Shown in pieces: positions 1 to 64,000 of a stretch of DNA of 64,000 bases; positions within the stretch are counted from its first letter, which is position 1, and each line of letters opens with the position of its first letter. The notes beneath the pieces were generated by a model, which worked only from the letters and a program-made list of their open reading frames with translations, searched no databases and was not told the origin of the DNA. The position numbers and the translations under genes were made by a program. This stretch comes from Chryseobacterium viscerum (GTDB lineage Bacteria > Bacteroidota > Bacteroidia > Flavobacteriales > Weeksellaceae). The DNA is taken from the NCBI RefSeq assembly GCF_025949665.1, contig NZ_JAPDFT010000001.1, positions 310,001-374,000 of the forward strand. The letters run 5' to 3'.

Positions 1-87
1 TGTACAAAGTAAAAAGCAGGATGTACAAAGTATTGTCGTTAAATAATACCAGGTATTTCAATCTCTTTACCATGTACATTGTACATT
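1..87. repeat. heptad-periodic intergenic repeat (words TGTACAA, GTACATT)
   Basis: The 10-mer TGTACAAAGT occurs at 1-10 and again at 22-31, exactly three 7-bp units apart, and GTACATT is repeated back to back at 74-80 and 81-87. The block lies just downstream of the efflux adaptor gene and the last unit touches its stop codon. It belongs to the same class of 7-bp periodic spacers seen elsewhere in the window (for example 38302-38322 and 49078-49091 share the ACATTGTAC word). Confidence 0.6.
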
Positions 88-1186
88 ATTTTGCATCCAG
101 CATATAAATTCCGCCTTCGGTCATGATGGTTTCTCCGGGTTGTAAGCCTGAAATGATTCTTACTTTTTCCTGATTGGTTTCTCCTGTTGTCACAGAACGT
201 TTTGTATATTGACTCTTGCCTGTTTTTACCCATACATATTGGGAGTTGTCCTGCTGCATCAAAGCGGTTACGGGAATCATCACCGTTTTTTCAGGAGTTG
301 TTGAAAAATTAACGGTAGCATACATCCCCGGTTTTAGTTTTCTGTCCGGATTATCACATTCAATAAGGACTTTAATACTTCGGGTATCTTCGTCTACAAT
401 TTCATTGATGTGATATACTTTTCCGGTAATATTTCTGTCCGGATACGCACTTACTTTTACAGAAACCTGATCTCCGGGATGAACAAAGCGGATGTCTTTT
501 TCTTTTACGTCACCGGAAATCCATACTTTGGATAATTCTGCGATAATCATTACCGGATCAGCATCTCCTTTCAGGTATTGGCCGTTTACAATTTTGTTGG
601 AAATGATCTCTCCACTGATGGGAGCTCTTACAATAAGAGGACTTCCTATACCTCCACCTTTACTGTTATAGACTTTCAAGGCAGAAGAAGCATTAGAGAG
701 GGATGTTTTTTTATTTTTAAAATCGGTTTCCGCTTCATCCAGTTCTTTTTGAATACCAACCCCATGTTTTACGAGATCCTGCTGGCGTCTGTAGTTTTTG
801 TCGGCAAGCTGTACATCATTCAGGGCATCTGTATAATCCTTTTGAACCGAAAAATAATCTGAAGAAAGGATTTCAAAAAGAGGACTTCCGGCAGAAATAT
901 TTTGTCCAAGCTGAATAAATGATTTTGTAATTCTTCCGGAAAAAGGGCTTGCAATTTCCGCATAATGATTAGGAATAGCCTGAATAGTTCCTGCTGAAAT
1001 TACTCTATCACTGTGTTCCTGCTTGGTTACAATCCGGGTTTTAATTTTCTTGAAAATGGGATTGTTTTCCGGAACGGTGACCTGGTCGCCTTTCATCACT
1101 ATTTCCGGTTCTTTGTTTTGCTGAGGTGTATTGTCTTTACAGGAGACTGCAAAGAGAATAATACTACTTAAGATTATCTTTTTCAT
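86..1186 (-). CDS. efflux RND transporter periplasmic adaptor subunit (HlyD/CusB-like lipoprotein)
   Basis: This 366-residue protein is a membrane-fusion adaptor that would link an inner-membrane RND pump to an outer-membrane channel in the periplasm. It begins with a lipoprotein signal ending at Cys16 (lipobox AVSC), then shows the lipoyl-like halves around residues 80-110 and 180-215 (PFSGRI, VRAPISGEI), a coiled-coil hairpin between them (about 115-170), and a beta-barrel and membrane-proximal domain with a PGMYATV motif near 290. Lengths and order fit the CusB/HlyD_D23 group, so a metal or drug substrate is plausible but cannot be read off. The pump gene would lie to the left, outside the window. 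The upstream MgtC gene ends only 4 bp before the start, so the two are probably cotranscribed. Confidence 0.88.
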   Translation of the reverse strand: MKKIILSSIILFAVSCKDNTPQQNKEPEIVMKGDQVTVPENNPIFKKIKTRIVTKQEHSDRVISAGTIQAIPNHYAEIASPFSGRITKSFIQLGQNISAGSPLFEILSSDYFSVQKDYTDALNDVQLADKNYRRQQDLVKHGVGIQKELDEAETDFKNKKTSLSNASSALKVYNSKGGGIGSPLIVRAPISGEIISNKIVNGQYLKGDADPVMIIAELSKVWISGDVKEKDIRFVHPGDQVSVKVSAYPDRNITGKVYHINEIVDEDTRSIKVLIECDNPDRKLKPGMYATVNFSTTPEKTVMIPVTALMQQDNSQYVWVKTGKSQYTKRSVTTGETNQEKVRIISGLQPGETIMTEGGIYMLDAK

Positions 1187-1190
1187 GATC

Positions 1191-1673
1191 TTAATACAAT
1201 TGAGTGCTATTGCTGATTTTTATTTTTTCGTTGTTGTTTTTCTTGATACTGAACCGTTTTTTGCTCCTTGCTTCTTTCTGAGAAGATAAAGAGGGTCTCA
1301 GGAATATATTGGTAGAGACAATGAAAAGAACTGTGATGAGGGCTTCTAAAGGATATCCCAAAGCACATAGTGCACCTATGGCTGCAGAACACCATAATGT
1401 GGCTGCCGTATTCAATCCTCTTACGGTAAGACCGTCTTTCATTATAACGCCGCCGCCGAGGAAACCGATTCCGCTGACAATATAAGAGGTGATTCTGCCG
1501 GCTGCATCACCACCTATTCTGATGGCAATCAACACAAACGCTGCAGAACCGATGCAAACCAAAGTATTGGTTCTGAGACCTGCATTTTTTTGACGCCACT
1601 GTCTTTCAAAACCTATACCGGCTCCCAGACAGAAGGCAGTCAGTAAACGAAGGGTAAATTCAAATGTATTCAT
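1191..1673 (-). CDS. MgtC/SapB family membrane protein
   Basis: The 160-residue protein carries the MgtC family signature: GAGIGFERQWRQK near the N-terminus (the conserved charged R/E segment), LRTNTLVCIGSAAF, and GIGFLGGGVIMK followed by GLNTAATLWCSAAIGALC. Four to five hydrophobic helices place it in the inner membrane. The family is tied to magnesium limitation and virulence in enterobacteria, but the biochemical role in flavobacteria is unknown. The C-terminal tail is short and basic, so this is the small SapB-like form without the cytoplasmic ACT-like domain. It precedes the RND adaptor gene by 4 bp on the same strand, an uncommon pairing that may reflect a shared metal stress response. 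Confidence 0.9.
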   Translation of the reverse strand: MNTFEFTLRLLTAFCLGAGIGFERQWRQKNAGLRTNTLVCIGSAAFVLIAIRIGGDAAGRITSYIVSGIGFLGGGVIMKDGLTVRGLNTAATLWCSAAIGALCALGYPLEALITVLFIVSTNIFLRPSLSSQKEARSKKRFSIKKNNNEKIKISNSTQLY

Positions 1674-2082
1674 AACTTTTCCTGTTTTTATAAAGCTTTT
1701 CAGCTGTACGGGAAAAGTGAGTACAACTAAAGCTTTTAAGATTGATAATGACTGTAAGGATCTGAGTCCATATGCTTTATTTTTTACTGTGCAAAAGTAG
1801 AAATGCCTGCCTTTTTTTACCGTTAGAAAAGCTTTAGAATGTTATTAGAAAATCATTAGAGAAAATACTTTTCTGCTTTTTTAAGATGATAATACCGGAA
1901 ATAATTATTTTTTAGACCCTATTAATAAGTGTAAACTGTACCCATTGTAAAAGATAAAATTTCAATACATTTGGGGACAGGCAGTTTTACATAATGAATT
2001 TCACGATTTATCCTAGTAAAATAAAAGTTTGTTTAATCCCGGAGACTTCTTTCCAAACTCTTTTGAATTATATATTTTAGAA
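1674..2082. other. divergent spacer between mgtC-like gene and EamA exporter gene
   Basis: No coding sequence is supported here. The right part holds the EamA promoter listed separately. The left part must hold the promoter of the mgtC-adaptor pair, but I see no clear TAnnTTTG box on the minus strand. No riboswitch-like fold was recognised. Confidence 0.5.
1944..1973 (+). promoter_or_regulatory. Bacteroidota-type promoter for EamA gene
   Basis: A -7 box TACATTTG at 1966-1973 matches TAnnTTTG, with an ATTG -33 element at 1944-1947 separated by 18 bp. Transcription would start near 1979 and give a leader of about 100 nt before the ATG at 2083. Confidence 0.5.
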
Positions 2083-2934
2083 ATGAAAAAATTAAACATA
2101 GCGATACCCGCTACATTGTTAGCGATCATATGTGTACAGGGAGGAGCTTCTATTGCCAAGCAGCTTTTTCCTGCCATTGGAGCTATTGGTACAGTTACTT
2201 TAAGAATTGTACTTTCAGCTGTTTTGCTTACGGTGATTAATCGTCCGAAATTTTTAGAGTTTAACAGACAGAAATGGAAATATTGTGCGATATACGGAAT
2301 AGGTCTGGCAGCAATGAATCTTATTTTTTATATGGCAATTCAAAGAATTCCATTAGGGTTGGCGGTTACCGTAGAGTTTGCAGGACCTTTATTTCTTGCA
2401 TTGGTATTGTCCCGTAAACTATTGGATGTCGCATGGGCATTATTGGCATGTGTGGGAATTCTGCTGATTGTTCCTTGGCAGAATGATCATGTGGATTTGG
2501 TAGGACTTGGGCTTGCCTTTCTTGCAGGAATGTTCTGGGCTCTTTATATCATAATGGGTGGAAAGGTTTCAAAAATAATGGATGGAAAAGATGCCGTAAC
2601 TACCGGGATGATATTTGCAAGTATGGTGATTATTCCCTTTACAATATGGGATGGTGCTGTTTTTAATCTTACTCCCACTATTTTTGTAAAAGGGCTGGGA
2701 GTAGCTATTCTTTCAAGTGCTTTGCCATTTTCGCTGGAAATGATGGCTTTGAAAAGACTTCCTGCAAAAACATTCAGTATTCTGATGAGCCTTGAACCTG
2801 CATTTGCTGCGCTTTCAGGATTGGTTTTTCTTTCTGAAAAGTTATCTTTCTTACAGTGGATTTCTATTGCCTGTGTGATTACGGCGAGTATTGGAACTAC
2901 TATTTTCAATAAGAAATCTCTTTCTCATGAGTAA
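2083..2934 (+). CDS. EamA/RhtA-type drug-metabolite transporter
   Basis: This inner-membrane protein of about 283 residues has ten predicted hydrophobic helices in two repeated halves, as in the EamA (DMT) superfamily. Segments such as IPLGLAVTVEFAGPL and MSLEPAFAALSGLVFL match the RhtA/YdcZ-like exporters, which export threonine, homoserine or other small metabolites. An open frame extends upstream to 2029, but the ATG at 2083 starts a normal Met-Lys-Lys N-terminus and lies downstream of the promoter at 1966-1973, so it is preferred. It ends 12 bp before the convergent histidine kinase gene. The substrate is not evident from sequence. Confidence 0.88.
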   Translation: MKKLNIAIPATLLAIICVQGGASIAKQLFPAIGAIGTVTLRIVLSAVLLTVINRPKFLEFNRQKWKYCAIYGIGLAAMNLIFYMAIQRIPLGLAVTVEFAGPLFLALVLSRKLLDVAWALLACVGILLIVPWQNDHVDLVGLGLAFLAGMFWALYIIMGGKVSKIMDGKDAVTTGMIFASMVIIPFTIWDGAVFNLTPTIFVKGLGVAILSSALPFSLEMMALKRLPAKTFSILMSLEPAFAALSGLVFLSEKLSFLQWISIACVITASIGTTIFNKKSLSHE

Positions 2935-2945
2935 AGAAGGAGAAA

Positions 2946-4307
2946 TTAAATGATATCAAATATCACAGTAAAAACAGTCTCATTATGATCTGATACCACT
3001 GTAATTTTTGCATGGTGGAGGAGAATAATTTTCTCGGTAAGGAAAAGCCCTATTCCGTGTCCTTTCTCCTGTCTGGATGTTTCGCTTCTGTAAAAAGGTT
3101 TGAAAATATGTTCCAAATCTTCTTTAGGAATGATGTTTCCTGTATTGGCAAAACTAATTAAAAGAATCTTGGAATTGGTTCTGACATCTATTGAACAAAT
3201 GTGTTCTGGCGAATATTTACAGGCATTATCAATAAGATTATTAAAGGCCACCTGTAGAAGATATTCATTTCCCTGGATGATAAGTTCGTGCTCTTCTACC
3301 GCATCGTCTATGTTTAATGAAACTTTATATCCGGAATTCTCTTTTACGATTTTAGTATAAGATTCCAGAAGAATTTCATCAAGGCGAAGTTCGGAAAAGC
3401 TGATCTCGTTAGGATCATAACTTGCTTTGGCGAGGTCCATTAAACTATTGGAAAGTTTCACCATATTTCGTGCATCTTCCAGTGCATATTGGATGGTTTC
3501 CTGATATTCTGCTTTGGTTTTATCTTTTTCAGAAGCCAGTTCCAGTTCAGTAATAATGGCAGATAGAGGCGTTCTCAATTCATGTGAAATATTGGATACA
3601 AAATGCTTTTGTGAATCAAAAGAGTTTTCCAGCCTTTCCAGCATTCCGTTAAAATTTTGAGCAAGTTCATTAAGTTCATCTTTTTCCTTTGTTGTTTTCA
3701 GACGCAACTGTAATTTCCCGGCTGTAATTTTTTTAATCTGGGCGACCATCTCACTGAGTGGACTCAATGCCTTCTTGGAAAGAAATATTCCTGAAAGATA
3801 AATCAATATTAAAATACTGAAGAACGAAATAATGCTGATGGTAAGAAGATGAGTGAGATATTCATATCCATATTGATCATAGGCTGCGGCGGTTACCGCA
3901 TAAGTTTTTCCCTCATAATGATAGACCATCCCGATCACCTGCAAATCATTTAAAAAGAAATTGATTCTCTTTTCCTGGAATATCTGCGAAAGCATTTCCG
4001 GGGTTTCCTTTACATAATCTACCTTGGCATCGTCATGATAAACCAGTTGTTTATTGGCATCATAAATGGCTACCTGAACTTCATTAAGTGTTCTGGTATT
4101 GTTTTTATAAAGCTTATGCATTTCCTGCTCCGGCAGTGAACTTCGGAAAAACAAATCTGCTTTGGCAATCGCTTCGTTCTGAAGTTCGCTGTAAAAAGAC
4201 TTTTCTCTGGCTTCTTTGGATGAATAATAAATCGAAACGCTGTAAGCACTTAAAAGCATTGCAGTAATTAAGGTAAAAAGCAGTGTAAGTCTGGTTCTTA
4301 TTTTCAT
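2946..4307 (-). CDS. sensor histidine kinase (HAMP-containing, OmpR-system partner)
   Basis: The 453-residue kinase has a transmembrane helix at about 7-29, a periplasmic sensor of roughly 120 residues, a second helix near 155-178, a HAMP region, and a HisKA domain with the phospho-acceptor His in SNISHELRTPLSA. The catalytic domain shows the N box (NNLIDNACKYS), a degenerate G1 region (SFANTGN in place of DNGxG), an F box region (IFKPFYRS) and the G2 box GHGIGLFL. It lies 28 bp downstream of its response regulator on the same strand, so the pair is one operon. The sensor domain resembles no ligand-binding family I can name. The G1 change from Asp to Ala-Asn is a mild deviation from the canonical motif. 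Confidence 0.93.
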   Translation of the reverse strand: MKIRTRLTLLFTLITAMLLSAYSVSIYYSSKEAREKSFYSELQNEAIAKADLFFRSSLPEQEMHKLYKNNTRTLNEVQVAIYDANKQLVYHDDAKVDYVKETPEMLSQIFQEKRINFFLNDLQVIGMVYHYEGKTYAVTAAAYDQYGYEYLTHLLTISIISFFSILILIYLSGIFLSKKALSPLSEMVAQIKKITAGKLQLRLKTTKEKDELNELAQNFNGMLERLENSFDSQKHFVSNISHELRTPLSAIITELELASEKDKTKAEYQETIQYALEDARNMVKLSNSLMDLAKASYDPNEISFSELRLDEILLESYTKIVKENSGYKVSLNIDDAVEEHELIIQGNEYLLQVAFNNLIDNACKYSPEHICSIDVRTNSKILLISFANTGNIIPKEDLEHIFKPFYRSETSRQEKGHGIGLFLTEKIILLHHAKITVVSDHNETVFTVIFDII

Positions 4308-4335
4308 CCGGATATTTTTTAGTTCATCTTAATGA

Positions 4336-5040
4336 TTACTGTACAATGCCTGATTCGTAGTCTTTCTTCAGAATAAATCCCATACCGGCTTTGGTGTGGA
4401 TAAGTTTGGTCTCAAAATCTTTATCAATCTTTTTTCGGAGATAGTTAATGTATACATCAATAAAATTGGTTCCCGTATCAAAGTGGGTTTCCCATACTTT
4501 CTCTGCAATTTCACTTCGGGAAAGGACTCTTTCTGAATTTTCCAGCATAAATTTTAAAAGATTAAATTCTTTCGGAGTCAGTTTTATTGGAGTATGATCC
4601 CTGCTCACCGTTTTCTGCTCCAGATTCATTTCAATTCCCTCATATTGAAGAACAGAAACTTTTTGCAGCCTCTGTTGTGAAAAACGTTTCAGAAGTACTT
4701 TGATCCTTGCTGTCAGTTCCCGCATTTCAAAAGGTTTGGTCAGATAATCATCAGCTCCGGCATCAAATCCTTCCAGTTTGTCATCAGTGGTTCCCAGTGC
4801 AGTCAGCATAATGACAGGAAGATTAGGTTTTAATGCTTTGATTTCATTACAAAATTCAAGGCCGTTTTTTTTAGGAAGGACAATATCTGTGACGATCAGA
4901 TCAAAATTGGTCTGCAAAGCCAGTTTCAGACCTGTGATTCCGTCATAAGCCACGGTTACCTCAAATTTAGCTTCCTGAAATCCTTTTGCAATCAGTTTGG
5001 AAAGCCTGTCATCGTCTTCAACTAATAAAATATGTGGCAT
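4336..5040 (-). CDS. OmpR-family response regulator
   Basis: The 234-residue protein has a receiver domain with acidic pocket EDD (8-10), phospho-acceptor Asp52 (VTDIVLP), the conserved Thr/Ser and Lys102 region (LTKPF), and a C-terminal winged-helix DNA-binding domain (KLTPKEFNLLKFML through YINYLRKKID). It is cytosolic and is phosphorylated by the kinase encoded just downstream. First gene of the two-gene operon. Targets are unknown; the divergent neighbour is a YiiX-like hydrolase gene starting 101 bp away, which is a candidate. Confidence 0.95.
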   Translation of the reverse strand: MPHILLVEDDDRLSKLIAKGFQEAKFEVTVAYDGITGLKLALQTNFDLIVTDIVLPKKNGLEFCNEIKALKPNLPVIMLTALGTTDDKLEGFDAGADDYLTKPFEMRELTARIKVLLKRFSQQRLQKVSVLQYEGIEMNLEQKTVSRDHTPIKLTPKEFNLLKFMLENSERVLSRSEIAEKVWETHFDTGTNFIDVYINYLRKKIDKDFETKLIHTKAGMGFILKKDYESGIVQ

Positions 5041-5141
5041 AAGAATCTTGGAAATGTTTGGGTTGGTGTGAAGAATAGATCAATATTCCCACAAATGTAA
5101 TGAATTCTATTTTGTAATTTTGATGCCGAAAGTAGAATAGA

Positions 5142-5816
5142 ATGTCTGAATTTAAAATATTTTTTAGCAAAAGAATCAAAGAAATTATTGCTGTAGGAAT
5201 TTTATCCTTTTTAATGATTTTACTGGTTCAGTGTAGTCACGTTTATCAAAGTAATGTAGAACTCAAAAATGGAGATCTTCTTTTTGTTACTGCCAAAGAA
5301 TCCGGGCTTTCCGGAGCGATCAATAATGTCACTCAAAAACAAAAAACAGCTTCATTTGATCATATAGGAATTCTGGAAAAAGAATGTCACCATATGTTTG
5401 TACTGCATGCTGCTCCCAAAGGTGGTTCTCAAAAGCAGGATTTAAAAGACTTTATCAAAGACCAGAAAGAAGAAGGACAGGAAATCATTGTATATCGTCT
5501 GAAGCCGGAATATCAGAAAACAATTTCCGGAGCTATTGAAAAAGCCAATTCTATGCTTGGAAAACCTTACAATTTCAATTATATTCTGGATGAAAATTCA
5601 TATTACTGTTCAGATTTTGTGGAAAGGGCTTTTCGGGATGATCATATTTTCAAACTGGAGCCAATGACATTTATTGATCCCAAAACAGGTAAAACAAATA
5701 CGTTTTGGGAAGAATTTTATACCAAAAAAAATATCAAAGTCCCTGAAGGTGAGCCTGGTTGCAACCCCAACGGACTTGCCGGTTCTGAGAAACTGGAAAG
5801 AATAAATAAACTTTAA
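5142..5816 (+). CDS. YiiX/YebB-like N1pC/P60 papain-fold cysteine hydrolase, membrane anchored
   Basis: The 224-residue protein opens with a hydrophobic segment (about 15-32) ending in VQCS, which may be a lipobox or a signal anchor. The remainder matches the YiiX-like clan of permuted NlpC/P60 enzymes: LKNGDLLFV, a His in FDHIGIL that would be the catalytic His, and SYYCSDFVERAF that would hold the catalytic Cys. Members cleave peptide or amide bonds in envelope substrates, but the exact reaction is unproven. It is divergently placed from the OmpR-type regulator. A T-rich weak terminator follows. Confidence 0.8.
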   Translation: MSEFKIFFSKRIKEIIAVGILSFLMILLVQCSHVYQSNVELKNGDLLFVTAKESGLSGAINNVTQKQKTASFDHIGILEKECHHMFVLHAAPKGGSQKQDLKDFIKDQKEEGQEIIVYRLKPEYQKTISGAIEKANSMLGKPYNFNYILDENSYYCSDFVERAFRDDHIFKLEPMTFIDPKTGKTNTFWEEFYTKKNIKVPEGEPGCNPNGLAGSEKLERINKL

Positions 5817-5823
5817 AAGAGAA

Positions 5824-5852
5824 AGAAGCTGCTAAAGCTTTTTTTTTTTTAT
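5824..5852 (+). terminator. weak intrinsic terminator after YiiX-like gene
   Basis: A short AAGCT/AGCTT hairpin at 5826-5840 runs into a tract of T. The stem is only 5 bp, so confidence is moderate. Confidence 0.45.
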
Positions 5853-5870
5853 GTTAAAATTTAAAAAATA

Positions 5871-5895
5871 TTAGTCTACTAATTTGGTAGACTAA
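5871..5895. promoter_or_regulatory. palindromic operator upstream of NIL-domain gene
   Basis: Two perfect 9-bp arms (TTAGTCTAC and GTAGACTAA) flank a 7-bp spacer. The palindrome ends 10 bp before the -7 box at 5906-5913 and therefore covers the -33 region, the position expected of a repressor site. It could also act as a terminator hairpin for the gene to the left because a T tract follows. Confidence 0.6.
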
Positions 5896-5905
5896 TATTT
5901 TTTTA

Positions 5906-5913
5906 TATTTTTG
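5906..5913 (+). promoter_or_regulatory. -7 promoter box for NIL-domain gene
   Basis: TATTTTTG matches TAnnTTTG and is followed by a leader of about 57 nt to the ATG at 5976. Confidence 0.5.
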
Positions 5914-5975
5914 TCACAGATTTAAATGCAGAGTGCAATATGATCTGAGAAGTTTAACCAAAAAAATGTTTAGCG

Positions 5976-6287
5976 ATGATTACACCTAATCCAGGCCTGC
6001 AGGTTTTACAAAATAAAATAAACCTGCCTAAAAAAGAATTGTTATTGGAAATAGAGTTGAATGGCAAAATGAAATTTGAACATTTAATGAATACCATCTA
6101 CAATCAATTGGGCATCTGTCATAGAGTGTTATCCGCTAACGTAGAATATGTGAACGGATATAGTTTTGGTTCAGTACAGTTATATATTAATGTAAGTTCA
6201 GAAGATTTTCAGCAGCTTGAGATCTATCTGAATAAAAATAAACTTATGAATACGACGGTGGAGTATATCTGCAGAAAGTATTTTTAA
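5976..6287 (+). CDS. stand-alone NIL-domain protein
   Basis: The 103-residue protein consists of about 20 leader residues followed by one ferredoxin-like domain. The stretch VLSANVEYVNGYSFGSVQLYI matches the core of the NIL domain, which normally forms the C-terminal methionine-sensing part of the ABC ATPase MetN. Here the domain stands alone with no ATPase, permease or ferredoxin part and no methionine transporter next to it. A methionine or sulfur-compound sensing role is an inference from the domain. It has its own promoter, an operator-like palindrome and a strong terminator, so it forms a single-gene unit. Confidence 0.7.
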   Translation: MITPNPGLQVLQNKINLPKKELLLEIELNGKMKFEHLMNTIYNQLGICHRVLSANVEYVNGYSFGSVQLYINVSSEDFQQLEIYLNKNKLMNTTVEYICRKYF

Positions 6288-6314
6288 GTGAGATTCATAT
6301 AGTTTTAATTACCT

Positions 6315-6350
6315 AAAGTGTCCGGTCTTTTACCGGGCACTTTTTACTTT
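6315..6350 (+). terminator. intrinsic terminator of NIL-domain gene
   Basis: AAAGTGTCCGGT pairs with ACCGGGCACTTT (one G-U) around a short loop and is followed by T residues. Confidence 0.8.
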
Positions 6351-6425
6351 TTTATTAAAAGCAGATTATAAACAGATATAAAAAAATAATAATTAATCGG
6401 CACAGAATTGGGGTTGCCTCAAAAG

Positions 6426-6506
6426 TGTCATTCTGAACGAAATGAAATGTAGTGAAGAATCTCATGTATTTAACTGATAATAAGATTCTTCCTTCGTCAG
6501 AATGAC
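6426..6506. repeat. dispersed palindromic element, GTCATTCTGA family
   Basis: The left arm reads GTCATTCTGAACGAA and ends in GAAGAATCT. The right arm is its inverted counterpart, AGATTCTTCC then TCGTCAGAATGAC. The two arms flank about 25 bp. This is the widespread palindrome type found in many bacterial genomes between genes. It lies between the convergent NIL-domain gene and murA. A half-copy occurs inside a gene at 37659-37689. Confidence 0.8.
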
Positions 6507-6516
6507 AAAAGTCAAA

Positions 6517-6546
6517 CAAAAAAACGTTCAGAGTAATCTGAACGCT
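6517..6546 (-). terminator. intrinsic terminator of murA
   Basis: Inverted repeat CGTTCAGA/TCTGAACG with a 4-nt loop. The A tract on its left is the T tract of the minus strand. Confidence 0.75.
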
Positions 6547-6569
6547 TTCATATTATAAATAAAATAATT

Positions 6570-7877
6570 TTAAATTCTTTCGATATCGGCACCAATTGCT
6601 CTTAGCCTTCCATCGATATTCTCATATCCTCTGTCGATTTGCTCGATATTGTGGATAATAGATTTTCCTTCTGCTGAAAGTGCAGCAATAAGAAGAGCGT
6701 TTCCGGCTCTGATATCCGGGGAAACCATCGTTGTACCTCTTAGCGGAGCCTCCTGGTTCAATCCGATTACCGTAGCTCTGTGCGGATCACATAAAATGAT
6801 CTGAGCGCCCATGTCAATTAATTTATCCACAAAGAATAATCTGGATTCAAACATTTTCTGATGAACCAGAATACTTCCTTTTGCCTGAGTAGCTACCACT
6901 AAAATAATAGATAATAAATCCGGCGTAAATCCTGGCCATGGAGCATCCGAAATAGTAAGGATAGACCCGTCAATAAATTTTTGAATTTTATAATGTTCCT
7001 GAGCAGGAATGTAGATGTCATCACCACTTTGCTCAAGCTCGATTCCTAATTTTCTGAATGTATTCGGGATTACACCAAGTTGGTTCCAGTTTACATTTTT
7101 GATGGTGATTTCAGATTTTGTCATTGCCGCAAGACCAATCCACGATCCGATTTCTACCATATCCGGAAGCATGGTATGCTCCGTTCCTCTCAGATAATCT
7201 ACTCCTTCAATGGTAAGAAGGTTGGATCCGATTCCTGAAATATTGGCTCCCATTCTGTTCAGCATTTTACATAATTGCTGAAGATAAGGTTCGCAGGCTG
7301 CGTTGTAGATTCTTGTTTTTCCTTTTGCCAAAGCTGCTGCCATTACAATGTTGGCAGTTCCGGTTACAGAAGCTTCTTCCAATAAAATGAATTTTCCTCT
7401 CAGTTCTTTGGCTTTTAAAGAATAGAAATATTCCTCTTCATCATAATTGAATTCAGCACCCAGTTCTACAAGCCCCTGGAAGTGGGTATCCAGTCTTCTT
7501 CTTCCGATTTTGTCACCTCCCGGAGTTGGCATATAAGCTTCTCCATAACGGGCAAGCATCGGGCCCATCAGCATAATAGATCCACGTAATTTTGCTCCGT
7601 CTTTTTTGAACTCGTTAGATTTTATGTAATCAAAATTTACCTGATCAGCTTTGAAAGTATAATCTCCCTGTCCGTTTTTAGTAATTTTTACCCCAAAATC
7701 TCCAAGAATTTCAATCAGTCTGTTAACATCATGAATATCAGGAATATTTTTGATTCTTACCTCTTCGTCCGTAAGGAGTACCGCACATAAAATTTGTAGA
7801 GCCTCATTCTTGGCTCCTTGTGGAGTTATTTCGCCCTGCAGTTTTTTTCCTCCTCTTATTTGAAATGTTCCACTCAT
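6570..7877 (-). CDS. murA: UDP-N-acetylglucosamine 1-carboxyvinyltransferase
   Basis: MurA transfers enolpyruvate from PEP to UDP-GlcNAc, the first committed step of peptidoglycan synthesis in the cytosol. The 435-residue protein shows the inverse alpha/beta barrel hallmarks GAKNEALQIL (21-30), RGSIMLMGPMLARYG, PDMVEIGSW and the C-terminal DIRAGNALLIAAL. The loop residue that is Cys115 in Escherichia coli is Asp122 here (PTPGGDKIGRRR, codon GAC at 7512-7514 on the minus strand). Asp at this position occurs in mycobacterial and chlamydial enzymes and makes them insensitive to fosfomycin. It starts at the stop of the DUF4290 gene (TAATG overlap), which suggests coupled translation. Confidence 0.97.
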   Translation of the reverse strand: MSGTFQIRGGKKLQGEITPQGAKNEALQILCAVLLTDEEVRIKNIPDIHDVNRLIEILGDFGVKITKNGQGDYTFKADQVNFDYIKSNEFKKDGAKLRGSIMLMGPMLARYGEAYMPTPGGDKIGRRRLDTHFQGLVELGAEFNYDEEEYFYSLKAKELRGKFILLEEASVTGTANIVMAAALAKGKTRIYNAACEPYLQQLCKMLNRMGANISGIGSNLLTIEGVDYLRGTEHTMLPDMVEIGSWIGLAAMTKSEITIKNVNWNQLGVIPNTFRKLGIELEQSGDDIYIPAQEHYKIQKFIDGSILTISDAPWPGFTPDLLSIILVVATQAKGSILVHQKMFESRLFFVDKLIDMGAQIILCDPHRATVIGLNQEAPLRGTTMVSPDIRAGNALLIAALSAEGKSIIHNIEQIDRGYENIDGRLRAIGADIERI

Positions 7878-8557
7878 TATTTTCTGTTTTTATGATTGTT
7901 ATTGTGCCTCCTCTTGTTAGGCTGGTTGCTGTTGTTGTTTTTATTACTATTGCTATTCCTGTTGTTATTGTTATTATTCCTGTTGTTGTTATTACTGGTG
8001 TAATAGATTTTACTTTTTTCAAGAGAATCTATTCCGGTAAGGTCAAGCCTGTTTTCAGACAGTTCTTTCAAGTGGCGGAAAATAACATCATCCGTCACAT
8101 GTTCTTTATTATAGACATTATAAGATTTCTTCATATTGTTGGCAATTACCTCGATAAGGGCTTCTTTTTCATCGCCCGTTTCCAGTTCAATTGCTTTTTC
8201 TATCAATTGAAGAATACTTTTTCCGTAAAACTTAAAGTCACCTTGAAGTTTTGGATATTCCATTCTTTTAGGTTTTTCTGCCAATTGTTCCGGAGTAGGG
8301 AACGGATATGGAGATTCTACATCCAGATCATGATTAGCAAGAATAAAAAGATGGTCCCAAAGTTTATGTTTATAATTTTCCTCGTCGCGAAGTTGTGGGT
8401 TTCTCTGACCCATAAAATCGATGATTGCCATAGCCATTTCATTCCTTTCCTCTTTGGTAGGAAGTTCTTTGCAGCGCTCAACCAACTGTTGTATAATTCT
8501 GCCGTATTCCGGCATATGAAGCTGAGTTTTTTGGGTATTGTATTCCATAGTATGCAA
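7877..8557 (-). CDS. DUF4290 protein with Asn/Arg-rich tail
   Basis: The first 190 of 226 residues form the DUF4290 domain (EYNTQKTQLHMPEYGRI at the start, then a helical body), a Bacteroidota family of unknown function that commonly sits next to murA. The last 40 residues are almost only Asn, Arg, Lys, Ser and His, encoded by a tract that is rich in AAT and AAC codons on the minus strand. Such a basic, disordered tail could bind RNA or acidic partners, but this is inference. The gene overlaps the murA start by one base. A long open frame on the opposite strand here is only a shadow of the Asn-rich codons. Confidence 0.88.
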   Translation of the reverse strand: MHTMEYNTQKTQLHMPEYGRIIQQLVERCKELPTKEERNEMAMAIIDFMGQRNPQLRDEENYKHKLWDHLFILANHDLDVESPYPFPTPEQLAEKPKRMEYPKLQGDFKFYGKSILQLIEKAIELETGDEKEALIEVIANNMKKSYNVYNKEHVTDDVIFRHLKELSENRLDLTGIDSLEKSKIYYTSNNNNRNNNNNNRNSNSNKNNNSNQPNKRRHNNNHKNRK

Positions 8558-8735
8558 ATATATGGATTAAAAGAAAAATTGTTTCGAGAATCTGAAAAAT
8601 TTATGATTTTTTAATGAAAATTTTAAATGACTTTATTCCTGATTTATTGTTGAAAATTAAAATATTTCCCGTCCATTTGAATTTGTTTTCAATAAAATTG
8701 TATCTTGTTTAATAGATTGATAATTAATTATTACG

Positions 8736-10175
8736 ATGAAAAAAACATATTTTTTCCTTTCCCTATTGGCTTTAGCACTGGTTAGCTCTTGTCAGAACAG
8801 AGATGAATTGATTACGGAGACTTCCAGACAGGAAGAGGTTCATAACAAAACAGTGAACGTAACTCAGCATGACGGCCGGCCGTTCAGTACCGGAAATAAT
8901 TCCGGGTCTATACAAGGTAAGTTTATATCAGGGCCAGGTGGAGGAGTTTTGATGCAGGGCTTTTACTGGGATGTTCCTGAAGGAGGCAACTGGTGGAATA
9001 TCGTTAAAGATAAATTAACAGCATGGTCCAATGCCGGAATTGGTGCCGTATGGCTGCCTCCAGCCTCAAAAGCACAGAACGGAGCTTACTCTATGGGATA
9101 TGATCCTACAGATTATTATGATTTTGGAAATTTTAATCAGAATGGAAGTGTCGAAACCCGTTTCGGATCAAGAACAGAACTTGAAGCATTGATTACACAA
9201 GCGCATGCAGAAAATATGCAGGTGTATGCAGATATTGTAATCAATCATAATAGTGGCGGACAATCTGAAGCGAATTCATTCACAGGAACGAATACCTGGA
9301 CTGATTTCTCAGGCGTTGCTTCCGGGAAATTTCAGAGAAATTATAATGATTTTTATAAAAATTCCTACGGAAATAATGATGAAGGCGCTTTTGGAGGATT
9401 TCCGGATCTGTGTCACGCTAATCCTCATGTTCAGGACTGGCTTTGGGGAAGAGATGATTCTGTTGCAAAATATTATAAAAATGTGATGAAATTTGATGGA
9501 TGGAGGTTTGATTACGTTAAAGGTTTCGGACCTTGGGTAGTCAATACCTGGAATTCTAAAGTAGGTGGATTTTCTGTTGGAGAACTATGGGATTCCAACG
9601 TTAATACATTGGAATGGTGGGCAAATAATGCCAACAGTTCTGTATTTGATTTTGCTGCCTATTATAAAATGGATGAAGCTTTTGATAATGGTAATTTGAA
9701 CGTTTTGAATGATGATATGATGTGGAAAAGAAATCCTTACAAAGCAGTCACTTTTGTGGCCAATCACGACACGGATATAATTAACAATAAAATGCCTGCA
9801 TATGCCTATATTTTAACTCATGAAGGATATCCTACCATTTTTTACAGAGATTATGAAGAATGGCTGAACAAAGAAAGGTTGAACAACCTGATCTGGATTC
9901 ATAACAATAAAGCAACAGGAACAACTTCTATTCTTTATACTGATAATGATGAATATATTGCAAGACGTAACGGCTACAATGGAAATCCCGGACTGGTTGT
10001 TTATATCAATACATCATCAAGCTGGCAGGAAAGATGGGTGGAAACCAATTGGAGCAGTCAGCAGATCAAAGATTTCACCGGACATTCGGGTTGGTATCCG
10101 ACAACACAAGGAGATAAATGGGTGAAAATCCAATGCCCGCCGAATTCTTATTCTGTATGGTCGCTTAATTTATAA
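8736..10175 (+). CDS. GH13 alpha-amylase lipoprotein
   Basis: The 479-residue protein hydrolyses alpha-1,4-glucan and is exported as a lipoprotein: the signal peptide ends at Cys19 (VSSC). All four GH13 conserved regions are visible: ADIVINH (165-171), GWRFDYVK with nucleophile Asp259, VGELWD with acid/base Glu283, and FVANHDTD with Asp345. The N-terminal MQGFYWD and GIGAVWLPPA and the short C-terminal beta domain (GYNGNPGLVVYINTS, then PPNSYSVWSL) match the GH13_5/GH13_6-type bacterial and plant amylases. A region of about 45 low-complexity residues links the lipid anchor to the catalytic domain. No other starch gene is adjacent, so it appears to be a single-gene unit. Confidence 0.93.
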   Translation: MKKTYFFLSLLALALVSSCQNRDELITETSRQEEVHNKTVNVTQHDGRPFSTGNNSGSIQGKFISGPGGGVLMQGFYWDVPEGGNWWNIVKDKLTAWSNAGIGAVWLPPASKAQNGAYSMGYDPTDYYDFGNFNQNGSVETRFGSRTELEALITQAHAENMQVYADIVINHNSGGQSEANSFTGTNTWTDFSGVASGKFQRNYNDFYKNSYGNNDEGAFGGFPDLCHANPHVQDWLWGRDDSVAKYYKNVMKFDGWRFDYVKGFGPWVVNTWNSKVGGFSVGELWDSNVNTLEWWANNANSSVFDFAAYYKMDEAFDNGNLNVLNDDMMWKRNPYKAVTFVANHDTDIINNKMPAYAYILTHEGYPTIFYRDYEEWLNKERLNNLIWIHNNKATGTTSILYTDNDEYIARRNGYNGNPGLVVYINTSSSWQERWVETNWSSQQIKDFTGHSGWYPTTQGDKWVKIQCPPNSYSVWSLNL

Positions 10176-10202
10176 GTAATGAGTAATGAGTAATGAGTAA
10201 TG
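10175..10202. repeat. perfect heptad repeat (AGTAATG)x4
   Basis: Four exact copies of the 7-bp unit AGTAATG start at the last base of the amylase stop codon. This is the cleanest member of the 7-bp periodic spacer class. Its reverse complement word (CTCATTA-like) recurs at 53863-53876 and near 49160. Confidence 0.95.
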
Positions 10203-10514
10203 AGTGTGGCGAACATTAGTTTCTATAACTAATTCAAGCTTGTTTATTATCCACTAAGCTTGTCATTCCGTAGGAATCTATACAACTGATCATTTTGATG
10301 TCGCGTTGTGAGAAACTCTTACGGAATGATATTTTTGAATATAATAAAAACTATTAAGAAATAAAGTGTAATTAAGATGAATCATTCTGATTTTTAAGCT
10401 TAAAGCGAAGCTTATCTTAATACTCTCAACACCTTAAACAATCTTAATGTTTCAATAAATAAAGTTTAAAGAAGTTCTTTATATAAGCTAAAAGAAATTT
10501 TCTGTAAGATAAAG
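10176..10514. other. spacer between amylase and DCC gene
   Basis: Apart from the AGTAATG repeat, the spacer holds an imperfect palindrome at 10262-10330. The remainder is AT-rich with no supported gene and no clear terminator. Confidence 0.6.
10262..10330. repeat. imperfect palindromic element, GTCATTCCGTA type
   Basis: TCATTCCGTAGGAATCT on the left faces GAGAAACTCTTACGGAATGA on the right, with about 30 bp between them. The arms resemble the logic of the 6426-6506 element (CATTC...AATCT) but the sequence differs, so it looks like a separate or diverged family. Confidence 0.55.
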
Positions 10515-10925
10515 CTACACCTGAATAAACTTTTTCTTCTGATGCTGGTCCGGTAAATAACACTTCTGATTGGCCAGCTTCATCCTGTTTCTGGAAATGA
10601 TATCATATACTTTATCACTTAAAAAAGCAGGCATAATTTTTCCAATAAAAGAAAGTTTATAAACACCTCCCAATAAGTTAGCGATTTCCAGTACTGCCCT
10701 TGATTTAATCTGATAATACCGCCCAGGTTTCCATAGATACATGGTATTGAATACATTAGTTTCCAGGCCTCTTTCGGATAAAAATTGTTGTCCGAAATCA
10801 GATTGAAGAGAAGCAAACATGAACTGGTCTTTCTTGTCACGCTCCAAAATCCACTGCACCCAGAAATTACAGACACCGCAATCTCCGTCAAAAAATACAA
10901 TATGTTTATTCTCCCAGTTTTCCAC
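10515..10925 (-). CDS. DCC-family (DUF393) thiol-disulfide oxidoreductase-like protein
   Basis: The 136-residue protein opens with VFFDGDCGVCNFWVQW, the hallmark D-x-x-C-x-x-C of the DUF393/DCC family, followed by RDKKDQFMFASLQS and a conserved Tyr-rich middle (TMYLWKPGRYYQIKS). The family is predicted to have a thioredoxin-like fold, but no reaction is established. It lies 4 bp downstream of the haem-binding protein gene on the same strand, so the two are cotranscribed and may act together in thiol or haem redox chemistry. No membrane segment is obvious. Confidence 0.88.
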   Translation of the reverse strand: MENWENKHIVFFDGDCGVCNFWVQWILERDKKDQFMFASLQSDFGQQFLSERGLETNVFNTMYLWKPGRYYQIKSRAVLEIANLLGGVYKLSFIGKIMPAFLSDKVYDIISRNRMKLANQKCYLPDQHQKKKFIQV

Positions 10926-10929
10926 GACT

Positions 10930-11397
10930 TTATTTATTAAACATGATTCTTCTTTCTGTATCTTCTTTTACTTTTTTGAAATATTGAGTAAGCTCTGCAC
11001 GCTGTTCATCCGAGAGTTTGGCATTCTGATGTCCTAAATAATAAGATTCAAGCGGCATTTCTTTTTTTTCAACCATTTCTATACATTCCTCCAGCTTATG
11101 AAGCTGTCTTTTAGGTTCATATACTGCAAAGGTAGAAAAATTAAGATGTTTCCTGCCTTCATTAATATGATTTTTTACCCACCATGAAGCCGGAGAGATA
11201 TTGGTATACCATGGATATGCTGTTTCATTGGAATGACAGTCGTAGCATGAAGTTCTTATAGTGCGGGCAATTTTTTCCGGAGTGTTTTTAATTTTCAGAA
11301 AATCCATGCCGGGTGTAGGAGGCGGATTTGTTTTGTCGATGGGAAAAAACTGAATGATAATAAAAGCAATAAGAAGGATAACAATTATTTTTTTCAT
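10930..11397 (-). CDS. haem-binding domain protein (cytochrome c-like, Haem_bd)
   Basis: The 155-residue protein has an N-terminal membrane anchor or signal (residues 3-20, rich in Ile) and a single c-type haem motif CYDCH near residue 51, followed by SNETAYPWYTNISPASWW. This arrangement matches the Haem_bd family of Bacteroidota. It would face the periplasm, where the c-haem is attached. A later segment (KKEMPLESYYLGHQNAKLSDEQ) supplies candidate Met or His axial ligands. It precedes the DCC gene by 4 bp. Confidence 0.88.
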   Translation of the reverse strand: MKKIIVILLIAFIIIQFFPIDKTNPPPTPGMDFLKIKNTPEKIARTIRTSCYDCHSNETAYPWYTNISPASWWVKNHINEGRKHLNFSTFAVYEPKRQLHKLEECIEMVEKKEMPLESYYLGHQNAKLSDEQRAELTQYFKKVKEDTERRIMFNK

Positions 11398-11563
11398 AGC
11401 AGACGTTTCATGTTTGGTAAAGATAAAGGTAGTTAATTTATTTTTAGTGAGATAAAGTTGGAAGCTGGGAGAGAGACTGGAGGTGCTTTCAATAGTTCTT
11501 TGAATAGTGCGTTTTTCCAGATTTTTTTAGGAATTGTTAATTTATTTTTCATGATGCTATTAA

Positions 11564-11591
11564 ACTTCCAGCTTCCTTCTTCCTTTTCCTA
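11564..11591. repeat. heptad-periodic repeat (word CTTCCAG/CTTCCTT), with inverted partner at 11458
   Basis: Units ACTTCCA, GCTTCCT and TCTTCCT follow one another at 7-bp steps, with the fourth unit slipped by one base. TTGGAAGCTGGGAGAG at 11458-11473 is an inverted copy of the same word, so the two could form a long hairpin. The same word recurs at 22515-22542. Confidence 0.65.
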
Positions 11592-11756
11592 CAAATTCTT
11601 ACGTTGAGCAATTCTAAATTGCACCGTATACTGCTGTTTTTATTTAAGTTAATCTGAAAAATGATTAACTTAATACCACAATTTTGTCTTATCCCGGATG
11701 TGGTCAGAAATATATGTTTATAGTTTTTAACTATCATTGAAATAAAAATTAATAGA

Positions 11757-11787
11757 TTGTATTTATCGGTCAAACGTTGTAGGTTTG
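11757..11787 (+). promoter_or_regulatory. katG promoter
   Basis: TTG at 11757-11759 and TAGGTTTG at 11780-11787 are 20 bp apart, matching the Bacteroidota TTTG-N19-21-TAnnTTTG form. The leader would be about 58 nt. Confidence 0.55.
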
Positions 11788-11844
11788 TCATGTTCTTACA
11801 ACAGAAAATTGAAACTGTATTAATCAACATAAAAAATAAAATAA

Positions 11845-14130
<2,286 letters not shown>

Positions 14131-14151
14131 TAAATAAAAAATGAAAATAAA

Positions 14152-14186
14152 AACGGGCTGTCTTTGCAAAGACAGCCCGTTTTGTT
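14152..14186 (+). terminator. katG intrinsic terminator
   Basis: A perfect 14-bp stem (AACGGGCTGTCTTT and its complement) with a 2-nt centre is followed by T residues. Confidence 0.9.
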
Positions 14187-14231
14187 ATACTTATCGGTGA
14201 TTTTGAAAGGGTAATGGAAAGCTTGCTTATT

Positions 14232-14483
14232 TTATTGGCCTCCTTTTAATGTAATAATTTCATCTACTAATAATGGGATCACGTTTCTTGCCATAGCAAT
14301 GAAATCCTGATCCTCCGGTTTTATTGAAATGAATTCTATATCATAATCTCTGTTTTCTTCCTCTCCAGTCATTATAAAACTGGATCCGGAATTAAAGTCT
14401 CTTCCCTCAATATAGGATGTCCATGGAGATAGGGTAGCTTTATTACATATTTCCATGATGTTTTTTAATTCTAAATCTGTCAT
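14232..14483 (-). CDS. small hypothetical protein, Ead/Ea22- or immunity-like
   Basis: The 83-residue acidic protein has a pattern seen in small phage-associated and immunity-type proteins: an N-terminal helix, SPWTSYIEGRD, and a C-terminal QDFIAMARNVIPLLVDEI helix. I cannot assign a named family with certainty. It stands at the left edge of the decayed Rhs toxin island, downstream of the immunity gene at 14849 on the same strand, so it may be an orphan immunity gene. No signal peptide or membrane helix is present. Confidence 0.6.
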   Translation of the reverse strand: MTDLELKNIMEICNKATLSPWTSYIEGRDFNSGSSFIMTGEEENRDYDIEFISIKPEDQDFIAMARNVIPLLVDEIITLKGGQ

Positions 14484-14608
14484 TTTACTTAGTTTTAGTC
14501 GGATTTTTAATTAATGTTGGATTAAATAATTTTCGGCCTGCTATGCCACTATTCCTGCTCCAGGCTAAATTTACAATTTAAGGATTTATCATGAAGATAT
14601 AAAAACAA

Positions 14609-14634
14609 AAACCATCCTTAAAAAAGGATGGTTT
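14609..14634. terminator. hairpin AAACCATCC/GGATGGTTT
   Basis: Nine-bp perfect arms around an A-rich loop. A tracts on the left suit termination on the minus strand, as expected downstream of a minus-strand RNA gene, although no intact RNA gene remains beside it. Confidence 0.6.
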
Positions 14635-14661
14635 GTAGACCCCATAGTCCAAAGTTCGAAC
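14635..14661 (-). other. possible degenerate tRNA 3'-end remnant
   Basis: The minus strand reads a T-arm-like GTTCGAAC core and ends in GGGTCTAC, the same 3' end as the tRNA-Gln at 22219-22289 and in the same orientation. The spacing between the T loop and the 3' end is 5 nt too long and the loop is irregular, so it is at best a decayed copy. It is recorded because it would be the far attachment-site copy of an island inserted at that tRNA. Confidence 0.3.
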
Positions 14662-14848
14662 TTTTTATTGAATGATTTGAGGAAAATTGCTAACATAGAA
14701 AAATTTTGATATTTCAAATAATGGTGTATAAGATATGTAAAACCCCTAACTCAAATATGAGAGATATTTTTTTTTCATTTGATTGTAAAATAAGGTATTA
14801 AAAAATAATATCCTATTTTATCATCAATACAAATAAAAAAAATATTTT

Positions 14849-15190
14849 TTATTTTTCTTCAATTAATTCTAAAAATAAATCTTGTAAATCTTCATTAATT
14901 TTTTCAGTGCTACTTTCTGTAGTTAGGATAAATTCATCATTTATTTCATCCGCATAAGTACTTCCATCTAATATTCCCAGTACATGTGATAAAGTATTAA
15001 TTTCAACAATTCTCAAAAATTTTAAAAAAACATCTTTTTCTTCCTTCGAAAAATCAATATACATAGGAAGAATTCCTTTCCATACTGGATCTCGCGCTTC
15101 TTTTGTAGTATTCAATAAATTTTCATATAACTCGATGTTTTCTTCGATGACATATCTTTTGAGAATTTTTACTAACTCTAATGGTTTCAT
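14849..15190 (-). CDS. putative immunity protein for Rhs toxin
   Basis: The 113-residue, acidic, helix-rich cytosolic protein lies 11 bp after the end of the wrecked toxin tip (stop at 15202) on the same strand, the classic position of a polymorphic-toxin immunity gene. Conserved-looking segments are FLKFLRIVEINTLSHVLGILDGSTY and, near the C-terminus, INEDLQDLFLELIEE. I recognise the pattern as one common beside Rhs toxins but cannot give a Pfam immunity number. The reading frame is fully open although the toxin is dead, so it may still protect against related toxins from neighbours. Confidence 0.65.
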   Translation of the reverse strand: MKPLELVKILKRYVIEENIELYENLLNTTKEARDPVWKGILPMYIDFSKEEKDVFLKFLRIVEINTLSHVLGILDGSTYADEINDEFILTTESSTEKINEDLQDLFLELIEEK

Positions 15191-15201
15191 ATGTGAAATA
15201 A

Positions 15202-15510
15202 TTATTTTTTTATAAATGAATCTGGATATTTTGTTTTATTAAGTTGAATTAATTCCTCTATCGCACTATTAGGGATATTCTCTGATCCATAAATCCGTCT
15301 CTTATAGGACACAGGTTTTCTATAAAATATTAATGGCATGCGTCATAATCCAAATAATCTTTCTTGATGCTTATCCCTTGGTAAATTCATGCGATAATAA
15401 ATCTATTAAACATTGTCCAGATCCATATCTGGCATTTTTTATTTCAATAGGTGGAAGTAGTTGTCCTGATTACATTATAGCTTTATAGACTGCTTCCGTT
15501 GTGTAATGTC
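15202..15510 (-). pseudogene. decayed Tox-ART-HYD1-like toxin tip of Rhs protein
   Basis: Read leftwards from 15508, the frame gives HYTTEAVYKAIM, stop, SGQLLPPIEIKNARYGSG, then HEFTKG, stop. This HYT...ARYGSGQ pattern matches the HYD1-signature ADP-ribosyltransferase toxins (Tox-ART-HYD1), which modify target-cell proteins using NAD. Two in-frame TAA codons and at least one frameshift kill it. The last 45 residues (ATG at 15337-15339, stop 15202-15204) are open in another frame and would be the toxin C-terminus. The immunity gene follows directly. Assignment rests on remembered family pattern, not on a search. Confidence 0.6.
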
Positions 15511-15883
15511 TTAATATATTACCTCTGTTTTTGCAATTAATGTTGGCTTTCTTAATGCTAATGCTCCAACAATTCCAACACCCATAGCAAGATACCTGTT
15601 TTCAGGTTTCCAATTGCTCATTACCTGACCAGCTATATCAAAAAAGCCTGCGGGATCACTAATACCGCCAATCATTTTTACAGGACCATCATTGTATCTT
15701 CCTGCATTCAGAGTTCTATTCCAGCCGAAATCACTCTTGGCATACCACAAGTTAATGTAGTTATCGACATGGCTTCGAATTCGTGATTTCCAAAAGAAAC
15801 TGCTTCTGGAGAGTTTAATTTCTGGAATATTAATAAGTTCATCTACAATTTCAAGAGCAACTTCGCTTGTTTCTGGTGAAACT
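15511..15883 (-). pseudogene. Rhs C-terminal linker fragment, frameshifted from toxin tip
   Basis: An open frame of about 123 residues without a start codon (stop TAA at 15883-15885 upstream, stop at 15511). Its C-terminal half, from WYAKSDFGWNRTLNAGRY through GGISDPAGFFDIAGQVMSNWKP to a short hydrophobic run, looks like the linker that precedes the toxin domain in flavobacterial Rhs proteins. Its last residues (KTEVIY) run straight into the HYTTE toxin start after a few extra bases including the TAA stop, so the two pieces were once one frame. Confidence 0.6.
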
Positions 15884-15898
15884 TATTGTATTCAAAAT

Positions 15899-15922
15899 TA
15901 GGGTATTGATTTCAATACCCTA
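15899..15922. terminator. hairpin GGGTATTGA/TCAATACCC inside the broken Rhs locus
   Basis: Perfect 9-bp arms with a 2-nt loop between the two Rhs fragments. It sits at the deletion site and is not expected inside an intact rhs gene. Confidence 0.5.
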
Positions 15923-15975
15923 CTTATTTATAACACACTTTCAAATTTTAGGACAAGTAGTGTAAATTTCTTGCG

Positions 15976-17645
15976 CTAAAAAAGATAGCAACTCCACTCG
16001 GCAGTAGGAACAAATTTTAATACAGGTAATGTATTAGTTCCTGTATGTGTACTTTCATACTGGAACCCATCCAGATAATCTGTCACAGTAACCGTTTCAG
16101 CGTTTGTCTTTCCGGAACCGTAGGTATAAGTTTTTTTAAGCTTGGTTCCGTCCGCACTGTACAGATATTTTGTATTTACATTAAAAAGCAGGTTAACATA
16201 GTCTCTTGGGGCATACAGTTTATCAAACTGTATATAATCGGGAAGATCAAGGAAATTATAATCAATCTGCAAGACTCCTTTATCTACCTGGGTTTTCATA
16301 TTGCCATTACTATCGTACGAGATTGTATTTCCTGAACTGTCGGGATAACCACTGTAATTACCTGAGTTATCGGTGATCGTATTCAGTCTGTTTCCAGTGT
16401 AGGTATAGATAAGATTATCAATTAGCTGCGTAGCTGAATTAATTTTTCCATTTCTCTGTAATGAAGTAATATTGCCGTTTATATCATAGGCCAGAGTTTC
16501 ATTAAAAAATCCGTTTTCAGGAACCGATGCTCCCGGTTCAGAATAGACTCCTTTTTTAAGCCTGCTGAGTGCATCATACTGGTAATTATACTGTCTTAAA
16601 ACCTTATCTGTGGCTGTTTTCCAACGCACTTCTGTAATATTACCATCATATTTCCCGGTATTTCCCTGCGTGGTATTCTGAGGATTGAAATACTTCATTT
16701 CATATCCGAAAAGCTTTGTTCCGAGTGTAGTAGGATCATTGATTTTAATTAACGCACCACGGATGTCATATTGATAATTAATGGTTTCAAGACCACCACC
16801 TACTTTTTTACTGGTAAGCTGTGACAGTTCATTATAGGTGTTTTCTGCCAGAATTTCTACAGGACCACTGCCTACCTGATGGCTTTGTTTTAATACCCTG
16901 TATTGATTATCATAATCAAAGCTTTGCGAGATGACTTTTTCTGTATCTGTACTGAGTCTTTTATGATAAACTTTGGACTGCTTTGTTGCACCTGCAAAAT
17001 CAAGCTCAGTTTCCGTTTTAGAATATCCCCCAAGGTGATTAATGCTGTATGTTCCTACTGCTCTTCCTTCTGTGTCATAATAGATATAGCTTTTGGTCCA
17101 ATTATCATCCTCAACATTTTTTACAAGACTTAGGGTCGGCATTGCCTTAGTATTCACCGAAGCATTTTGAGTATCAGTAATAACAGGCTTTCCTAATATG
17201 GAAGAAGGAAACGCTGGATTGAAGCTGTAGGTAGGGTAGGTGTCATAATAATTTAAGCTTAGCAGGTATTGTACTTTATCATATTGAGGATAACCAGTTG
17301 TAACAGAGTAGTAAACATCCATACCACTATAATTTACTGCAACAGAGGAGCTTCTTGCTTCATTATTGCTATCTTTAGTATTTGCATAATCCTGCTCCTG
17401 CTGACGAGAACTTCCTATTGCTAAAGATATACCAGTCATAATGACTCTTGAAAATTGATCATATTTGGTATAAAGCCACTGTCCTTTTTTTCTCAGCTCG
17501 GCATCCTGAAAACCTACAAGCCTGTCCTGCTTATCATAGATCATATACTCCCAGCCTTTCCCCGGAACCTTTTTCTCTACCAATCTTCTCAGCCCGTCAT
17601 ATCGATACTGATAGCAAAGATTGTTTAAAGTAACCTGATCAGGAC
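15976..17645 (-). pseudogene. truncated Rhs/YD-repeat core (DUF6443-type)
   Basis: About 556 codons of Rhs shell remain. YD-repeat units are plain: DGLRRLVEKKVPGKGWEY, YDKQDRLVGFQD, YDIRGALIKI, YQYDALSRLKKG, YDINGNITSL and YDSNGNMKTQ. Both ends are lost. On the right the frame stays open past the first ATG-like start at 17583 up to about 17645 (CPDQVTLNNLCYQY), where it meets unrelated DNA, so the N-terminal part is deleted. On the left the frame reads FVPTAE and then stops, where intact homologues continue through the PFG-type core and RGW...DP motif to the toxin. Such proteins encapsulate and deliver C-terminal toxins. Confidence 0.85.
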
Positions 17646-17805
17646 AGCTTTACATATAACCAATATGGACACCGGAGCAGGTTCAGTTGGCAAATTAACA
17701 ATAATGGACATTGATTCAAAGGAGATCTGGCAATCTGATTTTTTAAGTACTCTTTACGGTGATATCCCGGATTTTTCAAAAAAAACCATAACTGAAGCAT
17801 TATAA
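17641..17805 (+). pseudogene. 3' fragment of an unidentified gene fused head-on to the Rhs remnant
   Basis: An open plus-strand frame enters from the Rhs junction and ends at TAA 17803-17805; the first ATG is at 17665 and gives 46 residues (ending GDIPDFSKKTITEAL). The composition is that of a normal protein, not random DNA, but I do not recognise the family. It appears to be the C-terminus of a gene whose 5' part was deleted together with the 5' part of rhs. Confidence 0.45.
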
Positions 17806-17921
17806 GCAATCAGGTTTTAAAGGTATATAATACCTCCCTACTATATTCCTAACCTCTGTAGCATATTTTAATTATATAACGTTTAGATTAAAAATTGCAT
17901 CTCAGCAATTATAAATTTAGG

Positions 17922-18059
17922 ATGATGAGAAATTTATTTTTATGTACTGTTTTAGCATAACTAAGTATATCCTGCAAAAGGATGATATATATTTATAAAC
18001 CAATAACCATTAAGCCAACCAGTTCTGTAAGTGAAATCGTAACGGTTTTTTTGTTTTAA
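17922..18059 (+). pseudogene. lipoprotein signal peptide remnant with in-frame stop
   Basis: The frame reads MMRNLFLCTVLA, stop, LSISCKRM and continues to TAA at 18057-18059. A single base change (TTA to TAA at 17958-17960) separates it from a normal type II signal peptide with lipobox LSISC. Only about 45 codons remain, so the gene body is gone. Confidence 0.5.
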
Positions 18060-18405
18060 TATTTTTGAATAATTGACTATTAAACATTTTTTTTCAAAAC
18101 TTCAAACTTTCATGTGTTGGTTTAATATGATGTTTCTTTTATTTCAAATTTTAAAGAAAAATAACCAATCTAAGAACAGGCTACGATTGATTATTAATTA
18201 AAATATTGATTTTTTTTAATTATATTTCTTTGATAATCAATTTATTAAATAAGTGTAACATCTGTGTAATATATTAATTTTGTTGAAAACTATTTTTCTG
18301 TTGTAATATTGCGACGTGGATTTAAAACATTCCTAATTTCTATTTTTTAACACAAAACAATTTTAGCAATTACAGTTATGACGGAAAAATTATTTTCAGT
18401 AAATA

Positions 18406-18513
18406 ATGGTATTTGTTTCTTTTCCAATCTATTCTCTGTTAGGTTTAGATACACCGGAAATTGAAACTTTACTGGATATTCGTGATAATGACTATTTAGG
18501 AGTAATGAAGTAA
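18406..18513 (+). pseudogene. short C-terminal fragment or small ORF
   Basis: ATG at 18406 opens 35 codons ending IETLLDIRDNDYLGVMK. No homology is recognised. Its position among other fragments suggests a gene remnant rather than a working small protein. Confidence 0.25.
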
Positions 18514-18648
18514 TGGTCCGAGAGTGAGTTCGTTAGCTTCTATAGGAGTTGGTCAGTTGCTATATCTTGAAAAAATTGAGTAACTATTGTTATTAATTAA
18601 TCTAACACCCACTTTTCATCTAAAAAGAAAATTAAAATATACACTAAA

Positions 18649-19332
18649 ATGAAAAAACTACTATTTTCACTGGCGCTACTTACATATATCGCCGCACATT
18701 CACAAGTTGGTATCAATACCCCTTCACCCAGCGCAACTTTGGATGTTGTTAGTAAAGGAAATACTGACACCACGAAAGCATTGAAGATCAATGATAACAG
18801 CAACAAAGAATTGTTAAGCATATCAGATGTAGGAACTGTACGTCTTGATAATTATAAGAATTACAGTTTCTTAGGAACAGATGCTAACGGTTACTTAAAA
18901 GATGGAGCTGCATTGAATATACCCTCTATTTCAACAATAGCAAACAGAAACATTACTACAGGAACTGTTGCTGGTGCTGTATCTTCTAATCTATCGTTTA
19001 CAATAAACAAAAACAATGCTGAACTTATTTCTAGTAATGGGACCACTTTTACAATAAAAAAAGCAGGATATTATAGCATTACTGTTTATACACACTATGA
19101 TATTAGCATGAATAATCCTAGTGGTGGATCAGCATCAACTAATATTTATAAAGGGGCAAATTCTATCGCTACTACTTTAACAGGACATGGAGATGGAACA
19201 GATAGCATTGGCCATAGTACAACTATTACTCAGTATTTTAATATCAATGAGACTTTCCATATTAATGTACAATATACCAGGACTTACAGATGCGATCGAG
19301 CATCCCTTAATGTTGTTTATTATGGCACTTAG
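18649..19332 (+). CDS. secreted C1q/TNF-like beta-jelly-roll protein
   Basis: The 227-residue protein has a Sec signal peptide cleaved near AAHSQ (residue 19), then the flavobacterial surface motif VGINTPSPSATLDVVSK, which is typical of proteins with a tail-fibre-like N-terminal collar. The C-terminal half (FTIKKAGYYSITVYTHYDI, TTITQYFNINETFHINVQYT) has the alternating hydrophobic pattern of a C1q-like domain. Function is unknown; such proteins are thought to be extracellular or surface adhesins. It lies inside the accessory island and is followed by a weak hairpin terminator. Confidence 0.7.
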   Translation: MKKLLFSLALLTYIAAHSQVGINTPSPSATLDVVSKGNTDTTKALKINDNSNKELLSISDVGTVRLDNYKNYSFLGTDANGYLKDGAALNIPSISTIANRNITTGTVAGAVSSNLSFTINKNNAELISSNGTTFTIKKAGYYSITVYTHYDISMNNPSGGSASTNIYKGANSIATTLTGHGDGTDSIGHSTTITQYFNINETFHINVQYTRTYRCDRASLNVVYYGT

Positions 19333-19829
19333 TAAAGTATTTCAGTTTGTCTTCATGATAATTTAACGATTCAAAAAAATAAAAGCAAGCTAAAAATTGA
19401 TACAAACGTTAAGAAAATATTCAACTGTTTTCTTCGTCCGGATATGGTGAATTAAAATTCTGGTATCCGGACGATTTTAGTTTGTGTTTGTTAATCCATT
19501 TGTATATAGTTAGTGATATTCATTTAGTGAATTATTATTTTATCTGATATATTCTGGAGCTTTTAATTTATTGTCAGTTTTGTTTAAAATCTTATAAAAA
19601 AGTGTCAAGAATTGAAATATCGCAATAATTAATTGATGGTAATTAATTATTACATTTTTAGCAAAAGATGGGATTCTACCTGAATATTACATCCAGCAAT
19701 AAAATATAGACAAGTTTGAATTGAATGGATTAAACAGAACATATTCAAGAGGATATCAACTAATAATTGGTTATTGATTAAATAATAAACTTAAAAGATT
19801 ATTATATTTACTTTTTAATTAAAAACCGT
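19333..19829. other. spacer between C1q-like gene and TPR regulator
   Basis: A hairpin at 19434-19480 is the only clear structure. The remaining 350 bp is AT-rich with no supported gene, and no convincing TAnnTTTG box for the TPR gene was found. Confidence 0.5.
19434..19480 (+). terminator. hairpin CGTCCGGATA/TATCCGGACG
   Basis: Perfect 10-bp arms with a 19-nt loop about 100 bp after the C1q-like gene. The following T tract is short, so termination is likely but not certain. Confidence 0.5.
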
Positions 19830-21296
19830 ATGATAAAATTTTTACTTTTTTTGTTATTGTTTTCTTTTATGATAATTGATGCCCAACAAAAAATGACTGT
19901 ACAAAAAATTGATAATTGGCTGAAAAAGGCGGATATGTTACATGTTGAAGGTAAGGTAAATGAATATATAGAACAACATAGAGCAATTATAGAAGCATCG
20001 GAGAAAATTAATTATTCTAAAGGGATTGCTACGGGTAATATTCGTCTTGCAGCTGCATATTCCTTCGAGAGGGAGTTCAAGAAAAGTATACAATACCTTG
20101 AAATAGCAGAAAAAGAGGAATATACTAAAACTGATTATGAATTACAAAGTAATATACTTAGACAGTTAGGAATGTGCTATAATGAAATTGGTTTAAGCAA
20201 AAAAGCTATATACCAATTTAAAAAAATGAAGTCAGTTGCTTCTCAAATAAAAGAAAAAGAGAATCGTGACTTTTTAGTTAACTTTTCACAAAACAATATC
20301 GGGGTAGTTTATAGCGATTCCGGACAAGTAGATTCAGCATACGCATATTATAAAACAGTATACAAGAACCTAAATTCATTAGAAAATAAAAATCAAAGAC
20401 TAAATACTTTATTAAGTATTGTAACTGTTAATATGGCTAAAACTAAGTTTAGCCAAAACCAATTGGATTCTGCAATGTACTATCTTCAACGTTACAATGC
20501 ATATCCAGCCAATGGAAAGAACAATTATAATAAATATATGGCAGCGGAGCTGATGGGTAAAATCTATTTTACCAAAAAGCAATATCCTCTTTCATTGGAA
20601 TATTATAATATAGCACTACAACTTACAGAGAAAGGTAGATATAAGACAGAGCTGAAAGACTTATACTATTTATTATATGAAGTTTACAGTAAGCAAGGTG
20701 ATCAAACTTCTGCAATAGAGTATCTCAAGAAGTATACTGTGTTAAATGACAGTCTGAAGAATATTGAAATCTCAAATATAGATGCGCCCATTAATAGACT
20801 AATCAAAGAAAATGAAGAGCCTTTGAAATCTAAAAGTAAATATTTATTATACTGGGCAACAGCAGGAGTATTAATTTTAATAAGTATATTAATCATCCTA
20901 CGATACAAACACAAAGATGAAAAAAGAAAAATTGTAGATCATTTAACGATCAAAAATCAGGAGACCAAAGAGCTGAAGCAACAATTGAACGTTGCATTTG
21001 ATGAGATTGTTGAGCTTGCTAAAAATAATGACCCTGTATTCCTTACCAGATTCGAAGAAGTTTATCCTCATGTTATAAAAAAATTATTACAAATAAATCC
21101 TGAATTACAATCCAGTGAACTCAAATTTTGTGCATTGTTATTTCTTAGTTTTTCAACTAAAGATATTGCAAGATATACTTTTGTGCAGCCTCAGTCTATA
21201 CAGACGAGAAAGAATAGACTAAGAAAGAAACTGAACATTGGCACAGGGGCAGATATTTATATTTGGATGAAAAATATAAATAATTTAAGATCATGA
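19830..21296 (+). CDS. TPR-containing membrane-anchored transcriptional regulator (LuxR-like HTH)
   Basis: The 488-residue protein has a signal peptide (to about 19, IIDAQQ), several TPR-like helical repeats to about residue 325, one transmembrane helix (about 340-358, YLLYWATAGVLILISILIIL), a coiled coil, and a C-terminal helix-turn-helix (LKFCALLFLSFSTKDIA then QSIQTRKNRLRKKL) like the LuxR/GerE fold. The layout is common in Chryseobacterium, where a periplasmic TPR sensor is tied to a cytosolic DNA-binding domain. Targets are unknown; the preceding C1q-like gene is the nearest candidate. Confidence 0.8.
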   Translation: MIKFLLFLLLFSFMIIDAQQKMTVQKIDNWLKKADMLHVEGKVNEYIEQHRAIIEASEKINYSKGIATGNIRLAAAYSFEREFKKSIQYLEIAEKEEYTKTDYELQSNILRQLGMCYNEIGLSKKAIYQFKKMKSVASQIKEKENRDFLVNFSQNNIGVVYSDSGQVDSAYAYYKTVYKNLNSLENKNQRLNTLLSIVTVNMAKTKFSQNQLDSAMYYLQRYNAYPANGKNNYNKYMAAELMGKIYFTKKQYPLSLEYYNIALQLTEKGRYKTELKDLYYLLYEVYSKQGDQTSAIEYLKKYTVLNDSLKNIEISNIDAPINRLIKENEEPLKSKSKYLLYWATAGVLILISILIILRYKHKDEKRKIVDHLTIKNQETKELKQQLNVAFDEIVELAKNNDPVFLTRFEEVYPHVIKKLLQINPELQSSELKFCALLFLSFSTKDIARYTFVQPQSIQTRKNRLRKKLNIGTGADIYIWMKNINNLRS

Positions 21297-21503
21297 TATA
21301 TTTGTTTATACTAATCATTGAATAACGTCGGAAGATCTTGCTAAGAATTTGAATCGGAGGCTAAAAAAAACGAAGCTAGTAGAGCAAGAGTGTAACCCTC
21401 TCTAAAACTCAGACTGGCATCCAGGTGAATTTTAGGTAGAGCTACAGGTTCCGACTAAATAAAAATGGCACCATTTGGCTATATGTGACCTCGGCAGGCA
21501 GGC

Positions 21504-21827
21504 TTAGTAGTATAGGTAATGGAATCCGCATGAGGACAGGTTAGATTTTAAAAACATATTTAATGCTGATTTAATAAGTGCTATTTCCCCAGAACTAAAG
21601 CCTGTTGGTATGGTTGAGGAATTGCTAGGCTGAATGTAAACCCTCAAGTTCATGTCGGCATTTCTGATATAGGGAAAATTGCTGGTAGTTGCATGCTTCG
21701 AACTTACTTTTACTCTTGTGGAATCTAAAAGCTTAGATTTGAACATCATTATATCTCCCTCAACAATAAGTGTGTCCCCACGGACTTTCAAGTCCTCAGT
21801 TTCAAAACCAAGTTGTCTTTTTTTTTA
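21504..21827 (-). pseudogene. fragment of dual-action HEIGH-type (M57) metallopeptidase
   Basis: The minus-strand frame reads LGFETEDLKVRGDTLIVEGDI, then about 70 residues with LRVYIQPSNSSTIPTG. This pattern matches the propeptide and early catalytic part of the flavobacterial HEIGH zinc peptidases. The frame is closed by a stop at 21825-21827 upstream and lost after SALNMF, before any HExxH-type zinc motif, so both the signal peptide and the active site are missing. The only start is a TTG at 21789-21791. It is a remnant inside the island. Confidence 0.55.
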
Positions 21828-22070
21828 CAACTAACAGTTTTTGAAGCTTATGTTAATTGTGTTGGAAAAATGGATTTTCAGAGTGTTTATGATGATGTAA
21901 TAAACTATTATATGGGTGAGTATTTAGATGATGAAACATTTGCTCAATATATTTTAGAAGAAAGTATTCCCGAAAGTTTACCAAACTATATCTATATTGA
22001 TTGGGAAGCAACTTCAAGGTGTTTAATGTATGATTATTTTGAAAGCGACGGACATTATTTCCGTAGCTAA
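21813..22070 (+). pseudogene. ArdA-like antirestriction protein C-terminal fragment
   Basis: The frame (first ATG at 21870, open from 21813) holds VFEAYVNC, then YMGEYLDDETFAQYILEE and a C-terminus YIDWEATSRCLMYDYFESDGHYFRS. The acidic helices and the terminal aromatic-Asp-His-Phe-Arg pattern match ArdA, a DNA mimic that inhibits type I restriction enzymes and travels on conjugative elements. Full ArdA has about 165 residues, so roughly half is missing. It overlaps the peptidase remnant on the other strand by 15 bp, which shows that the junction is recombinant. It points to an integrative element once present here. Confidence 0.5.
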
Positions 22071-22172
22071 AATACAATCAGATTCAAATAGATTCAATGA
22101 GGTGTACTCAGGGCATTTTTTAGAAAAACAGTGACCAAAATCGTGACCAAGTGACCAAAAATGGCCAAAATA

Positions 22173-22211
22173 AAAAAAGCAACTTGCTGTAAATTAGCGA
22201 GTTGCTTTTGT
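22173..22211 (-). terminator. terminator of tRNA-Gln
   Basis: AAAGCAACTTGCT and AGCGAGTTGCTTT pair around a short loop just after the tRNA 3' end. The A tract on the left is the T tract of the minus strand. Confidence 0.7.
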
Positions 22212-22218
22212 TTGGCTG

Positions 22219-22289
22219 TAGACCCACAGGGATTCGAACCCCGACTGACGGTACCAAAAACCGGAGTGCTACCGTTACACTATAGGTCT
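22219..22289 (-). tRNA. tRNA-Gln (anticodon TTG)
   Basis: The minus strand folds as a tRNA: acceptor AGACCTA pairs with TGGGTCT, the D arm contains GTGTAACGGTAGCAC, the anticodon stem CGGT/ACCG encloses loop TTTTGGT with anticodon TTG, and the T arm has the GGTTCGAATCC core. Base pair 27-43 is a mismatch. CCA is not encoded. The decayed island ends at its 3' side, the usual target of tyrosine recombinases. Confidence 0.93.
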
Positions 22290-22514
22290 GTTTCGATGAT
22301 GCGAAATTATAGAATTTATTTTAAATATGAAAATCAAAATTAAAGATTAATTAACATAATAAGAGTGTAAAACGCTTTACGTATTGATATCCAAATAATT
22401 ATTTTTAATAAAAATTTTAAAAAAATCTGCTCCTACCCATAAACAGCAAGTTGGTGAATATTGTATACTCAATTTGAAGAGTAAGATTTGTGCTAATTTA
22501 TCCGATGGATAATG

Positions 22515-22545
22515 ACTTCCAGCCTTCTTCTTCCAGCTTTCATCC
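22515..22545. repeat. heptad-periodic repeat (word ACTTCCA)
   Basis: Units ACTTCCA, GCCTTCT, TCTTCCA and GCTTTCA follow at exact 7-bp steps. The word is shared with 11564-11584. Confidence 0.7.
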
Positions 22546-22572
22546 TTAAAGCCCCGTTAAATAATAAAATCC

Positions 22573-22580
22573 TATCTTTG
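22573..22580 (+). promoter_or_regulatory. der promoter -7 box
   Basis: TATCTTTG followed by C matches TAnnTTTG. The -33 element is not clear. The leader is about 75 nt. Confidence 0.45.
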
Positions 22581-22662
22581 CAAAAAATTGGGCTCCAAAA
22601 GTTGGAGTAACCCATTAATAACATATCCTGAGCATAAGCAGAAGGATTATTAAACATTTTTT

Positions 22663-23973
22663 ATGTCAAATATTGTCGCAATCGTTGGACGTCCCAACGT
22701 AGGAAAATCCACGCTTTTTAATCGTTTATTAGAAAGAAGAGAAGCTATTGTTGATTCTACAGCCGGTGTTACCAGAGACCGTCACTACGGAAAATCTGAC
22801 TGGAATGGAGTAGATTTTACTGTAATTGATACAGGAGGTTATGATGTAGGTACAGATGATATCTTTGAAGAAGAAATCCGTAAGCAGGTACAATTAGCCG
22901 TAGAAGAAGCTACTTCTATTATCTTTATGATGAATGTGGAAGAAGGACTTACCGATACAGATTACGAAATTTACAGATTACTAAGAAGATCCAATAAACC
23001 AATTTATATTGTTATCAATAAGGTAGATTCTGCCAAAGAAGAACTTCCGGCAACAGAATTCTACCAGTTAGGTATTGATAAATATTACACTCTTTCTTCC
23101 GCTACCGGTTCAGGAACAGGAGAAATCTTAGATGATATCGTTAGAGACTTCCCAACAACAGAATATAAAGATCCTTTTGAAGGATTACCTAAAATCACCA
23201 TTGCAGGCCGTCCAAACGTAGGGAAATCTACAATGACAAATGCTTTGTTAGATGTTGAAAGAAATATCGTAACTGATATTGCAGGAACTACAAGAGATAG
23301 TATCCAGACTCTATATAATAAATTCGGGCACGAGTTTGTATTGGTAGATACTGCAGGGATGAGAAGAAAATCTAAGGTAAGCGAAGACCTTGAATTCTAT
23401 TCTGTAATGAGATCTATTCGTTCTATCGAGTATTCTGACGTAGTAATTATCATGGTGGATGCTACACAAGGGTGGGAATCGCAGGATATGAATATCTTCG
23501 GATTGGCTCAGAAAAACAGAAAAGGAATTGTAATCCTTGTTAATAAATGGGATTTGATCGAAGACAAGCAGACCAATACAATGCGTGATTTTGAAAAATC
23601 AATCAAAGACAAAATCGGTCAGTTCCAGGATATTCCAATCTTATTTGTTTCAGCTTTAACGAAGCAGAGAATCTTAAAAGCTGTAGAAGTAGCAATGGAG
23701 GTTTATGAAGACCGTAAGAAGAAGATCAAAACTTCAAAACTGAATGAAGTAATGCTTCCAATCTTTGAAAATACACCACCACCAGCATTGAAAGGGAAGT
23801 ATATCAAGATTAAATATTGTGTGCAGCTTCCAACGCCGTCACCACAGTTTGTATTCTTCTGTAACCTTCCACAGTACGTAAAGGAACCTTATAAAAGATT
23901 TACTGAAAACCAGTTGAGAAAAGAATTCGGGTTTACCGGAGTTCCGATTGAAGTGTATTTCAGACAAAAATAA
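22663..23973 (+). CDS. der: ribosome biogenesis GTPase Der (EngA)
   Basis: Der binds the 50S subunit and is essential for its maturation. The 436-residue protein shows the unique double-GTPase layout: G1 GRPNVGKST at 8-16 and again near 182, G3 DTGG and DTAG, G4 NKVD and NKWD, and a C-terminal KH-like domain (KYIKIKYCVQLPTPSPQFVFF). Length and order match the family. The gene is monocistronic, with a TATCTTTG promoter box and an intrinsic terminator. Nothing unusual was seen. Confidence 0.98.
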   Translation: MSNIVAIVGRPNVGKSTLFNRLLERREAIVDSTAGVTRDRHYGKSDWNGVDFTVIDTGGYDVGTDDIFEEEIRKQVQLAVEEATSIIFMMNVEEGLTDTDYEIYRLLRRSNKPIYIVINKVDSAKEELPATEFYQLGIDKYYTLSSATGSGTGEILDDIVRDFPTTEYKDPFEGLPKITIAGRPNVGKSTMTNALLDVERNIVTDIAGTTRDSIQTLYNKFGHEFVLVDTAGMRRKSKVSEDLEFYSVMRSIRSIEYSDVVIIMVDATQGWESQDMNIFGLAQKNRKGIVILVNKWDLIEDKQTNTMRDFEKSIKDKIGQFQDIPILFVSALTKQRILKAVEVAMEVYEDRKKKIKTSKLNEVMLPIFENTPPPALKGKYIKIKYCVQLPTPSPQFVFFCNLPQYVKEPYKRFTENQLRKEFGFTGVPIEVYFRQK

Positions 23974-23991
23974 TAAGAACGATGTTCATAG

Positions 23992-24028
23992 AAAATCCGG
24001 TAAGTTTGCTTGCCGGATTTTTTTTGAT
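23992..24028 (+). terminator. der intrinsic terminator
   Basis: AATCCGGTAAG pairs with CTTGCCGGATT, followed by eight or more T residues. Confidence 0.9.
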
Positions 24029-24166
24029 TTTAAATTAAAAACCTTGCGCTAATCACTAAAATCAGACTTTTTATCGGTAAATAGTTGTAATATATAGCAA
24101 AGGTTTATTTTCATTAATATGTTTTATTTCTCCCCGAGCCCAATCTTTCAATTCGTTTTTTAGTTG

Positions 24167-24174
24167 TAATTTTG
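24167..24174 (+). promoter_or_regulatory. upp promoter -7 box
   Basis: TAATTTTG followed by C matches TAnnTTTG. The leader to the ATG at 24218 is about 37 nt. Confidence 0.45.
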
Positions 24175-24217
24175 CAGGAATTAATATCAATTAACTGAAA
24201 TTAAAAATAAAATTTTC

Positions 24218-24868
24218 ATGCTTACTATTTTATCGCAAAACTTTTCTCTTGTCAATGAGTGGATTAACGAACTTAGAAACGTTGACATCCAGCATGACCG
24301 AATGAGATTCAGAAGAAATATGGAAAGAATCGGAGAGATTGCCGCTTTTGAAATCAGTAAAGGATTGGAGTACAGAGAAGTTGAAATTCAAACTCCTTTA
24401 GATACAATAAAAAGCAGGGAAATTGCTGTACAACCGGTTATTACCACTATTTTAAGAGCAGGAGTTCCATTGTTTGAAGGAATTCTGAGCTATCTGGACA
24501 GAGCCGACTGCGGTTTTGTAGCAGCCTACAGAAAACATGATGCCAACGATTATTTCTCAATCAAACAGGATTATCTGACATGCCCAAGCATCGAAGGCAG
24601 ACCTTTGATTGTGGCAGACCCGATGCTGGCAACAGGAGCTTCTTTAATTGAAGCAATTAAAGACCTGTTAACCAATGGAAATCCAACCCAGCTTCATATT
24701 GTTGCAGCAATTGCTTCAAAACAAGGTGTTGAAACCATTCAGAATGCTTATCCTGAAGCTCACATCTGGGTAGGAGCCATTGATGAAGAATTAACATCAA
24801 AGGGTTATATTACTCCTGGTTTAGGAGATGCCGGAGATCTTAGCTACGGAGAAAAACTTCAAAGATAA
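24218..24868 (+). CDS. upp: uracil phosphoribosyltransferase
   Basis: The enzyme makes UMP from uracil and PRPP in pyrimidine salvage. The 216-residue protein has the PRPP-binding loop VADPMLATGASL and the uracil-binding C-terminus YITPGLGDAGDLSYG, both family signatures. TTILRAGVPLFEG is the conserved N-terminal core segment. It is cytosolic and probably monocistronic; the convergent alpha/beta hydrolase gene ends one base after its stop. Confidence 0.96.
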   Translation: MLTILSQNFSLVNEWINELRNVDIQHDRMRFRRNMERIGEIAAFEISKGLEYREVEIQTPLDTIKSREIAVQPVITTILRAGVPLFEGILSYLDRADCGFVAAYRKHDANDYFSIKQDYLTCPSIEGRPLIVADPMLATGASLIEAIKDLLTNGNPTQLHIVAAIASKQGVETIQNAYPEAHIWVGAIDEELTSKGYITPGLGDAGDLSYGEKLQR

Positions 24869-24869
24869 T

Positions 24870-25556
24870 TTAAGAAAGATTCCAAAAATCTTTTATTAAG
24901 TTCAACAATAAACTTGGTCGTACTTTATCCAGTGGATGTTTTGTATCTGGAAGTACGGCCAATTTTGCATTCGGAAGACTTCTGTAGACCCTTGAGCTTT
25001 CTTCGATGGTTACCATATTATCTTTATCTCCCACCATGATTTGAATAGGAATATTAATCATCGCAAGATTATTTTCCAACGGAGGATTTTTGCCTAAACG
25101 AATCATCAAATCAGCAATAGCAGGAAGAAGCTGCTTCCATTTTGATCCGTGCTGTGATTCTAAGAGTTGGGCATACTGCGGAATTTTTTCAAGAATGACA
25201 TCAGGATTAAGCATTTTACTTTCTTTTAAAGCCTGTTCCTCAGTCCAGTCAAACTTTGTTCCCAAAGTTATAATAGAATTTACATTTTCAGGACTTTTCA
25301 TCGCGTAACAAAGTGCTGCATAACCTCCCATACTGTGCCCGAAAATTGAGACATCTCTCAAATTATTCACTTCACAATATGCTGATAATTCCTGAGTATA
25401 CTTTTCAATACTAATACCCTCTGCCGGAAGTTCCTGATTTCCATGTCCTGAAAATAAAGGAGTGTGTATCGTAAAATGCTGGGAAAGAGCGTTCAAATAA
25501 GGTGTGAAAATGTCGCTGTGACCTAAAGCTCCGTGTAATAAAAGCAGATTTGGCAT
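24870..25556 (-). CDS. alpha/beta-fold hydrolase
   Basis: The 228-residue cytosolic protein has the oxyanion segment LLHGALGHSD, the nucleophile elbow GHSMGGYA (Ser in the GxSxG), a strand IPIQIMVGDKDNMV that supplies the acidic residue, and a C-terminal catalytic His in DTKHPLDKV. It resembles small esterase or lipase-like hydrolases of broad substrate range. Substrate cannot be predicted. It is convergent with upp. Confidence 0.88.
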   Translation of the reverse strand: MPNLLLLHGALGHSDIFTPYLNALSQHFTIHTPLFSGHGNQELPAEGISIEKYTQELSAYCEVNNLRDVSIFGHSMGGYAALCYAMKSPENVNSIITLGTKFDWTEEQALKESKMLNPDVILEKIPQYAQLLESQHGSKWKQLLPAIADLMIRLGKNPPLENNLAMINIPIQIMVGDKDNMVTIEESSRVYRSLPNAKLAVLPDTKHPLDKVRPSLLLNLIKDFWNLS

Positions 25557-25706
25557 AGTTGTTTAGTTTCCGGAAAATTAAGAAAAAGAATCGAAGGATG
25601 AAAATAGATTGGGGAGGAGAGTAAGAGGGTAAGAGTGTGGGAGTGATTTAGAGTTTGAGGGCTTTAGAGTTTTGAGAGTATTTTTGAATATGATTTCGTA
25701 CTATGC

Positions 25707-25756
25707 ATCCCGAATCTAATCCCTCGCATCCCGTATCTCGAAACCCGTATCCCATA
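25707..25756. repeat. heptad-periodic repeat (word ATCCCGT)
   Basis: Eight consecutive 7-bp units share an ATCCCGT/ATCTCGA-like consensus (positions 25707, 25714, 25721, 25728, 25735, 25742, 25749 and 25756), the last entering the comF stop. The exact-step periodicity with degenerate units is clear by eye. Confidence 0.8.
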
Positions 25757-26410
25757 TCAGACATCCATTGCCATCACCAAAACGCTCACTTTATTGTTCC
25801 CTGCGTTTAAAATCTCCCATGCAACTGATGAAACTGTATTTCCTGTGGTAAAAACATCGTCAATCAGAAGAATATGTTTTCCTGTAACAGATTTTGTGAT
25901 AGAGAATGTATTGACGGCTTCCAATCTGTGTTTCTTATCTTTTAAAGCCTGTGCTTTTGAATAGTAATTTCGTTTAATTAATTGATGGTCAAAAGGGATG
26001 TTGTAAAATGAAGATAATGTTTCAGTGAATAAATGAAGCTGATTGTATCCCCGTTCCTTAAGTTTCTTTGGGTGAAGTGGTACGCTTACCAGTAAATCAG
26101 GTTTTTCGTGATCGAAATCCAGACGTTCTGTTGTCCAGTCTGCAAGGATCTTTCCGGCTTTTTCCCGGCCTTTGTATTTTAATTCATGGATGATCTGCCG
26201 GCTTAAACTTTCTTCTTCAAATTGCAGTAAAGCAAAAGTGTTTTCAACAGGAAAAAGCAAGCTGCATTTTTCCTTGATCGGATTGTTTTCAAAATAGGAA
26301 TAATGGGTAAAATAAATCTGGCTAAAACAAAGATCACACACCAAAAGTTCAGGATCAATAATTCTGTTGCAGTGGATGCAACGGTTGGGAAACAATAAAT
26401 CTAATATCAT
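25757..26410 (-). CDS. ComF family phosphoribosyltransferase-like protein
   Basis: The 217-residue protein has an N-terminal zinc ribbon (CIHC and CDLC pairs within the first 30 residues) and a PRTase domain with the PRPP loop LLIDDVFTTGNT and a conserved KERGYNQ segment. ComF (GntX) proteins act in DNA uptake or nucleotide handling; the exact reaction is uncertain. No com operon is adjacent. Confidence 0.9.
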   Translation of the reverse strand: MILDLLFPNRCIHCNRIIDPELLVCDLCFSQIYFTHYSYFENNPIKEKCSLLFPVENTFALLQFEEESLSRQIIHELKYKGREKAGKILADWTTERLDFDHEKPDLLVSVPLHPKKLKERGYNQLHLFTETLSSFYNIPFDHQLIKRNYYSKAQALKDKKHRLEAVNTFSITKSVTGKHILLIDDVFTTGNTVSSVAWEILNAGNNKVSVLVMAMDV

Positions 26411-26452
26411 GACTGTGTTTTGTACTAAGATAGGAAATAAAAGTCAATAAAG

Positions 26453-26567
26453 TCAATGGTGAATTTTGCTCCGCAAATGAATAGTCAATTGTAAGAAGTC
26501 TATAAGAGAACAATTTATAGCAGTATAAAAATTGACAAGCAAAGCGTATTGACGATTCACCATTCAC
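26453..26567. repeat. inverted spacer repeat (GGTGAAT...ATTCACC)
   Basis: TCAATGGTGAATTTTGCTCCGC on the left faces GCAAAGCG...GACGATTCACCATT on the right. The arms are imperfect and about 60 bp apart, with AGTCAAT and TTGAC words in and around them. The AGTCAAT word also builds the heptad block at 38108. Spacing of the words here is not strictly 7 bp. Confidence 0.5.
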
Positions 26568-26570
26568 CCT

Positions 26571-28049
26571 TTATTCCTCAAACCTCTTCCTTATCTTCTC
26601 TACAGCGTTTTTCATGCTTAGATTAAAATGCTCCTTTTCCAGTCTTACCGGCGGTGCCTGTCTCACTTCGCAATCCGCAATGCTGCAGGATTCGCAGGTA
26701 ACTCCTACATTGATAGTTTTTAAAGAAGGAGATTTTATAAAACTTATTTTTTTGATTGTCTGTGAATTCAATAAAATACCAAGGCAGTAACTTCTGTTGC
26801 TTCCATCTGAAAAAGGATTTTTTTGTGAAGTGGAAATCACAAGATAGCTTATTCCCTGATCTTTATAATGGGATATTTGGGCATCGGTAAGGGTTTCATT
26901 TTCTTTCAAATGATCAAGATTTTTCACAGCAATCCATCTTCTGCAGTAATGTTCGTTGGTTGCATTGGCGTGAGGTGCCTGCTGGTGGTTCAGATGAAGT
27001 TCTTTTAAAATCTGAATTTTATCTGAATTTTTCTTTTTTACCAGACACAGATAAAACAAATCCTTAATTCCCATTTCAGCCGAAAGAATATTGGTCAGTC
27101 GGTAGTAAAATGTTTCGGGGGAACGGGTAAAACTGTTGATAAGATTTTCAAAATTTACAGCTTCCCATGTATTATGCTGGAAAAACTCTGATGTCTTCTC
27201 AATGACAGGTTCTTTTGAAATTAACAGGGCACCTGCAAAATAAGAAGCGTAAAAGTTATTCAGAATTTCTTCAAAACTTCCAAAATCAAGCCATGAATAC
27301 GTGTTGGGACGATTTTTTAATTCCAGTACATTGAAGCCGATTTCTTTAGCCAGAATGAATGTTTTCTGGTCTTTTTCCAGTTTTTGGTTCAACAGTAATA
27401 GTTTTCTCTCCGGAATATAAAGCGAACGAAGGTTGTCCAGAGTTCCATATTTTTCAAAATCTTCAGATTGAATGGTGTAGCTGAATTTTTCTGTAAGAAT
27501 TTTTTCCAGAATCTCAGACTTTAAATTTTTGCCGGGCTGGACATGATTTTCCAGAATAAACAAATTCACTTTTTCTTCAATTTCCGGAAAATAATTATCA
27601 TACAATTCCTGAAATGACCTTAATACTGCAAAATAAAATCTTTCCTTTCCAAGATTATAATTCTGAGAAATTTCTATCAATGCATTGATGAAAGCTGTTA
27701 CTTTTTTTGGAGCATCACTGATGATACTGATAAGGTTGTTTTTGTTGATTCCGAACAACTCCAATGGAACTTCTTTGAAAAAATCAGACTGCAGAATTTC
27801 ATTGAAAGGCGCCAGGCTTTTATCAAGTTTGGTAGAAACCAGATCATCAAAAGTGCAGCTTAGAGCTTCAGAAAGCTGAATAATCTTATCGTGTTTGGGA
27901 TATTTTTTTCCGTTTTCAATTTCGTTAAGGTAAGATTTTGATAATCCTGTCTTTACAGCAAGATCCTGCAGAGACCAGTTTTTCTTTTGTCTCTGTTGTT
28001 TCAGTTTTAGTCCGAAAACTGTTTTGATAAAGTCGCTTTCTGAATTCAT
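26571..28049 (-). CDS. XRE-family regulator of the ScfR/RamB type (glyoxylate bypass regulator candidate)
   Basis: The 492-residue protein has an N-terminal XRE helix-turn-helix (about 11-66, WSLQDLAVKTGLSKSYLNEIENG), an IrrE/ImmA-like middle region in which a zinc-protease motif is degenerate (AKEIGFNVLEL), and a C-terminal domain with Cys residues (GVTCESCSIADCEVR) typical of the short-chain fatty acyl-CoA regulator family. RamB, a family member, controls aceA and aceB in Corynebacterium. Here the gene is divergent from aceB-aceA, with two matching palindromes in the 126-bp spacer, so control of the glyoxylate shunt is a strong inference. Confidence 0.85.
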   Translation of the reverse strand: MNSESDFIKTVFGLKLKQQRQKKNWSLQDLAVKTGLSKSYLNEIENGKKYPKHDKIIQLSEALSCTFDDLVSTKLDKSLAPFNEILQSDFFKEVPLELFGINKNNLISIISDAPKKVTAFINALIEISQNYNLGKERFYFAVLRSFQELYDNYFPEIEEKVNLFILENHVQPGKNLKSEILEKILTEKFSYTIQSEDFEKYGTLDNLRSLYIPERKLLLLNQKLEKDQKTFILAKEIGFNVLELKNRPNTYSWLDFGSFEEILNNFYASYFAGALLISKEPVIEKTSEFFQHNTWEAVNFENLINSFTRSPETFYYRLTNILSAEMGIKDLFYLCLVKKKNSDKIQILKELHLNHQQAPHANATNEHYCRRWIAVKNLDHLKENETLTDAQISHYKDQGISYLVISTSQKNPFSDGSNRSYCLGILLNSQTIKKISFIKSPSLKTINVGVTCESCSIADCEVRQAPPVRLEKEHFNLSMKNAVEKIRKRFEE

Positions 28050-28070
28050 TACTCAAATATAAATAATTAG

Positions 28071-28086
28071 ATGCGATTATTCGCAT
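28071..28086. promoter_or_regulatory. operator 1, ATGCGA-TTAT-TCGCAT
   Basis: Perfect inverted repeat with 6-bp arms. Its inner 12 bp (GCGA, 4 bp, TCGC) match operator 2. It lies 22 bp upstream of the regulator start codon, so it could mediate autoregulation. Confidence 0.6.
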
Positions 28087-28106
28087 AATAATTTTTAAAT
28101 AAATTT

Positions 28107-28120
28107 AGCGAACGTTCGCT
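28107..28120. promoter_or_regulatory. operator 2, AGCGAACGTTCGCT
   Basis: A perfect 14-bp palindrome sharing the GCGA-N4-TCGC pattern with operator 1, centre to centre 35 bp. It lies about 20-33 bp upstream of the TATGTTTG box of aceB, over the -33 region, as expected for a repressor site. Confidence 0.7.
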
Positions 28121-28139
28121 ATTTGTGAATATTTTTATT

Positions 28140-28147
28140 TATGTTTG
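28140..28147 (+). promoter_or_regulatory. aceB promoter -7 box
   Basis: TATGTTTG matches TAnnTTTG. The leader to the preferred ATG at 28176 is about 22-25 nt. It also argues against an ATG-like start further upstream at 28125. Confidence 0.55.
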
Positions 28148-28175
28148 TAATATCAAATCACAAAATCAATATGTT

Positions 28176-29750
28176 ATGGAAACCAAGACTCAATTAGAAA
28201 TAAAAGCACAGAAGCAGTTTGAAGTAGTTTTTACACCGGATTTAGCAGATTTTCTGATTGCACTTCATCAGAATTTCAATCATAAAAGACTGGAACTTTT
28301 AAAAGAGAGAAAAAATACACAGCAAAATTTCGATCAGGGAAATCTTCCTGAATTTTTAAAAGAAACAGAAGGAATCCGAAATGGAAATTGGGTGTGTGCA
28401 CCTTTGCCGGAAGATTTGTCAGACAGAAGAGTAGAGATTACAGGACCAGTAGACCGCAAGATGATTATCAATGCCTTGAACTCCGGAGCTTCTACGTTTA
28501 TGGCAGATTTTGAAGACAGCAGCTCGCCGGTATGGGAAAACTGTATTCAGGGGCAGATTAATCTTTCTGATGCTATTAATCGTACTATTGATTTTGTAAA
28601 CGAAACAGGAAAAGCCTATACGCTAATTGAAAAGCCTGCAGTTTTGCAGGTTCGTCCCCGCGGACTTCATCTTCCGGAAAAGCATATTGAAATTAATGGT
28701 GAGAAAGCTTCCGGTTCATTGATTGATTTTGGAATGTATTTTTTCAGAAATGCCAAGTCGCTTTTAGAAAAGGAAAGCGGCCCTTATTTCTACCTTCCGA
28801 AACTGGAACACTATAAAGAAGCGCGCTGGTGGAATGAGGTTTTTGTCTTTGCGCAAAACTATCTGGGAATTCAGCAGGGAACAATTAAAGCTACAGTTTT
28901 AATAGAAACCATTACTGCATCATTTCAGATTGATGAAATTTTATTTGAATTAAAAGAGCACAGCGCAGGTCTGAACTGTGGCAGATGGGATTATATTTTT
29001 TCCTATATCAAAAAATTCAGAAACCTTCCGGAGTTTATTGTACCGGACAGAGATCAGGTGACTATGACTTCCCCTTTTATGAGTGCCTATTCCAAAAGAG
29101 TCATTGAAATATGTCACAAAAGAAATGTACATGCTATCGGCGGAATGGCAGCTCAGATTCCTGTAAAAGATAATGATGAAGCCAATAATATTGCTTTTGA
29201 AAAAGTAAGAAATGATAAAGAACGGGAAGTAAAAAATGGTCACGACGGAACCTGGGTAGCGCATCCTGCATTAGTTTCAGTGGCAAAAGAAATTTTTGAT
29301 CAGTATATGCCTTCCAGAAATCAGATCGATAAAAAATTTGAATACCACATTACAGAAAGTAATCTGCTGGAGATTCCCAAAGGTGATATTACCGAAAAAG
29401 GAGTCAGAAAAAATATCAATGTAGGAATTCTTTATCTTGAAAGCTGGCTGATGGGAACTGGTGCTGCTGCTATTTATAATCTTATGGAAGATGCAGCTAC
29501 TGCAGAGATATCAAGAACACAGATCTGGCAATGGCTGAAAAATGAAGCAGTGTTAAGTGATGACAGAACACTTACGCGCAATATGATTTTACAGTGGGAA
29601 AGCGAAGAAATGGACAATATTGAAAAGTATGTAGGAGAAGCCCGTTTCAAAAACGGAAAATTCAATCTTGCCAAAGAGCTTTTCAATGAACTGATCTTCT
29701 CTGAAAACTTTGAAGAATTTTTAACGCTTAAAGCATATCCTTTTATTTAG
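28176..29750 (+). CDS. aceB: malate synthase A
   Basis: Malate synthase condenses glyoxylate with acetyl-CoA to malate, the second step of the glyoxylate bypass. The protein of about 524 residues carries the isoform A signatures STFMADFEDSSSP (Mg-binding Asp), VRPRGLHLPEKH, the acetyl-CoA segment TVLIETITASFQIDEIL and GRWDYIFSYIKKF. The open frame extends to 28125, but that would place the promoter box within the coding region, so 28176 is chosen. It is followed by aceA after 119 bp and divides from its probable regulator on the left. Confidence 0.97.
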   Translation: METKTQLEIKAQKQFEVVFTPDLADFLIALHQNFNHKRLELLKERKNTQQNFDQGNLPEFLKETEGIRNGNWVCAPLPEDLSDRRVEITGPVDRKMIINALNSGASTFMADFEDSSSPVWENCIQGQINLSDAINRTIDFVNETGKAYTLIEKPAVLQVRPRGLHLPEKHIEINGEKASGSLIDFGMYFFRNAKSLLEKESGPYFYLPKLEHYKEARWWNEVFVFAQNYLGIQQGTIKATVLIETITASFQIDEILFELKEHSAGLNCGRWDYIFSYIKKFRNLPEFIVPDRDQVTMTSPFMSAYSKRVIEICHKRNVHAIGGMAAQIPVKDNDEANNIAFEKVRNDKEREVKNGHDGTWVAHPALVSVAKEIFDQYMPSRNQIDKKFEYHITESNLLEIPKGDITEKGVRKNINVGILYLESWLMGTGAAAIYNLMEDAATAEISRTQIWQWLKNEAVLSDDRTLTRNMILQWESEEMDNIEKYVGEARFKNGKFNLAKELFNELIFSENFEEFLTLKAYPFI

Positions 29751-29755
29751 GAAAA

Positions 29756-29829
29756 ATGTTGGTTGCTGGTTTATAGTTGCTGGTTAAAAACCAGATCATG
29801 AATTAACAATAGAACCAGCAACTAGCAAC
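29756..29829. repeat. heptad repeat with inverted partner between aceB and aceA
   Basis: Units ATGTTGG, TTGCTGG, TTTATAG and TTGCTGG occur at 7-bp steps from 29756. On the right, AACCAGC and AACTAGC (29813-29826) are the inverted word, also at a 7-bp step. The two sets can pair in a hairpin with a loop of about 30 nt in the aceB-aceA transcript. Confidence 0.75.
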
Positions 29830-29869
29830 AAAATTACTTTTAAATCTAATCAAACAAAATCCAAATATT

Positions 29870-31150
29870 ATGAAAACAAGACAAGAACAAATCCAGGCAA
29901 TAGAACAGGACTGGCTGACAAACCCACGTTGGAATGGCGTGAAAAGACCATATACTGCTGAGGAAGTTTTGAAACTCCGTGGTTCTTATACCATAGAATA
30001 TACGATTGCTACGGAAATGTCCAAAAAATTCTGGAATAAATTAAATAACCAGGATTATGTGGCAGGACTTGGAGCGCTTACAGGTAATCAGGCAGTACAG
30101 GAAGTAGATGCCGGACTGGAAGCTATTTATCTTTCAGGTTGGCAGGTGGCCGCAGATGCCAATTTATCAGGAGAAATGTATCCGGATCAGTCACTGTATC
30201 CTGCCAATTCAGTGCCTTCCGTGGTAAAAAAAATTAATAATGCCTTATTGAGAGCAGATCAGGTACAATCTGTGAGTGGAACCGGAGATAAAGAATATCT
30301 GGTACCTATCATTGCTGACGCAGAAGCCGGCTTTGGAGGTAACCTGAATGCTTTTGAACTGATGAAGCAGATGATTGAAGCAGGAGCAGCTGCCGTACAC
30401 TTTGAAGATCAGCTTTCATCCGCAAAAAAATGTGGACATTTAGGCGGGAAAGTATTGGTGCCAACGCAGGAGGCGGTCAACAAACTGATTGCTGCACGTC
30501 TGGCTGCCGATGTATTGGGAGTTCCGAGCCTTATTATTGCAAGAACAGATGCGGATGCTGCAGATTTGCTGACTTCTGATATTGATGACAGAGATAAAAA
30601 ATTCGTAACAGGAGAGAGAACTACTGAAGGATTTTATGTAGTAAGAAACGGAGTAGAACAGGGAATCGACAGAGGGTTGTCCTATGCACCATATGCAGAT
30701 CTGATCTGGATGGAAACCTCAAATCCTGATCTGGAGCAGGCAAGGAGATTTGCAGAAGGAATTCATGCGAAATTTCCTGGGAAAATGCTTGCTTATAATT
30801 GTTCCCCTTCATTCAACTGGGCAGCAAGACTGAGTGTAGAAGAAATGTCTACTTTCCGTGAAGAGCTGGCAAAAATGGGGTACAAATTCCAGTTTATTAC
30901 ATTAGCTGGTTTCCATGCCCTGAATACGGCAATGTTTGAATTGGCCTTAGCCTATAAAGAAAGAGGAATGGCTGGGTACTCAGAACTGCAGGAGCGTGAG
31001 TTTGCCTTGCAGCAGAAGGGATTCAGAGCGGTGAAGCATCAGTCTTTTGTAGGGACAGGGTATTTTGATGAAATACAGAATGTTGTTACAAACGGTTCTT
31101 CAGCCACTGTAGCGATGAAAGATTCTACAGAAACTGCACAATTCCATTAG
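29870..31150 (+). CDS. aceA: isocitrate lyase
   Basis: Isocitrate lyase splits isocitrate into succinate and glyoxylate, the first step of the glyoxylate bypass. The 426-residue protein shows the catalytic signature [10 protein letters not shown] (catalytic Cys in KKCGH, about 185-189), the metal-binding DAEAGFGG and the substrate segment NCSPSFNW. Length is that of the bacterial AceA type. It follows aceB on the same strand and is closed by a terminator, so the two form one operon that would be needed for growth on acetate or fatty acids. Confidence 0.98.
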
Positions 31151-31177
31151 TCATTTTTTTCCATATTTTTTGATGTT

Positions 31178-31207
31178 AAACCTTCCTTATTAGGGAGGTT
31201 TTTCTTT
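31178..31207 (+). terminator. aceA intrinsic terminator
   Basis: AAACCTTCC pairs with GGGAGGTTT (one T-G pair), followed by T residues. Confidence 0.8.
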
Positions 31208-31273
31208 GTTTAAAACACTGTAAGCCTGTTTTTAGTTCGTTCAAATCATAGAGTAACAAAGGAGTAAATGTCA

Positions 31274-31306
31274 TTTGATAAGTAATTAAAATTTGAATTA
31301 TATTTG
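31274..31306 (+). promoter_or_regulatory. OmpH gene promoter
   Basis: TTTG at 31274-31277 and TATATTTG at 31299-31306, 21 bp apart, match the Bacteroidota consensus fully. Confidence 0.65.
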
Positions 31307-31330
31307 GGGACGAAAAAATATTATTAAAAA

Positions 31331-31903
31331 ATGAATTTAATTAAAGTACTTTTTATTACATTAGGATTAACACTTACTGCAAATGCTGCCAATGCTCAAC
31401 AGAAGATTGGAAGTGTAAATACAGAAGATATTTTTGCAAGTTTATCTGAAGTAAAAACTATAGGAACTACTATTGATAATCTGACTAAAACAAAGCAGAC
31501 TGAAATTGAAAAGCTGATCAATGATTATCAGACTAAACTGAAAGCGGCACAGGACAAAGAAAAAACTTTAAGTGAGGCTAATAAAGAAGCTGTAACTAAA
31601 GAACTGATTGCAGCACAAACAGAATTACAAGGTTTAGGTAAAAAAATAGAAGAAACAAGAGCGCAGGCTGCTAAAGATATTTCTGCTAAACAAAATGAAA
31701 TGCTTTCTCCACTACAAAAGAAAGTAAGAGATACTATCTTTGCTGTAGCTAAAGAAAAAAACCTGAACTATGTATTTGATACAGCAGCACAGGAATCTAA
31801 TAACCTGCTTTATACTGACGGAAGTGAGGATATTACTGCAATTGTAAAAAGTAAACTGGGAGCTACAGCAACTGCTGCTAAGCCTGCCGGGAAATCTAAA
31901 TAA
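31331..31903 (+). CDS. OmpH/Skp family periplasmic chaperone
   Basis: The 190-residue protein has a signal peptide cleaved after NAANAQ (about residue 23), the family start KIGSVNTEDIFASL, a long Lys/Glu-rich coiled coil (about 55-130) that forms the tentacles, and a C-terminal strand region (NYVFDTAAQESNNLLY). Skp-like proteins hold unfolded outer-membrane proteins in the periplasm. An Ala- and Lys-rich tail ends the protein. It is monocistronic with a good promoter and terminator. Flavobacteria often have several paralogues. Confidence 0.92.
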   Translation: MNLIKVLFITLGLTLTANAANAQQKIGSVNTEDIFASLSEVKTIGTTIDNLTKTKQTEIEKLINDYQTKLKAAQDKEKTLSEANKEAVTKELIAAQTELQGLGKKIEETRAQAAKDISAKQNEMLSPLQKKVRDTIFAVAKEKNLNYVFDTAAQESNNLLYTDGSEDITAIVKSKLGATATAAKPAGKSK

Positions 31904-31927
31904 TAATTTCAATATACTGAATATTGA

Positions 31928-31961
31928 GCGGAATCAGAGACATCTGATTCCGTTTTTTTTA
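31928..31961 (+). terminator. OmpH gene intrinsic terminator
   Basis: Perfect stem CGGAATCAGA/TCTGATTCCG with a 4-nt loop and eight T residues. Confidence 0.9.
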
Positions 31962-32018
31962 TTTTAGAAAATGGAAGTTCTGTTTTAAAATGATAAATTT
32001 GAGTAAACTTTCAGGAGC

Positions 32019-32405
32019 ATGAATTTAATGTACGAAAAACAGATAAAGGTAACCGAAGAACATATTGATCAGAACAACCATGTAAATAATGTACAATATG
32101 TGCATTGGGTAGAAGAAGTGGCAGGAGAACACTGGGACCTTCTGAAACATCAGACCGAATATGTAAATGATGTCTGGATGCTTCTGGACCACCATATTCA
32201 ATATAAAAAACAGGTTTATCTGAATGATATAATCACAGTAAGAACCTATCCTATAACTCCTGAAGGGGCCAAACAACCAAGAAAAGTCGAATTTTATTGT
32301 AATGATGAACTTGTGGTAGATTCAAGTACACTCTGGATTCTCTTCGATCCGGAAACCAAGAAGATCAAACGTCTGGGAATTGACTGGCTCGAGAAATTTT
32401 TTTAG
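32019..32405 (+). CDS. hot-dog fold acyl-CoA/acyl-ACP thioesterase
   Basis: The 128-residue protein is a single hot-dog domain of the 4HBT/FatA type. The motif HIDQNNHVNNVQYVHW near residue 15-30 holds the conserved Asn/His pair of the active site, followed by the central helix VEEVAGEHW and the YKKQVYLNDII strand. It would release fatty acids from CoA or ACP in the cytosol. Start: two Met are present (32019 and 32028, MNLMYEKQ); either may be used. A terminator follows. Confidence 0.85.
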   Translation: MNLMYEKQIKVTEEHIDQNNHVNNVQYVHWVEEVAGEHWDLLKHQTEYVNDVWMLLDHHIQYKKQVYLNDIITVRTYPITPEGAKQPRKVEFYCNDELVVDSSTLWILFDPETKKIKRLGIDWLEKFF

Positions 32406-32420
32406 ACAGATAAAATAATT

Positions 32421-32458
32421 AAAATCAAAGTATGGAATAGAACTTTGATTTTTTATTT
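32421..32458 (+). terminator. thioesterase gene intrinsic terminator
   Basis: AAAATCAAAG/CTTTGATTTT arms around a 12-nt loop, followed by T residues. Confidence 0.8.
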
Positions 32459-32492
32459 TTAACCTACAATATTCAATAAAAAACTACATAAC

Positions 32493-33659
32493 ATGAAATT
32501 CTTTTATTCGTTGGCTTTACTATTGTTGGGCATAGCAGCTCATAGTCAGGAAAATCCTTACCTGTTCTCTGATGATATTAAAAAGAAGGTGGAAGATCCT
32601 GCTCAAAGTCAATCCTGGAGAAGTCAGATGGGGGCAACATATTATTCCATAAGCGGGCAATATAAACCAGCACTGGAAAGTTGGGACCAGACTTTCGGAA
32701 GAGAGAAAAAGCTAACCGCTGCGGATAGTCTGAAATTCACAAAATTAATTCCGGTTAATGCAAAAGAGTATATTCTGAAAAAAGCAGCCGATGAGAAAAT
32801 CATTATCATTAATGAAGCACATCACAATGCCAGCCACAGAACATTTGCATCTTCCTTACTTCAGGGTTTATATGACAGAGGTTACAGATACTTGGGAGTT
32901 GAAACACTCGAAGGAGACTCTTTAAATACCATAAAATTTGCTACGCTCAACAGCGGATATTATTCTCAGGAACCGGAATTCGGAAACTTTATTTACAATG
33001 CTCTGAAAATTGGATTTAAGCTTTTTCCCTACGAAGCAGAAGGAAACAATAAAGAAAGAGAAATTGGAGAAGCCAAAAATATCTCCGATTTTATGCAGCA
33101 AAACAAAGAGGGGAAATATCTGATTTATTGTGGATATCAGCATGCTTATGAAGGAATCCATAAATCCTGGGAAAAAACAATGGCTGGACGACTTTCAGAC
33201 TTAACAGGTATTAATCCGTTTACCATTGACCAGACTCAGTTTTCAGAGAAAAGTTCCCAGAAGTATAATGAACCACTTTTGAGATTGGTAAACAATACTG
33301 TTCCGGTTGTTTTGAAAGATGATAACGAAATGATCTATAACGGCGAAGATAAAGAACTGTATACAGATATTAAAGTCATTCATCCCGTTACAAAATATAT
33401 CAAAGGCAGACCAGGCTGGATGCTGAAGGAAAACCGGAAGTTTTATAAAATTCCGGCATCTAAAATTTCAACATATCCGGTTATGGTTTTGGCTTACCGG
33501 AAAGGTGAATTTGAGCAAAAAGGAATTCCTGCCAATATCATTGAAATCAATACCTCTAAAGACAATCGTTTTTTAATCCTAAATAAAGGAAATTATGATA
33601 TTGTTATTAAAGATAAAGAGTACAAAGTCATTAATAGATTTGAGAAAAGGATAAAATAA
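32493..33659 (+). CDS. secreted EreA/ChaN-like fold protein
   Basis: The 388-residue protein has a signal peptide (cleaved near AAHSQ). The central part has a pattern of the erythromycin esterase/ChaN/TIKI superfamily: IIINEAHHNASHRTF with an Asn-Glu-x-His pair, GYRYLGVETLEGD, and YLIYCGYQHAYEG with a second His. These His and Glu residues would form the active site of that fold. The substrate is unknown and I would not call it a resistance gene. The last 110 residues form an extra beta-rich region of unknown role. Confidence 0.55.
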   Translation: MKFFYSLALLLLGIAAHSQENPYLFSDDIKKKVEDPAQSQSWRSQMGATYYSISGQYKPALESWDQTFGREKKLTAADSLKFTKLIPVNAKEYILKKAADEKIIIINEAHHNASHRTFASSLLQGLYDRGYRYLGVETLEGDSLNTIKFATLNSGYYSQEPEFGNFIYNALKIGFKLFPYEAEGNNKEREIGEAKNISDFMQQNKEGKYLIYCGYQHAYEGIHKSWEKTMAGRLSDLTGINPFTIDQTQFSEKSSQKYNEPLLRLVNNTVPVVLKDDNEMIYNGEDKELYTDIKVIHPVTKYIKGRPGWMLKENRKFYKIPASKISTYPVMVLAYRKGEFEQKGIPANIIEINTSKDNRFLILNKGNYDIVIKDKEYKVINRFEKRIK

Positions 33660-33691
33660 AATACAACTAATAGGTTGAATAAAATGAGGCA

Positions 33692-34078
33692 ATGAAAAAT
33701 AAGTTGAGAAAAATCATCATTAATAATATTGAGTATGTGTATTCTGTAACAAATCAATTCCATTCTGAAACGGAAACCAATACTCTGACTGTGAAAGTTT
33801 TTTTAAGAGGGCAAAAACAAACACCTTTAATCATCAAATTTGTTACTGCCGATGATTATATGATGGGACAGCCTTTAAAATCAGGGGTTAAGCTGGTAAA
33901 TAAATTTACAAGCTCGGAAAATGAGGTCAATCTTAATGAACCCAAATACATCAAACAGTTGATTGTATTGGGATTAAAAAAAGGATGGTCAGGTTTCAAT
34001 TCAATAGATATACAAAACGGACTTGATTATTTGAATGAGCTAGGTTTTGAAACAGGTAAATTAGTTCCCGGAAAATAA
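33692..34078 (+). CDS. conserved hypothetical protein
   Basis: The 128-residue cytosolic protein is not recognised. It has alternating beta strands in the first 60 residues (KIIINNIEYVYSV, NTLTVKVFLRG, TPLIIKFVT) and helices at the C-terminus (YIKQLIVLGLKKGW, IQNGLDYLNELGF). It lies 32 bp after the EreA/ChaN-like gene on the same strand and 74 bp before the serine hydrolase, so it may be part of one transcript. Confidence 0.65.
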   Translation: MKNKLRKIIINNIEYVYSVTNQFHSETETNTLTVKVFLRGQKQTPLIIKFVTADDYMMGQPLKSGVKLVNKFTSSENEVNLNEPKYIKQLIVLGLKKGWSGFNSIDIQNGLDYLNELGFETGKLVPGK

Positions 34079-34152
34079 CTGATTTTTTCTTCTATGTAAT
34101 ATAATAAGACCCACAATTGTTTTTAATAGAGACATATCAAACAAACATTACC

Positions 34153-35595
34153 ATGAAACCATCCGTTTTAACGATACTTTTTTTAAGCTTTTTCTTCACA
34201 GGTTATAGTCAGACTGCAGAACAGTCAAAAGCAATTGATAGCTATCTAAAAAAGGTTATTCAAATCAATGAGATACCAGGGATGGCCGTAGGAATCGTTA
34301 AGAATAATAAAGTAACTTTCCAGAAATACTATGGAACGGAAACTTTAGAGAGTGATAAAAAAGTAGATGGCAATTCCATGTTCAGGATCTATTCTACTAC
34401 GAAACTGATGTCAAATATTGGGTTCTTTCAGCTTGTAGAGCAGGGAAAAGTATCTTTAGAAGATAAGATATCAAAATATATTGATAATGTGCCGGCAGAG
34501 TGGCAAAATGTTCGGGTGAAAAATCTTTTATCTCATTCCTCAGGATTACCAGACTGGATCCGTTTCAGTGATATTGCAACAGATGCTTCCAATGCCGAGG
34601 TGATTGCGCGGTTATCAAAAGAAAAAATGGAATTTGAAACCGGAAGTGATTATAGGTACAATCAAACAAACTACATGCTGATTGCGATGATCATTGAAAA
34701 AATAACAGAAGAGAAATTTGAAGATTATATCCTGAAGAATCAGTTTTCGGATTCTAAAAATCAGATGGTATTTTCATCCAATTCTATTGAAAAAATTCCC
34801 AACAGAATTGTAAAATATATCTATAATAAAGATACACATCAATACGATAAATCTACATTTGTGGAAGGAAGAAGAGCGCATTCAGCCAATGGCCTGGCCA
34901 TTACATTGCCTGCTTTTTTACAGTGGAGCATTCATTTGAGTAAGAATGATTTTCTAAAACCTGCTACACAAGAATTGATGTGGAAACCGTTTGAATATAA
35001 AAATAAAGATATCAGCTTCACTAATGGCTGGGATATGGATACCTTTAATAATATTAGATCTTATAATTTTTCAGGTGGAAATGTAAGTGCTTACAGGATT
35101 TTCCCGGATAATAATATGGCTATTGTAGTGATGTACAACGGATATAAAGAATTTGCGGTGATGTATCAGATGATCAATCAAATTGCTGGTATTATGAATA
35201 AGCATATGCTGAATCCTTACACCTTGGCAGAAGAATATACAAAGTCTGAACCTTTTGTTCATCCTGATCTTAAAAAAGAAATATATGGCTACCGGACAGA
35301 GAAGGACAATATTATTTTTTCTTACCAGTTTCCAGACAAACAAAACATAGAACATATCAAAAGTGTTTCAGTTACAGGCTCATTTAATGATTGGAATCCT
35401 GATAATCAGGTATATCGTATGAATTTGAAAAAGAACAATACTTTTGAGCTGGTATTGCCGAAATCTCAGTTTGAAAAAGGAAAAAACCATCAATTCAAAT
35501 TTGTTATGAATAAAAACGGCTGGCTTTCTGTACCTTACAACGCTATCAATGTTGATGGCTCACAGGATAATAATTTAACCTTTAAGATTGACTAA
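34153..35595 (+). CDS. serine hydrolase (beta-lactamase/AmpC fold) with C-terminal CBM48-like domain
   Basis: The protein of about 480 residues has a signal peptide (from the ATG at 34153, MKPSVLT, cleaved near GYSQ), a class C beta-lactamase/DD-peptidase fold with the SxxK motif in IYSTTKLM and a Tyr-Asn motif region (YRYNQTNYM), and a C-terminal domain with SVTGSFNDWNP, the hallmark of glycogen-binding AMPK/CBM48 modules. The fusion is seen in some Bacteroidota proteins. It would act in the periplasm or outside the cell; whether it cuts peptides, esters or sugars cannot be told. An upstream in-frame start at 34117 lacks a good signal peptide and is rejected. Confidence 0.85.
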   Translation: MKPSVLTILFLSFFFTGYSQTAEQSKAIDSYLKKVIQINEIPGMAVGIVKNNKVTFQKYYGTETLESDKKVDGNSMFRIYSTTKLMSNIGFFQLVEQGKVSLEDKISKYIDNVPAEWQNVRVKNLLSHSSGLPDWIRFSDIATDASNAEVIARLSKEKMEFETGSDYRYNQTNYMLIAMIIEKITEEKFEDYILKNQFSDSKNQMVFSSNSIEKIPNRIVKYIYNKDTHQYDKSTFVEGRRAHSANGLAITLPAFLQWSIHLSKNDFLKPATQELMWKPFEYKNKDISFTNGWDMDTFNNIRSYNFSGGNVSAYRIFPDNNMAIVVMYNGYKEFAVMYQMINQIAGIMNKHMLNPYTLAEEYTKSEPFVHPDLKKEIYGYRTEKDNIIFSYQFPDKQNIEHIKSVSVTGSFNDWNPDNQVYRMNLKKNNTFELVLPKSQFEKGKNHQFKFVMNKNGWLSVPYNAINVDGSQDNNLTFKID

Positions 35596-35655
35596 AAGTA
35601 TATATTAATATCACTGTAATAGAAACAGTCTTTTCTGTGTTAAGCGGTTTTATCA

Positions 35656-35663
35656 TATCTTTG
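35656..35663 (+). promoter_or_regulatory. queD promoter -7 box, leaderless layout
   Basis: TATCTTTG ends only 4 bp before the ATG at 35668. With the usual 5-7 nt to the start site, the transcript would begin at or within a few bases of the start codon, so translation may be leaderless. Confidence 0.5.
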
Positions 35664-35667
35664 CAGT

Positions 35668-36114
35668 ATGATACGTATTACAAAAATTTTTACATTTGAA
35701 ACAGCTCACGTGCTTTACAATTACGATGGGAAGTGTAAAAATATGCATGGACATTCCTATAAGCTGTTCGTAACAGTGAAAGGAAAACCGATCAATGATA
35801 TTGAAAATCCTAAAAATGGAATGGTGGTAGATTTCGGAGATATCAAAAGTATCGTAAATGCCGAAATTGTAGATGTATGGGACCATGCGGTTCTTGTCAA
35901 TGCTCTGTCTCCACACAAAGAGCTGGGGGATGACCTGGAACAGAAAGGTCATAAAGTAATCTATTGCAGCTTTCAGCCCACCTGTGAAAACATGTTGTAT
36001 GCTATTGCTGCTAAAATCAAATCAAAACTTCCTGAAGGAATTTCTTTAGCCTATCTTAAACTTCATGAGACAGAAAACTCTTATGGAGAATGGTTTGCAG
36101 AAGATAATCAATAA
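35668..36114 (+). CDS. queD: 6-carboxytetrahydropterin synthase
   Basis: QueD converts dihydroneopterin triphosphate to 6-carboxytetrahydropterin in queuosine and 7-deazapurine synthesis. The 148-residue protein shows the zinc-binding His residues in FETAHVLYNYDGKCKNMHGHSY, the catalytic Cys in DGKC, VDFGDIK, the Asp-His of WDHAVL and the Glu of LHETENSYGEW. It is cytosolic. LpxH follows after 20 bp on the same strand, so they may be cotranscribed although their pathways differ. Confidence 0.93.
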   Translation: MIRITKIFTFETAHVLYNYDGKCKNMHGHSYKLFVTVKGKPINDIENPKNGMVVDFGDIKSIVNAEIVDVWDHAVLVNALSPHKELGDDLEQKGHKVIYCSFQPTCENMLYAIAAKIKSKLPEGISLAYLKLHETENSYGEWFAEDNQ

Positions 36115-36134
36115 TTTACCCCAAAACTCAGAAG

Positions 36135-36905
36135 GTGTTAAAAACGATAATTAATTTAGAACCTGGAAAAAAAGTATACTTCGCTTCAGATCAGCATTTT
36201 GGAGCACCCACTCCAAGTGAGAGCAAAGTGCGTGAAGAAAAATTTATACGCTGGATGGATGAGATCAAAGAAGATGCTCAGGTTTTGTTTTTAATGGGTG
36301 ATCTTTTTGACTTCTGGCATGAATGGAAGCATGTTATTCCCAAAGGATACGTCCGGGTACTTGGGAAAATTGCAGAACTTAAAGACAGAGGAATTCATAT
36401 CTATTTCTTTGTCGGAAACCATGATCTGTGGATGAAAGATTATCTGGAAGAGGAAATTGGCTGTACAGTATTTTATCAGAAGCAATATTTTGAAATGGGA
36501 GGAAAGGAGTTTTTGCTGGCCCATGGAGACGGGCTGGGACCTGGTGACAAAGGATATAAAAGAATGAAAAAATTATTCACAAATCCGGTGGCACAATGGT
36601 TCTTCAAATGGCTTCATCCCGATATTGCAATGAAAATTGCATTATACCTTTCTCAGAAAAATAAAATGATCTCAGGAGAAGAAGACAAAGCATTCCTGGG
36701 AGAAGATAAAGAGTTCCTGATCATTTACTCTAAAGAAAAGCTGAAGTCTGAGAAGATAGACTATTTCATCTATGGACACAGACACCTGCCAATGGTACTT
36801 GATCTGGAACAGAATTCAAAATATGTCAACCTCGGAGACTGGATTTCCTATTTTACTTACGGGGTTTTTGAGAAAGATTTTGAACTGAAGACTTTTGAAA
36901 AATAG
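36135..36905 (+). CDS. lpxH: UDP-2,3-diacylglucosamine hydrolase
   Basis: LpxH removes UMP from UDP-2,3-diacylglucosamine to give lipid X, an inner-membrane-associated step of lipid A synthesis. The 256-residue protein has the calcineurin-like metal motifs in order: ASDQHFG, GDLFDFWHEW, GNHD, LAHGDGLGPGD and YGHRHLP. The Asp-x-Gln-His variant in the first motif (DQH rather than DLH) is seen in Bacteroidota. The start codon is GTG at 36135, 20 bp after queD; the next in-frame ATG would remove the first metal motif. Confidence 0.93.
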   Translation: MLKTIINLEPGKKVYFASDQHFGAPTPSESKVREEKFIRWMDEIKEDAQVLFLMGDLFDFWHEWKHVIPKGYVRVLGKIAELKDRGIHIYFFVGNHDLWMKDYLEEEIGCTVFYQKQYFEMGGKEFLLAHGDGLGPGDKGYKRMKKLFTNPVAQWFFKWLHPDIAMKIALYLSQKNKMISGEEDKAFLGEDKEFLIIYSKEKLKSEKIDYFIYGHRHLPMVLDLEQNSKYVNLGDWISYFTYGVFEKDFELKTFEK

Positions 36906-36912
36906 AGCAAAA

Positions 36913-36942
36913 AAAATTACCCCTAAAAAGAGGTAACTTTCG
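36913..36942 (+). terminator. possible terminator after lpxH
   Basis: TTACCCCT and AGAGGTAA pair with one mismatch around an A-rich loop just after the stop. The T run is short. Confidence 0.35.
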
Positions 36943-37099
36943 AACGGGCCGAAACCCATTCTTGTTTTTAATCCATATTCCATTCAGGTATGAGCAAGAA
37001 GCTTACCAAAATAGAATTTGCAGATTAAAAAATTATTAAATATCAATATTTTATCTTTATAATTGCTTTATACTGAAGTGATAAGGTGCTTAAAAAGTT

Positions 37100-38092
37100 A
37101 TGGAATTAAAAAATATATTCAATATACAGACTGAACAGGATTTCCTGAATGCATCATTGAAAACATTCCGTTATCAATATGAAAATGTTGAAATATACAG
37201 GAAATTCATCGACTTTCTGAATATTAATCCTGATGAGGTAGATAGCTTGGTGAAAATTCCGTTTTTACCTATCGAAATGTTCAAAAACCATCAGATTCTG
37301 GATAAAAATATAAAAACAGATCTGTTTTTTCAGAGTTCAGGAACAACGCAGATGAATCTGTCAAAGCATTTCATTGCAGATCCGGAACTTTACGAAGAAA
37401 GTATTTATAAAAGTTTTGAACAGTTTATCGGGAAACCGGAAGATTTTATTTTTCTGGGCTTACTTCCAAGTTATCTGGAAAAACAGAATTCGTCATTGAT
37501 CTATATGGTAGATTATCTGATGAAGAAATCTGCCAAACCGGAAAACGGATATTTCCTTTATAACCATTCAGATCTTTTTGAGCTGTTGAACACACTTCAG
37601 GATAAGAAAGTCATTCTCTTCGGAGTTTCCTTTGCTCTTCTTGATTTCCTGGATTACTGTCATTCTGAAAGGAGCGGAGAATCTCTGAATTTTCTTGACA
37701 ACTTAGTAGTGATTGAGACCGGAGGAATGAAAGGCAGAAAAGAAGAAATGACCAAAGATGAATTGCTGAAAATCTTACAGGACGGCTTTAAGACAGATAA
37801 AATCTACTCAGAATACTCCATGACGGAACTGCTTTCACAGGCATATTCTCTTGGAAATAATGAATATAAATGCCCGAATTGGATGAGAATCATGGTTCGG
37901 AATGCTGAAGATCCTCTGGCCTATGAAAAAGAAGGAAGAACCGGGGCTATTAATATCATCGATCTTGCCAATACTCATTCCTGCTCCTTTATTGCGACGC
38001 AGGATTTAGGTAAAATTACAGGGGATAAGTTTCAGGTATTGGGAAGAATAGATCATTCCGATATCAGAGGATGCAGCCTGCTGGTAAGCTAA
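37100..38092 (+). CDS. LuxE/PaaK-family acyl-protein synthetase-like protein
   Basis: The 330-residue cytosolic protein resembles LuxE, which activates fatty acids as acyl-adenylates. Visible motifs are the phosphate loop FFQSSGTTQMNLSKH, VIETGGMKGR and YSMTELLSQAY, as in adenylate-forming enzymes. Bacteroidota homologues are usually found beside cell-envelope or surface-polymer genes. Residues 187-197 (CHSERSGESLN) are encoded by a half-copy of the dispersed palindrome GTCATTCTGA family (37659-37689); this 31-bp insert appears to have been kept in frame between DFLDY and NFLDNLVV. Function may therefore be intact. Confidence 0.82.
   Translation: MELKNIFNIQTEQDFLNASLKTFRYQYENVEIYRKFIDFLNINPDEVDSLVKIPFLPIEMFKNHQILDKNIKTDLFFQSSGTTQMNLSKHFIADPELYEESIYKSFEQFIGKPEDFIFLGLLPSYLEKQNSSLIYMVDYLMKKSAKPENGYFLYNHSDLFELLNTLQDKKVILFGVSFALLDFLDYCHSERSGESLNFLDNLVVIETGGMKGRKEEMTKDELLKILQDGFKTDKIYSEYSMTELLSQAYSLGNNEYKCPNWMRIMVRNAEDPLAYEKEGRTGAINIIDLANTHSCSFIATQDLGKITGDKFQVLGRIDHSDIRGCSLLVS
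37659..37689 (+). repeat. half-copy of GTCATTCTGA palindromic element inside a gene
   Basis: TGTCATTCTGAAAGGAGC followed by GGAGAATCTCTGAA matches one arm of the 6426-6506 element. The copy lies in frame in the LuxE-like gene. The other arm is absent. Confidence 0.7.
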
Positions 38093-38107
38093 AAGACTGA
38101 ATGTAAA

Positions 38108-38135
38108 AAGTAATAGTCAATAGGCAATAGTCAAT
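38108..38135. repeat. heptad repeat (word AGTCAAT)
   Basis: Four units (AAGTAAT, AGTCAAT, AGGCAAT, AGTCAAT) at exact 7-bp steps in the spacer after the LuxE-like gene. The AGTCAAT word recurs near 26442-26458, and ATTGACT, its inverted form, lies near 38270. Confidence 0.8.
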
Positions 38136-38301
38136 TTGCTACGCTTGTCAATTTTTTCTAATCGTAATAAATAAAGAAAAGATAACCCGCAACTTTTGCT
38201 GAGTGAAACGCCTTTGCAAACATTTAACAGCAGTAAATAAATATTTTGTGAACATTGCGTTTATAATATTGACTATTAGGAGAGCGCATTATCATTAATA
38301 C

Positions 38302-38322
38302 TTTTTACATTGTACATTTTAC
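38302..38322. repeat. heptad repeat (word ATTGTAC)
   Basis: TTTTTAC, ATTGTAC and ATTTTAC at exact 7-bp steps, 11 bp before the MmcB-like gene. The first two units are repeated exactly at 49078-49091. Confidence 0.7.
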
Positions 38323-38333
38323 AGTTATAACCA

Positions 38334-38879
38334 ATGCTCAAAATTGAAGAACTTATCCACGCCTACATCCATTCCCACTGCGATTTTGAAAAAGAAATTG
38401 TACTGACCAATTATTTCCAGGCTGATTGGGAAGCAGATATTTTGATCATAGATTCAGAAGGGGAAAGTCATGAAATAGAGATTAAGTTTTCGAAAAGTGA
38501 TTTTAAAAATGATTTCAAAAAATCATATCTCAATAAAGATACCGGAGAAAAATTTCTGAAACATGATAAAATTTCCTGTGGTGATTATATATGTAATTCT
38601 TTTAGCTTTTTGCTTCCGATGGGAATGATAGATGCTGCTCTTATCCCCGAACACTGCGGAATCATTGAGTTTTACCATAATGCAGATACCTGGGAAACCG
38701 AATTTTATCTGATCCGTCCACCCAGAAAACTTCACGAAGATTCCTACTGGAAACTGAATGATAAAGATCTTTTCATCAGAAAAATGGCTTTGAATCTTCT
38801 CCAGCGCAAAATGGAAATTAAAGGAAAACATGAAGAACTTATTTTCAAGAACCCTTTTGATATCAAAAAACTGAAATAA
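38334..38879 (+). CDS. MmcB/PD-(D/E)XK nuclease-like protein
   Basis: The 181-residue cytosolic protein has the core of a PD-(D/E)XK nuclease fold: a helix with FEKEIVL, the strand EADILIID carrying the metal-binding Asp, and HEIEIKFSKSDF carrying the Glu-x-Lys pair. The second half has MIDAALIPEHCGIIEF, as in MmcB-like DNA-repair associated proteins. It is presumably a DNA-acting protein, but no partner genes are adjacent, so the role is inferred from fold only. Confidence 0.65.
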   Translation: MLKIEELIHAYIHSHCDFEKEIVLTNYFQADWEADILIIDSEGESHEIEIKFSKSDFKNDFKKSYLNKDTGEKFLKHDKISCGDYICNSFSFLLPMGMIDAALIPEHCGIIEFYHNADTWETEFYLIRPPRKLHEDSYWKLNDKDLFIRKMALNLLQRKMEIKGKHEELIFKNPFDIKKLK

Positions 38880-39117
38880 TGCTAAAAGATTTCTGTAAGC
38901 TTATCAGTATGATTTAAACGCAAAGTTTAGTTTACTCTTTTTAATATTTTATGGAAGCAAAGAAGAAATCAATGAAATTGATTCTGATTAAGTTGAGGCT
39001 ATCATATCGCTCAATCAACGACGCAGTCGTTATCACTTTGCTCCCTTTAAATAAAAACATTTTCATATAAAAACTTTGCATTTTAAAAATTTAGAATTAT
39101 TTATTAAAAACAGAAAA
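38880..39117. other. convergent spacer before aqpZ terminator
   Basis: About 240 bp with no supported gene. A GC-richer patch near 39010 (CAACGACGCAGTCGTT) is a short palindrome of unknown role. Confidence 0.4.
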
Positions 39118-39148
39118 TAAAAAAATCCTGCCGCCTGACAGGATTTTA
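39118..39148 (-). terminator. aqpZ intrinsic terminator
   Basis: AAAATCCTG/CAGGATTTT arms. The A tract on the left is the T tract of the minus strand. Confidence 0.8.
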
Positions 39149-39170
39149 TCATTGAATATTATTTTAAAAA

Positions 39171-39890
39171 TTAATCTGCAACTTCTGCAGTGTCTCTCTG
39201 AAGCAGGAATTTGTAGATCAATCCTCCTACAACTCCTCCTAAAATAGGAGCTACCCAGAACAGCCAAAGCTGTGACATGGCAATTCCTCCCATGAAGACA
39301 GCCTGTGAAAGTGATCTTGCAGGGTTTACAGAAGTATTGGTAATAGGAATAGAAATCAGGTGAATCAAAGTAAGAGCAAGACCGATAGCAAGACCGGCAA
39401 ATTTACCGTTGGCCCATTTATCTGTAGCTCCCATGATCACAATAAGGAAAAAGGCAGTTAATAAAAACTCAGCCAGGAATGCGGCTCCCATGCTGAAAGC
39501 TTTTCCGTTGTAAACGGCTTCTCCGTAAAAGTTCGTGGCAAAATCTCCGGGTTTTGAGAATTCTACCGCTCCTGCACCGTTTAGGATTGTATACAGACAT
39601 CCTGCTGCTACAATAGCTCCCAGACACTGGGCTACGATGTAAGGAATAAGGTCTTTGGCAGGAAATCTTCCCCCTGCTAAAAGTCCAAAAGAAACTGCCG
39701 GATTAAAGTGCCCTCCTGAGATATGGCCTACAGCGTAAGCCATCGTAAGAACAGTAAGACCAAATGCCAAAGCAACTCCTAAAAGTCCAATGCCAATGTC
39801 GGGAACACCAGCTGCGAAAACAGCGCTTCCACACCCTCCGAAAACAAGCCAAAATGTGCCGAAAAATTCAGCGAAAAGTTTTTTTATCAT
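39171..39890 (-). CDS. aqpZ: aquaporin Z
   Basis: AqpZ is a water channel of the inner membrane. The 239-residue protein has six hydrophobic helices and both NPA half-helix motifs, [11 protein letters not shown] and [12 protein letters not shown]. The second constriction residues are those of water-specific aquaporins rather than glycerol facilitators, judging by the short loop before NPARS. The end (QRDTAEVAD) is a normal cytosolic tail. It is monocistronic, with its own terminator. Confidence 0.96.
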
Positions 39891-40105
39891 GTTGTTTATT
39901 ATTTATGTATCTCAAATGTAAAATTTAAATCTTAAAGTAAAAAGTTAAAACTGAAAAAAAAACTCAAAAAAGTGTGAACAAAAATTATAAAATCGATAAT
40001 TTGGTGTAAAGTTTGTTTGGGATTTATTTATAGAGTATTATAGTCGGTTTTGAAAGATATAACATAAATGTTTTATCTTTCATTTGTAATTTAAAAGGAT
40101 GGTGA

Positions 40106-40726
40106 ATGAGAAAGTTTCTTTGTGTGGTCTTTGTACCCTTTATTTATAGTTTACATTATTCGCAGGCAGCAAAAAAGGCTTTTCCCTGCTATGATCTTAC
40201 TACTGTATTGAAGGTTGAACCTACACCGCTTTACAAACCCCATCTTGATGCCTCAAAGAGTTTTGGAATACAGCTGCTGAAAGATTCTAAAATACTGCAA
40301 AAGTATATCAACAAAGGTAAATTCCACAAAATAAAAAAATCAGGTAAAGGATATCAGGTCCAGAGACTTGATTACAGCAGGGCTTATATGGTATCGAAGG
40401 CCAAAACTACCCTTGAGAAAATAGGTTCAAAGTTCAGTAAAGATACAAAAGGAGGCACTTTCACCGTTTCATCCATTACCAGAACACTTGAAGACCAGTG
40501 CAGGTTGAGAAGAGTGAATTCCAATGCCTCACTAGGGATTAGTTCTCACAATTATGGTAACTCTTTTGACATTTCTTATGTAAGATTCAACAACGTTCTG
40601 AAGTACAATCCGAAAATGGAAATAGCACTTGAGAAAGTTTTAAAGCACTATCAGAATGCCGGTAGAATATATTACATTAAAGAAAGACAACAGAGCTGTT
40701 ATCATATTACTGTGAAAAATTATTAA
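40106..40726 (+). CDS. DUF5715/M15-like peptidase-fold protein, secreted
   Basis: The 206-residue protein has a signal peptide (about 1-20, ending LHYSQ) and a C-terminal domain with the metal-ligand pattern of VanY/M15-like peptidases: SSHNYGNSFDISYV (His and Asp) and CYHITV (second His), preceded by SITRTLEDQCRLRRVN. This matches DUF5715, whose members are probably peptidoglycan-acting. The domain would act in the periplasm. Two Cys lie in the mature protein near the catalytic region, and a disulfide is possible. Confidence 0.7.
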   Translation: MRKFLCVVFVPFIYSLHYSQAAKKAFPCYDLTTVLKVEPTPLYKPHLDASKSFGIQLLKDSKILQKYINKGKFHKIKKSGKGYQVQRLDYSRAYMVSKAKTTLEKIGSKFSKDTKGGTFTVSSITRTLEDQCRLRRVNSNASLGISSHNYGNSFDISYVRFNNVLKYNPKMEIALEKVLKHYQNAGRIYYIKERQQSCYHITVKNY

Positions 40727-40789
40727 TTAAAATCTTACTTGCATAGCATGTTTAGTTTATATATTTTTATAGGACTAAAAACTATGCTT

Positions 40790-41569
40790 ATGTCAACATT
40801 AAACATTGTAGACTATATGCTCCCTGTAGAAGAATGCAGAGCAGCATCAAACGAATGGAAAGCGTATTTCTCTGACTTTTCCAAAATTCAAAAGCTGATT
40901 CCTACCAACTATGTTTTTAATATTTCCAGTGAGCACCTTGAGTGGATGAAGGGCTTTAAGGACTATAAAGACTTTTGTGCAGCAGTAGGAGTTTATAGAG
41001 ATCGTATGATCCTTATTTTTTATCCAATGAATAATGAAGGGGTAAAAATAGACGTTAAAGAATATCCGTACAGTTTCCTTACAGAGCTTGATAAAGACTT
41101 GAGACTACAGGAAGTTCAGGAATATACTGTTATTAGAAACGCCGTTCTTTCTAAAAATCTTGAGAGTACAGAGAAGAATGCTAATATGGGATTCCCGGTT
41201 TCCAACGCACCTATTCTTGAGCAGGATATAGCTGTATCAGCTATTGAACGTTGGAGAAACGAAGGAATGGAGTGGTTTTATAAAGAATGCAGAGAAAATG
41301 AAGGCATTGGAATTTTCAGAAAATTCTATGTTCCTACCGCAGACCTTTGCCTTGAAGATGATGGTTTGTTGGGTATTACCTGTTCTTTTGGCCTTAGATA
41401 CAATGATATCTATGGAAAAATTCTGGTAACTCTTATTTTTATTTCTTCCAGAGCAAATCTTAGAAATTCGGAACTGGGAGCAGAGACTGTTTCCAATACT
41501 TATGACTGGGCAAAACCATGTCCTCCTATCTGCCGTATTCCGGATGTAGATGTAGGAAGTGGATTTTAA
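40790..41569 (+). CDS. conserved hypothetical protein
   Basis: The protein of about 259 residues is not recognised. It is cytosolic, acidic and rich in aromatic residues, with segments such as EWKAYFSDFSKIQKLIPTNY and GVYRDRMILIFYPMNNEG, and a Cys/Pro-rich tail (KPCPPICRIPDVDVG). An open frame runs back to 40739, but the Met at 40790 follows a stretch of hydrophobic, unlikely N-terminal codons and is chosen. The next gene starts 17 bp after its stop, so it is transcribed with the two-component genes that follow. Confidence 0.6.
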   Translation: MSTLNIVDYMLPVEECRAASNEWKAYFSDFSKIQKLIPTNYVFNISSEHLEWMKGFKDYKDFCAAVGVYRDRMILIFYPMNNEGVKIDVKEYPYSFLTELDKDLRLQEVQEYTVIRNAVLSKNLESTEKNANMGFPVSNAPILEQDIAVSAIERWRNEGMEWFYKECRENEGIGIFRKFYVPTADLCLEDDGLLGITCSFGLRYNDIYGKILVTLIFISSRANLRNSELGAETVSNTYDWAKPCPPICRIPDVDVGSGF

Positions 41570-41586
41570 AAACGATAAACTGAGGA

Positions 41587-42210
41587 ATGGCTGGACTTTA
41601 TAAGGCAATTTTATTCCTGAATTATGCACTGCTTCTATCTGTTATACTGCTGGGAGCAGTAAAATACCGCATATTAAACCAAAAAGAAAAGCAGTATTTT
41701 CATTGTATTGCTTTTCTTTTTTTTATTGAACTGCTGAATCTGGCGCTGCCCTATATCTTCAGACTTAATGATACATCATTTCTTTATCCTTTTTACATTG
41801 CAGGAGAATTTTTTTTGCTGACAGGTTTATTTATCAGAAAACTGGATTGGCCGAAATATACTCTGGGTCTTACAGGCTTGCTTGCTGGAAGTTTTATGAT
41901 TTCAAAATATGGGATTGATTATCCGTCCAATGCAGATATTGCAAAAGTAGTTTCCAATATTGTTATTATCTGCCTTTCCGGGGCTACCCTGATCCGTGAG
42001 ATTAAAAATACCTCTGCACAGAACCGTTTTATTCTGGTAGATGCCAGTATCTTTTTCTATTATTCAGTTTCGGTATTTATTTTTATCATTCAGCACCAGA
42101 TTGCAGATCTGTCGGAAAACGATTATTATATTATTCTCAGTGCCAATAATATTCTTTCGAGTATTTTGTACTGTTCATTTTTATACACATTTATCAGATT
42201 AAAGAAGTAA
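41587..42210 (+). CDS. polytopic membrane protein, putative sensor component
   Basis: The 207-residue protein has about six hydrophobic helices (for example YKAILFLNYALLLSVILLGAV and LDWPKYTLGLTGLLAGSFM), short loops and no signal peptide. I do not recognise the family. It directly precedes the histidine kinase and response regulator on the same strand, and the kinase frame overlaps its end, so it is probably the sensing partner of that kinase. The layout is a common Chryseobacterium one. Confidence 0.65.
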   Translation: MAGLYKAILFLNYALLLSVILLGAVKYRILNQKEKQYFHCIAFLFFIELLNLALPYIFRLNDTSFLYPFYIAGEFFLLTGLFIRKLDWPKYTLGLTGLLAGSFMISKYGIDYPSNADIAKVVSNIVIICLSGATLIREIKNTSAQNRFILVDASIFFYYSVSVFIFIIQHQIADLSENDYYIILSANNILSSILYCSFLYTFIRLKK

Positions 42211-42320
42211 CTTTAAATATCAATCTGCTGATCCTTATAATTGTTACCATAACAGTTATAGTATCCTTTATTCTGCTTGCCTACAGAGCTTTTATAACCA
42301 GAATTATTAAAGAGAAAAAC

Positions 42321-42992
42321 GTGCAGCATGAGGCTGAAGTTCTTCATCAGAAAAAATTAGTACTGGAAAACATCAAAGCCCAGGAAGAAGAAAGAAAGAG
42401 AATTGCAGTAATGATTCATGATGACATTGGAAACCGGCTCAATATTCTTTCTTTATGGTTGAATAACCTTGATACCCAGGGTGATGAGTTGATAAAAAAA
42501 AATATCTATGGCCAGATGTCTTCTCTGATTGATGCAGCCAGAAGTATTTCCCATTCATTGTACCCTGTAAATCTGGAATCGGTAGGGCTGGTTTTATACG
42601 TTGAGGAATTAATAGCCAACCTTTCCCATAAAATTAATATATCCCTGCAAGTGATGCCGGGATATGAGAAGAAAGATCTTTTCGCAGAAGTGCAGCTGTA
42701 CAGGATTATTCAGGAATTTACTACCAATGTAATCAAGCATTCTGAAGCAGAAGACCTTTGGATCTATATTAAAGATTATCCTGAAAATACGGCTGTTATT
42801 ATTTCTGATAACGGACAGGGTTTTGAATATGAAGAAGTGAAAAAAGGAATGGGAATAAAAAATATAGAATCCCGTATCAAATCAATGAACGCAACACACA
42901 AATGGAAAAAAACTTTTTCGAATAAAGGAAGTCGTTTAATTATAAAAATTCCAAAATATCATGAGTTCCCAAATCAAACTAGCACTGATTGA
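42321..42992 (+). CDS. sensor histidine kinase, HisKA_3 type (start uncertain, longer upstream)
   Basis: The kinase shows a coiled coil, the HisKA_3 box RKRIAVMIHDDIGNRL with the phospho-acceptor His, and an HATPase domain with VIISDNGQGFEYEEV and KGMGIKNIESRI. From GTG 42321 it has 223 residues. The same frame is open upstream and encodes a clear transmembrane helix (INLLILIIVTITVIVSFILL), so the true protein probably starts earlier, possibly at a rare ATT at 42198 overlapping the end of the membrane protein gene; no ATG, GTG or TTG is available there. The response regulator gene overlaps its 3' end by 32 bp. Confidence 0.85.
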   Translation: MQHEAEVLHQKKLVLENIKAQEEERKRIAVMIHDDIGNRLNILSLWLNNLDTQGDELIKKNIYGQMSSLIDAARSISHSLYPVNLESVGLVLYVEELIANLSHKINISLQVMPGYEKKDLFAEVQLYRIIQEFTTNVIKHSEAEDLWIYIKDYPENTAVIISDNGQGFEYEEVKKGMGIKNIESRIKSMNATHKWKKTFSNKGSRLIIKIPKYHEFPNQTSTD

Positions 42993-43638
42993 TGATGAAC
43001 AGCTGATCCTCGAAGGGGTAAAAATGTTGCTGTCCAATGAAAAAAATATATCGGTATGCCTTACCGCGGATAATGGCCCCGATTTTATAGAAGACCTCGG
43101 AAAACTTTCAGAAAATGAATTTCCTGATATTGCCCTTGTAGATGTTCAGATGAAACCTATGAACGGTTTTGAACTGGTAGAAATTCTGAAGGAAAAATAT
43201 CCCGATCTTAAAATTATTATCCTTTCATCCCATTATAAAACTTCTATTTTAGGATATATGGTCAAGCTCGGAGTATCGGCTTTTCTTCCCAAAAATTCAA
43301 ATAAAAAAACATTTATTGATGCCATTACGATGGTTGATAAAAATGGAGTTTTCTTTACTGCGGAAGACCATCAGATGCTGTTTACCTATATGAATGGTTC
43401 TGCCAAGAAAAATTCTCTTTTTGAAACAGAAGATGAACTGTCTGAAAGAGAAAAAGACGTGGTAAAACTGATCTGCCAGGAGTTTACCAATAACGAAATA
43501 GGAGAAAAACTCTTTATCAGTCCCAGAACCGTAGAAAGCCACAGGCAGCGTATTCTGGAGAAGATAGGAGCCAAAAATACTGTGGGAATAGTGATTTATG
43601 CTATTATTAACAATATTTATTCCCTTGAAAAAATGTAA
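42961..43638 (+). CDS. NarL/LuxR-family response regulator
   Basis: The 225-residue protein has a receiver domain (acidic pair DD 11-12, phospho-acceptor Asp61 in LVDVQM, and a Lys in LPKNSNKK) and a LuxR-type helix-turn-helix (LSEREKDVVKLICQEFTNNEIGEKLFISPRTVESHRQRI). It overlaps the histidine kinase gene by 32 bp, indicating translational coupling. It is cytosolic. Targets are unknown. Confidence 0.94.
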   Translation: MSSQIKLALIDDEQLILEGVKMLLSNEKNISVCLTADNGPDFIEDLGKLSENEFPDIALVDVQMKPMNGFELVEILKEKYPDLKIIILSSHYKTSILGYMVKLGVSAFLPKNSNKKTFIDAITMVDKNGVFFTAEDHQMLFTYMNGSAKKNSLFETEDELSEREKDVVKLICQEFTNNEIGEKLFISPRTVESHRQRILEKIGAKNTVGIVIYAIINNIYSLEKM

Positions 43639-43640
43639 TC

Positions 43641-43668
43641 TGATTCCGTAGAAATACGGATTTTTTTA
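43641..43668 (+). terminator. terminator of the NarL two-component operon
   Basis: TCCGTA/TACGGA hairpin just after the stop, followed by seven T residues. Confidence 0.65.
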
Positions 43669-43788
43669 TTTGGTACTTTTCACTCTACCTAACCTTGTTT
43701 TTCTTCTGTTATTTTGGAATGTCTCTTTTAGGGAATTTATTTGAAAAAACACAAACAAGATCTGTAATAAAAAAATTAAAGTAAAAAC

Positions 43789-45141
43789 ATGAATGGTAGT
43801 AGAGTGATTTCCGTCGGGATTTTCTTTGACGGTACAGGAAACAATGGGGTCAATATTCTTTCACCGGATAAACCGCTGAACAACAATGAAAGTTATTATG
43901 GTACCTTCACCAATATCTATAAATTATACAGTTTATTTATTGGAGATGAAAAAATATATATCGAAGGAATTGGAACCGTAACGGGCAGTGAAGATAATAG
44001 TTTTGCTATGGCAACATGTGCAAATCCCCCCTATGGTAACGGATATTCTTCCGATGATAAACTTCAGAAAGCAGGGAATTTTGTAGAGCAGATTATTCAT
44101 GATCAGACAAAAGAATACCATTTTTATATCTATGGATTCGGGAGAGGAGGAATGCTGGCAAGAACTTTCTGCAATCAGCTTTTAACTCATTATTCTCCGG
44201 GAAATTTCAGAATAAAATTCTTAGGAGCTTTTGATACAGTAGAATCTAAACCTTTTAATACTTATAATCTGAATATTCCTGCTCAGGTAGAGAATGCTTT
44301 GCATATCTGTGCAGTCAATGAGAGCCGTTTTTTCTTTCCGCTTACCGGATTTTTTGAGGATTCAAAAATAATGGAGGATCAGAAATCGGAGAATACATCT
44401 TCCGTTTGGAAAGAAATCTTTGTGCCGGGTGATCATGCTGATATCGGAGGAGGATATCTTGAAGGGCCGCAGTCTGTTTATATTTCTACAGACTTCATTC
44501 ATATTGATGATCTGCATCACTATGTTTCAGATATCAGGAATGAAAAAACCAATGCTGAAGGCAATAAAATCTGGGATGCTCTGCTTTCCGGATATGAAAT
44601 TGAGACCGCCAATGGCCTTTCACAGGCATATGTATGTCGGGACAAAGTATATAATGATCTTTCAAAAGTTTATGGAAAACTGATGCTGGAAGAAACCAAT
44701 GCTAAAGTATCCGTTTTCAGTACAGATAATGATGCTTATTTTGGGACAGATTATAATAAACATCCTTTTCTCAGTCGTTTTTATATCAAAATAAAAGAAT
44801 ATATAAGAGATCTTTCTGTGGGTAAAAAGCCAATTTATGATTTTTGGAAATTTGCAGATTACACCCATATTTCAGCAAATTTCGGGCTATATAGCAACAG
44901 CTTTCTGAAAAGATCCCAACGGGAAATTAATATTGAATTGATTAATAACGGATTAAATGTTTCCAGCAGTACTTCTGTGGACGAGACCAGCCGGACAAGG
45001 CTTTCCGTTGAACTTCATCTGCCGGAAGACAGCTTTGTTGCAGATTTTCTTTACGGAACCAGTGTTCCCAATAATGATGTATGGGATCGTTCCATTTTAA
45101 AAGCACCGGCAGCCATTACATTAAATGAAATTAAGAATTAG
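43789..45141 (+). CDS. Tle1/DUF2235-like alpha/beta-hydrolase fold protein lacking the nucleophile Ser
   Basis: The 450-residue protein has the DUF2235/Tle1 layout: IFFDGTGNN at 11-19, KFLGAFDTVES (Asp), HICAVNESRFFFP and PGDHADIGGGYLEG (His). Tle1 proteins are lipases delivered by type VI secretion. The nucleophile elbow, normally GFSRGA, is GFGRGG here: residue 118 is Gly (codon GGG at 44140-44142) in YIYGFGRGGMLART. The protein therefore looks catalytically dead unless another residue acts. No signal peptide is present. The next gene, 253 bp downstream, is unknown. Confidence 0.8.
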   Translation: MNGSRVISVGIFFDGTGNNGVNILSPDKPLNNNESYYGTFTNIYKLYSLFIGDEKIYIEGIGTVTGSEDNSFAMATCANPPYGNGYSSDDKLQKAGNFVEQIIHDQTKEYHFYIYGFGRGGMLARTFCNQLLTHYSPGNFRIKFLGAFDTVESKPFNTYNLNIPAQVENALHICAVNESRFFFPLTGFFEDSKIMEDQKSENTSSVWKEIFVPGDHADIGGGYLEGPQSVYISTDFIHIDDLHHYVSDIRNEKTNAEGNKIWDALLSGYEIETANGLSQAYVCRDKVYNDLSKVYGKLMLEETNAKVSVFSTDNDAYFGTDYNKHPFLSRFYIKIKEYIRDLSVGKKPIYDFWKFADYTHISANFGLYSNSFLKRSQREINIELINNGLNVSSSTSVDETSRTRLSVELHLPEDSFVADFLYGTSVPNNDVWDRSILKAPAAITLNEIKN

Positions 45142-45394
45142 TGCCAACGCTTCTCAGTTTTAAATTTAGGTTAGGGGACATCATTGCAGGTGTTCCCTTT
45201 TAGTTATAACAGATTGAATTCCATTGAGTATAAGTACTGAATTTTATATTTGGTATATTATACTGTAGTTTTTGGAATTTAATTCTCGTTATTTTGAATT
45301 GTTCATTGCAAGAAGCTTCAACATCATAATATGAACAAAGGCGTTTTCTGAAAAGCCTAATATCAAAAGAGTAAGAACACCAAAGATTAAAACA

Positions 45395-46132
45395 ATGGAA
45401 AAGACACTCATTCAAAAATCGGGGACTACATTATTCACAATTAATTTTGATTTTACCTCAAGTGATCAGCAAGAGATTCTAAGAGAACTGCAGGCAAATA
45501 ATTATAAGCTGGTAGGATATAAAGGTGCATCGGGACCCAATCAGGTTTCCTCAGGAGTGCCGGCGTGGTTTTCAATTTATTATTTTGAAATGTTTGGATA
45601 TGAAGAAATTTATTGTGAACCAAAATATAAAGTATATGTTTACAATAAAGGAGTTATAGATATCAATACAACCATTCAAATGCATGCCATATCGGATGAA
45701 GTTCCATTAGGTACAGCCGTGACTTACCACAAGGATGGTTCTTTTTCAACCACTTCAGGAGCCCCGGCAGAAGCCATTACTGTAAAAAATGAAAGAGAGG
45801 CGGGTACGTCGGATATTACGATAGGATTAGCTGCATTTGTAGAAGGAAGATTCCAGCCTTTCTGTGCTTTTACATGTGCTCCGCAAGGAGAGGTGGTCAT
45901 GGAACCTAATGAAAATATAGTTCTGTTTGCTGACCAGACAGATGCTACCCCAGGATCTGTTACTGGTTATACAACAGGATCTGGATGTAACTTTGCGTTC
46001 AGCGACCAGAATGTAAAATATGATTTGGAGATGATTCACGGAACTTATGGTATTGGAAATGTACCAGGAAAAGCACCAGTTAAATCTATACCTCGGGGGA
46101 CCTCATTGGCAGAACTTCTCAATATCAAATAA
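45395..46132 (+). CDS. hypothetical protein (possible Tle1-cluster partner)
   Basis: The 245-residue cytosolic protein is not recognised. It is beta-rich, with a repeated two-strand pattern (LFTINFDFTSSDQQEILREL, KYKVYVYNKGVIDINTTIQ) and Gly/Thr-rich loops, reminiscent of a lectin- or fimbrial-type sandwich, but this is only impression. There is no signal peptide, so export would need a specialised route. It is followed after 40 bp by an 82-residue gene on the same strand. Confidence 0.55.
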   Translation: MEKTLIQKSGTTLFTINFDFTSSDQQEILRELQANNYKLVGYKGASGPNQVSSGVPAWFSIYYFEMFGYEEIYCEPKYKVYVYNKGVIDINTTIQMHAISDEVPLGTAVTYHKDGSFSTTSGAPAEAITVKNEREAGTSDITIGLAAFVEGRFQPFCAFTCAPQGEVVMEPNENIVLFADQTDATPGSVTGYTTGSGCNFAFSDQNVKYDLEMIHGTYGIGNVPGKAPVKSIPRGTSLAELLNIK

Positions 46133-46172
46133 AAAAACGGGAAATTTTTAAAATTAACTAAAAAATAATAAT

Positions 46173-46421
46173 ATGACCGTTTCAGAATGGCTGGATAAAG
46201 CCAAAAGACTTTTAGATATTTGTAATTACCAGATCAGTATTAGAAATGGGAAGAAAGCTTTAACAGTGAGTCAATCTGATACTTTGCACGAGTTACAAGA
46301 TGAAATCGGGTATCGCCATGGAATCGCACCGGTTAGCTATAACGAGGCTTCAGACATTCTTATTGAAATGATCGGAATGGTAAAAGCAGGATGGAAAACA
46401 CCACCACTTATCCCGGGATAA
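46173..46421 (+). CDS. small hypothetical protein
   Basis: The 82-residue protein is mostly helical (SEWLDKAKRLLDICNYQ, YNEASDILIEMIGMVKAGW) and ends in TPPLIPG. No family is recognised. It is the third gene of the run that starts with the Tle1-like protein, with a 40-bp gap from the second. A terminator follows, so the second and third genes form one transcript. Confidence 0.55.
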   Translation: MTVSEWLDKAKRLLDICNYQISIRNGKKALTVSQSDTLHELQDEIGYRHGIAPVSYNEASDILIEMIGMVKAGWKTPPLIPG

Positions 46422-46451
46422 CGATCTTATAAATCAATTGTATTATAAATC

Positions 46452-46484
46452 AAAAGCTGTCTGTTTTAGCCAGCTTTTTTTATT
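46452..46484 (+). terminator. terminator after the small hypothetical gene
   Basis: AAAGCTG/CAGCTTT arms with an 11-nt loop, followed by T residues. Confidence 0.65.
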
Positions 46485-46509
46485 TCTGGGCTATTCATTT
46501 CTTTTTCCG

Positions 46510-46517
46510 TATTTTTG
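46510..46517 (+). promoter_or_regulatory. ABC-F gene promoter -7 box
   Basis: TATTTTTG followed by C matches TAnnTTTG. The leader is about 35 nt and consists almost entirely of the heptad repeat at 46527-46554. Confidence 0.5.
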
Positions 46518-46526
46518 CACCCGAAA

Positions 46527-46554
46527 ATTCATTATTCATTACTAATTATTAATT
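46527..46554. repeat. heptad repeat (word ATTCATT) in the ABC-F leader
   Basis: ATTCATT, ATTCATT, ACTAATT and ATTAATT at exact 7-bp steps, ending 3 bp before the ATG. The ATTCATT and ACTAAT words recur at 53849-53862, also in a leader. Confidence 0.85.
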
Positions 46555-46557
46555 AAG

Positions 46558-48486
46558 ATGCTTTCGGTTCAAAGTTTAGGATTACATCATTCAGGAAATT
46601 ATTTATTTCAAAATGTCAATTTTACCATCAAAAAAGATGATAAAGTTGGTCTCGTAGGAAAAAATGGAGCGGGGAAATCCACTTTATTGAAAATGCTGTC
46701 CGGAGAAATTAATTTCTACGAAGGAGAGGTTGTGACGGAAGGAAGTGTTACCATTGGTTTCCTGAAGCAGGACCTAGATTTTGTAAAAGGAAGAACCGTT
46801 TGGGCTGAAACGATGCAGGCTTTTGAGCAGATCAATGCCTGGAAAAATGAGCTTGAAGAAGTGAATCACCAGATGACCGTAAGAACAGATTACGAAAGTG
46901 ATTCTTATACAGATCTGATTAATAAAATGACCGAACTGAATGACCTTTTGATGAACCATGATGCCTACAATCTTGAAGGTGACATGGAAAAAGTGTTGTT
47001 TGGTTTAGGATTTAAAGCAGATGATTTCCAAAAAATCACTGATGAATTTTCCGGAGGATGGAGAATGAGAATCGAATTGGCAAAATTACTTCTTCAGAAG
47101 AATGATATTATGCTTCTCGATGAGCCTACCAACCACCTGGATATGGAATCTATCATCTGGCTGGAGAACTTCCTGAGAGATTATCCGGGAGCCATTGTTC
47201 TTGTAAGTCACGATAAACAGTTCATGACGGCTGTTTGTAACCGTACTTTCGATATCAACAACAAGAAGGTTGACGATTATAAAGCTAACTATTCCAAGTA
47301 TCTTGTCATGAGAGAAGATCGTCGTGAAAAACTGATTCAGGCTAAAAAGAATCAGGATGCGGAGATCAAACAGATGGAAGACAACATTAATAAGTTCCGT
47401 GCAAGTGCTACAAAAGCATCTTTCGCGCAGTCACTTATTAAGAAATTAGATAAAATAGAACGTATCGAAGTTGATAATGAAGACGTTTCAAAATTCAATA
47501 TCCGTTTCGTACAGTCTATGGTTCCGGGAAAAATCATCTTTGAAGCAAATCATTTAGGAAAAGCTTACGGAAAAAAGCAGATTTTTGATGATGTAGACTT
47601 TATCGTTCAGAGAGGAGACAGAATTGCTCTTTTAGGACAAAACGGACAAGGAAAAACAACGTTGGCTAAAATTTTAGCAGGAGATATTAAAGATTATTCC
47701 GGAACCTGGAATCTTGGACATAATGTAAACATTGGATACTTCGCACAGAATCAGGAAGAGGTTTTAACACCTAATAAAACAGTTCTGGAAGAAGCAGAAG
47801 ATGCAGCAACGGAAGAGACAAGACCTAGAGTAAGAGATTTATTAGGATCTTTCCTTTTCCAGGGAGACGCTGTTACTAAGAAAACAAAAGTACTTTCCGG
47901 AGGAGAGAGAAACCGTCTGGCACTTTGTAAACTGTTGCTTCGTCCTTTCAACACCCTGATCATGGATGAGCCTACCAACCACTTGGACATCCAGTCTAAG
48001 GAGATTATCAAGCTTGCGCTGCAGAACTTTGAAGGAACTTTAATTGTAATTTCGCACGACAGGGAATTCCTTCAGGGACTTTGTGATAAGATCTATGAGT
48101 TCCGTGATGGGAAAATGAAAGAATTCCTTGGAGATATCAATGAATATCTTGAATACAGACAAAAGGAAACGATCAGAGAGATTTCTGCAGAAAAAGCCAA
48201 ACTTCATCAGGAAGTAAAGGTAGAACCTAAGAAAGTAGAAGAAAAACCTGTTGTAAGCAGCAGCCCATCTTCGAATATCGTTAGTAAAGAACAGAAAAAT
48301 ATTCAGAATAAAATCAAGAAAGTAGAAGAGAGAATTTCCGAACTTGAAACAAAAATAGAGGAAATGGAAGCTTCTTTTGCCAAAGAAAATCCTTCAGATG
48401 AAACCTTAGAAAAATACAATAAAACTAAGGAAGACCTGGATACTGCTTTGCAGGAGTGGGAATATCTTGGTACCCAACTTGATTAA
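46558..48486 (+). CDS. ABC-F family ATPase
   Basis: The 642-residue protein has two ABC ATPase domains and no membrane segment: Walker A GLVGKNGAGKST (about 32-43) and LLGQNGQGKTT, signatures FSGGWRMR and LSGGERNR, Walker B IMLLDEPTNHLD and TLIMDEPTNHLD. Between them is the Lys-rich linker (AKKNQDAEIKQMEDNINKF) and the C-terminus is a coiled coil (about 570-642). ABC-F proteins act on the ribosome to resolve stalled translation. The long coiled-coil C-terminus resembles Uup rather than the antibiotic-resistance branch. Confidence 0.95.
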   Translation: MLSVQSLGLHHSGNYLFQNVNFTIKKDDKVGLVGKNGAGKSTLLKMLSGEINFYEGEVVTEGSVTIGFLKQDLDFVKGRTVWAETMQAFEQINAWKNELEEVNHQMTVRTDYESDSYTDLINKMTELNDLLMNHDAYNLEGDMEKVLFGLGFKADDFQKITDEFSGGWRMRIELAKLLLQKNDIMLLDEPTNHLDMESIIWLENFLRDYPGAIVLVSHDKQFMTAVCNRTFDINNKKVDDYKANYSKYLVMREDRREKLIQAKKNQDAEIKQMEDNINKFRASATKASFAQSLIKKLDKIERIEVDNEDVSKFNIRFVQSMVPGKIIFEANHLGKAYGKKQIFDDVDFIVQRGDRIALLGQNGQGKTTLAKILAGDIKDYSGTWNLGHNVNIGYFAQNQEEVLTPNKTVLEEAEDAATEETRPRVRDLLGSFLFQGDAVTKKTKVLSGGERNRLALCKLLLRPFNTLIMDEPTNHLDIQSKEIIKLALQNFEGTLIVISHDREFLQGLCDKIYEFRDGKMKEFLGDINEYLEYRQKETIREISAEKAKLHQEVKVEPKKVEEKPVVSSSPSSNIVSKEQKNIQNKIKKVEERISELETKIEEMEASFAKENPSDETLEKYNKTKEDLDTALQEWEYLGTQLD

Positions 48487-48495
48487 ATAAAATAG

Positions 48496-48534
48496 AAATG
48501 CTTCATCAACTAAAAATTGTGAAGCATTTTTTTT
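48496..48534 (+). terminator. ABC-F gene intrinsic terminator
   Basis: AAATGCTTCA/TGAAGCATTT arms with a 14-nt loop and a T run. Confidence 0.85.
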
Positions 48535-48632
48535 GTAACATAATCCTTTTCATTTCTACCTATTATCAATAAGTATAAGTAATTTAATAAAAGTTTAAGG
48601 AAACAGTTAAATTATTTTCATAATTTTGAACC

Positions 48633-48989
48633 ATGATTTTTAAAGAAAGCAGAAACCTAAAGAGTTTTATCTCCAAGCTATTGTTTGGAGTATATTTCCT
48701 CGCGCTGCTTTCTCAGAGCTTTCACCATCACGATGCTGTAGATTATTTTAAGGCTTTCAATCTTAAAAAAACAGAGAATACAGTGACGAAAGCTGTTACT
48801 AAAGAGAAAGCTGGCGACTGTCTGGCCTGCCACTTTTTGGTTACCGGACATACATTAGCTCCTGAAGAATTCAGTTTTACTGTTGAGCATTACAGCCATG
48901 AGGTAAAACAAATCATCGCCATCCAGGAGAAAATCTGGTCTCAGACCAAATTTACTTTTCAGCTTCGGGGGCCTCCCACAATTTCATAA
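48633..48989 (+). CDS. DUF2946-like putative metal-linked protein
   Basis: The 118-residue protein has an N-terminal hydrophobic segment (about 13-28), a QSFHHHD cluster right after it, GDCLACHFLVTGH in the middle (Cys-x-x-Cys-His) and ends in RGPPTIS. The combination of His cluster, CxxCH-like motif and C-terminal RGPP fits small DUF2946-type proteins that stand upstream of outer-membrane metal or haem receptors. CLACH could bind a metal or haem; with one motif only, haem attachment is unproven. It precedes the TonB receptor by 278 bp. Confidence 0.55.
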   Translation: MIFKESRNLKSFISKLLFGVYFLALLSQSFHHHDAVDYFKAFNLKKTENTVTKAVTKEKAGDCLACHFLVTGHTLAPEEFSFTVEHYSHEVKQIIAIQEKIWSQTKFTFQLRGPPTIS

Positions 48990-49004
48990 TTCATAGATTC
49001 TATA

Positions 49005-49091
49005 GGGTTTAAAGGTTAATCCTTTAAAGTTCAATGTTTAGTGTTTAAAATTTAAAATTTTAAGTTTAAGGTTTAAAGTTGTTAGGGAAAC
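49005..49091. repeat. long heptad repeat block (word GTTTAAA)
   Basis: From 49005 to 49081 about eleven units at exact 7-bp steps share a GTTTAAA/AGTTTAA consensus with decay (for example AATGTTT, AGTGTTT, AAAATTT twice, TAAGTTT, AAGGTTT). It is the longest heptad block in the window and fills the spacer before the TonB receptor. The end coordinate includes the short flank only. Confidence 0.85.
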
Positions 49092-49130
49092 AACTAATGA
49101 TCTGTAATTGATATTTGAATAATGTTCAAT

Positions 49131-49191
49131 TACTAGCTTCTAATTTCTAACCTCTAACTTCTCATTAAGCATTATACTTTTTACATTGTAC
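49131..49191. repeat. two further heptad blocks (words TTCTAAC and ATTGTAC)
   Basis: TACTAGC, TTCTAAT, TTCTAAC, CTCTAAC and TTCTCAT follow at exact 7-bp steps from 49131 to 49165. Then TTTTTAC and ATTGTAC occur at 49178-49191, the same two units as at 38302-38315. Two different words thus lie side by side in one spacer. Confidence 0.75.
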
Positions 49192-49267
49192 AATTAAGCT
49201 AACCCTTCCACAAATTTTAACGACAATTGTACCTATCAAAAAAGGGTACGCAATCAATCTATTTACA

Positions 49268-51661
49268 ATGAAATTGATATATTGCCTGCTGCTGATCTTT
49301 TGCGGATCAGTATTTACAAGTGCACAAAAAACTTATACTGTAGAGGGAACCGTTCAGGATTTCCACGATAAAACACTGCTGGAAAATGCGGTGATTAAAA
49401 TCGGAAACTTTACAGCTAAAACAAACAAGAAAGGTAAATTTTCTTTTGACAAAATTCCTGCAGGAAAGTATACACTCATTGCACAGCATCCTGATTGCAA
49501 TGATTATACTGAAAATATAGGAGTTGATCAGGATGTTCAGCTGGTAATTACGCTGGAACATCATGTCAAAGACATCGAAACAGTGACCGTTCATGGAAGT
49601 CATAAGAACAATGGAAGCATGGTGGTGAAAACCATTGACAAGGCAATGATTTCAAGAAATGTCACCGAAAACTTAGGTAATTTACTAACCAATATTTCCG
49701 GTGTTAACGTTCTTAAGACGGGAAATAATATTGCCAAACCTATTATCCACGGGCTTTATGGAAGTAGAGTATCCATTCTTAATGATGGGGTGAAGCTTGC
49801 CGAACAGGAATGGGGAGTAGAACATGCACCCAATGTGGATGTCAATAATTTTGAACATATTGACGTGATTAAAGGAGCATCTGCCCTGAAATATGGAGCG
49901 GGAGCCGTAGGTGGAGTAGTTGTTTTGCAACCTCAGGTTTTGCCAAAGAAAGATACGATCATGGGAAATGTTTCTCTTTCCGGAATTTCAAACGGAAGAG
50001 GAGCCGATCTTAACGTAAAGCTGGCAAAAACCTGGGAGAATGGCTGGGCTATAAAAACCAATGGAAGCTATAAAAAATTGGGAGATCTTGAAGCTCCGGA
50101 TTATGGCTTGATGAATACAGGACTCGAGAGTTCAGGATTTAATTTCGGAGTACAGAAAATGACATTTGAAAAAGGCTTTTCATTTGATTATTATCTGACC
50201 AAAAGCACAGTTGGGATTCTTAGAAGCTCTCACGTAGGGAACTCTGAAGATCTGCGTACTGCTCTTACCTCTCCGGAACCAATCTATCAAAGAGATTTTA
50301 GTTATGATATTGATAATCCTAAACAGGAAATCGAACATCATATTGCTAAAGTTTCTGCTTATAAAAGGTTTGAAAATTTTGGAAAGATCACGGCTACTTA
50401 CAGTTTTCAGTACAATCATAGAAAAGAATATGACATCAGACGTACAGAAGCACTGAGCAAAAAGCCGGCATTGGATCTTGAACTGATCACCAATGATCTG
50501 AATGTAAATCACCTGATAGAAAGAGGAAACTGGAATCTTGAAACAGGGATTAATGCAGGGTATCAAAACAACTACTCCAATACGCAGACCGAGGCAAGAC
50601 GTCTTGTTCCGAACTATGACAGATATTATGCAGGAATTTATTCCGTATTAAAATATAAAATTGCTCCGGAACTGGACCTTGAACTGGGAGGCAGATACGA
50701 TTATGATCATTATGATGTAACAAAATGGTATGATCTGAGCGATTGGAATAAGACTTATGCAGCAGATTATTCAAATTTTGTAGTGAGAATAAACCAAAAC
50801 AGAATTCTTACCAATCCATCATTAACGTATAATAATGTTTCAGTAAATGGTGGAATTGTCTATCACCCATCTGAATATTTTAATCTGAAATTTAATTATG
50901 CCAGAGTTTCCAGATCTCCGAATATTGCAGAGCTTTTTGCTGACGGACTTCACCATTCTGCAGCCATTATTGAAAGAGGAGATATGAGAATGAAAAGTGA
51001 AACAGGAAATCAGTTTAATCTAATTGCAGATGTAAAAGCAAATGTTTTAAAAGGATTGAATATTTCAGTAAACCCATATTTCTTTTACACCCAGAATTTC
51101 ATTAATCAGATTCCTACAGGATATCAGAATACTCAGTGGGGCGGGGCGTTTGTAGTATATAGCTATCAGCAGATCAATGCAAAAATGTATGGATTAGATA
51201 TTGATGCTCAGCTTAAAATAACAGATAATCTAACCTATAAAGGAAGCGGTTCCTATGTTTATGGGCAGGATACTACTCATGACGTGCCCCTTATTCTTAT
51301 GATGCCTCCGAATTTTAATAATTCATTGGAATTCAATAAAAAAGAATGGAAAAACTTCTATTTCACAGTCAGTAACAATACTTATCTGAAACAGACAAGA
51401 TTTCCAACTTATAACGTTCCTATCAGATTATTTGATTCTGATGGAAATGCTTACAGTGAAGATGTAGATATCTCTACACCTCCAAGCGGATATTCGCTTT
51501 GGAACCTTCAGACAGGGGTGAATCTGTCTAAAAATTTCGGAATTGATTTCTCAGTCCGAAATGTCTTCAACAAGTCTTACAGGGATTATCTGAACAGACT
51601 TCGTTTCTTTTCCAACGAAATGGGAAGAAACTTTATTCTAACTCTTAAATATCAATTTTAA
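49268..51661 (+). CDS. TonB-dependent receptor, ZnuD-like metal type
   Basis: The 797-residue outer-membrane protein has a signal peptide (cleaved near TSAQ), a CarboxypepD_reg-like domain (about 24-100, VEGTVQDFHDKTLLENAVIKIG), a plug domain (about 115-225, ending YGAGAVGGVVVLQPQ) and a 22-strand barrel ending in the C-terminal Phe of LKYQF. The plug (IIHGLYGSRVSILNDGVKLAEQEWG) and ELFADGLHHSAAIIERGD resemble the ZnuD group of zinc receptors. His-rich extracellular segments support a metal ligand, but haem or another metal cannot be excluded. A lipoprotein gene follows after 18 bp. Confidence 0.85.
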   Translation: MKLIYCLLLIFCGSVFTSAQKTYTVEGTVQDFHDKTLLENAVIKIGNFTAKTNKKGKFSFDKIPAGKYTLIAQHPDCNDYTENIGVDQDVQLVITLEHHVKDIETVTVHGSHKNNGSMVVKTIDKAMISRNVTENLGNLLTNISGVNVLKTGNNIAKPIIHGLYGSRVSILNDGVKLAEQEWGVEHAPNVDVNNFEHIDVIKGASALKYGAGAVGGVVVLQPQVLPKKDTIMGNVSLSGISNGRGADLNVKLAKTWENGWAIKTNGSYKKLGDLEAPDYGLMNTGLESSGFNFGVQKMTFEKGFSFDYYLTKSTVGILRSSHVGNSEDLRTALTSPEPIYQRDFSYDIDNPKQEIEHHIAKVSAYKRFENFGKITATYSFQYNHRKEYDIRRTEALSKKPALDLELITNDLNVNHLIERGNWNLETGINAGYQNNYSNTQTEARRLVPNYDRYYAGIYSVLKYKIAPELDLELGGRYDYDHYDVTKWYDLSDWNKTYAADYSNFVVRINQNRILTNPSLTYNNVSVNGGIVYHPSEYFNLKFNYARVSRSPNIAELFADGLHHSAAIIERGDMRMKSETGNQFNLIADVKANVLKGLNISVNPYFFYTQNFINQIPTGYQNTQWGGAFVVYSYQQINAKMYGLDIDAQLKITDNLTYKGSGSYVYGQDTTHDVPLILMMPPNFNNSLEFNKKEWKNFYFTVSNNTYLKQTRFPTYNVPIRLFDSDGNAYSEDVDISTPPSGYSLWNLQTGVNLSKNFGIDFSVRNVFNKSYRDYLNRLRFFSNEMGRNFILTLKYQF

Positions 51662-51679
51662 TTACTTAAAATCAAAAAC

Positions 51680-52264
51680 ATGAAAAATATTTTTAAAAAT
51701 ACTACTCTTATCTTAGGACTTTTCTTCGCAGTTTCTTTAAGCTTAACATCGTGCAACAGAAGCGATGATGAAGCAGATGATCTTCCTCAGGAAGAACTTT
51801 CAGATGTTCTCTTAAGAGTAACAGATGTTGCTACAGGAACTCCGGTAGTGTATGACTATCAGGTAAATAGTACAACAAACCCTAATGTTAAACTTATCAA
51901 CGGTCATACGTATAACGTAGAAGTTATTTTCAAGAATGGTGATGAAGATGCCACTCAGGAAATTAAAGATGCAAAAGATGAGCATTTCTTAGTGTACAAC
52001 TTTCCAAACTCTGATATTACATTAACCCGTACAGATGACGCCAACTCCACAAGAGGAGACGGAAACCGCGTAGGATTGAAAACAAAATGGGTGGTAAACA
52101 CTGCCGTAAAAAATGCTTCTGCACCTAGTCAGCTGGTTCTTACTCTATTCCATGAGCCGGTAACGGTTTCTGAAGCTTCTGCTGTGAGTGGAAATGGAGT
52201 GGTTTATGGATCCCATACAGGAGGTGAAACAGACGCACAAGCCAATTATAATATTATTAATTAA
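51680..52264 (+). CDS. lipoprotein partner of the TonB receptor
   Basis: The 194-residue protein has a type II signal peptide ending LTSCN (Cys25), an acidic linker (RSDDEADDLPQEELSD) and one beta-rich domain (LLRVTDVATGTPVVYDY, HTYNVEVIFKNGDED, DEHFLVYNFPNSDITL). It is 18 bp after the TonB receptor and shares its terminator, so it is the lipoprotein that commonly accompanies these receptors. The surface-exposed acidic residues suggest metal capture, but this is inference. Confidence 0.75.
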   Translation: MKNIFKNTTLILGLFFAVSLSLTSCNRSDDEADDLPQEELSDVLLRVTDVATGTPVVYDYQVNSTTNPNVKLINGHTYNVEVIFKNGDEDATQEIKDAKDEHFLVYNFPNSDITLTRTDDANSTRGDGNRVGLKTKWVVNTAVKNASAPSQLVLTLFHEPVTVSEASAVSGNGVVYGSHTGGETDAQANYNIIN

Positions 52265-52284
52265 TATACCTTTAATCTTGTTTG

Positions 52285-52313
52285 AACCACCGGAATTCTC
52301 CGGTGGTTTTTTA
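52285..52313 (+). terminator. terminator of the receptor-lipoprotein operon
   Basis: Perfect AACCACCGGA/TCCGGTGGTT hairpin with a 4-nt loop and a T run. Confidence 0.92.
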
Positions 52314-52372
52314 TTTAACAATATTTGGCGTTATAAGTTGATTTTAAATGGGTGATTTTCATAAAAAATTCA

Positions 52373-52380
52373 TATTTTTG
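52373..52380 (+). promoter_or_regulatory. tig promoter -7 box
   Basis: TATTTTTG followed by C matches TAnnTTTG. The leader to the ATG at 52403 is about 17 nt. Confidence 0.5.
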
Positions 52381-52402
52381 CAACCTAAAATTTTAATCAA
52401 TA

Positions 52403-53737
52403 ATGAAGGTTACCGCACAAAACCATGATGACGTAAGTGCATTGCTTACAGTAACATTGGAAAAATCTGACTACAAAGAAAAAGTAGAGAAGCAGTTGAT
52501 TAATTATGCTAAAAATGCGCAAGTTCCTGGATTCAGAAAAGGGAAAGTGCCTTTGAGTATGGTTAAAAAACAATATGAAGCAGGTATTGCATTCGAAGAA
52601 ATCAACAGACAAGTTTCTGATGCTTTAAACAACTATGTTAATGAAAACAAATTAAGATTAGTTGGTCAGCCTGTTCCTCAGCCAGTAAACGAATTAGATT
52701 ACAATGCTGATCAATTAGAAGTTGCTTTCGAAGTAGGATATGAGCCTGAATTCACTATAGATTTAGCTAAATATGAAGCGCCTCACTACAAAGTAGAAGC
52801 GTCTGACAAAGAAATCAGCAAGAGTATTGAAAACATGCAGAAGCGTTTCGCTGAGCAGGTTCCTCAAGATAAAATCACTAAAGATTCTTACATTGCTTTA
52901 GAAGTTTCTCAGGTTGTGGAAGAAGATGCTGAAGGAGAGCACCACCACCACCCAAAAAACCTTACCATTACAGCTGAAAACAAAGAGGCTTTCAAATTGG
53001 TAAAAGGTTTGAAAATGGAAGGTTCTGTAAAAGTAACGAAAGAAACTCTTGCAGGTGACGAAGAATTAGCTAAAGAATTAGGATTCACCAAAGAAGAAGT
53101 TGAGCACTTACACCACAATGAATTAGAAGTAAAAGTAAAAGACTTCTATTCATTAAACTTAGCTGAGCTAAACCAGGATCTTTTCGACAAAGTATACGGA
53201 GAAGGAAACATCAAAACTGAAGAAGAGCTTAAAGATAAAGTGAAAACTGAATTAGATGAGTACTTCCAGCAAAATGCTGATGTTCACTTTGTGAATAAAG
53301 TATTAGAGCAGGTAACGGATAAAGAAGAAGTAAAACTTCCTGAAACGTTCCTTGTGAAGTGGTTATTATTCTCTAACCAGAACATCCAGTCTGAAGCTCA
53401 GGCTCAGGAAATTCTTGAAGCTGAGAAAAACCAGTTGAAATACCAGATCATCGAAGGTAAATTGATGACTGAAAACGAAATCAACCTTGACTATGCTGAT
53501 GTATTGGCTCAGGCTGAGCAGTTAGTTAAGAACCAATTGGCAATCTACGGAATCCACCACCTAGGTGATGAAGAAATCCAGAAATATGCTGTTGAAATGT
53601 TGAAAGACCAGGAGCAGGTAAGACAAATTTCTTCTGAAGTAGCTATGGCTAAATTGAAAGATGTAATTCTTGAAAAAGCAAGCAAAAAAGAAACTAAAAT
53701 TTCTCACGACGAATTTTTAGAAGAGCTTAAGAAATAA
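52403..53737 (+). CDS. tig: trigger factor
   Basis: Trigger factor binds nascent chains at the ribosome exit tunnel. The 444-residue protein has the ribosome-binding loop PGFRKGKVP (about 40-48), a middle domain in the PPIase position and a C-terminal helical chaperone domain. The middle domain carries an unusual His cluster (DAEGEHHHHPKNL near 175 and VEHLHHNELE near 235), which may bind metal; the PPIase fold looks shortened. It has its own promoter and terminator. The gene is expected to be essential or near-essential only under stress. Confidence 0.93.
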   Translation: MKVTAQNHDDVSALLTVTLEKSDYKEKVEKQLINYAKNAQVPGFRKGKVPLSMVKKQYEAGIAFEEINRQVSDALNNYVNENKLRLVGQPVPQPVNELDYNADQLEVAFEVGYEPEFTIDLAKYEAPHYKVEASDKEISKSIENMQKRFAEQVPQDKITKDSYIALEVSQVVEEDAEGEHHHHPKNLTITAENKEAFKLVKGLKMEGSVKVTKETLAGDEELAKELGFTKEEVEHLHHNELEVKVKDFYSLNLAELNQDLFDKVYGEGNIKTEEELKDKVKTELDEYFQQNADVHFVNKVLEQVTDKEEVKLPETFLVKWLLFSNQNIQSEAQAQEILEAEKNQLKYQIIEGKLMTENEINLDYADVLAQAEQLVKNQLAIYGIHHLGDEEIQKYAVEMLKDQEQVRQISSEVAMAKLKDVILEKASKKETKISHDEFLEELKK

Positions 53738-53760
53738 TTATACTCCGATATAAATATTTG

Positions 53761-53789
53761 AAAACCGTCAATTTTTTGACGGTTTTTTT
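53761..53789 (+). terminator. tig intrinsic terminator
   Basis: Perfect AAACCGTCAA/TTGACGGTTT hairpin followed by T residues. Confidence 0.92.
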
Positions 53790-53841
53790 ATGTTGTATTC
53801 ATACCTAAAGATATCAATCATCGTATTTATCCTTTATCATC

Positions 53842-53876
53842 AATTATTATTCATTACTAATCGCTCATTGCTCATT
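53842..53876. repeat. heptad repeat (words ATTCATT, GCTCATT)
   Basis: Five units (AATTATT, ATTCATT, ACTAATC, GCTCATT, GCTCATT) at exact 7-bp steps in the leader of the LolA-like gene. It shares ATTCATT and ACTAAT with the ABC-F leader block. Confidence 0.85.
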
Positions 53877-53933
53877 ACGTATCCGTATGTCCGCCAATAT
53901 TCCTATATTTACCCTTTAAACTTATTATATAAT

Positions 53934-54620
53934 ATGAAAAAGATCATCATACCGTTTTTCTGTGCTGTACTTTTCTCAGTACCGGCAGCCGCTCAGAAAA
54001 AAGCAGCCGTAGTAACTAAAACAGAAGCTGTAAAATCTAAACTGACCCCTAAAGAAGTTGTTGACAATTATTTCAAAGCATTAGGAGGAAAAGATAAATT
54101 GGAAGCTGTAAAATCTACCATTACTGATAACACGGTTTCCGTGCAGGGAATGGAAATTCAAATGACGACTAAGAAATTAGGAAATAAATTCAAGTCTGTA
54201 CAATCACTGATGGGCAAAGAAATGATTCAGCTTTTTGACGGTGAGAAAGGATATTTTGATCAGATGGGAAATAAAACAGAAATTCCTGCAGACAAAATTG
54301 GTGAGCTGAAAAAAGGAAAACCAATTGATGCTTTAGCTTTTGATGCTTCTAATTTTCCTAATGTATCCACAGAAAAATTAGACGGAAAAGACTATAATGT
54401 ATTGTCTTCAGATAAAGGTAAATTTTATTTTGATGCAGGAACCGGGCTTTTGTATAAAACCAATGCAGGAGAAGGAAATGCGACAATTAAAAGCTATATG
54501 ACCGTAGATGGAATACAGTTCCCTGCTGAAGTAGATGCTGAAGGTGGAGGTCAGAAAATGACAATTAAAACCAGCAAAATTGTGATCAACTCCGGAGTTA
54601 CGGATGCTGATTTTAAATAA
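53934..54620 (+). CDS. LolA-like outer-membrane lipoprotein-sorting family protein
   Basis: The protein of about 228 residues has a signal peptide ending AAAQKK (from the Met at 53934) and a single beta-rich domain with the LolA/LolB-like curved sheet: VVDNYFKALGGKDKLEAVKS, a tandem of strands through YFDQMGNKTEIP and KFYFDAGTGLLYKTNA. The family moves or binds lipids and lipoproteins in the periplasm, but this short form has no proven role. The longer open frame back to 53790 would include a heptad repeat as coding sequence and is rejected. A terminator follows. Confidence 0.8.
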   Translation: MKKIIIPFFCAVLFSVPAAAQKKAAVVTKTEAVKSKLTPKEVVDNYFKALGGKDKLEAVKSTITDNTVSVQGMEIQMTTKKLGNKFKSVQSLMGKEMIQLFDGEKGYFDQMGNKTEIPADKIGELKKGKPIDALAFDASNFPNVSTEKLDGKDYNVLSSDKGKFYFDAGTGLLYKTNAGEGNATIKSYMTVDGIQFPAEVDAEGGGQKMTIKTSKIVINSGVTDADFK

Positions 54621-54641
54621 AAAATTGCTTTTTAAGATATT

Positions 54642-54668
54642 AAAACCGGGTATTTCCCGGTTTTTTTG
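54642..54668 (+). terminator. LolA-like gene intrinsic terminator
   Basis: AACCGGG/CCCGGTT hairpin with a 5-nt loop and a T run. Confidence 0.85.
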
Positions 54669-54772
54669 GTATATGAATAAGTTTAACTCAAATTTAACTA
54701 TAAAATGAATTCTGTAATTTCTTCACATTGTGAATAATTGGTAGTTTTAAGCTGTAAATAAAATCAAATACC

Positions 54773-57637
54773 ATGAAAAAAGTCTTATCTTCATTTGCGG
54801 TCATCTTTTTGATGTCAGCAAATGCTTTTGCACAGAATATCCCTGTGGATCCTTCTGTACGAATCGGTACCCTTTCCAACGGAATGAAGTACTACATCAA
54901 AAAAAACACTTTACCGGAGAAAAAAGTAGATTTCCGTCTGGCTATCAATACCGGATCTATTCTTGAAGATGAAAATCAAAGAGGACTGGCTCACTTTATG
55001 GAGCACATGAACTTCAACGGAACCAAAAATTTTCCAGATAATAAATTAGTAGACTTTTTACAGTCTATCGGTGTAAAGTTTGGCCAGCACCTTAACGCTT
55101 ATACAAGCTTTGACGAAACAGTTTATATGCTTCCCGTTCCATTGGATAAACCTGGGAACTTAGATGCCGGACTGAAAGTAATGGAAGACTGGGCGTTCAA
55201 CGCAACACTTTCTGATGAACAGATCAATAAAGAGAGAGGAGTTGTATTGGAAGAACTGAGGCTGGGGCTTGGACCAGATAAAAGAATGATGGATAAATAT
55301 CTGCCGAAACTTTTATACAAATCCCAATATGCAGACAGACTTCCGATTGGTAAAAAAGAAGTATTGGAGAACTTCAAACCGGATGTTATCAGAAAATTCC
55401 ACCAGGACTGGTACAGACCGGATCTGATGGCCATTATTGTTGTTGGAGATATCAACGTGGATGAAATTGAAAAAAAGATTAAGGATAATTTCAGTAAATA
55501 TAAAAATCCTTCAAAGCCAAGAGAAAGAAAATCTTTTGACCTTCCGAATCATAAAGAAACCCTGGTAGCCATTGAAACAGATCCTGACGCTACCAATTCT
55601 ATGGTACAGTTTATCATGAAAGATGCTGATGCCTACAAGCCGGATGTAACGGTAGAACAGTACAATCAGAGTCTTGTAGAAAACCTTTCAACCACAATGT
55701 TGAATAACAGACTGAGAGAACTGATCAACTCTACAAATCCGCCTTTCACTTTCGGATCAGTATATCATGGAGGAACCTATGCAAGAAGTAAGGAAGCATT
55801 CCAGGGATTTGCTATGGTAAAAGAAGGAAACCAGCTGAGTGCGTTGAAAGTTTTATTGGAAGAAGTTGAAAGGGCAAAAAGATTTGGATTTACACAGTCT
55901 GAACTTGACAGAGCAAAATCTCAGGTGCTTTCCAACCTTGAAAGATCTTATAACAATAAAGATAAGACAGAAAGTGATATGCTGGTAGGTGAGTATGTAA
56001 GAAACTTCCTGGAGCAGGAACCAATACCTGGAATTGCATGGGAATATGAAGATACCAAGTCTTTCTTACCATCTGTTACCCTTGCGCAGACCAACGAAAT
56101 CATCAAGAAAATGGTGAAAGATGACAGCAGGGTAATCGTAATCACAGGTCCTAAAAAAGATAATATCACCATGCCTACGGAAGCAATGGTTGTAAATACA
56201 TTCGATGCTGTAAAAATGGCTGATCTAAAACCTTATGAAGAAAAGGCTGCCATCAAAAATTTAGTGAAACCTTTCAAATCAGAAGGTAAAATTGCTAAAA
56301 CAGAAACTGATGCCAAGCTGGGAACAACAACCTGGACATTAAGCAACGGCGCTAAAGTGACTTTCAAGAAAACTGACTTTAAAGATGACGAAATTGTATT
56401 TACTGCAAGAAGCTTAGGAGGAAGCTCTCTTATTCCGGATGCAGATTACAATAAGACACAGTTTGCTTTCTCTGCATTAACAGAAGCAGGAGTTGGCGGA
56501 TTCTCTAAAGCAGATCTTACCAATTATCTTGCCGGTAAGCAGGTGAATGTAAATCCTATGGTAACTTCTCTTTTTGAAGGAGTTTCAGGAAGAACAAACC
56601 AGAAAGATTTAGGAACAGCAATGGAGCTTATGTATGCTTATTTTACAAGCTTAAATTACAACCCTGCTTCCTTTAATGCTTACAAAGAAAAGCAGTCAGC
56701 AATGCTGAGTAACCTGTTGTCAAATCCTCAGGCTTATTTCTCTAATGAGCATGCAAAATTCACGAATCAGAAGAATCCGAGATTCATCGGGTTATTTCCA
56801 ATGGAAAAAGACTGGGCTAATACAGACTATAAAAAAGCATATGATATCTATAAAGATAAATTTGCCAATGCCGGAAACTTCCAGTTCTATTTCGTAGGAA
56901 ATATTGATGAAGCGAAGTTTAAAAATGAAGTCCTTCAGTATATTGCAAGCTTACCATCATCAGGCAAAGCTGCAATGTTCAAAGATACCGGATACAGAAC
57001 AATTACCGGAGATTATACAAAAGTGTACAAAAAAGGGAAAGATCCTAAGAGCATGGTGTCTATCTCGTATAGTGGAGAAGCTCCTTATAACGAAAAAGAA
57101 GCTTTAGCGTTATCTGCTCTTGGAGAAGTAGCTACTATCAAAGTTATTGAAAAACTGAGAGAAGATGAAAGCGGTATCTACGGTGGAGGTGCAAGAGGAG
57201 GGATGAACAAAATTCCTTACGGTACTTACAACTTTGGGATTAACTTCCCTTGTGGTCCGGAAAATGTGGAAAAACTGACAAAGAGCGCAATCACAGAGCT
57301 GCAGAAGCTGATTGATAACGGCCCTGAACAGAAAGATCTGGATAAATACAAAGAAGGAGAATACAATGATAACAAAACAGAACTGAAAGACAATATGTTC
57401 TGGCTGAATGCCATTGCTAAAAACCAGTTAGACGGAAGTGATAAATATGACATTCTGAATTATCAGGATAAAGTAAAAGCACTTACCGTAAAAGATCTTC
57501 AGGATGTTGCTAAAAAATATCTTACAAAAGGTAGAATTGTAGCCACTTTGATGCCGGAAGACGGTTGGGAAAAGGCTAAAAAAGAAGAATCTAAAAAGGT
57601 AGAAGCTGTAACTGTAAAAGCAGGAGCTGCCAACTAA
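54773..57637 (+). CDS. M16 family zinc metallopeptidase (pitrilysin type)
   Basis: The 954-residue protein has a signal peptide (cleaved at AFAQ, about 21) and two M16 halves joined by a linker. The first half has the inverted zinc motif HFMEH (74-78) with the distal Glu in RGVVLEELRLG; the second half is inactive, as is normal in the family. It is a periplasmic peptidase that cuts short peptides. The C-terminus is Lys-rich. It lies 152 bp after the LolA-like gene, which has its own terminator, so it is probably transcribed separately. Confidence 0.95.
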   Translation: MKKVLSSFAVIFLMSANAFAQNIPVDPSVRIGTLSNGMKYYIKKNTLPEKKVDFRLAINTGSILEDENQRGLAHFMEHMNFNGTKNFPDNKLVDFLQSIGVKFGQHLNAYTSFDETVYMLPVPLDKPGNLDAGLKVMEDWAFNATLSDEQINKERGVVLEELRLGLGPDKRMMDKYLPKLLYKSQYADRLPIGKKEVLENFKPDVIRKFHQDWYRPDLMAIIVVGDINVDEIEKKIKDNFSKYKNPSKPRERKSFDLPNHKETLVAIETDPDATNSMVQFIMKDADAYKPDVTVEQYNQSLVENLSTTMLNNRLRELINSTNPPFTFGSVYHGGTYARSKEAFQGFAMVKEGNQLSALKVLLEEVERAKRFGFTQSELDRAKSQVLSNLERSYNNKDKTESDMLVGEYVRNFLEQEPIPGIAWEYEDTKSFLPSVTLAQTNEIIKKMVKDDSRVIVITGPKKDNITMPTEAMVVNTFDAVKMADLKPYEEKAAIKNLVKPFKSEGKIAKTETDAKLGTTTWTLSNGAKVTFKKTDFKDDEIVFTARSLGGSSLIPDADYNKTQFAFSALTEAGVGGFSKADLTNYLAGKQVNVNPMVTSLFEGVSGRTNQKDLGTAMELMYAYFTSLNYNPASFNAYKEKQSAMLSNLLSNPQAYFSNEHAKFTNQKNPRFIGLFPMEKDWANTDYKKAYDIYKDKFANAGNFQFYFVGNIDEAKFKNEVLQYIASLPSSGKAAMFKDTGYRTITGDYTKVYKKGKDPKSMVSISYSGEAPYNEKEALALSALGEVATIKVIEKLREDESGIYGGGARGGMNKIPYGTYNFGINFPCGPENVEKLTKSAITELQKLIDNGPEQKDLDKYKEGEYNDNKTELKDNMFWLNAIAKNQLDGSDKYDILNYQDKVKALTVKDLQDVAKKYLTKGRIVATLMPEDGWEKAKKEESKKVEAVTVKAGAAN

Positions 57638-57660
57638 TTAACTTATTTATTTACAATAAG

Positions 57661-57689
57661 AAAACCGCAGAGAAATCTGCGGTTTTTGT
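57661..57689 (+). terminator. M16 gene intrinsic terminator
   Basis: Perfect AAACCGCAGA/TCTGCGGTTT hairpin with a T run. It may serve both strands, because the convergent DUF3109 gene ends at 57712. Confidence 0.9.
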
Positions 57690-57711
57690 TATTTAATTCA
57701 AATCCTATTGG

Positions 57712-58296
57712 TTAAGAACCATATTCTTTTTTCCATTCGTCAGCAGCCCCGCTCAGGACATTGTAGAATTCTTCGCCGTATTTTCTGATCAATGGTGTCT
57801 TTAAAAACTTATAGACAGGAACCTGAAGTTCTTTTCCAAGCGTACATGCATCGCTGCATACATTCCATTCATGATAATTCAAAGCGGTAAACGCAGAATA
57901 TTCTGTAACACGAATAGGGTACAGGTGGCAGGAAATTGGCTTCTGCCAGTCTACAGCACCATCTTCATAGGCTTTTTCAATACCACATTTGGTAATTCCT
58001 TTTTCATCGAATGTTACATAAGCACATTCGCGGTTCTCCACCATAGGAGTAACATACATTCCGTCGTGCGGGTCAGTAGTCCATGTTCCCTGTTCTTCAA
58101 GGGCTTTGATGCCTTCCTGGGTAAGGTAAGGTTTTATTTTATCAAAAATACTGTCCAATATCTCAAGCTCGTTTTTATCCAACGGAGCTCCTACATCTCC
58201 TTCCACACAACATGCACCTTTACATTTCGTAAGGTTGCAAACAAATTCTTCGGAAAAAATTTCCTCAGAAATCAATTTATCGTCTATCTGAATCAT
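57712..58296 (-). CDS. DUF3109 family Cys-rich protein
   Basis: The 194-residue cytosolic protein has a Cys cluster CNLTKCKGACCVEGDVG at the N-terminus and further conserved Cys in ENRECAYVTF, GITKCGIE, KPISCHLYPIR and EWNVCSDAC. The spacing matches DUF3109 (YkgJ-related), proteins predicted to bind an Fe-S cluster or zinc. Function is unknown. The upstream DUF6427-like gene ends 6 bp before its start, so the pair is an operon. Confidence 0.9.
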   Translation of the reverse strand: MIQIDDKLISEEIFSEEFVCNLTKCKGACCVEGDVGAPLDKNELEILDSIFDKIKPYLTQEGIKALEEQGTWTTDPHDGMYVTPMVENRECAYVTFDEKGITKCGIEKAYEDGAVDWQKPISCHLYPIRVTEYSAFTALNYHEWNVCSDACTLGKELQVPVYKFLKTPLIRKYGEEFYNVLSGAADEWKKEYGS

Positions 58297-58302
58297 AATT
58301 TT

Positions 58303-59208
58303 TTAAAATAAATCAAAAACTGTACCTGCTTTAAAGGTAAGTAAGCTAATAATAATAAGCCATACACTGGCTTCACGCATCCAGTATTTAGGCAAAAACC
58401 GCATCATTCTGCTTAGGATAATACTCGAAGGAAATGCCAGAAGCAGCAGATATTCATAGCTCTTATTCATATACAGGATGATGGAAACAAGCTGTGCCAT
58501 CGAAAAGACCAGCAGGAACGTATATTTATACCTGCTTATCGGGCTTTTCTTATTATAGTTTTTAAAATGGTCATATACCGCATAAATAAGCATCAGAACC
58601 ACGGGAATTAAGGGCAGAAGTTCCGTATAATCCGTTACCGGCTTCATCTTTCCAAACGGAAAATAATCTATATTCCAGGATGTGAATTGAACGAAATACA
58701 TCACAGAAAAATAGCTGAAGGTAATCAGTACAATTCCCAGTAGGAATCTGAAAAGATTCAAAGTGATTTTGGCTGAAGTAGCGATCACGTGAATAATCAC
58801 AAAAACAGCCATCGGCCAGGTAGTAGGAAGAAAAATAAAGTTCAATGCCACAATAGATCCTACCAATACATAAGACTTCTTTCTGATGTCTTCATCCGCA
58901 CTTGTCAGAAGAAGAATAAGAAAGGAATTTGTAAGCAGCGAAACGGCAATTCCTATATCCAGATTTCCGGGATACAGCCCGAAAATGAAAAAAGTATATA
59001 GAAATAATGGAAGATGTGTCTGATAATTAAGGGCAATACTGTGAAAACAAAAATATCCCAAAGCAATTCCCAGAAAAGTTATTCCGGCAACAATGGCTTC
59101 ATAAGTGTTGAAATTCAGTATGTTAAATATTACGACTACTAAAAGAAGAAAACCAATATAAACAGGAATTGAAAAAATATTGCTTTCTTTTGAAAGTAAT
59201 TTAAACAT
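58303..59208 (-). CDS. DUF6427-like polytopic membrane protein
   Basis: The 301-residue protein has about eight hydrophobic helices and a short basic N-terminus. The segments FLPTTWPMAVFVIIHV and YFPFGKMKPVTDYTEL recall the flavobacterial DUF6427 family. There is no catalytic motif that I recognise. It precedes the DUF3109 gene by 6 bp and is divergent from the 77-residue gene at 59251. Confidence 0.7.
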   Translation of the reverse strand: MFKLLSKESNIFSIPVYIGFLLLVVVIFNILNFNTYEAIVAGITFLGIALGYFCFHSIALNYQTHLPLFLYTFFIFGLYPGNLDIGIAVSLLTNSFLILLLTSADEDIRKKSYVLVGSIVALNFIFLPTTWPMAVFVIIHVIATSAKITLNLFRFLLGIVLITFSYFSVMYFVQFTSWNIDYFPFGKMKPVTDYTELLPLIPVVLMLIYAVYDHFKNYNKKSPISRYKYTFLLVFSMAQLVSIILYMNKSYEYLLLLAFPSSIILSRMMRFLPKYWMREASVWLIIISLLTFKAGTVFDLF

Positions 59209-59250
59209 TTTTTATAAATTTGTACAAAGTTAATTTAAAAAAGGAAAATA

Positions 59251-59484
59251 ATGACGTCTTTCTTTCTATTCTTAAGTAAAGTTTTCAAATGGACTTTCGG
59301 TTTCTTTGATACTTTCGGTAATGTTTTAAACTGGATTCTATTTGCAGTTTGCTGTGTATTATTTACTTATTGGTGCTATGTACTTGTAGTAACATTAGGT
59401 GGAGACAAAGACAAAGACTATTATTCTCCAACGGAAGGTAAGCACCCTTACTACGATCCGAATATCTACAAAAAAGAAGGTTAA
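59251..59484 (+). CDS. DUF6341-like small membrane protein
   Basis: The 77-residue protein has one or two hydrophobic segments (LNWILFAVCCVLFTYWCYVLVVTL) and a charged C-terminus rich in Asp, Lys and Tyr (DKDKDYYSPTEGKHPYY). It matches the pattern of DUF6341, a short flavobacterial family. Its function is unknown. It is divergent from the DUF6427-like gene, 43 bp away, an arrangement I believe is conserved in the group. Confidence 0.7.
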   Translation: MTSFFLFLSKVFKWTFGFFDTFGNVLNWILFAVCCVLFTYWCYVLVVTLGGDKDKDYYSPTEGKHPYYDPNIYKKEG

Positions 59485-59501
59485 TTAATTGGTTATATAG
59501 T

Positions 59502-59541
59502 AAAAAACCGATCAAACAATATGCTTTGATCGGTTTTTTTA
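59502..59541. terminator. bidirectional intrinsic terminator
   Basis: AAAAACCGATCAAA/TTTGATCGGTTTTT arms with an 8-nt loop; A and T tracts on either side serve both the 59251 gene and the convergent usp gene. Confidence 0.92.
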
Positions 59542-59567
59542 TTACTAACGATTAAAATTTCTTTTTC

Positions 59568-60005
59568 TTAGTCGTGAATTGGAAGTACCAGTACAGGAAT
59601 ATTTGAACTTTTCGTAATTCCCTTGGTTAAGCTTCCCACGAATACATCATAAATTCCGCTTCTGCCATGTGATCCCATCACAATATAATCTGCATTTTTT
59701 GCCTTTGCATGTTCCAGAATAATATCTTTGGCGAGTCCTTGTTTTAAAAGGTGCTCACAGTCGATATCATGAGCAATGATTCTTTGCTCAATTTTATTGA
59801 GCTGCACCAGCTCTTCTATGATTTCATTGGCTTCCACTTCCGGAAAATATTGAAATCCCATATCGCCAATGGCAAAGCCGATATCTGATGGCGCTACATG
59901 GATAAGGTAAATTCTGCCGTTAAGCTGTTTTGCAAATTTTATGGCACCGTCTACCAATTGGTCTGTCTTGTCCCCAAAATCTACGGGTAATACAATATTT
60001 ATCAT
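59568..60005 (-). CDS. universal stress protein (UspA family)
   Basis: The 145-residue cytosolic protein is one Usp domain. It has the N-terminal strand INIVLPVDFGDKTDQL and a C-terminal ATP-binding loop MGSHGRSGIYDVFVGSLTKGI, close to the G-2x-G-9x-G(S/T) pattern of ATP-binding members. Usp proteins help in stress survival. It is the last gene of the minus-strand run that begins with pssA, 58 bp after the FAH gene. Confidence 0.93.
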   Translation of the reverse strand: MINIVLPVDFGDKTDQLVDGAIKFAKQLNGRIYLIHVAPSDIGFAIGDMGFQYFPEVEANEIIEELVQLNKIEQRIIAHDIDCEHLLKQGLAKDIILEHAKAKNADYIVMGSHGRSGIYDVFVGSLTKGITKSSNIPVLVLPIHD

Positions 60006-60063
60006 AACCTCTAATTTTGTTACCTAAAGATAAGAAAAATTTGTCAGATTCTGTGTTAAATAC

Positions 60064-60669
60064 TTATAATATTCGGATGTCAAGAATTTTTTCATCTTCA
60101 AGATAAGCTTCCAGAATGTCATTTTCCTCTACCTTTCCAACTCCTTTTGGAGTTCCTGTGAAGATAAGATCACCTACTCTTAACGTAAAATACTGAGAAG
60201 CAAAAGCAATGATATCATCAAAATTGAACATCATGTCTTTTGTATTGCCATCCTGTACCTTCTCTTTGTTCTTTAATAATGAAAACTGAAGGCTGTCAAG
60301 ATTAAAGCTGTCCTTTTTGAAGAAATTGCTTACCACTGCAGAACCGTCAAAACCTTTAGCAAGCTCCCATGGAAGTCCTTTTGATTTTAGCTCACTCTGA
60401 AGGTCTCTGGCTGTGAAATCTATTCCCAGACCTATTTCTTCATAATGTTTGTTTGCCGCTTCTTTCTGGATATACTTTCCTCCCTTGGAAATTTTTAATA
60501 CGACTTCAAGTTCGTAGTGAATATCATTTGAGAATTCAGGGATATAAAAATCATTTCCTTTCAGAACCGCTGTATCCGGTTTCATAAAAATAACAGGATT
60601 CTCAGGAATTTCGTTTCCTAATTCTTTTGCATGCTCACTGTAGTTTCTTCCTATACAGATTATTTTCAT
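60064..60669 (-). CDS. fumarylacetoacetate hydrolase family protein
   Basis: The 201-residue protein is a single FAH domain of the FAHD1/YcgM type. It has IGRNYSEHAKELGN at the start, the metal ligands in IHYELEVVLKI (two Glu), GIDFTARDLQ (Asp) and WELAKGFDGSAVV. Such enzymes act as acylpyruvases or oxaloacetate decarboxylases, and the exact substrate is unknown. It lies 88 bp after the DUF2007 gene, a spacer that holds a dispersed repeat. Confidence 0.92.
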   Translation of the reverse strand: MKIICIGRNYSEHAKELGNEIPENPVIFMKPDTAVLKGNDFYIPEFSNDIHYELEVVLKISKGGKYIQKEAANKHYEEIGLGIDFTARDLQSELKSKGLPWELAKGFDGSAVVSNFFKKDSFNLDSLQFSLLKNKEKVQDGNTKDMMFNFDDIIAFASQYFTLRVGDLIFTGTPKGVGKVEENDILEAYLEDEKILDIRIL

Positions 60670-60696
60670 AACTCTTTTTGTTTATATTTTTGACCT

Positions 60697-60722
60697 CGTC
60701 ATTGCGAGGAATGAAGCAATCT
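60697..60722. repeat. dispersed element arm, GTCATTGCGAGG type
   Basis: CGTCATTGCGAGGAATGAAG followed by CAATCT is one arm of a second widely distributed bacterial palindromic element. The second arm is not seen, so this is a partial copy in the spacer between the DUF2007 and FAH genes. Confidence 0.65.
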
Positions 60723-60757
60723 TTTTGATGGATTAAAGACTATTAATTCCTAACAGG

Positions 60758-61156
60758 TTAATGAGTAAACTCATTCCCACAATAATAGCATTTGAATTTA
60801 TGACTCGTCAGAAAAGAAATTCCAAAGAAGCTGGTTGCACTGTCATCCCTGTAAATATGATTGGAACCACATTTTGGACATACAAAATCAAACTCAGGAT
60901 CTTCAATGGTGTGTTCTACTTCCAACGAATATTGTTCATTGTCTTTATAATCCTGCAATATCTGTTTGGCTTTCTCAAGATCTTCTTCAAATACCTGAAG
61001 CTGTATCCCGCCTACAGCCTGCGACAGAAGCCAATCCGACTGGATGAGCTGCTCATTGGCAATAAAGCTGTTGATCCCGTTTTCAGCCAGTATCTGTTTG
61101 TCCCTGTTAGCTTCAAGGGCAGTTTCATAAAATTTAAAACGAACCAGGTCAGACAT
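60758..61156 (-). CDS. DUF2007 signal-transducing-type protein with zinc ribbon
   Basis: The 132-residue protein has a DUF2007 domain in the first 70 residues (FYETALEANRDKQILAENG, GIQLQVFEEDLEKAKQIL) and a C-terminal zinc ribbon (CPKCGSNHIY with CYYCGNEF, two CxxC pairs). DUF2007 resembles the regulatory ACT-like/GlnB fold, but its ligand is unknown. It starts 2 bp after the exonuclease gene ends, so the two are coupled. A long frame on the opposite strand is a shadow. Confidence 0.88.
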   Translation of the reverse strand: MSDLVRFKFYETALEANRDKQILAENGINSFIANEQLIQSDWLLSQAVGGIQLQVFEEDLEKAKQILQDYKDNEQYSLEVEHTIEDPEFDFVCPKCGSNHIYRDDSATSFFGISFLTSHKFKCYYCGNEFTH

Positions 61157-61158
61157 AT

Positions 61159-61923
61159 TTAAAATCTGCTTGAGAGTTGAATTTTTGTAAAAACCTTCTT
61201 AGTATATAACGGGAAGTCAGCATTCTGAAGCCATCCGAAATATCCTAAATCTTTTTGAAAAACTGCTTTCACACCCTGGCCTTTATATTTTCCAAAGTTG
61301 AAAACCTCTTCCATTTTTTCATTGTATCCGATAAATCCGGCAAGATCTGCATTCTTATTATGGAATGTAAACTCGCTTAGCGGGGCTATTTCATTCGGAA
61401 TATCATCATATTTTCCAACCTGAGCGTCCAGAACCTCAAATGTTGCCATTACATCAGCTTCTGCAGAATGGGCATTTTCCAATGTTTTTCCACAGTAGAA
61501 CTGGTAAGCAGCGCCTAAGTTTCTAGGTTCTTTCTTATGGAAAATAGTCTGTGCATCTACTAATCTGAATTTACTCAGATCAAAATCCATTCCTACTCTT
61601 AAAAGTTCTTCAGCCAAAAGCGGAACATCAAATCTGTTGGAATTAAATCCTCCCAAATCACTTCCGGTAATCATTTCCATAATTTTAGAAGCAATATCTC
61701 TGAAGGTTGGAGCATCCTTAACGTCTTCATCATAAATCCCGTGGATCTCACTGCTTTCTTTAGGAATAAGCATTTCCGGGTTGACGCGCCATGTTTTGCT
61801 TTCTCTGGAGGCATCAGGATTTACTTTTAAAATACAGATTTCAACAATTCTGTCTTTTCCTATGTTGGTTCCTGTGGTTTCCAGGTCAAAAATACAAAGT
61901 GGTTTATGGAGTTTTAAATTCAT
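61159..61923 (-). CDS. DnaQ-type 3'-5' exonuclease with C-terminal DUF3820-like segment
   Basis: The 254-residue protein has the DEDDh exonuclease signatures: FDLETTGTN with the two acidic metal ligands, GFNSNRFDVPLL with the third and HSAEADVMATFEVL with the catalytic His and the last Asp. Residues after about 210 (FNFGKYKGQGVKAV, then YFGWLQ) match the short DUF3820 family. The protein may proofread or degrade DNA or RNA 3' ends, but a polymerase partner is not adjacent. It follows pssA by 41 bp. Confidence 0.92.
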   Translation of the reverse strand: MNLKLHKPLCIFDLETTGTNIGKDRIVEICILKVNPDASRESKTWRVNPEMLIPKESSEIHGIYDEDVKDAPTFRDIASKIMEMITGSDLGGFNSNRFDVPLLAEELLRVGMDFDLSKFRLVDAQTIFHKKEPRNLGAAYQFYCGKTLENAHSAEADVMATFEVLDAQVGKYDDIPNEIAPLSEFTFHNKNADLAGFIGYNEKMEEVFNFGKYKGQGVKAVFQKDLGYFGWLQNADFPLYTKKVFTKIQLSSRF

Positions 61924-61964
61924 GTTGATGATTAATAATTTGAAATGTGTTTTATTTAAATAAA

Positions 61965-62684
61965 TTATTTTAATTGTCCCTGAAAAATGAGGGACACCAA
62001 TATATAATAAATAACAAGCATCGGGATTCCTACTACCTGAAATAGGGCAAGAATAGCAATTCCTCCTACAAGCAATACTACTTTAGGATAGTTATCTTTT
62101 AACTGTTTTGATTTGAATTTCATTGCCATCATTTTAATCGGGCTGATCAGAAGCCATGATGTAAGAAGAGTCAGAAGAATCAGCAATAGTTCATTATCGA
62201 ATAAAAAGCTAAAAGTTCCGGTTTCTTTAAACGCATAATAGAGACCAAACAATAAAACAGTATTAGTGGGTGTGTTCAATCCCTTGAAATAATAACGCTG
62301 CTCTTCATCAAGATTGAAGATGGCAAGCCTCAGGCAGGAAAATACCGTAACGATCAGTCCGAGATACTTGATTTCAAACGGAAAGTGAATTCCAAGAAGT
62401 TCTGTACCAAATGGTTCAAGAGCTTTATACATGGTAAGGCCAGGTATTACCCCAAAGCTTACCATATCCGCAAGAGAATCCAGCTGAAGTCCCAGATTTG
62501 AATTTGATTTTAGAGCTCGTGCTACAAATCCATCGAAAAAATCGAAAATTGAAGAGAGAATAAGGCAGACTGCTGTAGTCTGATAATCTCCTAAAATTAG
62601 ATGTATTGCTCCTATACAGCCTGCAAATAAGTTAGCCAGGGTTAAGGCATTGGCCAGATTATTCTTTATAAAATTCATAACCAC
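61965..62684 (-). CDS. pssA: CDP-diacylglycerol--serine O-phosphatidyltransferase
   Basis: PssA transfers phosphatidyl to serine and feeds phosphatidylethanolamine synthesis in the inner membrane. The 239-residue protein has about seven hydrophobic helices and the CDP-alcohol phosphotransferase motif DGFVARALKSNSNLGLQLD with SLAD (DG-x2-AR-x8-G-x3-D-x3-D). It resembles the polytopic type II enzymes of Bacillus and Bacteroidota. It is the first gene of the minus-strand run to usp and is divergent from the sulfatase gene. Confidence 0.92.
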   Translation of the reverse strand: MVMNFIKNNLANALTLANLFAGCIGAIHLILGDYQTTAVCLILSSIFDFFDGFVARALKSNSNLGLQLDSLADMVSFGVIPGLTMYKALEPFGTELLGIHFPFEIKYLGLIVTVFSCLRLAIFNLDEEQRYYFKGLNTPTNTVLLFGLYYAFKETGTFSFLFDNELLLILLTLLTSWLLISPIKMMAMKFKSKQLKDNYPKVVLLVGGIAILALFQVVGIPMLVIYYILVSLIFQGQLK

Positions 62685-62767
62685 AAAATTACAGTTTTTA
62701 AAAATTCTAACTCAAAATAATCTGCACTAAAAAATGCATTAAAGTGATTTTGATGTAAATTTGCCCC

Positions 62768-64000
62768 ATGAAATTTTTAAAAGGATTTAGAAAACAGGAA
62801 GTTCTGGCATTGGTGTACAGGATTTTTTTAGCCTATGTTTTTTATCAGATTGCCAGACTATTATTCTGGTATTTTAATAAAGGCCTGATTAAAGTTGACT
62901 CTGTCTCAGAATATATAAAGCTGGCCTTCCATGGTACAGCTTTCGATACCACTGCTATTTTATATGTCAATGCATTGTTTATACTCCTTAGCTTATTGCC
63001 TTTGGTCATCAACACAAAGAAAGTTTTTCAGAAAATTCTCTTCTGGCTGTATTTTATTACCAACGGGATTGCTTATGCCATGAATTTCGGGGATTTTATT
63101 TACTATAAATTCTCACAGGCAAGACTTACGTCTGCAGTATTTCAGGTAGCTGAACATGAATCCAACGTTTCCCAAACGCTGATGATCTCTGTGGGAGAAC
63201 ATCCTTTTGTGATGGTTTGGTTTATTGTTTTAATGGGACTGTGGGTTTTCCTTTACAAAAGAGTAAAAGTAGAGGAGGTAAAACCTCTGAAATTACTTCC
63301 TTACTTTATTACTTCCATTGTTACGCTGTGTCTCACTGCGGTATTGGTTGTAGGAGGAATCAGAGGGGATTTTAAACACAGTACAAGACCTATTAATATG
63401 GTGGATGCTACCCGCTTTGTAACGAATCCACTGCAGGGAAATATGGTACTCAACAGTACATTCTCCTTTTTCAGGACTTTAAATACCAATAATTTCAAGG
63501 AAGTTCACTTCGTAGATCAAAAATATATTGAAGAAAATGTACAGCCTTATAAAGTATATGACAGAAAAGTTGAAAACCGTCCCAATATTGTTATTTTCAT
63601 TGTAGAGTCCTTCGGTAGGGAATATTCCGGAGCTTTTAATAAAGATAAAAATATCAAAGATTACGTTTCTTATACTCCGTTTATGGATAGTCTGGCTGGT
63701 CAAAGTCTTATTTTTCCCAATACTTTTGCAAACGGAAGGCAGTCTATTCACGGGATGAGCAGTGTGCTGGCCGGAATTCCGAGTCTTACAGATGCCTTTA
63801 CAGGATCTCCGTATTCCAATCAGAAAATACAGTCTATTGTTTCGGTATGTAATGATCTGGGTTATGATACTTCTTTTTATCATGGAGCACCGAATGGATC
63901 TATGGGATTCCTTGGATTTGGAAATATTTTAGGATTTAAACACTATTTCGGAAAAACAGAATACAATCATGATGAAGACTTTGATGGAATGTGGGCGATA
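62768..64000 (+). CDS. LTA synthase-like sulfatase-fold membrane protein (3' end outside window)
   Basis: The frame is open from ATG 62768 through the window edge (411 codons). Four or five hydrophobic helices are followed, from about residue 275, by an extracytoplasmic sulfatase/LtaS-like domain: NIVIFIVESFGREYSG (metal ligand Glu) and TFANGRQSIHGMSSVLAGIPS, where the Ser or nearby Thr position would be the phosphoryl-acceptor nucleophile. The family transfers glycerophosphate or phosphoethanolamine to envelope lipids or glycans. The exact acceptor is unknown here, because flavobacteria lack classical lipoteichoic acid. The C-terminal half of the enzyme is not visible. Confidence 0.85.
   Translation, partial: MKFLKGFRKQEVLALVYRIFLAYVFYQIARLLFWYFNKGLIKVDSVSEYIKLAFHGTAFDTTAILYVNALFILLSLLPLVINTKKVFQKILFWLYFITNGIAYAMNFGDFIYYKFSQARLTSAVFQVAEHESNVSQTLMISVGEHPFVMVWFIVLMGLWVFLYKRVKVEEVKPLKLLPYFITSIVTLCLTAVLVVGGIRGDFKHSTRPINMVDATRFVTNPLQGNMVLNSTFSFFRTLNTNNFKEVHFVDQKYIEENVQPYKVYDRKVENRPNIVIFIVESFGREYSGAFNKDKNIKDYVSYTPFMDSLAGQSLIFPNTFANGRQSIHGMSSVLAGIPSLTDAFTGSPYSNQKIQSIVSVCNDLGYDTSFYHGAPNGSMGFLGFGNILGFKHYFGKTEYNHDEDFDGMWAI

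What the first reader, a model, noticed from the sequence alone, without database searches (positions are those of the whole stretch)
43789..46421. Tle1-like protein without its nucleophile serine, followed by two unknown genes
The elbow is GFGRGG instead of GFSRGA (Gly118, codon GGG), while DGTGNN, FDTVES and HADIGGGY are kept. The scaffold is conserved but the Ser is gone, which points to a binding or decoy role, or to a new chemistry. The two small downstream genes (245 and 82 residues) are not recognised and have no signal peptide, so they could be partners, immunity or delivery proteins. No type VI structural gene is visible nearby.
Basis: partly seen in the sequence, partly recalled or inferred. 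Interest (0 to 1): 0.66.

Follow-up and report, generated by a model that had tools for sequence, protein, structure and literature searches.

The report
Tle1-like lipase lacking its serine
Many Chryseobacterium species carry, at one fixed place in the chromosome, a relative of a bacterial lipase toxin whose essential catalytic serine has become glycine at least twice and is kept that way by selection, so it is probably a dead enzyme kept for another, still unknown, job.

Summary
The 450-aa ORF (43789-45141) is a Tle1-like (PF09994) alpha/beta-hydrolase. Gly118 sits where solved Tle1 proteins have the nucleophile serine; the Asp149 and His216 partners are kept.

The ortholog occurs in 135 of 173 Chryseobacterium genomes and in none of 32 other genera of the family. 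All 130 intact copies sit behind the same response regulator. Residue 118 is Gly in 58, Ser in 71 and Asn in 1. The 55 copies around the window form one clade; three others gained Gly independently (AU test p 2.6e-5). Within the clade, codon 118 shows 17 synonymous changes and no replacement. dN/dS equals that of the serine form (0.126 against 0.133).

The downstream 245- and 82-aa genes are not obligate partners. They are absent from most G-type loci and appear to form a separate transcription unit. Yet all 22 known 245-aa genes lie at this locus. No T6SS or immunity gene is nearby, although the genome has a T6SS and a bona fide Tle1 effector module elsewhere.

Best reading: a domesticated pseudo-lipase that binds a ligand or partner without hydrolysis. 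New chemistry using the retained His-Asp pair is not excluded. Both structure predictions failed (mean pLDDT 42 and 46).

The parts
43789..45141 (+). Tle1-like alpha/beta-hydrolase (PF09994), 450 aa, nucleophile-less (G-type)
   Evidence: ORF; Pfam; orthologs in 135 of 173 genus genomes
44140..44142 (+). codon 118 (GGG, Gly) in place of the nucleophile Ser, elbow GFGRGG
   Evidence: alignment to 6sjl Ser197; state across 130 orthologs
44233..44235 (+). Asp149, aligned to triad Asp245 of 6sjl, invariant in 55/55 G-clade and 71/71 S-type
44434..44436 (+). His216, aligned to triad His310 of 6sjl, invariant in 55/55 G-clade and 71/71 S-type
44962..44964 (+). Ser392, fixed Pro->Ser difference of the large G clade; not shared by the second G lineage
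42961..43638 (+). LuxR-type response regulator, constant upstream neighbour (130/130 loci)
   Evidence: Pfam
43645..43660 (+). terminator-like hairpin between response regulator and Tle gene
   Evidence: pattern match only
45173..45198 (+). terminator-like hairpin after the Tle gene
   Evidence: pattern match only
45245..45252 (+). Bacteroidota -7 box-like TATATTTG upstream of the 245-aa gene
   Evidence: pattern match only
45395..46132 (+). accessory gene, 245 aa, unknown family, locus-specific but dispensable
46173..46421 (+). accessory gene, 82 aa, unknown family, 40 bases after the 245-aa gene
46558..48486 (+). ABC-F protein, downstream boundary of the variable stretch
   Evidence: Pfam

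Best explanation
The gene encodes a domesticated pseudo-lipase: a soluble Tle1-type alpha/beta-hydrolase at a fixed chromosomal place, unlinked from any T6SS delivery or immunity gene. Ser-to-Gly at the nucleophile elbow removes the acyl-enzyme step, so it cannot act as a phospholipase by the Tle1 mechanism. Fold, cleft and the Asp149/His216 pair are retained. Its selected function is one that the serine-bearing orthologs at the same locus can share without catalysis: binding a lipid- or ester-like ligand, or a protein partner, probably in the cytoplasm as scaffold or sensor. Shown: the loss, its sharing and recurrence, fixation of Gly, undiminished purifying selection, and absence of T6SS linkage. 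Inferred: non-catalytic binding, cytoplasmic location, nature of the ligand.
For: Gly118 in all 55 members of one clade; a second independent Ser-to-Gly in another clade (L146, L151, L154) and one Ser-to-Asn (L152). AU test rejects a single origin of Gly (lnL 201 worse, p 2.6e-5). At codon 118 within the clade: 17 third-base changes, 0 replacements. Median dN/dS 0.126 in the G clade, 0.133 in S-type. Of 91 positions invariant in all 71 S-type proteins, only 118 and 392 are fixed differently in the G clade; L146 and L152 depart from those 91 only at 118. No new Ser/Thr/Cys/Asp/Tyr is gained in common by the two Gly lineages. Gly and Asn both tolerate the strained elbow backbone (phi 60, psi -135 for the Tle3 nucleophile, PMC9860674), as expected once catalysis is not selected. 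Locus is single-copy with constant neighbours; most S-type loci also lack any adjacent gene that could be an immunity gene.
Against: Asp149 and His216 stay invariant in the G clade, which would also suit a remaining chemistry; but most S-invariant positions stay invariant too, so this is weak. No activity, structure or ligand data. AlphaFold models failed (mean pLDDT 42), so cleft and pocket were not inspected. That S- and G-forms share a function is inferred from shared locus and constraint only.
Confidence: 0.6

Rival explanations
1. New chemistry: the retained His-Asp pair acts as a general base on a bound substrate or water without a covalent step, as in cofactor-free alpha/beta-hydrolase dioxygenases, where the nucleophile is dispensable and naturally Ala in some members.
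For: Asp149 and His216 invariant in 55/55; Gly rather than any small residue is fixed, with 17 synonymous changes; precedent HOD/AqdC, PMC10548524.
Against: Most positions invariant in S-type are also kept in the G clade, so Asp/His retention is not special. The second Gly lineage erodes the DGTGNN motif. Ser-to-Asn in L152 fits structural tolerance better than chemistry.
Confidence: 0.17
2. Domesticated dead toxin acting in T6SS conflict: a decoy or antitoxin-like protein that binds immunity proteins, VgrG or incoming Tle1, or a catalytically dead T6SS cargo.
For: PF09994 membership; T6SSiii sheath TssC in 170 of 173 genus genomes including this one; most carriers hold other PF09994 copies.
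Against: No VgrG, Hcp, PAAR-like or immunity gene at the locus in contrast to the module at G000 C1:628-645 kb; the gene is present in G029, where no TssC was found; S-type form sits at the same locus without immunity.
Confidence: 0.13
3. The Tle-like protein and the 245/82-aa (sometimes 213- and 341-aa tail-collar-like) proteins form one functional cassette, for example a delivered complex.
For: All 22 genomes with the 245-aa gene have it at this locus, 21 directly behind a G-type Tle; L130 has 245-213-341-Tle(Ser)-82 in a tight row.
Against: 36 of 55 G-clade loci lack the 245-aa gene and 32 of 58 G-type loci have none of the cassette genes before ABC-F; separate terminator- and promoter-like signals; the stretch also hosts unrelated inserts.
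Confidence: 0.07
4. Decaying pseudogene or sequencing artefact.
For: Frameshifts in L025 and L026.
Against: L025 and L026 also break in neighbouring genes, so those frameshifts look like assembly errors; 58 intact Gly copies, dN/dS 0.126.
Confidence: 0.02

Closest known systems
Tle1 phospholipase effectors (EAEC Tle1, PDB 6sjl; P. aeruginosa Tle1, PDB 4o5p; PF09994, former DUF2235)
   Same: Homologous catalytic-domain core: DGTGNN, elbow, FDTV Asp, HxDxGGGY His
   Different: Nucleophile Ser is Gly; no C-terminal membrane-anchoring module by length (450 against 884 aa in 4o5p); no VgrG/PAAR/adaptor or immunity neighbour
Serine-bearing Tle1 paralog in the same genome (L169, 8265-9677)
   Same: PF09994, similar size (470 aa)
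   Different: GFSRGA intact and embedded in a T6SS module with TssD/Hcp, VgrG, DUF2931 lipoprotein and DUF4280; 23% identity over the catalytic core
Cofactor-free alpha/beta-hydrolase dioxygenases HOD and AqdC
   Same: His-Asp pair kept while the nucleophile is dispensable or Ala (PMC10548524)
   Different: Different family; no evidence here for oxygenase activity
Neuroligins and other cholinesterase-like adhesion proteins (own knowledge, not tested)
   Same: Hydrolase fold with catalytic Ser replaced by Gly, kept for binding
   Different: Eukaryotic, extracellular, different family

Membership tests
PF09994 Tle1-like catalytic domain | Profile score above curated cut-off | tested here: met
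   62.4 bits against 27
Tle1 T6SS phospholipase effectors | GxSxG nucleophile motif | tested here: not met
   GFGRGG in the window and in 53 of 130 orthologs, other Gly elbows in 5 more; GFSRG in 71
Tle1 T6SS phospholipase effectors | Asp and His of the triad | tested here: met
   Asp149 and His216 aligned with 6sjl Asp245 and His310, invariant
Tle1 T6SS phospholipase effectors | Genetic linkage to VgrG/Hcp/PAAR or adaptor | tested here: not met
   None from 29.9 to 59.2 kb; same regulator neighbour in all 130 loci and ABC-F in all 114 where the fetched stretch reached it
Tle1 T6SS phospholipase effectors | Adjacent lipoprotein immunity gene (for example DUF2931) | tested here: not met
   No Pfam match in neighbours; 60 of 71 S-type loci hold none of the tested cassette genes before ABC-F, most with gaps under 400 bases
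Tle1 T6SS phospholipase effectors | C-terminal membrane-anchoring domains as in P. aeruginosa Tle1 | tested here: inconclusive
   Length argues against; structure prediction too poor
Tle1 T6SS phospholipase effectors | Phospholipase A activity, toxicity, T6SS secretion | not testable with these tools
   Needs experiments
Pseudoenzymes | Loss of a residue essential for the family's chemistry, with gene maintained by selection | tested here: met
   catalytic loss itself inferred from S303A loss of function in Aeromonas Tle1 (PMC7245790) and the triad dependence of P. aeruginosa Tle1 (PMC13133936)

The most novel reading that the evidence does not exclude
A Tle1-type hydrolase has been converted, twice independently, into a non-hydrolytic catalyst that uses the conserved His-Asp pair and a Gly-widened elbow, giving an alpha/beta-hydrolase chemistry with no nucleophile from a toxin family.
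Probability: 0.14. Interest if true: 0.78.

Novelty: new variant of a known kind. Interest (0 to 1): 0.52.

Why it matters
It is a natural series of 130 orthologs at one locus, with the serine present in 71 and replaced in 59, all under similar constraint. Comparing the two forms would show directly which part of the function needs catalysis. It also warns that PF09994 hits are routinely called T6SS phospholipase effectors, while here a genus-restricted branch of the family lacks delivery and immunity linkage, and 45% of the copies read also lack the nucleophile.

Tried and rejected
AlphaFold2 of the Tle protein and of the 245-aa protein failed (mean pLDDT 41.6 and 45.5), so no fold search was run. 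Ser392 as replacement nucleophile: fixed in the large clade, but the second Gly lineage keeps Pro392, as it keeps the S-type residues at 47 and 82. 'No T6SS in the genome' from the VipB model was wrong: the Bacteroidota-type TssC model hits. Pseudogene reading rejected by dN/dS. Single origin of Gly rejected by AU test. On a tree of neighbouring genes residue 118 needs 5 changes rather than 3, because L130 and L116 are placed differently; the L130 stretch held here has only a fragment of the regulator. PDB search with the 245-aa profile found nothing; PADLOC found nothing. Paper searches found no described nucleophile-less Tle1, within an open-access library only.

Full report
WHAT IS THERE. 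The ORF at 43789-45141 encodes 450 aa with DGTGNN, YGFGRGGMLAR, FLGAFDTVES and PGDHADIGGGY. It scores 62.4 bits against PF09994, the Tle1-like catalytic domain. Profile alignment to the solved Tle1 proteins places Gly118 on Ser197, Asp149 on Asp245 and His216 on His310 of PDB 6sjl. That these three residues are the EAEC Tle1 triad is from my own knowledge of that protein; the open papers read here confirm a Ser-Asp-His triad for the family (PMC13133936; PMC9860674) and describe S303A as the inactive form of Aeromonas Tle1 (PMC7245790).

THE GLYCINE IS SHARED, FIXED AND RECURRENT. One scan of genome contigs gave 24 Chryseobacterium loci: 19 with GFGRGG and 5 with GFSRG. In the 173 genomes of the genus held, 135 have the ortholog, essentially one copy each, and none of the 32 other genera of the family does at E 1e-12. 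I read 130 intact copies: residue 118 is Gly in 58, Ser in 71, Asn in 1. On a tree made without columns 118 and 121 this needs three changes: one at the base of the 55-member clade that includes the window, one in the clade L146/L151/L154, and Asn in L152. A careful tree of 49 rows agrees, and forcing all Gly copies together is 201 log units worse (p 2.6e-5). L152 comes from a fragmented, 87%-complete genome, so the single Asn could be an error.

SELECTION. Within the large clade codon 118 uses all four Gly codons (GGA 30, GGG 18, GGT 4, GGC 3), which needs 17 third-base changes with no replacement. Pairwise dN/dS is 0.126 (438 pairs) against 0.133 for S-type pairs (203 pairs). Of 91 positions invariant in all 71 S-type proteins only two, 118 and 392, are fixed differently in the G clade; L146 and L152 depart from those 91 only at 118. 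S-type is defined by Ser118, so 118 is invariant there by construction; the other 90 positions are not conditioned in this way. Asp149 and His216 are invariant in both groups, which is suggestive but weak, since most S-invariant positions are.

NO REPLACEMENT NUCLEOPHILE IN SEQUENCE. The large clade gained Tyr47, Tyr82, Ser392 and (mostly) Ser406. The second Gly lineage has Phe, Gly, Pro and no Ser at these places. So no common new nucleophile accompanies the loss. Gly and Asn are both residues that accept the strained elbow backbone (phi 60, psi -135 reported for the Tle3 nucleophile, PMC9860674). This favours relief of strain after catalysis ceased to be selected over a swap of nucleophile. 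That step is inference.

LOCUS. In all 130 loci the same response regulator lies upstream, usually about 150 bases away. The ABC-F gene lies downstream in all 114 loci where the fetched stretch reached it; the others are mostly short fetches. Six of nine genomes without the gene show the regulator followed directly by ABC-F; in the other three ABC-F was not seen in the stretch fetched. The Tle gene is flanked by terminator-like hairpins at 43645-43660 and 45173-45198, and a TATATTTG -7-like box precedes the 245-aa gene. These are pattern matches only. Terminator-like sites are near chance level in that stretch (3 found, 2.1 expected).

DOWNSTREAM GENES. In the G clade 19 of 55 loci have the 245-aa gene and 17 have the 82-aa gene; 32 of 58 G-type loci have none of the cassette genes before ABC-F. 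So they are not obligate partners. But the association is one-sided: across 320 genomes of the family the 245-aa gene occurs in 22, always at this locus, 21 times directly behind a G-type Tle (two of these are the frameshifted copies). Some loci add a 213-aa protein and a 341-aa protein with a phage tail-collar-like end. One S-type locus, L130, has 245-213-341-Tle-82 in a tight row. Other loci hold unrelated inserts. I read this as an insertion-prone stretch with a lineage-specific cassette of unknown use.

T6SS CONTEXT. The genome has a Bacteroidota-type TssC, as do 170 of 173 in the genus. A bona fide Tle1 module lies at C1:628-645 kb with TssD, VgrG, DUF2931 lipoprotein, a GFSRGA Tle1 and DUF4280. 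DUF2931 proteins are described as putative Tle1 immunity proteins (PMC7245790). None of this is near the finding. Genome G029 has the S-type gene although TssC was not found there.

MECHANISM. Tle1 chemistry needs the serine for the acyl-enzyme, so G-type proteins should not be phospholipases by that route. Since Ser and Gly forms occupy the same place under equal constraint, the function most likely shared by them does not need the nucleophile: ligand or partner binding by the hydrolase cleft or surface. The main rival is chemistry by the His-Asp pair alone, for which alpha/beta-hydrolase dioxygenases give a precedent (PMC10548524).

VERDICT. Observation confirmed and strengthened; partner hypothesis weakened; a conserved pseudo-lipase branch restricted, as far as sampled, to one genus. 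New variant of a known kind.

Noticed in passing
L169:4537-16282 (G000 C1:628000-645000): A T6SS effector module in the same genome: TssD/Hcp, VgrG, DUF2931 lipoprotein, serine-bearing Tle1 (GFSRGA), LysM-like, DUF4280 (PAAR-like), an OmpA-domain 939-aa protein and small lipoproteins.
   Followed up: partly
L130 (G075): S-type Tle in a compact row RR-245-213-341-Tle-82-306 aa-ABC-F, the only S-type locus with the 245-aa gene; gene order differs from the G-type loci read.
   Followed up: partly
L013:9035-10060 and L065:6044-7069 (query orientation): 341-aa protein of the downstream cassette with a phage tail-collar-like C-terminus (PHROG 327, E 2.9e-7), without other phage genes recognised nearby.
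   Followed up: no
L151, L154: The second Gly lineage also erodes the otherwise invariant DGTGNN motif (T16A, N18S).
   Followed up: partly
L021:7702-8211, L023:7744-8262 and further S-type loci: A different unknown protein of 169-172 aa follows some S-type genes; no family match.
   Followed up: no
L149 (query orientation 4471-5712): A 413-aa protein with NUMOD4/NUMOD1 motifs inserted between Tle and ABC-F; antisense proteins that look like PLP-dependent decarboxylases (by eye) sit at the same place in L075, L077, L080, L114, L135.
   Followed up: no
G127, G165, G016, G070: 7 to 10 PF09994 matches in one Chryseobacterium genome, suggesting large Tle1-like repertoires.
   Followed up: no
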